A DNA stretch of 22,034 nucleotides, taken from a virus. The stretch's first letter is position 1; each line of letters opens with the position of its first letter. This document shows, piece after piece, positions 1-22,034 of the stretch. The position numbers and the translations under genes were made by a program. The notes under the pieces were generated by a model. The model made no database searches and had not been told where the DNA came from. It saw only the letters and a program-made list of their open reading frames with translations. The stretch lies in IMG/VR virus record IMGVR_UViG_3300006614_000008, positions 3,025 to 25,058 of that record; one strand, written 5' to 3'.

Positions 1-1
1 T

Positions 2-316
2 AACGAGAGCTACACCGCTGGCAATTTCAGTGACCTAACTAGGAGTCTGTTAGGTGAACGTCCAGAGGATGAGGGTAGGAGCCAAACGTCTTGGGATAAG
101 ACCTTTGACAAGATAATTGCCCGTTACTACCACGATGACCTTGATGGCGGCATCAGGGAAACCAAGTGGGGTGCGCTCATGGCTGTACAGGGATATGAGC
201 AGCACGTCCAACAGGTGCGTGGTGGCACGAAGCAAGGACGGCATCTTGACCGTCTGCTCTTTGGGTCAATGCCTTTAACCGAGAAAGCAGTCTCTCGCTT
301 ATCTGTATCCGTTTGA
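2..316 (+). CDS. DUF932-family phage/plasmid-like protein, C-terminal part
   Basis: This is an open frame that runs in from the left edge and stops with TGA at 314-316, so only the last 104 residues are present. The part T-K-W-G-A-L-M-A-V-Q-G-Y-E-Q-H matches the 'WGALNAVTEYVDH' signature near the C-terminus of the DUF932 (phage/plasmid-like, TIGR03299-type) family, and it is followed by the usual R-x2-R-L-L-F-G-S region and a short tail. DUF932 proteins are common in phages and plasmids and have no settled biochemical role. The gene is on the same strand as the early genes that follow, but a gap of 108 bases separates them. Assignment rests on remembered family signatures, not on a search; the N-terminal domain lies outside the window. 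Confidence 0.72.
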   Translation, partial: NESYTAGNFSDLTRSLLGERPEDEGRSQTSWDKTFDKIIARYYHDDLDGGIRETKWGALMAVQGYEQHVQQVRGGTKQGRHLDRLLFGSMPLTEKAVSRLSVSV

Positions 317-383
317 GCGCCCCGTCAGGTACAAAGCAACTGTGTCAGCAGCAAGTTGACATAAGTAATGTTTTGTGCTTGAC

Positions 384-401
384 TGATGTTCTCAAACATC
401 A
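384..401 (+). promoter_or_regulatory. Inverted repeat in the 317-424 intergenic gap
   Basis: The gap between the DUF932 gene and the next gene holds a perfect 7-base inverted repeat, TGATGTT at 384-390 and AACATCA at 395-401, around CTCA. Upstream are two -35-like boxes, TTGACA at 356-361 and TTGACT at 379-384, but neither has a convincing -10 box at the right distance. The repeat could be a small operator or a hairpin in the leader of the next gene. Nothing else is recognised in the gap. Confidence 0.3.
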
Positions 402-424
402 ATAGCCAAACAAGGGAGAAACTA

Positions 425-775
425 ATGGCTGAATTAGAAATTACAGGGCTAGCAGAAATCGATGACGACGGACTGTTCGATGTAATCGAACACAGAGTTG
501 ATAGCGCAATCGAAGAGTATTGCCAGAACATGGACTTCAGCGACGAGATAAATGACTGCATTAGTAGCTACTACTACTGGGGCAAGCTCTTCGAGCGTGA
601 ACTTCCTGACCTGCTTGCACAGTGGGGATATGTCAGCGAAGAGAGAGTAGAAGTCGTTGTGGAGGAAGCGATGAAAGCTACGCAGCCTAAGGATGAGCGA
701 ACTGATGACATTATCGAGATCCTTAAGACTGTCAGCAGTCTCCTCACTGAGTTGTTGGGCAGGCTGGAATCGTGA
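425..775 (+). CDS. Hypothetical acidic early protein, 116 aa
   Basis: Not recognised. The frame is open from an ATG at 386, but the ATG at 425 is chosen because AGGGAG at 413-418 lies at a good distance in front of it and the 386 start has none; the 386 start would also lie inside the inverted repeat at 384-401. The product begins MAELEITGLAEIDDDG and is strongly acidic, with many Asp and Glu, a Tyr-rich stretch (SSYYYW) in the middle and a helical C-terminal part ending TELLGRLES that could oligomerise. It overlaps the next gene by four bases (GTGA), which suggests translational coupling with the GP88-family protein. No catalytic motif or membrane segment is visible. Confidence 0.7.
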   Translation: MAELEITGLAEIDDDGLFDVIEHRVDSAIEEYCQNMDFSDEINDCISSYYYWGKLFERELPDLLAQWGYVSEERVEVVVEEAMKATQPKDERTDDIIEILKTVSSLLTELLGRLES

Positions 776-1563
776 TTGTCAACGTTGGGTTGCCACGCTT
801 AAGTAGTGACCGCAAAGTTGCACCTCTGGTCAGGAAGAAAGGCAAGGGAGTCAATGAGGGAACCCCGAAGGTCAAGAACACCTTCGGGCTTCCCGCCCTT
901 GTCTCCTGTCCTGGGCACACGGAATGGTGCGCCGAAGCTTGTTATGCGTTGGCACTTCAGAACTTTCCAGGCGTCCGTAACTTGGTCCAAGAGAACTGGG
1001 AAATAGTATCCCCACATCTCAACGACACAGACACACTGCACGCCATGCTCAGTGCCATGCTCAGCGAATGCTCTATCGAGTACGTCCGAGCAGGCATACC
1101 GCAAGACGAGTGGGTGTTCCGTCACTTCTGGGACGGTGACATTCCCTCCGCTGCGTTCGCCCAAGCAATCAAACGAGTAGCTGAAGACTTCCCCGAGTTT
1201 CAGTTCTGGTTGTATACGAGAACCTTTAAGGCAGTCCCTCTGCTCATGGGGGTCAGCAATCTAGCTGTCTACCTATCGATAGATAAAGACAACGTGCTAG
1301 ATGCAGTCCGAGTAGAGAAAGCTTTACTGTCCGAACCAATGCTGGCATTCTGTGCCGACACTTGGGAAGAGACTGAAGAGTTAGCTGCCAAGTTTCCACA
1401 CCGACGCAAGGGACCTAAGTGTCCTGAGCTAACAGGTAAAACTCCGATGGTCGTCTGGGACGACGACGGGGTGTTCGGTCGTGGCGCATGTGTCGAATGC
1501 GGCATGTGTATCTACGGTCGCAACAATGTCCGTTTTGCTTCTACCAACAGAAAGGGAGAGTGA
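772..1563 (+). CDS. GP88-family phage protein with cysteine clusters
   Basis: The N-terminal half has the hallmark of the GP88 ('gene product 88') family, known from mycobacteriophages and many aquatic phages: a short basic start, then FGLPALVSCPG and a C-x6-C-x3-C-Y-A stretch (C46, C53, C57). A second cluster near the end is C-x2-C-x2-C (C240, C243, C246), with two more Cys before it (AFCADTW and PKCPEL). The middle has R-H-F-W-D-G-D and W-L-Y-T-R-T-F-K, also typical of the family. The cysteine pattern suggests a bound metal or Fe-S cluster, but that is inference; the family's reaction is not established as far as I know. The start is GTG at 772, overlapping the previous stop as GTGA. The length of 263 residues is normal for this family. 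Confidence 0.75.
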   Translation: MIVNVGLPRLSSDRKVAPLVRKKGKGVNEGTPKVKNTFGLPALVSCPGHTEWCAEACYALALQNFPGVRNLVQENWEIVSPHLNDTDTLHAMLSAMLSECSIEYVRAGIPQDEWVFRHFWDGDIPSAAFAQAIKRVAEDFPEFQFWLYTRTFKAVPLLMGVSNLAVYLSIDKDNVLDAVRVEKALLSEPMLAFCADTWEETEELAAKFPHRRKGPKCPELTGKTPMVVWDDDGVFGRGACVECGMCIYGRNNVRFASTNRKGE

Positions 1564-1760
1564 TGAAGCATGTTATCCACGTTCACCAACAGAAAATTAA
1601 GAAGGGTGAACCCGCTATTATTGATCGTACTTATAAAGGCTCTACTCATCACCGTAGGGTCTTTATAGACGGGCCTTGTTACATCGTTCAGCCTGATGAG
1701 CCTGACCGATGTGGTGCTCGTGTCTGGATCGAGACAGAAGCAGAGACATACTATGGGTGA
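1563..1760 (+). CDS. Small hypothetical protein, 65 aa
   Basis: Not recognised. The ATG at 1563 shares a base with the preceding TGA (TGATG) and is preceded by AAAGGGAGAG, a strong ribosome-binding site, so translation is probably coupled to the GP88-family gene. The frame is open further upstream, but a longer start would run far into that gene. The product begins MKHVIHVHQQKIKKGEPAI and is basic and His-rich in the first half, then acidic at the end (WIETEAETYYG). Alternating hydrophobic residues and the G-P-C-Y-I-V segment suggest a small beta fold. No function can be assigned. Confidence 0.6.
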   Translation: MKHVIHVHQQKIKKGEPAIIDRTYKGSTHHRRVFIDGPCYIVQPDEPDRCGARVWIETEAETYYG

Positions 1761-1974
1761 CTCTGCGTATACAGATCTAGAACGCTCGGCGTATGCGTTT
1801 GCTTTGTTCACCGTCCTGATCTTGGACGAGTTGAAACAGCAATACCTAGAAGACCGAGACAGTTTCCTAGACTTCATCCCAAGCATCGATGTCATAACTG
1901 ATCGAGCTATCCAGTATCAGTTGGAGATGCTTGTCGAAGATCCTGGGATCGACTTCGATGAGATAGTCGAATGA
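1753..1974 (+). CDS. Small hypothetical protein, 73 aa
   Basis: Not recognised. The ATG at 1753 gives an 8-base overlap with the previous gene, whereas the most upstream start at 1696 would overlap by 65 bases; the shorter form beginning MGDSAYTDLERSAYAF is therefore preferred. The product is acidic and predicted helical, with a hydrophobic run (YAFALFTVLILDEL) at about residues 13-26 that is probably an amphipathic or buried helix, since it is followed directly by charged residues. It overlaps the lysozyme-like gene by four bases (ATGA). Confidence 0.6.
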   Translation: MGDSAYTDLERSAYAFALFTVLILDELKQQYLEDRDSFLDFIPSIDVITDRAIQYQLEMLVEDPGIDFDEIVE

Positions 1975-2306
1975 ATATTTGGCTAGCTATCTGGGCGATA
2001 CTGGACTTCGCTTCAGTGAATCATGAACCACCTAACCCTGAGATCCCTGAGGTTGTGTGCGAATACTTCCAAGAGGATTGTGTTCGTGCCCTCGGGGTGG
2101 CGTGGTGTGAGTCATTGCATAACCCTCGTGCTTATAACGGGGTAGATCATGGCTTGTTCCAGATCAATGAGCATTACTGGGGTGATGTCTTTGAGAAGCA
2201 TTGGCATAAGCGTTATGAGATTGTTCAGTCAACATGGATGGCTCATTACATACATGAGAACACTCGTGGGGGCTGGGCTTTGTGGACTTGTGGGAGGTAC
2301 AAGTGA
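1971..2306 (+). CDS. Lysozyme-like / lytic transglycosylase-type protein, 111 aa
   Basis: The core has the features of small goose-lysozyme-like and SLT-type transglycosylase folds: a likely catalytic Glu in A-W-C-E-S (E47), then N-P-R-A-Y-N, then D-H-G-L-F-Q-I-N (residues 59-66), and an end with G-W-A-L-W-T-C-G, close to the 'W..W.C' ending of this group. Four cysteines (C30, C37, C46, C107) could form disulfides, which fits a protein acting outside the cytoplasm. The first 16 residues (MNIWLAIWAILDFASV) are hydrophobic and could be a short signal or anchor. It would cleave the glycan strand of peptidoglycan. It lies among early genes, far from the holin and amidase, so it may be a second lysin, a virion-associated lysozyme or a protein with another role. 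The start overlaps the previous stop (ATGA). Confidence 0.68.
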   Translation: MNIWLAIWAILDFASVNHEPPNPEIPEVVCEYFQEDCVRALGVAWCESLHNPRAYNGVDHGLFQINEHYWGDVFEKHWHKRYEIVQSTWMAHYIHENTRGGWALWTCGRYK

Positions 2307-3031
2307 CAACCAAAACATGCTCAAAGTGCGAAGAAACTAAACCAATCACGAGCTATCACAAAAAGCCCAATGGCAAGTATGGCGTCAATTCTGTATGTAA
2401 GCCATGTGCTATTGCTAAAACAGTAGCTCGCCGACAAGAAAAACATAAAGACCCAAAAGTTAAAGCGGAGTTTCTAGCTCAGCGAAGGCAATACTACAAA
2501 GAGAACAAACACCGAGAAGATCTGAGTTGTAGTAAGACTTCTAGAGCCGAATTCTATAAAGCTAATCGGAAAAAACTATTAGCTAGGGTAAAAGAGTACC
2601 AATCAAGACCAGAGGTAAAAAAGAAAATACAAGAGCGAAAGAGGCAAAAATACCTTGATGACAGAGATGTTGTTCTGGAACAGAGTCGCCAGTATCGCAA
2701 AAAAAATTGGGAAAAGGTTAGAGCAAGGGAGAACCTTAAAACACTACGCAGAAAAGCTATAGAGTCTGACGGTCACAACCTAGCGAAGCTACACGCTTAC
2801 TGGAGAGCTAACGGCATAGACCCTAAGCGGTGTACTTACTGTGATGCTTGGCATACCAAGTGGAAGAACAACTGGAAAACCTCAGCAGGTGACCATGTGG
2901 TTCCGCTTTCAAAGGGAGGCAAAGACTTTATAGAGAACCTCGTTCCTTGTTGTTTCTCTTGTAACTCTTCCAAAGGAGCCAAGATTCTTTACGAAGAATG
3001 GGTACCACCTAAAGAACGGAAAGCAAGTTAA
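2303..3031 (+). CDS. HNH endonuclease with N-terminal zinc ribbon
   Basis: The start is GTG at 2303, overlapping the previous stop as GTGA and preceded by GGGAGG; an ATG at 2282 without a good site is rejected. The N-terminus carries a zinc-ribbon-like pair, C-S-K-C (C6, C9) and C-K-P-C (C32, C35). The middle, about residues 40-160, is a Lys/Arg-rich helical stretch with repeated Q-Y-x-K-K/E-N-type units. The C-terminal HNH domain has C-T-Y-C, then G-D-H-V-V-P-L-S-K-G-G, then N-L-V-P-C-C-F-S-C-N-x3-K, which supplies the catalytic His and the zinc-binding Cys. It would nick or cut DNA with a single metal ion. The gene looks richer in A than its neighbours, and such free-standing HNH genes often move between phages. 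Its natural target is unknown. Confidence 0.85.
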   Translation: MTTKTCSKCEETKPITSYHKKPNGKYGVNSVCKPCAIAKTVARRQEKHKDPKVKAEFLAQRRQYYKENKHREDLSCSKTSRAEFYKANRKKLLARVKEYQSRPEVKKKIQERKRQKYLDDRDVVLEQSRQYRKKNWEKVRARENLKTLRRKAIESDGHNLAKLHAYWRANGIDPKRCTYCDAWHTKWKNNWKTSAGDHVVPLSKGGKDFIENLVPCCFSCNSSKGAKILYEEWVPPKERKAS

Positions 3032-3639
3032 TGAAACCTAGACAGGGCAGAGGGAGTTGTTGGGCTGTTCTGCCTGACGGCAGTCAATGCCCAAGAGAAC
3101 GCCGCACCATTAAACCCTATGAAGGACCTGGGTCTAAAGATGGAAAGATTGCCCTCTGTCATGGACACAGGGGGCATTTCTTGAAGTACGGGTCACCTCG
3201 TACTGATATTCCTATCAGGTTGCTGTCATCTCTTACCTTTGAGGAACGAGTAGAGGTTTACTTGAATCCTGCTTTTGGTCATGTCAAGTTTGGTGACATT
3301 GTTCGTGATGACGGAACAGTTTGTATCCTTTGGCAAGGCTTCACACAGAATGGTGGATACGGTGCGGTCAACAGCAAGATAATTGCTGAACGAGTTGGCA
3401 CAATCCGCAACGCCTTGACACATCGTATGGTGTGGGTTTACAATAATGGTCCTATTCCAGAAGGACTACAAGTACACCACAACTGTCATGAGAAAAGATG
3501 CTGCAACATCAGGCATTTAGAACTAACTACCGCTGATGCAAACTCACTCGAAGCGAGTACGCATTCAGTTGTCGTTCACCGATTAGAACAAGAAATAAAA
3601 GCCCTAAAGGAGGAGATAAATGAGTTACATCGAAGGTAA
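3031..3639 (+). CDS. HNH endonuclease (HNH_3-like) with N-terminal zinc finger
   Basis: The ATG at 3031 overlaps the previous TAA by one base. The catalytic region is in the second half: L-T-H-R-M-V-W-V-Y-N-N-G-P-I-P-E-G-L (about 129-146), then V-H-H-N-C (149-152), then C-C-N-I-R-H-L-E-L (157-165). This is the pattern of the HNH_3 group found in phages, where the double His and the Asn form the beta-beta-alpha-metal site. The first 55 residues have C10, C20, C43 and His 44, 46 and 49, with L-K-Y-G-S-P after them, a small zinc finger often fused to these nucleases. The last 25 residues (from VVHRLEQEIKALKEEINEL) look like a short coiled coil. Two different HNH genes side by side is unusual; they do not look like recent copies of each other. 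Confidence 0.85.
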   Translation: MKPRQGRGSCWAVLPDGSQCPRERRTIKPYEGPGSKDGKIALCHGHRGHFLKYGSPRTDIPIRLLSSLTFEERVEVYLNPAFGHVKFGDIVRDDGTVCILWQGFTQNGGYGAVNSKIIAERVGTIRNALTHRMVWVYNNGPIPEGLQVHHNCHEKRCCNIRHLELTTADANSLEASTHSVVVHRLEQEIKALKEEINELHRR

Positions 3640-3832
3640 CCACATCCGTTGGGACTCAACAGACTTCAAGAAACACGGCTACATCGCAACGTATGCAGTA
3701 GGCGGATGTCGATGTGCCAAATGCAAACAAAGATGGGAGGCTTGGACCCCAAACGAAAGAAAATCCAGTTACACACACCTATTAAAAGAAGGGAAACCCC
3801 GTGGAAAATATCGACGGAGAACTACTACTTGA
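3620..3832 (+). CDS. Small protein with C-x-C-x2-C zinc motif, 70 aa
   Basis: The ATG at 3620 has a very strong ribosome-binding site, AAGGAGGAG, inside the end of the HNH gene, and overlaps that gene by 20 bases. The product has H-G-Y-I-A-T-Y-x4-G-C-R-C-A-K-C-K-Q-R-W, that is one His plus a C-x-C-x2-C knot (about residues 30-36), followed by a basic tail ending GKYRRRTTT. Small proteins with this 'HG..Y..GCRC..C' signature are common in actinobacteriophages and aquatic phages and probably bind one zinc ion, but their role is unknown. A related motif occurs in the gene at 3988-4221. Confidence 0.7.
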   Translation: MSYIEGNHIRWDSTDFKKHGYIATYAVGGCRCAKCKQRWEAWTPNERKSSYTHLLKEGKPRGKYRRRTTT

Positions 3833-4001
3833 ACTAATGGATGAGACACACGATGCCATCCATGCTGACCGTAAACTTGCAGTGCTACTTCTCGAACGGG
3901 CAGAACGCCTCGAAGAAAAAATGCACGCATTCTTACACGATGCAAACAACCAAGAAGACGCCGAAGTCATACCCCTAAGGGATACTGATGGCGACAAATA
4001 G
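3801..4001 (+). CDS. Small acidic helical protein, 66 aa
   Basis: The start is GTG at 3801, preceded by AGAAGGG at a suitable distance; an internal ATG at 3837 lacks a site. The 32-base overlap with the previous gene is long for this region but not extreme. The product is acidic and almost wholly helical, with a heptad-like pattern (LLLELMDETHDAIHADRKLA, then LLLERAERLEEKMHAFL), so a coiled-coil dimer is likely. No enzyme motif is visible. It sits between the two small C-x-C-x2-C proteins and could act with them, which is only a guess from position. Confidence 0.55.
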   Translation: MENIDGELLLELMDETHDAIHADRKLAVLLLERAERLEEKMHAFLHDANNQEDAEVIPLRDTDGDK

Positions 4002-4221
4002 AACAAGAAAGCAAGGATACAACTGCAAAGGGAAGCCCTCTGCTTCCCATTACGGAAACGGTTGCAGATGTTTAGGATGTCGTTCCGCATGGAACCAATA
4101 CAGTAAGGACAGGGCAGAACAAAAACGTGGATCAGGACCAAAAAGGGAGAAAAGCGCACCGCTTCAAGATGCGTTTACCCGAGAACAAATACTGGAAGCT
4201 AGAGCCAATGAGTCCCTCTAA
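3988..4221 (+). CDS. Second small C-x-C-x2-C zinc-motif protein, 77 aa
   Basis: The ATG at 3988 has AAGGG in front and overlaps the previous gene by 14 bases. The motif is S-H-Y-G-N-G-C-R-C-L-G-C-R-S-A-W-N-Q-Y (about residues 20-38), with the same order of His, Gly, C-x-C-x2-C and aromatic residue as in the gene at 3620-3832. The stretch after it is strongly basic (SKDRAEQKRGSGPKREKS), which fits binding to nucleic acid. The last third is helical. It is probably a distant relative of the 3620 gene and not a recent duplicate, since little beyond the motif is shared. Function unknown. Confidence 0.65.
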   Translation: MATNRTRKQGYNCKGKPSASHYGNGCRCLGCRSAWNQYSKDRAEQKRGSGPKREKSAPLQDAFTREQILEARANESL

Positions 4222-4390
4222 GTACGAGATCAAAGGAGCCGTAGTTCCTTTAGGAGCAGGCTTAAGAACATCAGGCTATGTAGTTATACAAGACGGTCAT
4301 TACAAAGAGTTCTTTGGAACTTTGGCCGAGGCTGAACAAGCAGCCAAAACGTATGAAGAAAACGAAACAAACAAGGATTGCTGCGAATGA
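4208..4390 (+). CDS. Small hypothetical protein, 60 aa
   Basis: Not recognised. The ATG at 4208 is preferred: it gives a 14-base overlap and has GGAAGC a short distance upstream. A GTG at 4127 would add 27 residues of basic sequence inside the previous gene and cannot be ruled out. The product begins MSPSKYEIKGAVVPLGAG and looks like a small beta-sheet domain (GYVVIQDGHYKEFFGTL) followed by one helix (AEAEQAAKTYEEN), a fold seen in many small phage proteins. It ends with two Cys (KDCCE). It overlaps the HTH gene by four bases (ATGA). Confidence 0.5.
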   Translation: MSPSKYEIKGAVVPLGAGLRTSGYVVIQDGHYKEFFGTLAEAEQAAKTYEENETNKDCCE

Positions 4391-4683
4391 CCTACTCACT
4401 TACCAAACTTCACGAAACATTGAAGAACTATGGGGATACATGCGAGCCTTTAGTTGCTTTGAAACAGTTAGACCAAATCGATTATGAGATTAGGCAACAG
4501 TTAAAGCTGACAAGTTATATGCGTAGACATGCACTGTTGGATGCTGTCTATGCCGAGGGTAACCAAGCACGAGTTGGACGTGAGATTGGGTTATCTAGAC
4601 AAAGAACACATGACATGGTTGAACGGGCACAATTTGAACGTTTGCACAAGGTCAAGCCTCCTTTGGGAGAAGAGGCTGTTTGA
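4387..4683 (+). CDS. Helix-turn-helix protein, probable regulator, 98 aa
   Basis: The ATG at 4387 overlaps the previous TGA (ATGA) and has AAGGA upstream. The C-terminal half contains a helix-turn-helix pattern, N-Q-A-R-V-G-R-E-I-G-L-S-R-Q-R-T-H-D-M-V (about residues 59-78), with a Gly at the turn and R-Q-R-T-H in the place of a recognition helix. This is close to the DNA-binding part of phage and FIS/NtrC-like regulators. The first 55 residues are helical and may dimerise. It is the last gene of the first early block and lies directly in front of a promoter and a palindrome (4759-4779), so it may control the replication operon downstream. That link is inferred from position. Confidence 0.6.
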   Translation: MTYSLTKLHETLKNYGDTCEPLVALKQLDQIDYEIRQQLKLTSYMRRHALLDAVYAEGNQARVGREIGLSRQRTHDMVERAQFERLHKVKPPLGEEAV

Positions 4684-4707
4684 CTTAACTTGTATCCATG
4701 TTAAAAT
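4680..4707 (+). promoter_or_regulatory. Sigma-70-type promoter candidate for the replication operon
   Basis: TTGACT at 4680-4685 and TAAAAT at 4702-4707 are separated by 16 bases; each differs from the consensus at one base. The -35 box overlaps the TGA of the HTH gene. Transcription would start near 4714, inside the left arm of the hairpin at 4704-4739, leaving a leader of about 130 bases before the nuclease gene at 4847. Identified by eye, with no scoring. Confidence 0.45.
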
Positions 4708-4739
4708 GGGGGGAACCCCCAAAAGGGTTCCCCCCATTT
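4704..4739 (+). terminator. Strong hairpin, probable terminator of the first early block
   Basis: A perfect 15-base-pair stem: AAATGGGGGGAACCC at 4704-4718 and its exact complement at 4725-4739, with the six-base loop CCAAAA. The flanking A and T runs form the foot of the stem, so a stem with A on one side and T on the other could work on both strands. A separate T tract after the stem is missing, which lowers certainty. It lies 21 bases after the stop of the HTH gene. Confidence 0.65.
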
Positions 4740-4758
4740 GAAGCGATGGGGAATTTCT

Positions 4759-4779
4759 ATTTCTAACAATGTTAGAAAT
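4759..4779. promoter_or_regulatory. Operator-like palindrome
   Basis: ATTTCTAACA at 4759-4768 is repeated in inverted form at 4770-4779 around a single central A. It is perfect over ten bases per arm. Its size and symmetry fit a site for a dimeric HTH repressor; the HTH gene ends 76 bases upstream. It lies downstream of the promoter candidate, inside the leader, and could also fold as a short RNA hairpin. Confidence 0.45.
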
Positions 4780-4796
4780 GGAGAAGTCACTAGGTC

Positions 4797-4846
4797 GGGT
4801 CGTCCCGTGTCTCCCTGCGGGACGGCCCCACCGAACAGGGAGATAG
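4797..4846 (+). promoter_or_regulatory. Possible RNA pseudoknot covering the ribosome-binding site of the nuclease gene
   Basis: A hairpin has arms at 4797-4807 and 4818-4828 (eleven pairs including one G-U; the inner seven are CGTCCCG with CGGGACG) and a ten-base loop. Eight loop bases, TCTCCCTG at 4810-4817, are exactly complementary to CAGGGAGA at 4836-4843, which contains the Shine-Dalgarno sequence of the ATG at 4847. This is the arrangement of an H-type pseudoknot, with a two-base first loop and a seven-base last loop. If it forms, it would block ribosome entry. Some known riboswitches and autogenous control sites work this way, but no known riboswitch class is recognised here. Confidence 0.42.
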
Positions 4847-5614
4847 ATGATTGAAATACGTTTACGACAGAGTTGGATCAATACGTTCCTTCGATGTCCC
4901 GAGCAGGCACGACAAGAACGCTTAGGTCTTGTATCCCAGAAAGAAACAACAGATTTTCTGAGAGGTAACGCTGTTCACGGAGCCATCGAATACGCAGGAC
5001 GAATGATCATGGCTGGTTTACCCCGTCCTAGTTTGGACGAGGTACTGGAAGTCGCAGAAGAATTTATTGCTACCTACTCATCCGAAGTAGAAGTCTGGCG
5101 TCAGGAGTACGAAGAAGTAGTTGATGTGGTTCGAGCCAACCTTGCGGTTTGGTACGAGGAACTGTTCCCTTCGTTAGATCCTGAGGGAGTTGAGGTTCCG
5201 TTTGAACGTGAGATAGGTAGAAGAGACAACGTTAGGTTGGTTCTCACTGGCACTGTTGATTGGGTAGATAAGTCTGGTGTGCTGTGGGATTGGAAGAATC
5301 CTGGCAGGGAGTATCAAGCTTGGGAGAAGAAGCGTTGGGATATACAATCTCATGCCTATAGTTGGGCGTTGGATGCAACGCATTTCAACTTCGGGGTGAT
5401 GGCTAATGGGAAGCTTCAAATAATTGAGATCGAAAGAACAGAAGAGCACAAGAAAGCTTTTTTGGAATTGTGCTGGTCGATGGTGCCGACAATCATGTCG
5501 GACGCTAAGACTTGGCCTCAGAACTGGGAGGGCTGGCATTGCTCTCCTCTATGGTGTCCTGTCTGGCAGGCAGGCAAATGCCGAGGTGCTCACCTCGGAG
5601 AGAATCCCTGGTAG
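4847..5614 (+). CDS. Cas4/RecB-like PD-(D/E)XK nuclease with probable Fe-S cluster
   Basis: The product has the order of motifs seen in Cas4 and AddB/RecB nucleases: an N-terminal S-W-I-N-T-F-L-R-C-P (C17), R-G-N-A-V-H (H44), L-T-G-T-V-D (D138), W-D-W-K (D148, K150) and D-I-Q-S-H-A-Y (Q167, Y171). Three cysteines near the C-terminus, C232, C237 and C245, together with C17 give the four ligands for a 4Fe-4S cluster in this family. It would be a DNA exonuclease, probably providing single strands for recombination or processing replication intermediates. The length of 255 residues is normal for phage members. It is the first gene of the replication operon, and its start is covered by the possible pseudoknot. 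There is no CRISPR array or cas1, so a role in spacer capture is not supported. Confidence 0.82.
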   Translation: MIEIRLRQSWINTFLRCPEQARQERLGLVSQKETTDFLRGNAVHGAIEYAGRMIMAGLPRPSLDEVLEVAEEFIATYSSEVEVWRQEYEEVVDVVRANLAVWYEELFPSLDPEGVEVPFEREIGRRDNVRLVLTGTVDWVDKSGVLWDWKNPGREYQAWEKKRWDIQSHAYSWALDATHFNFGVMANGKLQIIEIERTEEHKKAFLELCWSMVPTIMSDAKTWPQNWEGWHCSPLWCPVWQAGKCRGAHLGENPW

Positions 5615-5617
5615 GGA
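5581..5617 (+). promoter_or_regulatory. Two adjacent hairpins before the gene at 5630
   Basis: At the 3' end of the nuclease gene, CCGAGGTG and CACCTCGG (5581-5588 and 5591-5598) form a perfect inverted repeat. Seven bases later TCCCT (5605-5609) can pair with AGGGA (5613-5617). The second arm overlaps the AGGGAG that belongs to the ribosome-binding region of the ATG at 5630, although a further AAAGG lies nearer to that start. They may tune expression between the first and second genes of the operon. Confidence 0.3.
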
Positions 5618-5629
5618 GAAAGGTAAATT

Positions 5630-6400
5630 ATGACTGACACAGCGAAAGTGACAGTTAGCTTCACGCAGAAAGTAAGTGAAGCTCCATATGAAACAGCGGA
5701 CTACTCGCTTACTATTGAGCGCAGTGTTCCTGAATCAATGGGAGATGACGGCATTCTTGCCGAGGCGTCTTCCATGTTTGAGCAAGTTAAGAGTGAGGTC
5801 CTGAAACAATCAGGTCAGGAGATGGATCTTTCTCCTGATGGGGTTGTGATGCGACGCCTGAAAAGCGGCGTTTCCAGGTCTTCAGATAGTCAAGCAGGCA
5901 CCGCCTCGCAGACGACTGCAAGTGTCCCTGCTCCGTCAGGACCTACGGCAGCATCCGTAGCGGCTGCACCAGCACCAGCGCAAGCTGCTCCTGCTGGTGG
6001 AACAATCAGCGGTCGCACCTATAAGCGGACTGACTTCTGCACTGGTAAGGGCGCTGACGAACGTCAAGCTGCTTTCAACTTGCTTGCTTTCCACCCCAAT
6101 CAGTGGTCTTTAGACGACGGCACCTTAAAGGTGTACGAAGTTAAGGAATACGCTGACGGGACTACTGACAAGACGAAGACAGGGAAGAACTTCCCGAACT
6201 TCTCAGTCAGTAAGGAAGCACTTTCCCACATTGGTGTTGCCACATCTCGTGATGTTGGTATCTGGGTCAACGACGGAGACAGCAATGTTCCGTTGAAGGT
6301 TTGGAATCAAGCAGCAGGAGAATCTGTTGATGATGCAATCGAATGGGATTGGCTTGCCCGACGAGCAGAACTTCAAGAGTTCGCATATAAGGGCAACTGA
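5630..6400 (+). CDS. Unknown two-domain protein of the replication operon, 256 aa
   Basis: The ATG at 5630 follows AGGGAGAAAGG. The N-terminal domain (about 1-70) has beta-strand-like alternation (KVTVSFTQKVSEAPYETADY, then SLTIERSVPES) and a helix with E-Q-V-K-S-E-V-L. It is joined by an Ala/Pro/Ser/Thr-rich linker (about 90-122) to a C-terminal domain of about 130 residues with G-R-T-Y-K-R-T-D-F, W-S-L-D-D-G-T-L-K-V-Y-E-V and a W-rich acidic end (AIEWDWLARRAELQEF). The place between an exonuclease and a helicase, the flexible linker and the acidic aromatic tail would fit a single-strand DNA-binding or recombination accessory protein, but no such family is recognised. It ends in TGATG with the helicase gene. 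Confidence 0.7.
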   Translation: MTDTAKVTVSFTQKVSEAPYETADYSLTIERSVPESMGDDGILAEASSMFEQVKSEVLKQSGQEMDLSPDGVVMRRLKSGVSRSSDSQAGTASQTTASVPAPSGPTAASVAAAPAPAQAAPAGGTISGRTYKRTDFCTGKGADERQAAFNLLAFHPNQWSLDDGTLKVYEVKEYADGTTDKTKTGKNFPNFSVSKEALSHIGVATSRDVGIWVNDGDSNVPLKVWNQAAGESVDDAIEWDWLARRAELQEFAYKGN

Positions 6401-7380
6401 TGAGTGAGGGTGACGAAGCTGTCGCCCTCACCACCGAGGAGATCGATGCCCGACTTGCGGGCATTGATCTCCCCGAGGGAGAGCCGCAGTACAAATTTTT
6501 TAAGCCTACGTCCGATGCCGTAGACCGTTGGGTTGAATACGCCAAAGGAAGCCACGACTGCTTCCACCTAGGACTACAAGACATCGACAGTCGCATGCGA
6601 GGAGTCTGGCCGAGCGACGTACTTGTCGTAACAGGCAGAGCACACAGCGGCAAATCCGCAGTGCTTCTATCCTCAATGGCACGCAACCTACTTGAAGACC
6701 CAGACTTCTATGGAGTGATCTATACTCCTGATGAACCCGAGATCCTGGTTGTATCCAAACTTTATGCGCTTTTATATCAACGAAATCTTGCTGAAGTGGA
6801 AGAAGCTCTTCGGACGCAAGACGAAATAGTCTTGAATGAAATCCAAGAAGCCAAGTTTGGATTCTTGGATCGAATAAAGATCTTTCCTAACGCTCTCTCC
6901 TTTAACGACATGAGTAATGCGATGAGAGAATGCGAAGATTACTGGCAACACAAGCCACGTTTTGTAATGGTTGACTTCCTTGAACAGCTTCCTGGCGCAT
7001 CAGGATACGAAGGAGTATCCACAGTCTTAAAAGGACTGAAGGAATGGGCAGAAACAGAGAACCTGCCCGTCGGACTGGTCCACCAGTCAGGCAAAGGGTC
7101 AACTCGTGGAACATCCAGAGGCATGGACGACGGCAAATTCAATGCCGACGAATACGCCATCCTGCAGCTAAACGTCTTCAGACGTAGGGATGATCCCAAA
7201 CTTTCCGACTCTGAACGACGCATCCACTCAGTGTCCGTATCGTTAGATCTTTGCAAGAACAAGAGGCCACCATGCCAAATCACAGACCCACCCATCGACT
7301 ATTACATGGACCCGAACTGTGGGCTTGTGAGAGAATATTACGAAAGCGATATTCCTGGGGATGACCGATGGGTGGAATAA
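6400..7380 (+). CDS. DnaB-like replicative helicase / RecA-fold ATPase
   Basis: The RecA-type ATPase core shows a Walker A motif V-V-T-G-R-A-H-S-G-K-S-A (G79-S86), a Walker B strand F-V-M-V-D-F-L-E-Q-L (D192) and a P-V-G-L-V-H-Q-S-G-K-G segment (H228, Q229) in the position of the DnaB H4 motif. A 60-residue N-terminal part with no clear DnaB primase-binding domain precedes the core, and the total of 326 residues is shorter than bacterial DnaB (about 450-470), as in many phage helicases. It probably unwinds DNA as a hexamer at the phage fork. The next gene encodes a primase, a usual pairing. The ATG at 6400 overlaps the previous TGA by one base. Confidence 0.82.
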   Translation: MSEGDEAVALTTEEIDARLAGIDLPEGEPQYKFFKPTSDAVDRWVEYAKGSHDCFHLGLQDIDSRMRGVWPSDVLVVTGRAHSGKSAVLLSSMARNLLEDPDFYGVIYTPDEPEILVVSKLYALLYQRNLAEVEEALRTQDEIVLNEIQEAKFGFLDRIKIFPNALSFNDMSNAMRECEDYWQHKPRFVMVDFLEQLPGASGYEGVSTVLKGLKEWAETENLPVGLVHQSGKGSTRGTSRGMDDGKFNADEYAILQLNVFRRRDDPKLSDSERRIHSVSVSLDLCKNKRPPCQITDPPIDYYMDPNCGLVREYYESDIPGDDRWVE

Positions 7381-8291
7381 CTCTCGAAAGGTTTGCGGCC
7401 CTCCATCAAGGAGGAGCGTTAGCTGACGTAACTAGCTGGGTGCATCCCTTAGAAGAAGACGGCAACGTTGCACTCGGATACGGAGAAGAATACCTACAGC
7501 ACATCGAAACTCATTTAGATGATGATGTTGCTCTCGGTGTGTATCCACTGTGGCAACGCAACGGTGTGTGGATGGTCAACTGGTGTGCAGTTGACCTTGA
7601 CGATGGAGAAAACTCCAGCGTCCACGCTGACAACCTGATCATTCTCTTAGAAAAGACAGGGATACAAAGCTGGAAAGAAACATCAAAAAGTAAGGGCTAC
7701 CACGTTTGGGTTTACCTAACTGAACCAGTAGCAGCAACAGTGGCACGCAAAGGGCTTATAGGAGCGTGCCGTGTTGTGGATGTGCCAACTAAAGAGGTTT
7801 ATCCAAAACAAACCTCACTGAACGAAGGTGCTTTAGGCAACTGTTTACGTTTGCCTTACCCTAAGCACCGTAACCCTGGCCGCCATGAAGTTTACGACCC
7901 ATCTAAAACAGATTCCTTTTTCTCCCTTGAGGAATTTGTTGACGCTGCATGGGCTAACCGAACTTCGCCAGGGTTACTTCGCTCGTTGATTCGTTTCTAC
8001 GAAGCAACGGAACCGAAAGCTCCGCAATACAAACCTGGGAACAGGGAAGACGGAGAATTCAAAGGCAACGCTCGGACCATCTGGGAACAAAGAGAGTTCT
8101 CAGATCGGTCTGAAGCGATGTACGCTTTTGCTAGTAGCCTTCTTTGGCAAGACTATTCACCTGATGCGACCCTGGACTGGTTGCGTCGGCTCGATGAAAG
8201 ACTTGAAAAATTTATTGGCAGAGCAGACAGAGAGAAACAGTTACAAAACATTGTTTCCAAAGCCGCACAAACAACGAGGTATCATGCGTAA
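7368..8291 (+). CDS. Archaeo-eukaryotic-type primase / PrimPol-like protein
   Basis: The motifs of an archaeo-eukaryotic primase (AEP) fold are visible: W-C-A-V-D-L-D-D (D76, D78) for the metal-binding pair, S-K-S-K-G-Y-H-V-W-V (about 107-115) with the conserved Ser-Lys-Gly-His, and a later E-V-Y-P-K-Q with G-N-C-L-R-L-P-Y-P-K-H-R (about 157-168). The last set is typical of AEP proteins of phages and of the TOTE-type primase group. The remaining C-terminal 120 residues are helical and may be a PriCT-like accessory region. It would lay down primers, and perhaps also extend DNA, for the helicase encoded just upstream. The ATG at 7368 overlaps the helicase gene by 13 bases. Confidence 0.8.
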   Translation: MGGITLERFAALHQGGALADVTSWVHPLEEDGNVALGYGEEYLQHIETHLDDDVALGVYPLWQRNGVWMVNWCAVDLDDGENSSVHADNLIILLEKTGIQSWKETSKSKGYHVWVYLTEPVAATVARKGLIGACRVVDVPTKEVYPKQTSLNEGALGNCLRLPYPKHRNPGRHEVYDPSKTDSFFSLEEFVDAAWANRTSPGLLRSLIRFYEATEPKAPQYKPGNREDGEFKGNARTIWEQREFSDRSEAMYAFASSLLWQDYSPDATLDWLRRLDERLEKFIGRADREKQLQNIVSKAAQTTRYHA

Positions 8292-8622
8292 ACGTTCTTA
8301 CAAGTTCACTGTTCCAGGGAAACCAAAGGTTAAAGGTCGTCCTCGATTCGCACGAGGCAGAACGTATACCCCTAAGTCCACACTGGAACACGAAGAACAC
8401 ATAAGAAACCATTACGACGGTCCCAAGTTTGAGGGACCGATCTCTATTAGCTGTGTGTTCACATCTAAACGAACACAAATAACTATCTCTGAGCTTGATG
8501 ACAGCGAAACAAAGCTACGAGGGGATACAACAAATTATCTGAAAGCAGTAGAAGATGCCTTAAATGGCATCGCCTACGACGACGACATCATGGTCTATCG
8601 AATAGTTGGGAGAAAAAAATGA
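8284..8622 (+). CDS. rusA: RusA-family Holliday junction resolvase
   Basis: The product has the RusA layout: an N-terminal strand F-T-V-P-G-K-P-K-V-K-G-R-P-R-F, then R-T-Y-T-P-K-S-T, and the catalytic region R-G-D-T-T-N-Y-L-K-A-V-E-D-A-L-N-G-I-A-Y with the following D-D-D. The acidic residues D81, D91 and D99-D101 and the Lys at 87 fit the metal-binding site. RusA cuts four-way junctions formed in recombination and replication. The length of 112 residues is typical. The ATG at 8284 is inside the end of the primase gene (8-base overlap) with GAGG upstream; longer starts would run deep into that gene. The gene symbol follows the family name. Confidence 0.88.
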   Translation: MRKRSYKFTVPGKPKVKGRPRFARGRTYTPKSTLEHEEHIRNHYDGPKFEGPISISCVFTSKRTQITISELDDSETKLRGDTTNYLKAVEDALNGIAYDDDIMVYRIVGRKK

Positions 8623-9086
8623 AAGCTCCGATGTTTCATAAACGTCCTTACGAAGAACGTTACAAATCAATGGGAGAAGAAGCTGAAGGTGAGTTCGAGA
8701 AACGAGAACGAAACTGGGAACGGTTTGGTTTTAATCGACCCGATGGCTTTGAGCTATACCAAATCCCTGCAACGTTTGCGGCTACGCCTGACTACATACA
8801 GGTATCTAACAGTGGTTTTCCTCGCCTTGTAGAAGTAATGGGCATGGGACACGACGAAATGTTAAAGGTTAAGTTCAATAAAATTCGTGCGCTACAGTGG
8901 TGGGACACATCTGAATTAGATGTGTGGTTCTGGATCTGGTCATCCACACGCCAAAACTATGCGGATCTGAGTTACAGAGAACTAATGAAAATCATTAACA
9001 CCGAAGACATTCCCGTAGGAAACTTCGATAACAACAAATTGTTCTTCTCAATACATTCAGGATTCTTGCACTGGGACGGTGGATGA
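8619..9086 (+). CDS. Hypothetical protein, possible PD-(D/E)XK-like fold, 155 aa
   Basis: The ATG at 8619 overlaps the previous TGA (ATGA) and has GGGAG upstream. The middle shows an acidic helix (E-G-E-F-E-K-R-E-R-N-W), then A-T-P-D-Y-I (D58), then F-P-R-L-V-E-V-M-G (E72) and L-K-V-K-F-N-K (K83, K85, K88). This order of Glu, Asp, Glu-x-x and Lys resembles a PD-(D/E)XK nuclease, though the usual Lys two residues after the second acid is Met here. It could be a degenerate or variant nuclease, or the likeness could be chance. The W-rich part (LQWWDTSELDVWFWIW) fits a beta core. Its place after RusA favours a role in DNA handling. Confidence 0.55.
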   Translation: MKAPMFHKRPYEERYKSMGEEAEGEFEKRERNWERFGFNRPDGFELYQIPATFAATPDYIQVSNSGFPRLVEVMGMGHDEMLKVKFNKIRALQWWDTSELDVWFWIWSSTRQNYADLSYRELMKIINTEDIPVGNFDNNKLFFSIHSGFLHWDGG

Positions 9087-9564
9087 TGAGAGCGAGGGAG
9101 CAAAACTCTTTGACGCTCTTAGGAAAGCAAACTTTCCTTCACTGCAACCACAACGGCCTTGGGTAAACGTAACTAGTAAACCCAAAGGTAACAACTGGGG
9201 ACATACCCCTAAAAAGCTTGTTATAAAAAAAGAAAGTCATTACAGACCTACCCCTATAACAGAGATACAAGGCTTGATGGAAGCGGGTCCTTTCGAGGAT
9301 CCGCTTCGGTCTATAGAAGAACGAGAACAAAACCGAGAAGATCTTATTCTCGCAGTACAAGAAACATTTATGGGGCTCACAGAAGACGAGCAGTGGCTTT
9401 ACCACATGCTTGTTGATGTGGGCCTCTCTTTGCGTTTTGTAGCCATAATTTTAGATACACCTAAAACAACTATGGCTAGACGGAGAGATGAATTAGCACA
9501 AAAACTGCGTACTAGTTTGCTTCAGCAGCCAGCAGTACAAGAATATTTGAATCGAGATATCTAA
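9079..9564 (+). CDS. Sigma-region-4-like DNA-binding regulator, 161 aa
   Basis: The start is GTG at 9079, overlapping the previous gene by 8 bases. The C-terminal third has the pattern of sigma factor region 4: L-T-E-D-E-Q-W-L-Y-H-M-L-V-D-V-G-L-S-L-R-F (100-120), then a turn and a recognition-like helix, T-P-K-T-T-M-A-R-R-R-D-E-L-A-Q-K-L (127-143). The N-terminal 70 residues are rich in Pro, Lys and Asn and have no region 2, so this is probably not a complete sigma factor. Phage proteins of this type may switch transcription to late genes. Being the last gene of the replication operon, beside the converging late arm, fits that, but no target promoter is identified. Confidence 0.62.
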   Translation: MDDESEGAKLFDALRKANFPSLQPQRPWVNVTSKPKGNNWGHTPKKLVIKKESHYRPTPITEIQGLMEAGPFEDPLRSIEEREQNREDLILAVQETFMGLTEDEQWLYHMLVDVGLSLRFVAIILDTPKTTMARRRDELAQKLRTSLLQQPAVQEYLNRDI

Positions 9565-9875
9565 AGCTCTTCGATGTTTCCTGTACACGCCTGCAGAAAC
9601 ACAGTGAAACCCTGCAACCAATGAATCACAGTTGACAAAGCAATAAGGTTCCCATCCTGTGCGTCATCCCACGCATTCAAAAGAGAATCAACTTCTTCAA
9701 AGTCGAACGTTAAAAGAACACCTAACGTTGGGCCTACCCACTGAGCATGAGTTCCATCATTCATGTCAAGCAAACCTTTGCTTGCTAACAAAGTTTGATG
9801 AATCTCATCCTCAATAGCTAAACCCTCTTCGGCCATCCAGTTGGCCCAAAGATCGTCAAACTGTTCTTCAGCCAC
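9561..9875 (-). CDS. Hypothetical acidic protein after the holin, 104 aa
   Basis: Not recognised. The chosen start is GTG at 9875, four bases after the holin stop and preceded by GGGAAG. A longer frame from 10028 lies over most of the holin gene and looks like a shadow (its Leu/Ser/Arg-rich start is unlike a protein). The product is acidic, with four Trp and long helices (VAEEQFDDLWANWMAEEGLA, later TFDFEEVDSLLNAWDDAQDG). It is the last gene of the late arm, and its TAG overlaps the stop of the regulator on the other strand. It might be a lysis accessory protein by position only. Confidence 0.6.
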   Translation of the reverse strand: MAEEQFDDLWANWMAEEGLAIEDEIHQTLLASKGLLDMNDGTHAQWVGPTLGVLLTFDFEEVDSLLNAWDDAQDGNLIALSTVIHWLQGFTVFLQACTGNIEEL

Positions 9876-9879
9876 GGGA

Positions 9880-10074
9880 TTACTTCCCGAGGCGTGCCTT
9901 CGCAAGCGTTTTAAGCGCTGCGATAGCAGCGGCAGCGAATGCTGTAGCTGCAGCTTTGAGACTCGATACGTCAGTAACGACAACAACAGCAAGAGCAGAC
10001 TCGACACCCGTCCAAACCGAACGTTCAATCCAATCCCCCCAAGAAAACTTTGTCTTCGCTGTTTCTTCAGTCAC
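9880..10074 (-). CDS. r1t-like holin, 64 aa
   Basis: The product starts with a short charged part, T-K-F-S-W-G-D-W-I-E-R-S, followed by two hydrophobic stretches (about 21-35, ESALAVVVVTD, and 38-55, SLKAAATAFAAAAIAALKT), and ends with a basic tail (KARLGK). This is the plan of phage r1t-type holins, which are small, have two membrane segments, and often begin with a W-x2-R pattern. Holins open the inner membrane at a set time so that the endolysin reaches the wall. The start is GTG at 10074, with AAAGG upstream. The amidase endolysin is encoded three genes upstream on the same strand, which supports the call. Confidence 0.75.
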   Translation of the reverse strand: MTEETAKTKFSWGDWIERSVWTGVESALAVVVVTDVSSLKAAATAFAAAAIAALKTLAKARLGK

Positions 10075-10092
10075 TTCTTGCCTTTCAGTGGC

Positions 10093-10176
10093 TTAATATT
10101 TTTTGCTAGGACGACGAGCCGTTTTACGGCTCTTCTTAGGTTTTTTGTAACCTGTTTTAGGTGCTGGTTTCTTCAT
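10093..10176 (-). CDS. Very small Lys/Arg-rich peptide in the lysis region, 27 aa
   Basis: Translated by hand. An ATG at 10176-10174 overlaps the TGA of the upstream gene by four bases, and the frame runs to TAA at 10095-10093. The peptide starts MKKPAPKTGYKKPKKS and ends with Tyr; 13 of 27 residues are Lys or Arg and four are Pro. The overlapping start, the position in a gap that would otherwise be non-coding and the biased composition make it a likely gene. It could bind DNA or RNA, or the membrane, in the manner of a protamine or a small cationic lysis or packaging peptide; none of these is shown. Confidence 0.55.
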   Translation of the reverse strand: MKKPAPKTGYKKPKKSRKTARRPSKKY

Positions 10177-10358
10177 TTCCCGAACGGGCGACCGCCCTGG
10201 TTCTGGTTACCCAGCCCAGTTGAACGAAGATAAGCAGCATCAGCCTTAGCTTTAGCTGCCATATCAGCCATGTTGTCCGCAGATGACGAATCATATGGCT
10301 GTTCATCGGAATTACCGAACGTATCAGCAAACGATCCGTAACCTTTATCTTTAGGCAT
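10173..10358 (-). CDS. Small hydrophilic protein, 61 aa
   Basis: Not recognised. The ATG at 10358 is preferred because AGGAGG stands eight bases upstream; a longer form from 10394 would add 12 residues and lose the site. The product begins MPKDKGYGSFADTFGNSD and is rich in Asp, Ala, Gly and Ser, with one helix in the middle (ADNMADMAAKAKADAAYLRS) and a flexible Gly/Asn/Gln end (NQNQGGRPFGK). There is no membrane segment and no catalytic motif. It lies between the endolysin and the 27-residue peptide gene; a small virion or scaffold-type protein is possible. Confidence 0.6.
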   Translation of the reverse strand: MPKDKGYGSFADTFGNSDEQPYDSSSADNMADMAAKAKADAAYLRSTGLGNQNQGGRPFGK

Positions 10359-10393
10359 TTCAAGACCTCCTATAGAGTGTTGAGAGTGGCCCA

Positions 10394-11167
10394 CTAACTA
10401 AACAATACATCCCAAGTTCTGGCACCAACTATGCCATCGACCTTAAGAAAAGAACAGTATTTAACCTGGAACATCTTGACTGCACGTTTCGTGTTGTATC
10501 CAAATATTCCATCGATACCCCCAGGCTCATACCCAAGATCCTTCAAACGCTCCTGAACGACCCTCACAGCCTCTCCACGGCTCCGCTTACGCTTAGATAG
10601 CGGACTATGGGATACAACCGCTTTCAGGCTCTCCAGATGAGCGTTGATTCCGTCCCAATCGACCTTGTTGGGATCTCCAAGCGGTGACGGCATCCCTGAC
10701 TTCAGCCAGTTGTACAACCAATTCCCAGGGCACGTAGAGTTCCCTAAATCTCGATGCCCTTTGACCCACAGTTTCCCTCCGTAACGACTATTAATGTCAT
10801 TAACTAGCCATTTAATAGAATCTAAAGCAGCTTGAGGAGCTTCTATCTCTCCCCAACCCGTGAAACAAATCGACTCAGTACGAGAATTCCAACCCTTAGT
10901 AGCACCAGAAACGACACCAGGCCCACGCCCTGCATAAACAACTCCTGCTTCGTCAACCAACCAGTTGTAAGCAATAGCGTTCCAACCACGAGAATCCATG
11001 TGGAAACGCTCATAAGCTTTCAAAGCAGACATACCCTTAGGTCCGTCCTTCACACCACTGTGATGAAGAACAATGCCCTGCACTCGTGCTGGCCTCAACT
11101 TAGTAAACGGTTTCTTAGGAGGACGAGCATCCCACCCATCCCGAGAAATAACAGTTCTCTCAGACAT
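10394..11167 (-). CDS. N-acetylmuramoyl-L-alanine amidase endolysin with C-terminal peptidoglycan-binding domain
   Basis: The N-terminal domain (about 5-160) is of the Amidase_2/PGRP type: I-V-L-H-H-S-G (H35 or H36), A-Y-N-W-L (Y67), K-G-H-R-D (H138) and N-S-T-C-P-G (C146) give the zinc ligands and the catalytic Tyr. It would cut the bond between muramic acid and the peptide stem. The C-terminal 65 residues are a peptidoglycan-binding (PG_binding_1) repeat: V-V-Q-E-R-L-K-D-L-G-Y then G-G-I-D-G-I-F-G-Y-N-T-K-R-A-V-K-M-F-Q and V-D-G-I-V-G-A-R-T-W-D. No signal peptide is visible, so export through the holin encoded downstream is likely. The start is ATG at 11167, with AGGA upstream. Confidence 0.92.
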   Translation of the reverse strand: MSERTVISRDGWDARPPKKPFTKLRPARVQGIVLHHSGVKDGPKGMSALKAYERFHMDSRGWNAIAYNWLVDEAGVVYAGRGPGVVSGATKGWNSRTESICFTGWGEIEAPQAALDSIKWLVNDINSRYGGKLWVKGHRDLGNSTCPGNWLYNWLKSGMPSPLGDPNKVDWDGINAHLESLKAVVSHSPLSKRKRSRGEAVRVVQERLKDLGYEPGGIDGIFGYNTKRAVKMFQVKYCSFLKVDGIVGARTWDVLFS

Positions 11168-11176
11168 ATCTAAATC

Positions 11177-14100
11177 CTAGACCTTGCGGAATTCTATATC
11201 TTTCTTATTGCGAAGCTCTTCAGCTAATTCTTTTTGCATACGAATTAGCTCGCTACGTTTCGTAGAAGGAGTATTAGGACGAATGTTCGTACCTAAGAAC
11301 ACCGAAAGCCAAGTAGTTATTGCTCGTTCTTGTTTAGGAGCTTCATTAGGAAGAACCCTTCGCACCCTATTTAACACTGGCATGAACTGATCTAACACAT
11401 AAAGAGTTTGGTCAGTTGTTTTCCATTCCCCTTTACGATTCTTCTTCGCAAAGCCAAACGCACCAAGGGCTGGCATAAGCCCAGGAATTTTTCCATAACT
11501 AGGAGATTGTTGGTATCGACCAGTGAATGGGATATTGCCAAAATATTTTTTGCCAAACGCAAGCTCTATCGGGAGCTTGTACAACGGGAAAACACTTTCC
11601 GCTAAAGGTCGCCACGGTTCTCTACCTTCAATAGCTTTAGACCATTTAGCAAGATCACGGAACGGCAAATCAGGAAGAGCATACGCTCTGTTCCCACCAA
11701 TATTGAAGGGCAAACGTATACCCATATTCTCTCCGAACCAGCTAGGCACTAGCCCTTCTTCAGGAGAATGCAACTCTAACTCGCCTTTAATCTGCTGCAA
11801 CCGACCCCAAGCCGTAGGTTTCTTACCAATCGACTCGACAAGCACAGGCAAAATGTTTTTCTGCCAAGTCCAGAACGGAATAACCTGCTTCATTTTGCGT
11901 TCAGCTTGAGTCAGATTCGCATAATCAAAGTGATACTTATTTACAAGCTCGAAAGCATCATCAATACTTCCACCAGTCATAGCAGTGTGATGCGCTACTG
12001 AACCACGCAACATAAACTCAGCTTCTTGGTTCAACTTACGAACCGCAGCAAACGGAACAAACTCAGCTTTGAACGGGTTAAAGGTTCTTTGACCGCCACC
12101 AATAGCATCCAACGAAGATCTAACTTCCTGAGACACCTGACCACTGCTAGCCATACCAGTCCGATACCACGTCAAAAACGTTTCAAGCTCACCCACATCA
12201 ACCGCAGACTGAGCCTGTGGAATACCCCACTTCTTCAAACCAACAGGTTTCCCGTTAGCAATAAGCTGTTCCAAACCGTAAGCAATATCACCTTTACGGC
12301 CACCCTCTTCAGCAGCCTTAGCTGCAGCACGACGGATACCCAAAACCCTTGTGTGCATACTCATAGGCACATCAGCAATCTGGTTGTTAATCCACATGCC
12401 GCCCATCATGTTTCTCATAATGAACCCAGGAGTAGCAACAGCTTGAGCTTTCCACCAGTTCACAAACGATGAGTACTTCTTCATGAAGTCACTCATCGCT
12501 TTAACATCAGCGGTTCTAGCAGCAGCCTGAACCGCAGCAGAAAACAGTTCAACCGAACTTTCTCCTGCCCCGTCAACAAGACTGTATCCACGCAACAAAT
12601 TGTTTGTTCTATTGGATACATCCTGAACGTTGCCAAGCCCCGACATATTGACCATGTAATCGTTTAACCGACCACCATAAACATCTGACAAATTGTGAAG
12701 GTTGCGTACTTTACGAAGCTCATTAGCAGCAGCTTGCTGCGAATCAGCAGCACTTATTCGAGCAGTTGTTTTATCCGAATCCATCAACCGCATCTTCTCT
12801 AATTTTAATTCGTCAATGATTCTTTGTTGCTGAACCATTGTTGCGCTGACTTCAGACAACTCACTTTCAGTGAGTTGTTTCTTTCCTCGCCAGTAAGTAC
12901 GTCGCTCCGCTAAATAAGCTTCTGTTTCCAAAAGCTTCTTCTGAGCACTGTTCATAGCTATTTCAAGCTCTTCAAACTTTGCGCCAAGAAGATCAAACGT
13001 TTCTTGCAAAGCTTCAGTTGCTTCATCAGAAACCTGACCCGCTAATGGTTTATAAGGAACACCTCTATCAGCCTTTAAGCCAAGTCTTAAAATTTCTTCT
13101 ATCTCACGCAACTTCGCATTCAACAACCTGCGTTCCGCCCCACCTATATCAGACAAAAGCTCAGCAATATTGTTACCTATAGGAGACTTCCCATCGATCA
13201 AAGCATCAGCGCCCTTGATCTCCCTGTAACGCTCAAGACGAGCAAGAATCCCCATGTCTCCTTCATCAAGATTCTCAATAGCGTTCTTAAGATCCGCCAA
13301 TTCAGGCATCTCTTCCAGCCACTTCTCCCACTTAGGATTACCCTTAAAGATCTGACCCAACCGTCTAGAAATCCGACCAAGCTCATCTTTACGAGCAGCA
13401 CTTATAAGTCGCTTACCGTTCTTAGCGAAATCAAACAAGCCATCGCCTGTCATCCCATTTAAGAAATCTTCTAAATCGTCAGCAGCACGAACCGTAACGT
13501 CATCCAACATGCGGTTAATAAACGTGGACTTATATGCACGCAAACCCTCGCGCATAATATTCACTGAATCTTGGATCTCTTTATAACCATCAAACAAAGG
13601 CAAAAACCCTTGAAGCTCAGGATCAATATTGTTGACAGCTTCAATGCGTTTAAGCATCTCTTCAACCTGAGCAATCTGCTCATCTAAAGAATGAATCAAC
13701 TCGACAGCATCATTACGAGCATTATGTAAACGAGCAACTTCCTCAGAAGTTTGCTTCACTTTCTGACTTATGTATCCAACACCTCTACGAAGATCAAACT
13801 GAGCGCCAGGTTGGATAAGAGCCAAAGCATCATTAGTCAAACCCTCGATCCCTGAACCATTAGCTATAGCGTCCATAACAGAAGAAATAGCTCTTAGCTC
13901 TCCTTCAAGTCTGGCTACTTCAAGAGCAGCTTTAGTAGCTGCTCGTTGACTTGTCTTACTTCCAGCCTTACCAGCCTCACCCGTGTAAAAAGCAATCTTT
14001 TCATCACGAGCAGTCTTAGTAGCTTCTAACCTATCTTTAAGTATTTGGGCATTACTAAGTTTCTTACCTGCTCTATTCATCGCAGATGTCAAACGATTAG

Positions 14101-16102
14101 CAGCCGCACGACTCAACTGACCATTAGCGCCACGAACAATAATCCCACGTTGCGCTAAACCATCAACAACATACTGAGAACGAATGTAACGAGAATGAGA
14201 ATCTATATAGCTCGTCAAAGCTTTAGTCATATCCGTATCGAATATGTCAACCCACTCGCTACCGTGAGCTTCTTTGCCCATTCTTGAAAGCTGATCTCTA
14301 ATAGAGCCAGCTTCAATATCTTTTAACGTTCCAACATGCGTTTTGTTGGTGTATACATGCCCGTCTGTACCAGTAACTCTGAAACCATCGTCAGCCGCAT
14401 CGTCAATAGCGTCCAACAAAGCATCTCTTAACCTGTCGCCAGTTAGAGAAGGATCAACACCTAGGTCATCAATCAGCTTCTCGATACTAATATCAGGCTT
14501 TACACCTGGCTTTAAGTTCTCCCTAATAAGATCTTTCATTCCCTTAGGCGTAATCCAATTACGCCGATGAAAAGAATTACCCTGAATCATGTCATCAGCA
14601 GCAACACCCTGCGGCAACGGCTTGCCACGCAAACGACCAAGCTCATCAAGCTTTTCTGCGCCTTCCTTACCGATATAACGCATCAAATAAAGCTCACCAA
14701 CAACGCCATCTAAATCGTCGCTGTACGGCAAAGCCTCATTAACCATCGTCCGCAAACTGTCCAAATACTCCCGAGCCTGTGCCCTTAAAGCCACATGCTT
14801 AGGGCTAAGACCAAAGTCACTACCCTGCGAAACAAGGTAAGGAACCTCATTCTCGGCAGCCAACATCAACTCGTCAAAATCAACACCAGCATCATCAGCG
14901 GCACGTTTAAGATTCTCTGCCCCCTGCTTTGCTGTCGCAGCAAACGCAGACGACCTCGTATTAGCTTGCGAACCAACACGCTGAACCCAACGACCAGTAA
15001 CCTGTTCCTCTATATTGCTAGAACGAATCATTTTGTTGATATCAACGTTCGTTGAAAACGCTTTACCAAACGCCTGACCCAGCTTTGTATCCGAAGAAGC
15101 TGCGAATGCTTTGCCAGGAGCAGAAGCAGTCCAAGCAACAAAAGCAGTACTCCCTGGAATCTTCGCTAACATCTGAGCACTCCCAGGCATCTCGACTGCC
15201 ATCTTCATAGCCAGTCTCGCTGCTTTATCAGCCTCAGAACCAGTCTTCACAGCAACAGCAGGTCCCTCACCTCGCAACTGCCGAACCCTATTCCTAACAA
15301 GCTTCTGATTATTAGGATTAGTTAAATCAAGAGCACGATCCGCTTCATCACCCCACCGAAACATGCCACCAGGACCAGCAGCAGTATCGGTATACAACTG
15401 CCTGACACGCATGTCATCTAACTTCCTGCCAACAACAGGAAATATCCTTCGTAACGGCTTCTCAATAATCGTGCGACCAATCTTGCCAGTCCCAGGAATC
15501 GTGAAACGAGCACCAGACGAAATACCTACGTCGTCCAAATATTTACCTGCAGACAACACAGACTTAGTGCGATCAACTCTTTGTGCAGCCTTCAACATCC
15601 CTGCTGCCTTAGCTGCATCACCAGCAGCTTCAGCAGCTTTAGCACCTTTACGCAAACCATTCGCCACATCAGCAGCCTTAGCGCCACGAGCCAACAGCCC
15701 AGCACCAGCCATATACGTCAAAGGATCTAAAGCAATATCCAACCCAAGACCCACAGCAAAATCCAAAGGCCCAGGAAGATCAACGTCCCAATCCCGCAAC
15801 ACCTCACCCATCATGATGTTGTCACGAGTTTGCTGAACAAATTCCCCAATCGAGAAATCATTATCAGCATCAAAGATGTCACCTATCTCTTTAATACCCG
15901 AAACAATCGCAGCACGAGGCGTATCAATAACATCAATAATTTGCCCAAGGACAGGAATATCAAATATCCCTCCACCCTTTTTTGCAGGAGCAACATACCC
16001 AGGCAAAGGAGCAGAAGAAGAAGACTTATTCCCCCAATCGATCTTCAAATTTTTGATCATATTTCCACGGTCTTGAGGCCGTGGAGGAGGAGGAATCGCC
16101 AC
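11177..16102 (-). CDS. Very large virion protein, probably internal/ejection type, 1641 aa
   Basis: No single family covers the whole protein. The N-terminus is Pro-rich and flexible, then a hydrophobic, Gly/Ala-rich segment at about 112-138 (PLDFAVGLGLDIALDPLTY) that could insert into or cross a membrane, then an Ala-rich helical part. The middle, about 680-1150, has long coiled-coil stretches. Near 1410 is I-P-F-W-T-W-Q-K-N-I-L-P, followed by V-L-V-E-S-I-G-K-K-P, a motif I associate with large phage virion or polyvalent proteins. The size, helical make-up and place as the last and largest of three virion genes before the lysis genes recall T7 gp16. It could instead act as a tape measure. 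The start is GTG at 16102, with AGGGG upstream; a later ATG is possible. Confidence 0.7.
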   Translation of the reverse strand: MAIPPPPRPQDRGNMIKNLKIDWGNKSSSSAPLPGYVAPAKKGGGIFDIPVLGQIIDVIDTPRAAIVSGIKEIGDIFDADNDFSIGEFVQQTRDNIMMGEVLRDWDVDLPGPLDFAVGLGLDIALDPLTYMAGAGLLARGAKAADVANGLRKGAKAAEAAGDAAKAAGMLKAAQRVDRTKSVLSAGKYLDDVGISSGARFTIPGTGKIGRTIIEKPLRRIFPVVGRKLDDMRVRQLYTDTAAGPGGMFRWGDEADRALDLTNPNNQKLVRNRVRQLRGEGPAVAVKTGSEADKAARLAMKMAVEMPGSAQMLAKIPGSTAFVAWTASAPGKAFAASSDTKLGQAFGKAFSTNVDINKMIRSSNIEEQVTGRWVQRVGSQANTRSSAFAATAKQGAENLKRAADDAGVDFDELMLAAENEVPYLVSQGSDFGLSPKHVALRAQAREYLDSLRTMVNEALPYSDDLDGVVGELYLMRYIGKEGAEKLDELGRLRGKPLPQGVAADDMIQGNSFHRRNWITPKGMKDLIRENLKPGVKPDISIEKLIDDLGVDPSLTGDRLRDALLDAIDDAADDGFRVTGTDGHVYTNKTHVGTLKDIEAGSIRDQLSRMGKEAHGSEWVDIFDTDMTKALTSYIDSHSRYIRSQYVVDGLAQRGIIVRGANGQLSRAAANRLTSAMNRAGKKLSNAQILKDRLEATKTARDEKIAFYTGEAGKAGSKTSQRAATKAALEVARLEGELRAISSVMDAIANGSGIEGLTNDALALIQPGAQFDLRRGVGYISQKVKQTSEEVARLHNARNDAVELIHSLDEQIAQVEEMLKRIEAVNNIDPELQGFLPLFDGYKEIQDSVNIMREGLRAYKSTFINRMLDDVTVRAADDLEDFLNGMTGDGLFDFAKNGKRLISAARKDELGRISRRLGQIFKGNPKWEKWLEEMPELADLKNAIENLDEGDMGILARLERYREIKGADALIDGKSPIGNNIAELLSDIGGAERRLLNAKLREIEEILRLGLKADRGVPYKPLAGQVSDEATEALQETFDLLGAKFEELEIAMNSAQKKLLETEAYLAERRTYWRGKKQLTESELSEVSATMVQQQRIIDELKLEKMRLMDSDKTTARISAADSQQAAANELRKVRNLHNLSDVYGGRLNDYMVNMSGLGNVQDVSNRTNNLLRGYSLVDGAGESSVELFSAAVQAAARTADVKAMSDFMKKYSSFVNWWKAQAVATPGFIMRNMMGGMWINNQIADVPMSMHTRVLGIRRAAAKAAEEGGRKGDIAYGLEQLIANGKPVGLKKWGIPQAQSAVDVGELETFLTWYRTGMASSGQVSQEVRSSLDAIGGGQRTFNPFKAEFVPFAAVRKLNQEAEFMLRGSVAHHTAMTGGSIDDAFELVNKYHFDYANLTQAERKMKQVIPFWTWQKNILPVLVESIGKKPTAWGRLQQIKGELELHSPEEGLVPSWFGENMGIRLPFNIGGNRAYALPDLPFRDLAKWSKAIEGREPWRPLAESVFPLYKLPIELAFGKKYFGNIPFTGRYQQSPSYGKIPGLMPALGAFGFAKKNRKGEWKTTDQTLYVLDQFMPVLNRVRRVLPNEAPKQERAITTWLSVFLGTNIRPNTPSTKRSELIRMQKELAEELRNKKDIEFRKV

Positions 16103-16110
16103 CTTAACCC

Positions 16111-17640
16111 CTAGCCGTACAAAGCAGCTTGTTCAGCAATTTTCCCAAACTGAATTATTTCATTAAGAGAAGCAGTTCTTTCCCCGTCAGCTAAATGCTT
16201 AAACCCATCAGGAAGCATCTCTGGAGTCAACGTCATAGCCATTCCCTGATCATTGTCTGCTGCAATCTTTGCAAACTCTTTCAACAACCCAGGGAACGTA
16301 GACGAAGCCGCAGCCGCATCACCAGGCATACCAATAGACTGCCCAATAACCATTGCCCGAGCAGCCTGCGCCCGAGCCTCATTAGCCGCTGCAGCAGAAG
16401 CAGCAGCAGCATCCGCTGCGCTAATACGACGATTCATCAAAGCCTCATTAATATCTTGAAGCTCATACGACAACCGCTGAGAACCCTGGAACAGCATGTC
16501 AGAAGCATTCCGATCAAACGCCCGACGTTCCTTAGCCATCCCAGCCTTAGCACGACCAATACCCAACTGGGCACGTTCAGCACCAAGCATCGCCATACGC
16601 TCAGCCAAATCTGCACCAGACTGCATCTGAGCACCAAGCAAAGCCCCCATCTCTCGACCAACCACATTCGTGTAACCAGCGGGATCAATGCCAAGATTCT
16701 TTAATCTTGCGCTTGCAGCGTCTGTACGAGCGTCAAATTTTCTTTGCAGTTCGTTAAACGATTGGCCTCTACGGGCTGTATACATATCTTCTGCTTGACG
16801 ACGGGAAGCGTCAGAAGCTAAAAGCTGATTAACAATCGCTTCTTCGTCGCTGTCGAACTGGGCACCAGCCCTAGTGCGTTCAGCGTCCAAGAAACTTGTT
16901 AGATCGTTGTAACGTCCTTGAGCGTAACCACGATTAGTGTCTGCTAACTGTTCCGCTAAACCCATACCGTCTTCGGTTTGTGCACCTGCAGGAAACATTT
17001 GGTCAAACAAAGCCTGCATTCGAGCAGCTTCTTGTTCTTCAAAATTTCTTATAGCTTTTTCGTACTCTGGTCTTCCTGGCCCATACATTTCACCGTCAGC
17101 GTCAGGAGAAGAACTTTTGCTGCTCCCTCCTCTTTCGGGAACTAAAGTGCCTGCTTCTTTACGAGCAATAGCATTTCTCAAAGCTTCCAAAGTCGAGTTA
17201 TCAGTATCCCCCGAGCCATACGGACTATAAGCCCCAGACGTAACCTCAGGAGGAACAACAATGTCATTCAAACGATTAATCTGACCAGTTGTCAAGTAAT
17301 CAGCAAGAGCTTCTTTCTCTGCTGCACTTGGATCTTTCTTCTTCATCAACATTTGGATGTAATCATTATCTGAAAGATTCAAATTACTTAAAGCAGGATT
17401 TTCTAAAGGGGGCTCAGAACCACTCGGAATATTTATGTTGCTTAAAGCGTTATTGACACCACGAACATTGCGAGCAACTGTCCCTGCAGGACTAGTAACC
17501 AAAGACTGAACAGCGTTACCAACAGGACTAAGAGCACCTTTTAACGCTCTGTCCATATCAGCTAAAGCTTGAGCTTCGCTACTCGCAGGCCCAAGATTCT
17601 GACCAGTTAGCCTATTCTTACGTTGCAACGGTTGATTCAC
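16111..17640 (-). CDS. Ala-rich helical virion protein, possibly internal/ejection type, 509 aa
   Basis: The start is GTG at 17640, preceded by AGGAG. The first 200 residues are low-complexity and flexible (Asn, Ser, Pro, Gly), with a Ser/Gly-rich stretch (ERGGSSKSSSPDADG). From about 200 to 435 the protein is nearly all helix, rich in Ala, Glu, Arg and Gln, with an extreme Ala-rich part (R-I-S-A-A-D-A-A-A-A-S-A-A-A-A-N-E-A). It ends with a compact segment (DGFKHLADGERTASLNEIIQ). It has no enzyme motif. Its place between the 270- and 1641-residue proteins and its helical content fit the middle protein of an ejection complex, like T7 gp15 in position only. It could also be a scaffold or tail protein. 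Confidence 0.6.
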   Translation of the reverse strand: MNQPLQRKNRLTGQNLGPASSEAQALADMDRALKGALSPVGNAVQSLVTSPAGTVARNVRGVNNALSNINIPSGSEPPLENPALSNLNLSDNDYIQMLMKKKDPSAAEKEALADYLTTGQINRLNDIVVPPEVTSGAYSPYGSGDTDNSTLEALRNAIARKEAGTLVPERGGSSKSSSPDADGEMYGPGRPEYEKAIRNFEEQEAARMQALFDQMFPAGAQTEDGMGLAEQLADTNRGYAQGRYNDLTSFLDAERTRAGAQFDSDEEAIVNQLLASDASRRQAEDMYTARRGQSFNELQRKFDARTDAASARLKNLGIDPAGYTNVVGREMGALLGAQMQSGADLAERMAMLGAERAQLGIGRAKAGMAKERRAFDRNASDMLFQGSQRLSYELQDINEALMNRRISAADAAAASAAAANEARAQAARAMVIGQSIGMPGDAAAASSTFPGLLKEFAKIAADNDQGMAMTLTPEMLPDGFKHLADGERTASLNEIIQFGKIAEQAALYG

Positions 17641-17648
17641 AATAACTC

Positions 17649-18461
17649 CTAGCCCATAGCCCGAATTTGCTGGGCAATACTCGCCCTCAACTCATTCGGA
17701 TCAGAAATATTTGCTGTATTAGCAGCAACATTCAAAGCATCAGCAATCGCATCAGCATCAACACCACGGTAATACTGCTGCTCCTGAGCCAAATCCCCAC
17801 CAATATCAAGACGCTGAGACTGCAAATCATGCTGACGAAGCATGTCCCCAATCGCCCTCAACTGATCAGACTCATACTCCCCCAGCGTGCGATCCCTAAT
17901 CCCACTATTAACAATGCCACGCTGATTCAACCTGTCCCAAATAGGACGCTCCCCACGAATACGATTCCTCTCGGCTGTATCCAAACCATAAGCTAACTGT
18001 TGACCCAGAAGCTCACGGTTATATTGATTGCCGCTCAAAGCGTCAATCAAATTGAAGTAATACTCATCAGCCGCAGACGTACCAAACGTACCAATATTGG
18101 TATTACCCACAGAAGGCTGTGCGTAATACCCACTCGGATCAGAGGATACAACCGCAGCCCCAGGAGCATTCGTAGAAGCAGCTTGAGACAAAGCCGCCGA
18201 CTCAGGAGTAACTGTCGCCCCTAAAGAAGCAGCGTCGATAGTTGCCCAATCCGCAGTTTTAGGAGTAGGAGTTACCCCAAAAGAACCATGATCGGCAGCA
18301 GCATAACCACTCTGGTTACGTGCTGCCCGAGACTCGGCACGACTAGGGCCACCAACTCCGTACTCTTTACGGTTGTACATGACTTCAGGATTAAGAGTAA
18401 CCCCTCTATTTTTTTTGCTTTTGCCAGGAACTGGCATGTGGTCAAGCAATCTGAAAGCCAT
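17649..18461 (-). CDS. Virion-associated protein, possibly internal/ejection type, 270 aa
   Basis: Not recognised with certainty. The ATG at 18461 has a perfect AGGAGG upstream. The N-terminal half is low in predicted structure (Ala, Ser, Thr, Gly, Pro), while residues from about 130 on are helical with many Gln, Arg and Asp. A part reading R-L-N-Q-R-G-I-V-N-S-G-I-R-D-R-T-L-G-E-Y resembles the 'RGI.NSG' turn in phage internal virion proteins followed by long Q/R/D helices. As the smallest and first of the three virion genes, it sits where T7 gp14 sits. The next gene starts eight bases after its stop. Confidence 0.6.
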   Translation of the reverse strand: MAFRLLDHMPVPGKSKKNRGVTLNPEVMYNRKEYGVGGPSRAESRAARNQSGYAAADHGSFGVTPTPKTADWATIDAASLGATVTPESAALSQAASTNAPGAAVVSSDPSGYYAQPSVGNTNIGTFGTSAADEYYFNLIDALSGNQYNRELLGQQLAYGLDTAERNRIRGERPIWDRLNQRGIVNSGIRDRTLGEYESDQLRAIGDMLRQHDLQSQRLDIGGDLAQEQQYYRGVDADAIADALNVAANTANISDPNELRASIAQQIRAMG

Positions 18462-18475
18462 GATTCCTCCTATAT

Positions 18476-18631
18476 TTAATCTTCAGTCGTCCCACATTTG
18501 TCGCAGTCGCCTGTGCATTGGTTCGCTTCAAGCTGAGCGATATGTACTCGCATCAAAGCGATTTCCCATTCCAACTTTCCGCGCTCACTCAAAGAAGCAA
18601 TAACTTCTTCGATACCTACGTCAGCGCTCAT
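18476..18631 (-). CDS. Small protein with a Cys cluster, 51 aa
   Basis: Translated by hand. The ATG at 18631-18629 overlaps the TGA of the upstream gene (ATGA), and the frame ends with TAA at 18478-18476, two short steps before the AGGAGG of the next gene. The product begins MSADVGIEEVIASLSERGKL and has one long helix of coiled-coil type (LEWEIALMRVHIAQLEANQ) followed by C-T-G-D-C-D-K-C-G, a C-x3-C-x2-C cluster that may bind a metal. The tight coupling on both sides argues for a real gene. A virion or chaperone role is possible from the context only. Confidence 0.6.
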   Translation of the reverse strand: MSADVGIEEVIASLSERGKLEWEIALMRVHIAQLEANQCTGDCDKCGTTED

Positions 18632-18906
18632 GCTGGATCAGAAGCCTCAACATCTGGAGCACCTTCAAGAGGTGGAGGTCCTACAAGAGCGTTAACCTCA
18701 GCTTCGCTTAAACCAAGATCAAGAAGCTTCTGGCGACCAGCAGCAGCATCAGCTTGCTCTTGCGCCATAACAGCAGCCTGCTCTTCAGCAAGAGCAATAT
18801 TCGCATCTCGTTGAGCGTACTCTTCCTCAGTTAGCTCACGTTCTATTGTTTCACCAGTAGCACAATCGTGAATTGTGCACATTATGGGTGGTTCTCTTAA
18901 AGGCAT
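18628..18906 (-). CDS. Small acidic protein, possible tail or assembly accessory, 92 aa
   Basis: Not recognised. The ATG at 18906 has AAGGAA upstream; an internal ATG at residue 9 (MCTIHDCATGE) is less well placed. A short beta part (C-T-I-H-D-C-A-T-G-E-T-I-E-R-E-L-T-E-E-E) is followed by a long Ala/Glu/Gln helix, then L-G-L-S-E-A-E-V-N-A-L-V-G and a Pro/Glu-rich end. The 'ATGETIERELTEEE' start resembles small phage proteins encoded beside tail fibre genes, some of which assist assembly. The gene is between the appendage proteins and the virion trio. Confidence 0.6.
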   Translation of the reverse strand: MPLREPPIMCTIHDCATGETIERELTEEEYAQRDANIALAEEQAAVMAQEQADAAAGRQKLLDLGLSEAEVNALVGPPPLEGAPDVEASDPA

Positions 18907-18915
18907 ATCGATTCC

Positions 18916-19629
18916 TTATTCATTAACTTGCAAGTTTCCATTACAACCTCTAAACACAAAGAAATCTCCAATAAAATTGTAGGCAGATCCAATAGTTACA
19001 GTGTTTATGGCAGCGCCAGCGCTGCAACCCCCAGCACCTATGCCCCAAGCACCCCAATCAGCGGTAGCAGCAGCAGCAGAATTATCCATTTGTTGATCAG
19101 TTACCATCCCAACGTGATAATGCCACGGATAATAACCATTTTGGTTTGGGAAATGATTTTCAAACCATCCCGTAACCCATGCTGCACGGCGACGGGAAGT
19201 GGGAGGAACCGAGTTTCCATCAATATCGGTTACAGTTATTCCCCAGTTATAGTTAGTAAACTGTGATCCTCCAACTGCATAACCAAGTTGTTGATTACCT
19301 GTGCTATAGGTGTAGTCACGACTTGTGCTTGACCATGAATATGGACTCATCGAAGTAACATTTTGTGCGCTCTGGTAATCGTATACAAAGTCGTTACTGT
19401 TGGTGTATGGGCCGTGGAAATACATATTGCTGCTACCTACAACATTTGCGCTAGTTTGAAGCTGCAATTTGAACACAATACGGTAAACAGGAGCGTTAGA
19501 GTAATCAAGTATGGTTTGGTTACCAGCAGCGTTGGTTGCATAAACGTTATTAAGACCTGAAAAAGTTATTGAAGAAGTCGCATTGTTCTGGGCGATATGG
19601 GTTTCAAGAACCCAAGGTTGGTCAGCCAT
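18916..19629 (-). CDS. Beta-rich tail appendage protein, third of a tandem set, 237 aa
   Basis: The product is rich in Ser, Thr, Asn, Gly and Tyr with few charges, as in phage receptor-binding or appendage proteins made of beta sheets. It shares a plan with the two genes upstream: an N-terminal strand with S-S-I-T-F-S-G-L-N-N, then V-Y-R-I-V-F-K, a long variable centre, and a final pair of strands I-N-T-V-T-I-G-S-A-Y then F-I-G-D-F-F-V-F-R-G. The centre is rich in Tyr, Ser and Asn (residues 70-110), where receptor contact might occur. The start is ATG at 19629, two bases after the upstream stop, without a strong ribosome-binding site, so it probably depends on coupling. Confidence 0.65.
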   Translation of the reverse strand: MADQPWVLETHIAQNNATSSITFSGLNNVYATNAAGNQTILDYSNAPVYRIVFKLQLQTSANVVGSSNMYFHGPYTNSNDFVYDYQSAQNVTSMSPYSWSSTSRDYTYSTGNQQLGYAVGGSQFTNYNWGITVTDIDGNSVPPTSRRRAAWVTGWFENHFPNQNGYYPWHYHVGMVTDQQMDNSAAAATADWGAWGIGAGGCSAGAAINTVTIGSAYNFIGDFFVFRGCNGNLQVNE

Positions 19630-19631
19630 AA

Positions 19632-20333
19632 TTAAGTCCAGTCATTATTTCTTTGGACTTGATCAGTCCAACCCTCACCGTAAACAGTCAAACTTGAATA
19701 AATACCCAAAGTTTTAGGTGTGCCAGCAGAATCCCAACCTGCTCCTATCCGAATGCTGTTCATAGGCGACATTGCTACTGCCGCTGAAGCAGAATTTTGG
19801 GCATCTAACTTTGTGCATCCACTCCAACCAGAACCAGAATAAGGCGTGCCTTGCGTAGACGAGTATGGGCTCGTTCCGCTGCCTTTCCAAAAGATTTGTT
19901 TTGACTGGTTGTTTCCAGGCTGCACAACTATGCCTTCTATGGTGAAACGTTCAGAGAAATCAGAGTTGCCGCTGTGATAATACTGTCTGCCAATTTCCCC
20001 ATAAGGAGTCACCGAATAACTCTGGTGTGCACAGCCAATGGCGGTCTGCCAGTAAGTAGAATCTGACCTCTGGTGACACTGCATGTTTCTGTATTTCATA
20101 GCAGAAGCGTTAGGACCTCCAGTCCAAGCGCCTTGCATCCCAATACTTACTCCTTGCTGCCATTGACCTGAACCAACATTGGTGGTTCCACCACCAGAAT
20201 GGTCAATCATTCCGTTAAACACGATACGCAACACCGCATAATCGGTAGCGATATTTGTGAGTTCCAGAAACTGTGTAGTTGAATTATTCGTTTCAACAGT
20301 ACCCAACTGATAAAATTTACTCTTAACAGCCAT
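19632..20333 (-). CDS. Beta-rich tail appendage protein, second of a tandem set, 233 aa
   Basis: The shared plan is F-L-E-L-T-N-I, then V-L-R-I-V-F-N-G near residues 34-41, a variable centre with many Gly, Ser, Gln and Trp, and an end M-N-S-I-R-I-G-A-G-W followed by L-G-I-Y-S-S-L-T-V-Y-G-E-G. A short acidic-basic tail (DQVQRNNDWT) follows. The centre has G-G-G-T-T-N-V-G-S-G-Q-W and G-N-S-D-F-S-E-R-F-T-I, typical of jelly-roll loops. It probably forms trimers on the tail or capsid surface. The ATG at 20333 overlaps the upstream TAA by one base (TAATG). Confidence 0.65.
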   Translation of the reverse strand: MAVKSKFYQLGTVETNNSTTQFLELTNIATDYAVLRIVFNGMIDHSGGGTTNVGSGQWQQGVSIGMQGAWTGGPNASAMKYRNMQCHQRSDSTYWQTAIGCAHQSYSVTPYGEIGRQYYHSGNSDFSERFTIEGIVVQPGNNQSKQIFWKGSGTSPYSSTQGTPYSGSGWSGCTKLDAQNSASAAVAMSPMNSIRIGAGWDSAGTPKTLGIYSSLTVYGEGWTDQVQRNNDWT

Positions 20334-20926
20334 TATTTAGGCCTTCTTCCAAAAACAGTAAAACCTTGGTAACTGGAACTTCCATTGCCCCACCCATTTT
20401 GGATATAAATGCTATCTATTGGCTGGCTTACGTTGACAGTTCCACCACCTTGTTGGCACGTAACGTAACTTGTGGCGCTACCGTTTGTGTAACCGCCTCG
20501 ACCATGCCAACTCTTAATATTTGAACTGCTACTAAAGTTCGATAGATAAATAAAATAGCCATGACCATAGCTGCTATAACCATCTGGATAGTTGTAAGCG
20601 TAACTGTTGTTATTTGTGCCTTGGCTCGAACCACTCGAATAACCCGCATAATAGTACGATTGATGCATATTACTGGTTTGCTGGGTTTGCCCTGCGGTAC
20701 CCCAAGTAAATGCCCACCAAGTAGTCCAACTTGACTGGTCACTTGCCTTAAACCAGATTTCTAAATCGTGGTATTTCTGCCCAACAGTGCCATGCAAACC
20801 TGTGATCCAATATTGGCCGTTACCGCTACCCCAAGTAATTGCTTCGCCAAAAGCCACAGGGTTCTGATCTTCCGAAGAAGCAACAGCCCCAAGGCTCATT
20901 CGTGAAGCAGTAGTTACACCAGCCAT
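20333..20926 (-). CDS. Beta-rich tail appendage protein, first of a tandem set, 197 aa
   Basis: The ATG at 20926 overlaps the stop of the upstream gene (TAATG) and gives MAGVTTASRMSLGAV; a start at 20953 would add nine residues inside that gene. The shared plan shows Y-W-I-T-G-L-H, then Y-H-D-L-E-I-W-F-K, a centre extremely rich in Tyr, Ser, Asn and Gly, and the end I-D-S-I-Y-I-Q-N-G-W then Y-Q-G-F-T-V-F-G-R. The centre (about residues 85-130, with SYYYAGYSSG) has a composition like the binding face of adhesins. It is the smallest and closest to the two tropism-determinant-type genes. Confidence 0.65.
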   Translation of the reverse strand: MAGVTTASRMSLGAVASSEDQNPVAFGEAITWGSGNGQYWITGLHGTVGQKYHDLEIWFKASDQSSWTTWWAFTWGTAGQTQQTSNMHQSYYYAGYSSGSSQGTNNNSYAYNYPDGYSSYGHGYFIYLSNFSSSSNIKSWHGRGGYTNGSATSYVTCQQGGGTVNVSQPIDSIYIQNGWGNGSSSYQGFTVFGRRPK

Positions 20927-21405
20927 TAGCTCAGAAGCCCTGCCGCAATCCAAAGATCAGTCGCACACTTCGTCAAAACAGCTTGACCGTACTGACCAGT
21001 AATACCCAACGCACTGTTGTACGAGTAGATGGTTACACCAGCGCCAGCCGTCAAAGTTGTTTGACCTGCACCATATTGGACAACATTGATTGTTGTACCA
21101 ATATCAAAGTTGACGCTTGAACTTGGCGGCACCGTTAAGGTGTTCGCCGCAGCGTTCGTCATCTTAATGAGCTTGCCAGCATCTCCAGCAGTCAACGTAT
21201 AAGCGGTACCTGTCTGCTCATTAATCGTGAATACGTCGGTACCAGCTAGCTGTGCGTAACTTAAAGAGTTCCACGCAGTAGCGCCATCACCGATCTTGTA
21301 CTTGAAACCATCAGTTTCTAAACCTAGTTCCCCGAGACTTAGCGTCGGGTTAGCAGAGGTCCAGTTCGTGCTGGTATCTCGTCGAAGTTGTATCTGTACA
21401 GCCAT
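20926..21405 (-). CDS. Tail fibre-type protein with Mtd-like N-terminal domain, 159 aa
   Basis: The N-terminal 50 residues match the N-terminal domain of major tropism determinant-type tail proteins: A-V-Q-I-Q-L-R-R-D-T then W-T-S-A-N-P-T-L-S-L-G-E-L-G-L-E-T-D and F-K-Y-K-I-G-D-G-A-T-A-W-N-S-L. The rest is a small beta domain that begins Y-T-L-T-A-G-D-A-G-K-L-I and ends W-I-A-A-G-L-L-S, a form common at the end of phage tail proteins. It probably attaches to the virion through the first domain. The ATG at 21405 follows the upstream stop directly, with AAGGA upstream. Confidence 0.78.
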   Translation of the reverse strand: MAVQIQLRRDTSTNWTSANPTLSLGELGLETDGFKYKIGDGATAWNSLSYAQLAGTDVFTINEQTGTAYTLTAGDAGKLIKMTNAAANTLTVPPSSSVNFDIGTTINVVQYGAGQTTLTAGAGVTIYSYNSALGITGQYGQAVLTKCATDLWIAAGLLS

Positions 21406-21708
21406 TTATATTCCTTGTGCGTTTCCACCAGTAGCCGTAGCTCCGATGCCTCCATAGTTAGTTGCCGCTTCGCCACCGTCAAGGTTATTGACAGAAGTTC
21501 CGTGAGGACCTGTCGGTCCCGTGGGACCTCGTAGCCCGCCGTAAGCCAGCGAACTCCAAGCCGTAGTACCGTCACCTATCTTCAAGGTCATGGCTTGTTC
21601 GCCACCACCAGCGTCAGTTTGGATTGCCAGTTCGCCGTCAGCTAAGACGGGATCAGCAGCAACCCACTGAGCGTAGGTTCCTCTACGAAATTGAATCTGA
21701 ATAGGCAC
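21406..21708 (-). CDS. Short tail protein with Mtd-like N-terminal domain and collagen-like stretch, 100 aa
   Basis: The first 60 residues repeat the Mtd-like pattern: I-Q-I-Q-F-R-R-G-T, W-V-A-A-D-P-V-L-A-D-G-E-L-A-I-Q-T-D and L-K-I-G-D-G-T-T-A-W-S-S-L. Then come three G-P-x triplets (R-G-P-T-G-P-T-G-P-H-G) and a Gly/Asn-rich end with N-L-D-G-G-E-A then N-Y-G-G-I. The start is GTG at 21708, sharing one base with the upstream TAG, with GGAGGG upstream. It is likely a tail or fibre component. The same end pattern is found in the upstream gene, which suggests shared ancestry of the C-termini. Confidence 0.75.
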   Translation of the reverse strand: MPIQIQFRRGTYAQWVAADPVLADGELAIQTDAGGGEQAMTLKIGDGTTAWSSLAYGGLRGPTGPTGPHGTSVNNLDGGEAATNYGGIGATATGGNAQGI

Positions 21709-22034
21709 TACGTTGGCCCTCCTGCGTCAATAGGTGTGACGCCTCCATAATCTCCATTTGTATTTGACTCAGCAACACCACCATTTACGGTTCCTGCTGC
21801 TTGACCTGCTGGACCCGTACTTCCCGTGGGGCCCGTGGGCCCTGTCGGCCCAGGGGGCCCTCCAGGTGGACCTAACGGGCCAGTAGGTCCCGTAGGTCCC
21901 GTCGGTCCAAGCGCCCCTTGTGGCCCAATTAAGCTAAATCCAACAGGCCAAACGCCGTTGGCTTTTGGCCCAAAGAAATAGTTATTGGATACATTCAAGT
22001 AAAAGTCGCCGTCTTGACCAGTGACACCTTGTGG
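21708..22034 (-). CDS. Collagen-like tail protein, N-terminal part beyond the window edge
   Basis: The frame is open to the right edge, so the gene is cut at its 5' end. A TTG at 21998 is in frame but not a likely start, because the codons before it read P-Q-G-V-T-G-Q-D-G-D-F-Y-L and continue the protein naturally. The visible part has this 'GxxGxDGDFY' unit, then F-F-G-P-K-A-N-G-V-W-P, L-I-G-P-Q-G, a collagen-like run of Gly-x-y triplets (21804-21926) with one break, and an end with N-G-G-V-A-E then D-Y-G-G-V-T-P-I-D-A-G-G. Such proteins form trimeric shafts on phage tails. The part beyond the window probably carries more triplets or an attachment domain. Confidence 0.78.
   Translation of the reverse strand, partial: PQGVTGQDGDFYLNVSNNYFFGPKANGVWPVGFSLIGPQGALGPTGPTGPTGPLGPPGGPPGPTGPTGPTGSTGPAGQAAGTVNGGVAESNTNGDYGGVTPIDAGGPT
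21804..21926 (-). repeat. Collagen-like Gly-x-y repeat coding segment
   Basis: About 13 Gly-x-y triplets, mostly G-P-T, encoded by GGACC, GGTCC and GGCCC-type codons, with one break at G-P-P-G-G-P-P-G. The break adds one residue to the triplet phase, which in collagen-like shafts would cause a kink. The DNA repeats are similar enough for copy number to change by recombination. Confidence 0.75.

Follow-up and report, generated by a model that had tools for sequence, protein, structure and literature searches.

A conserved pseudoknot predicted to cover the Shine-Dalgarno sequence of a Cas4-like nuclease gene in uncultured ocean viruses

In the rpsO (S15) operator and in the SAM-II and preQ1 riboswitches, a crossed stem at the translation start blocks or traps initiation, and these elements combine short stems with conserved nucleotides that bind the respective protein or ligand. 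In contrast, the element described here has a long first stem (S1), 13–20 bp in nearly all leaders, that is free in sequence, and only the loop complementary to the Shine-Dalgarno (SD) sequence, the anti-SD loop, is conserved. The nearest phage parallel is gene 32 of T4 and T2, where an H-type pseudoknot in the 5′ leader is linked to translational control, with gp32 acting autogenously (PMC3014915, which also mentions the rpsO pseudoknot). Both cases concern a leader pseudoknot of a phage replication/recombination gene. However, in gene 32 the pseudoknot sits 67 nt 5′ of the start and serves to nucleate the binding of gp32, with pairing to the SD not described (PMC3014915), whereas here the second stem (S2) involves the SD itself and no SSB-like regulator was found. 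A leader pseudoknot also sets translation of the type I toxin mRNA timP (PMC11228461), but that one pairs two stem-loops and is needed for translation, while here the SD is covered. The STAXI motif (RF01728) likewise places pseudoknots close to genes whose products handle DNA, among them SSB (PMC2864571), but as tandem repeats in Enterobacteriales and as a family without an Rfam match here. Literature searches brought up these analogues and no account of the present element; pseudoknots that sequester the SD are already known, and the novelty lies in an S1 that is very long and sequence-free, combined with the lack of a conserved binding core. Little is known of the regulatory RNAs in uncultured phages, and in this case the comparative evidence suffices for naming a new family.

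The window, the 22,034-nt stretch of an uncultured virus (IMGVR_UViG_3300006614_000008), carries the leader elements, the nuclease gene and gene 2 on the plus strand. The gene concerned (4847–5614) encodes a Cas4/RecB-like PD-(D/E)XK nuclease (PF12705, 1.6e-14; phrog_1218, exonuclease), which matches the TIGR00372 cas4 model weakly (E 3e-4, below the cut-off) and has four invariant cysteines, C17, C232, C237 and C245. The nuclease is followed by gene 2 (5630–6400), a DnaB-like helicase, a primase-like protein and RusA. The pseudoknot would tie post-transcriptional control to the Cas4-like nuclease heading the phage replication operon.

Anatomy and occurrence of the leader pseudoknot

S1 (4797–4828), recovered by the leader scan and by covariation, pairs 4797–4807 with 4818–4828 through 11 base pairs, one of them U-G, and encloses the loop TGTCTCCCTG (4808–4817). 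The loop segment TCTCCCTG (4810–4817) is the exact complement of CAGGGAGA (4836–4843), which contains the nuclease SD and ends 3 bases 5′ of the ATG (4847); in S2, UCUCCCUG at 4810–4817 is the 5′ strand. Upon re-checking of the coordinates, the hairpin of the earlier note with its eight-base complementarity to the ribosome-binding site (RBS) proved exact and even understated: beyond a C.C mismatch, S1 continues with 3 further pairs (4793–4795/4830–4832), and S2 can be extended to 10 pairs via 4808–4809 with 4844–4845. In the 110-nt leader of the window, the best combined stacking of S1 and S2 scores -50.8 kcal/mol, which is reached by none of 2000 dinucleotide-preserving shuffles (mean -21.1, sd 5.3, best -40.2), and in composition-keeping shuffles, 886 of 200,000 have loop and RBS joined by 8 consecutive Watson-Crick pairs. 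The coincidence of hairpin and loop/RBS complementarity in the window is not due to chance. An ordinary nested fold of the leader displays the hairpin alone, as expected where the structure is a pseudoknot. Counting against the proposed operator, a 7-nt match (AGGGAGA) exists between the loop and the gene 2 SD as well, because the SDs in this phage resemble each other.

Relatives were collected by a protein search with the nuclease, which gave 80 viral contigs down to approximately 53% identity, and by three more viral scans, one scan of bacterial/archaeal genomes and one scan with gene 2. After removal of duplicates, 68 distinct leaders had sufficient upstream sequence, 44 of which belong to an SD-bearing clade with nucleases approximately 59–100% identical to the window protein. 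A purpose-made scan for S1 plus S2 recovered the architecture 5′ of the nuclease in 42 of these 44 leaders, representing 16 lineages (groups below approximately 85% protein identity), with L031 and L033 as the two SD-clade leaders lacking it. Across the 42 leaders S1 comprises 10–20 bp, nearly always at least 12, the loop pairs with the SD over 6–12 nt, and at most 1 in 100 shuffles matches the observed score of any leader. Two distinct leaders found via gene 2 instead of the nuclease (L224 and L245) both carry the pseudoknot.

With respect to specificity, a strict version of the scan was applied to 4471 candidate SD-plus-start sites on both strands of 82 contigs (754 kb). The architecture was recovered at the nuclease start in 63 contigs and credibly at no other gene within the 754 kb; the remaining matches are mostly antisense and centre on these leader hairpins, and a few are scattered and look like chance. 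A comparable leader is absent from MW202803, a distant relative from the cultured collection (27% identity), and a DNA-level search of the phage collection gave no match. Cumulatively, the sequence comparisons show that the predicted pseudoknot is conserved, covers the SD and is specific to the nuclease gene.

The relatives at 53–56% identity form a sister clade in which the nuclease has no SD. Here, the last 40 nt before the gene (L067–L080, L170–L196) show a conserved -10-like ATACTG/TACACTG approximately 6 nt before the start codon, which suggests that the nuclease transcripts are leaderless, the SD apparently having been lost and a leaderless-type promoter gained. Most leaders of the sister clade have no significant S2 near the nuclease start. 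Exceptions such as L068, L188 and L189/L190 reach high combined scores, mainly from a strong S1, with an S2 of 5–8 bp that ends 10–15 nt before the start. Upstream of the SD-less nuclease, this clade still has a hairpin whose loop is pyrimidine-rich (CCTCTCC-type); in L071–L076 and L179–L185, a conserved TTTCCTCTCC loop is retained on stems of variable sequence. Pairing of the sister-clade loop with the SD of the next gene was considered as well and is unconvincing (8 bp in L188, 4–7 bp elsewhere).

Compensatory change, geometry and stability

Counted on the nuclease protein tree, S1 shows 85 double, compensatory pair changes versus 42 one-sided ones, an indicative number, as paired positions alone were recorded and homology between distant groups was assigned by distance from the loop. 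In homologous columns within groups, pairing is retained in 100% of the S1 cells. One group has both sides changed at 7 of 15 S1 pairs, which is equalled by none of 500 shuffles, and the window's own group displays C-G/U-A exchanges at two S1 pairs. The sequence of the predicted S1 is almost free, with compensatory substitutions replacing nearly all letters while the fold is kept.

All 42 leaders share the same S2 core, CUCC:GGAG, as expected of a paired SD, and covariation of S2 consequently rests on the flanking positions. These show 6 double changes and 33 gains or losses of edge pairs. When loops were confronted with swapped RBSs among the 16 lineages, the own pairing was better, with 1 in 2000 permutations performing as well; considering the flanking positions alone, 73% are paired versus 62% expected (7 of 5000 permutations). 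Co-varied partners are found, for example, in L044 (GUUAUUCUCCCU with AGGGAGAAUAAC), L032 (GCUUCUCC with GGAGAAGC) and L048 (CCUCUCCC with GGGAGAGG). Paired changes in homologous leaders, which the earlier note had named as a check, speak in favour of both putative stems, strongly for S1 and only at the flanks for S2. Together with the conservation across many related phages, this covariation strongly supports an H-type pseudoknot hiding the nuclease RBS, as had been proposed from the single sequence.

A crude A-form model, which considers the shortest loops able to span each groove (L1 over S2 and L3 over S1), permits an H-type pseudoknot sterically in all 42 leaders. For the window, the best fold in this model is the H-type form that had been suggested, with an S1 of 11 bp, an S2 of 8 bp, an L1 of 2 nt, no L2 and an L3 of 7 nt. 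Full S1 and full S2 cannot coexist in 26 of the 42 leaders, the window included; in those, L3 fits only once 1–5 basal pairs of S1 have opened. Of the 16 lineages, 12 have the anti-SD nearer to the 3′ side of the loop (L1 > L2) and one has it the other way round; this offset is what an H-type fold requires.

The gain in stacking over the bare hairpin is mostly 9–19 kcal/mol, and a pseudoknot typically carries a penalty of about 7–9 kcal/mol. After subtraction of this penalty most of the modelled pseudoknots would be favourable without being extreme. L043 and L047, where the allowed pseudoknot gains 2.4 and 5.7 kcal/mol, below the usual penalty, would not be favourable.

A start closed by default and the alternative readings

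The H-type pseudoknot is very likely a genuine, previously undescribed control switch, and it probably acts as a cis-acting translational operator that keeps the nuclease start closed by default. According to the mechanism proposed, the long, nearly perfect hairpin S1 presents the anti-SD loop, which would pair with the SD of the nuclease itself. With S2 paired, the 30S subunit could not bind and the nuclease would be poorly translated by default. As S1 is transcribed first, the loop would be ready to capture the SD once it appears. Expression of the nuclease would then need the opening of S2, with S1 as the clamp that fixes the threshold, and where S1 and S2 conflict sterically, as in 26 of 42 leaders, the closed state would be only moderately stable and thereby reversible. 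Repression and its strength are here inferred from comparative sequence. Most likely, a DNA-end nuclease that could do harm is kept low by default, perhaps with adjustment by a phage protein. The trigger may be RNase III or a protein that recognises the shape of the RNA, or there may be none, the level of a risky nuclease simply being fixed low. Because the stem sequence is nearly free, the family lends itself to examining to what extent translation can be set by pseudoknot geometry alone.

What might stabilise or relieve the closed state can be weighed against the pattern of conservation. A protein made from the operon, the nuclease or another, may bind and stabilise the pseudoknot when in excess, a tentative reading that adds a protein to the default-closed operator and is compatible with it. 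The element is tied to one gene and stays with it in the contigs examined, and T4 gp32 provides the precedent of a leader pseudoknot bound by the product of its own gene (PMC3014915); however, nothing outside the anti-SD loop is conserved for recognition by a protein, the stem sequence being free. The earlier note had also considered gene 2, its SSB candidate, as the stabilising protein, but gene 2 has no recognisable resemblance to an SSB. Profile searches found no family match for it and no SSB or OB fold was detected by profile or structure; its AlphaFold model, only moderately confident (pLDDT 66.8), matched nothing in the PDB at E<=0.001, and one close viral relative carries no name, so that gene 2 cannot be called an SSB. 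The absence of conserved nucleotides also bears on a small-molecule riboswitch. Its topology would be that of the SD-sequestering pseudoknot riboswitches SAM-II and preQ1, but there are no conserved pocket nucleotides in S1, L1 or L3, and with nothing but the anti-SD loop and the SD conserved a ligand, which had been put forward as a stabilising factor, is highly improbable. Rfam searches of the window and 14 relatives, at gathering and permissive thresholds, gave nothing credible, in agreement with the initial impression that no known riboswitch is present.

The length of S1 invites a different reading, in which RNase III cuts the S1 helix, the clamp is gone, S2 collapses and translation starts, such that nuclease expression would report the activity or timing of RNase III after infection. 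S1 is indeed far longer than a loop presenter needs, sequence-free and nearly perfect, but with an S1 of only 10 bp in L066 and uncultured hosts such a switch appears rather unlikely. It is less likely still that the hairpin is kept for another reason, as a terminator, DNA structure or protein site, and that its match to the SD stems from the commonness of SD-like and anti-SD-like sequences. In favour of this, the CCTCTCC-type loop hairpin persists in the apparently leaderless sister clade, whose nuclease has no SD. On the other hand, no T-run follows S1, own loops outperform swapped ones and the S2 flanks covary, a significant S2 near the start is gone together with the SD in most members of the sister clade, and a credible hairpin of this kind is absent from all other SDs in these genomes. 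Beyond the default-closed operator itself, it is conceivable, though speculative, that the sequence-free, long-stem, SD-sequestering pseudoknot forms a cis-regulatory RNA class of its own, new and confined to phages of marine actinobacteria. It would then clamp a single recombination nuclease mechanically or kinetically, the threshold being set by steric competition of S2 with the S1 base and the clamp being released by RNase III or by a protein of the phage.

Operon, host and the upstream leader

A single RNA switch in front of the whole replication operon, as envisaged earlier, is not supported, as gene 2 possesses its own SD (AGGGAGAAAGG, approximately 5613–5623) 5′ of its ATG at 5630; control of the whole operon would be possible only via translational coupling. 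Gene 2 itself encodes a conserved protein, and its N-terminal beta-hairpin-helix domain bears a weak resemblance to several small phage proteins that are likewise uncharacterised.

The host of these uncultured ocean viruses is probably an actinobacterium, because the phage-collection relatives of a Gp88-like protein (PF17338; window 772–1563) all derive from Mycobacterium and Streptomyces phages and the few matches in bacterial assemblies are contigs of marine Actinomycetota MAGs, which may be binned phage.

The transcript of the nuclease probably starts at an inferred sigma70-like promoter (4680–4707; TTGACT-16-TAAAAT) with 10 of 12 consensus matches and a TG before the second hexamer; similar -10 boxes occur at the same place in many relatives. 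The sequence further reads as a 15-bp, G-rich inverted repeat (4704–4739) overlapping the -10 box, with repeats in the same place, each time of different sequence, in many relatives. The -10 box thereby lies within the 5′ arm of a strong inverted repeat (approximately 4702–4739), likewise in many lineages. The repeat at 4704–4739 may be a hairpin at the 5′ end or the terminator of the preceding unit, merged with the promoter; in the latter case, the full hairpin would form in read-through RNA only. Between this repeat and the pseudoknot, the leader contains a small A/T-rich hairpin, ATTTCTAAC/GTTAGAAAT (4759–4779), which in the close relative L002 shows a compensatory change from C-G to A-T (ATTTATAAC/GTTATAAAT).

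Follow-up and report, generated by a model that had tools for sequence, protein, structure and literature searches.

A cluster of consecutive minus-strand genes in the tail-fibre region of an uncultured virus raises the question whether their products are separate adhesins or parts of a single unit. The window analysed here comprises 22,034 nucleotides, bases 3025-25058 of the 25,058-base IMG/VR virus record IMGVR_UViG_3300006614_000008; all coordinates refer to this window. The original prediction took three of the genes for a tandem set of diverged beta-rich appendage proteins, duplicated and then changed fast in their receptor-facing centres, which as several different adhesins on one virion could widen host range. 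The three open reading frames are real and lie on the minus strand as predicted: s1 (20333-20926, 197 aa), s2 (19632-20333, 233 aa) and s3 (18916-19629, 237 aa), with s1 and s2 each beginning in a TAATG overlap and two bases between s2 and s3. The motifs on which the prediction was built are also all present, with LEIWF in s1 (residues 55-59), LRIVF in s2 (residues 35-39) and YRIVF in s3, together with VFG, VYG and VFRG. In the predicted models described below, LEIWF and LRIVF both fall in strand 3, and the VFG of s1 and VYG of s2 both in the last (twelfth) strand. As strings of letters the motifs hold for the trio of the window but not for its relatives, class B s2 and s3 finishing with other residues. 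Overlooked by the prediction were a fourth gene that is part of the unit, s4 (18628-18906, minus strand, 92 aa), and the exchange of the set as a block.

In relatives that extend further than the window, the gene order is stabilisation-type protein, S74 fibre, collagen-like protein, two Mtd_N proteins, s1, s2, s3, s4, g4, g5, ivp and amidase endolysin, which places the trio inside the tail-fibre region. The S74 fibre is a Peptidase_S74 domain protein encoded upstream of the collagen-like gene, and the stabilisation label derives from an L006 protein that is 27% identical over 98% of its length to an annotated protein of the podovirus record MW202803 (Manatee Spring). In the window, the upstream flank consists of mtd2 (20926-21405, minus, 159 aa) and mtd1 (21406-21708, minus, 100 aa), both directly upstream of the trio and both above the curated Pfam score for Mtd_N, and of a collagen-like fibre protein (21708-22034, minus) that is incomplete at the window end and 215 aa long in L001. 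Downstream, likewise on the minus strand, lie the backbone proteins g4 (17649-18461, 270 aa) and g5 (16111-17640, 509 aa), followed by ivp (11177-16102, 1641 aa), by its place and size a probable internal virion protein. Across complete relatives ivp measures 1611 to 2259 aa; it matches 4 of 50,697 GenBank phage records (E ≤ 0.001), including a weak match to a Microbacterium phage, with no more than 17% of its length covered. The ivp of L066 had no Pfam match. L066 (NHIM01000009.1) is a phage contig of this group filed in the marine MAG Acidimicrobiaceae bacterium TMED189 and was the sole cellular link found; it is possibly a weak host hint for the group, beside the Microbacterium phage match of ivp, a binning error being possible as well.

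Several further features were recorded in and around the window. A 51-aa open reading frame (18476-18631, minus), absent from lists with a 60-aa floor, starts within the stop codon of s4, carries a C-x3-C-x2-C cysteine cluster, is alike in the window and L005 and by sequence reading lies outside the exchanged block. The collagen-like protein of L001 (L001:2566-3213) matches CBM_5_12 at residues 29-68, just under the curated cut-off. A 1082-aa fibre protein, L085:5031-8279, has an Mtd_N-like start and an end resembling residues 68-159 of mtd2, so that the 159-aa mtd2 of the window may represent the two ends of such a fibre minus its shaft. On the plus strand, 2282-3639 holds two adjoining genes with HNH-like endonuclease motifs recognised by eye. 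A scan for promoters and terminators yielded no more than its own shuffles.

Sequence searches with s1-s3 against Pfam, PHROGs and GenBank phages, and with s3 also against PDB sequences, returned no match of weight, and the trio did not match the Mtd_N domain. Scanned as families, 13 members of s1 gave one weak match in PHROGs, 22 members of s2 none in PHROGs, and 23 members of s3 one weak match in Pfam. AlphaFold2 modelled s1 (mean pLDDT 76.5, pTM 0.73) and s2 (mean pLDDT 72.8, pTM 0.76) as beta-sandwiches with 12 strands of at least 3 residues each. Against predicted viral structures (BFVD), s1 had 83 and s2 54 matches at E ≤ 0.001, over most of the protein; 32 were in common among the best 50 of each, and 24 of the top 25 matches of s2 fell in the top 50 of s1. 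Judged from these common matches rather than from direct superposition, the two modelled proteins share a predicted fold, so that the outcome which would have spoken against the original prediction, unrelated folds, is not seen for s1 and s2; the anticipated likeness of all three is thereby borne out for this pair, s3 being tied to s2 by profile only. The viral matches are mostly unnamed and include tail-fibre, Stf-repeat, collagen and glycine-rich proteins; among the matches listed, those at E ≤ 1e-7 reach query TM-scores of 0.43-0.73 and occur in short proteins as well as in long fibre proteins. Adjacent accession numbers among some of them may point to tandem copies elsewhere.

Foldseek found no PDB match for s1 at E ≤ 0.001. 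On a second look, the PDB structures were led by carbohydrate-related sandwiches, namely the C-terminal part of GH32 enzymes and legume lectins for both s1 and s2, and galectins for s1; the best VIA Z values of 8.2 (s1) and 5.8 (s2) are within the range of common arrangements and may reflect no more than that. Neither sequence nor structure searches matched s1-s3 to any proven receptor-binding protein.

Whether the three slots descend from one gene was addressed by profile comparison, which with shallow alignments gave no slot-to-slot match and with deeper alignments matched s2 to s3 and, less surely, s1 to s3. The s2-s3 alignment is collinear over 202 columns with both motif strands paired and scores 32.3; none of 150 column shuffles reached this value, the highest scoring 17.6, and 27 natural control comparisons gave 6.2-22.2. 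In the reverse direction it scores 30.5 over just 50 columns (110 columns with an earlier alignment), and in an earlier run 1 of 100 shuffles scored 130 against a real 35, which is unexplained. The s1-s3 score was 28.8 one way and 16.8 the other (31.9 and 27.5 with the earlier alignment), and the first motif strand is about 4 residues out of register. As the s1-s2 score (21.3-22.5) was no better than that of the best control, the link between these two rests on structure. The weak but collinear match thus suggests, at the level of profiles, that s3 is related to s2. Between classes, the same slot was joined at 97% (s2, A-B), 93% (s2, A-C) and 93% (s3, A-B), while s2 B-C, at 2%, and class C s3 stayed unjoined. 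Because s2 and s3 each find the same slot across classes, the slots seem to predate the A-B split at least, and the proposed duplication, if it took place, is old. Separate recruitment of s1-s3 is possible too, since predicted phage proteins commonly have this fold.

Relatives were collected in scans with s1-s3, with ivp (37 viral loci and one MAG contig), with an s1 alignment (26 loci) and with mtd2 (37 loci); many of the contigs overlap. Complete s2 and s3 are present in 25 loci including the window, that is, L066 and 24 others, among them L012 and L047, near-duplicates of L006 and L024. The order s1-s2-s3-s4 is identical in all 25, and no break of order was seen in 50 locus records matching all four profiles, contig duplicates included. 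Clustering of s2 and s3 gave the pairs c15+c16 in 12 loci (class A, that of the window), c18+c23 in nine (class B), c38+c46 in three (class C) and c38+c75 in one, L011; classes A, B and C are never mixed in their 24 loci. Although its s2 clusters with class C, L011 is just 27-29% identical to that class in s2 and 28-35% in s3, which is why we regard it as a fourth type. Where ivp is present and the sequence reaches far enough upstream, the trio occurs in 12 relatives, counting the window, and eight (L023, L025, L026, L027, L035, L036, L038 and L040) show none of s1-s4 by profile, so that the trio appears typical of a subgroup. The mtd2 scan for further trio classes returned only known contigs, two contigs that end inside mtd2 (L083, L084) and 17 distant loci without a trio match (L085-L101).

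The predicted pattern of conserved ends around a variable centre describes s1 but not s2 and s3. In class A (11 loci), column identity in the first 20, middle and last 20 columns is 0.77/0.47/0.64 for s1, 0.52/0.49/0.50 for s2 and 0.46/0.38/0.47 for s3; in class B (8 loci), the last 20 columns compare with the middle as 0.74 vs 0.54 (s1), 0.59 vs 0.48 (s2) and 0.67 vs 0.46 (s3). A conserved start in every class, of about 20 N-terminal residues, is found in s1 only. Between the window and L001, dN/dS is 0.44 for s1, 0.42 for s2 and 0.50 for s3, above the 0.04 and 0.23 of the Mtd_N neighbours, yet below 1. In s2 and s3, moreover, the variation is spread along the length, and the exchange of the block is the larger change. 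Of the original observations, then, the reading frames, the motifs and their placement in strands stand, and the general pattern of ends and centre does not. In the place of slot 1, L035:1157-2110 and L011:4866-5540 have in common an N-terminal stretch of about 35 aa, ending KAMSGALNGGFFGG, followed by unrelated sequence, which in L035 is rich in glycine, as if domains had been replaced behind a docking segment that stays fixed.

The exchange is most apparent where backbones are nearly identical. Between the window and L005, the upstream proteins are 97% (collagen-like), 99% (mtd1) and 91% (mtd2) identical and the downstream proteins 97% (g4), 90% (g5), 97% (ivp) and 100% (endolysin), against 38% for s1, 29% for s2, 28% for s3 and 49% for s4; L004 and L006 show the same pattern against the window. 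Different cassettes are thus found on backbones 95-98% identical, as also in L029 and L028 (ivp 98%, s1/s2/s3 31/26/29%); for L066 and L020 the values are 93% for ivp and 48/43/38% for the trio. Conversely, L020 and L029 are 40% identical in ivp, yet 91% in s1, 97% in s2, 89% in s3 and 98% in s4, and the window and L066 are 43% identical in ivp and 68/77/72/75% in s1/s2/s3/s4. L004 and L005 are alike in both backbone (97%) and cassette (86/90/81/98%). Averaged across classes, identity is 34% for s1, 26% for s2, 26% for s3 and 43% for s4, and in the flanks 66% for the S74 fibre (48-95%, 15 loci), 80% for the collagen-like protein, 86% for mtd1 and 78% for mtd2. The S74 fibre was also considered as the swapped specificity gene and rejected, as it varies much less and is 93% alike in L001 and L006 despite their different trio classes.

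Pairwise distances, for which each locus was used only for its full-length genes, were calculated without L012 and L047, which duplicate or nearly duplicate L006 and L024, and without the incomplete L048, L050 and L053; L060, which holds one Mtd_N gene, was left out of the mtd comparisons and of the correlation within class B (7 of 8 loci used). Distances correlate at 0.85-0.94 among s1-s4 (23 loci) and at 0.88-0.96 among g4, g5 and ivp (12-17 loci), and at -0.05 to 0.09 between the two groups (12-19 loci). Upstream, the correlation with s1-s4 is 0.19-0.31 for the S74 fibre (15 loci) and a moderate 0.28-0.54 for mtd2 (22 loci), which makes the upstream border a soft one. Within classes, s1-s4 correlate at 0.83-0.97 (class A, 11 loci) and 0.97-0.99 (class B, 7 loci). 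One locus is discordant: the s1 of L054 is 84% identical to L006 and 83% to L058, whereas its s2 and s4 are 92 and 95% identical to L058 against 79 and 76% to L006, so that its s1 may have moved separately from s2-s4.

Borders were located from the DNA similarity of the window to L004, L005 and L006, which ends 69-70 bases into s1 (about 20857) and resumes in the 3' part of s4, being strong against L005 from the s4 stop codon (18628) onward; the exchanged cassette thus spans 18628-20860 on the minus strand. Against L013, also of class A, the similarity ends about 58 bases into s1 and resumes at the end of s3.

The product of the fourth gene of the block, s4, is rich in Ala, Glu and Gln in its middle part, which looks helical by eye, and carries the conserved motif KLxxLGLxxxE at its C-terminus. 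Among 19 members scanned against Pfam and PHROGs, none had a confident family match. The best PHROGs are families without function, phrog_16771 (E 0.00062, 2/19 members) and phrog_10171 (E 0.0037, 7/19), and the best Pfam family is DUF7543 (E 0.0034, 2/19); an Rz-like spanin PHROG (E 0.0025, 2/19) matched more strongly than the families named tail assembly chaperone (E 0.056 and 0.18, each in 1/19). Co-inherited with the trio, s4 is proposed to be a matched small partner that would most likely act as an assembly chaperone or connector.

Taken together, we consider it probable that s1-s4 are a host-recognition cassette exchanged as one piece, with lectin-like proteins for the tip and a small partner matched to them; the discordant s1 of L054 and the relatives without the trio lower our confidence slightly. 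This reading is carried by the co-occurrence, order and co-inheritance of the four genes, their uncoupling from the downstream genes, the borders against near backbones and the predicted fold of s1 and s2; the location on the virion, receptor binding, a physical complex, the s3 fold and the function of s4 are inferred. The carrier would be a short-tailed marine phage in which s1-s3, as lectin-like beta-sandwich proteins, sit at or near the end of a tail-fibre assembly made of the S74 fibre, the collagen-like protein and the two Mtd_N proteins. The conserved start of s1 would dock to the conserved fibre, s2 and s3 would complete the tip, and s4 would assist as a cassette-matched assembly chaperone or connector. 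Recombination at the conserved borders, the Mtd_N gene and first s1 codons on one side and the 3' end of s4 on the other, would exchange the whole block, changing the receptor and keeping the rest of the particle. In a stricter form, s1-s3 would be paralogues that make up an obligate three-part lectin tip, one heteromeric receptor-binding head on a conserved fibre, with s4 as cassette-specific helper and the whole swapped between very different backbones; this we put forward tentatively, at somewhat below even odds.

That s1-s4 mostly travel together, while the downstream border is crossed freely, suggests that they work together, with the caveat that crossovers between classes may be deterred simply by the low similarity within the block. 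This also speaks for three independent adhesins, each with its own receptor, that co-travel merely as neighbours: s1 and s2 have one predicted fold with almost no sequence in common, and with divergence so strong as to limit recombination within the block, linkage would need no common function; the s1 of L054 points the same way. Against it, classes A, B and C remain unmixed, and s1-s4 stay correlated within classes (0.83-0.99), where 23 pairs have s2 65-97% alike and internal exchange should be possible. The outer neighbours are no farther off than the inner ones, mtd2 overlapping s1 and g4 lying 167 bases from s4, and yet g4 is uncoupled. The within-class correlations weaken the caveat of low similarity without removing it, and L054 may be a case of internal exchange. 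The probabilities overlap, a block swap being conceivable for independent adhesins too, but we regard these as unlikely; the cassette probably acts as one unit, more like one composite adhesin than the several that were to widen host range. Of the original interpretation, the common fold persists for s1 and s2, and the independence of the adhesins is not favoured.

Jelly-roll-like folds also occur in decoration proteins, so s1-s3 might instead decorate the capsid or form head fibres, in which case their exchange would serve stability or adherence to surfaces and not the choice of receptor. Their genes, however, are flanked on one side by those for the S74 fibre and the stabilisation-type, collagen-like and Mtd_N proteins and on the other by the large downstream genes, and the viral structure matches of s1 and s2 include tail-fibre names, which leaves this explanation quite improbable. 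Marginally less credence still is given to at least one of s1-s3 being a chaperone-like or fibre-capping protein for the S74 or collagen fibre. It has a model in the Alteromonas phages, which, in the available text on them, share modules of fibre and cognate chaperone whose chaperones may cap fibres (PMC10579305); a fibre-specific chaperone should track its fibre, whereas the S74 fibre correlates with s1-s3 at 0.19-0.30 and is not co-swapped, as the likeness of L001 and L006 illustrates. The Mtd_N domain of both upstream genes, known from the classic target protein of a diversity-generating retroelement, might suggest that the trio are targets of such an element. This is very improbable: the substitutions between the window and L001, one genome pair, are not biased towards adenine (42-50% involve A and 49-61% C), the rest of the window contains nothing that nearly repeats the trio at E ≤ 0.1, and the likeness to Mtd is confined to the short domain, with no retroelement signature in the window.

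If the cassette reading holds, it singles out the probable determinants of host choice in a group of uncultured marine phages, the obvious candidate, the S74 fibre, varying much less, and it makes a common phage fold, known mostly from unnamed proteins, a candidate for receptor binding. Near-identical backbones with different cassettes constitute a natural test of whether receptor choice is made by one protein or by a co-adapted set; were the three-part tip true, host range would depend on how three co-adapted sandwich proteins are combined and not on a homotrimeric fibre tip.

Proteins with the same predicted fold as s1 and s2 include the unnamed beta-sandwich proteins A0A6J7WWM7, A0A1P8DJB1 and O80217 of Methanobacterium phage psiM2; identity to s1 and s2 is 8-21% among the BFVD matches listed, most of them unnamed. 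For the exchange as such, the closest precedents are the metaviromic islands of marine phages, in which host-recognition genes are overrepresented (Mizuno et al., 2014; PMC3909814). As far as that report's available text describes them, they form variable blocks on near-identical backbones, like those of the window against L004, L005 and L006 and of L029 against L028; near-same blocks on diverged backbones occur here as well, in L020 and L029 and in the window and L066. In that same text the islands are defined by read recruitment and the varying parts are the tail-fibre C-terminus and C1q proteins (PMC3909814), whereas here a four-gene block is swapped with the S74 fibre kept more alike, and borders and co-inheritance were measured on contigs, not reads. 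In Alteromonas phages A5, V22 and P24, a host-recognition module of tail fibre and cognate chaperone is described from distantly related phages (PMC10579305). According to the portion of that study available, its AlphaFold models have lectin-like heads, to which the proposed lectin-like tip would correspond, its synteny extends over ten genes and its chaperone is of the DUF4376 family (PMC10579305); the cassette differs in that Pfam gives no confident match for s4 and the core of what is exchanged consists of three stand-alone proteins. Set beside what these sources describe, the present case is of a known kind and differs by stand-alone sandwich proteins as its core, a less variable S74 fibre and a measured linkage of four genes.
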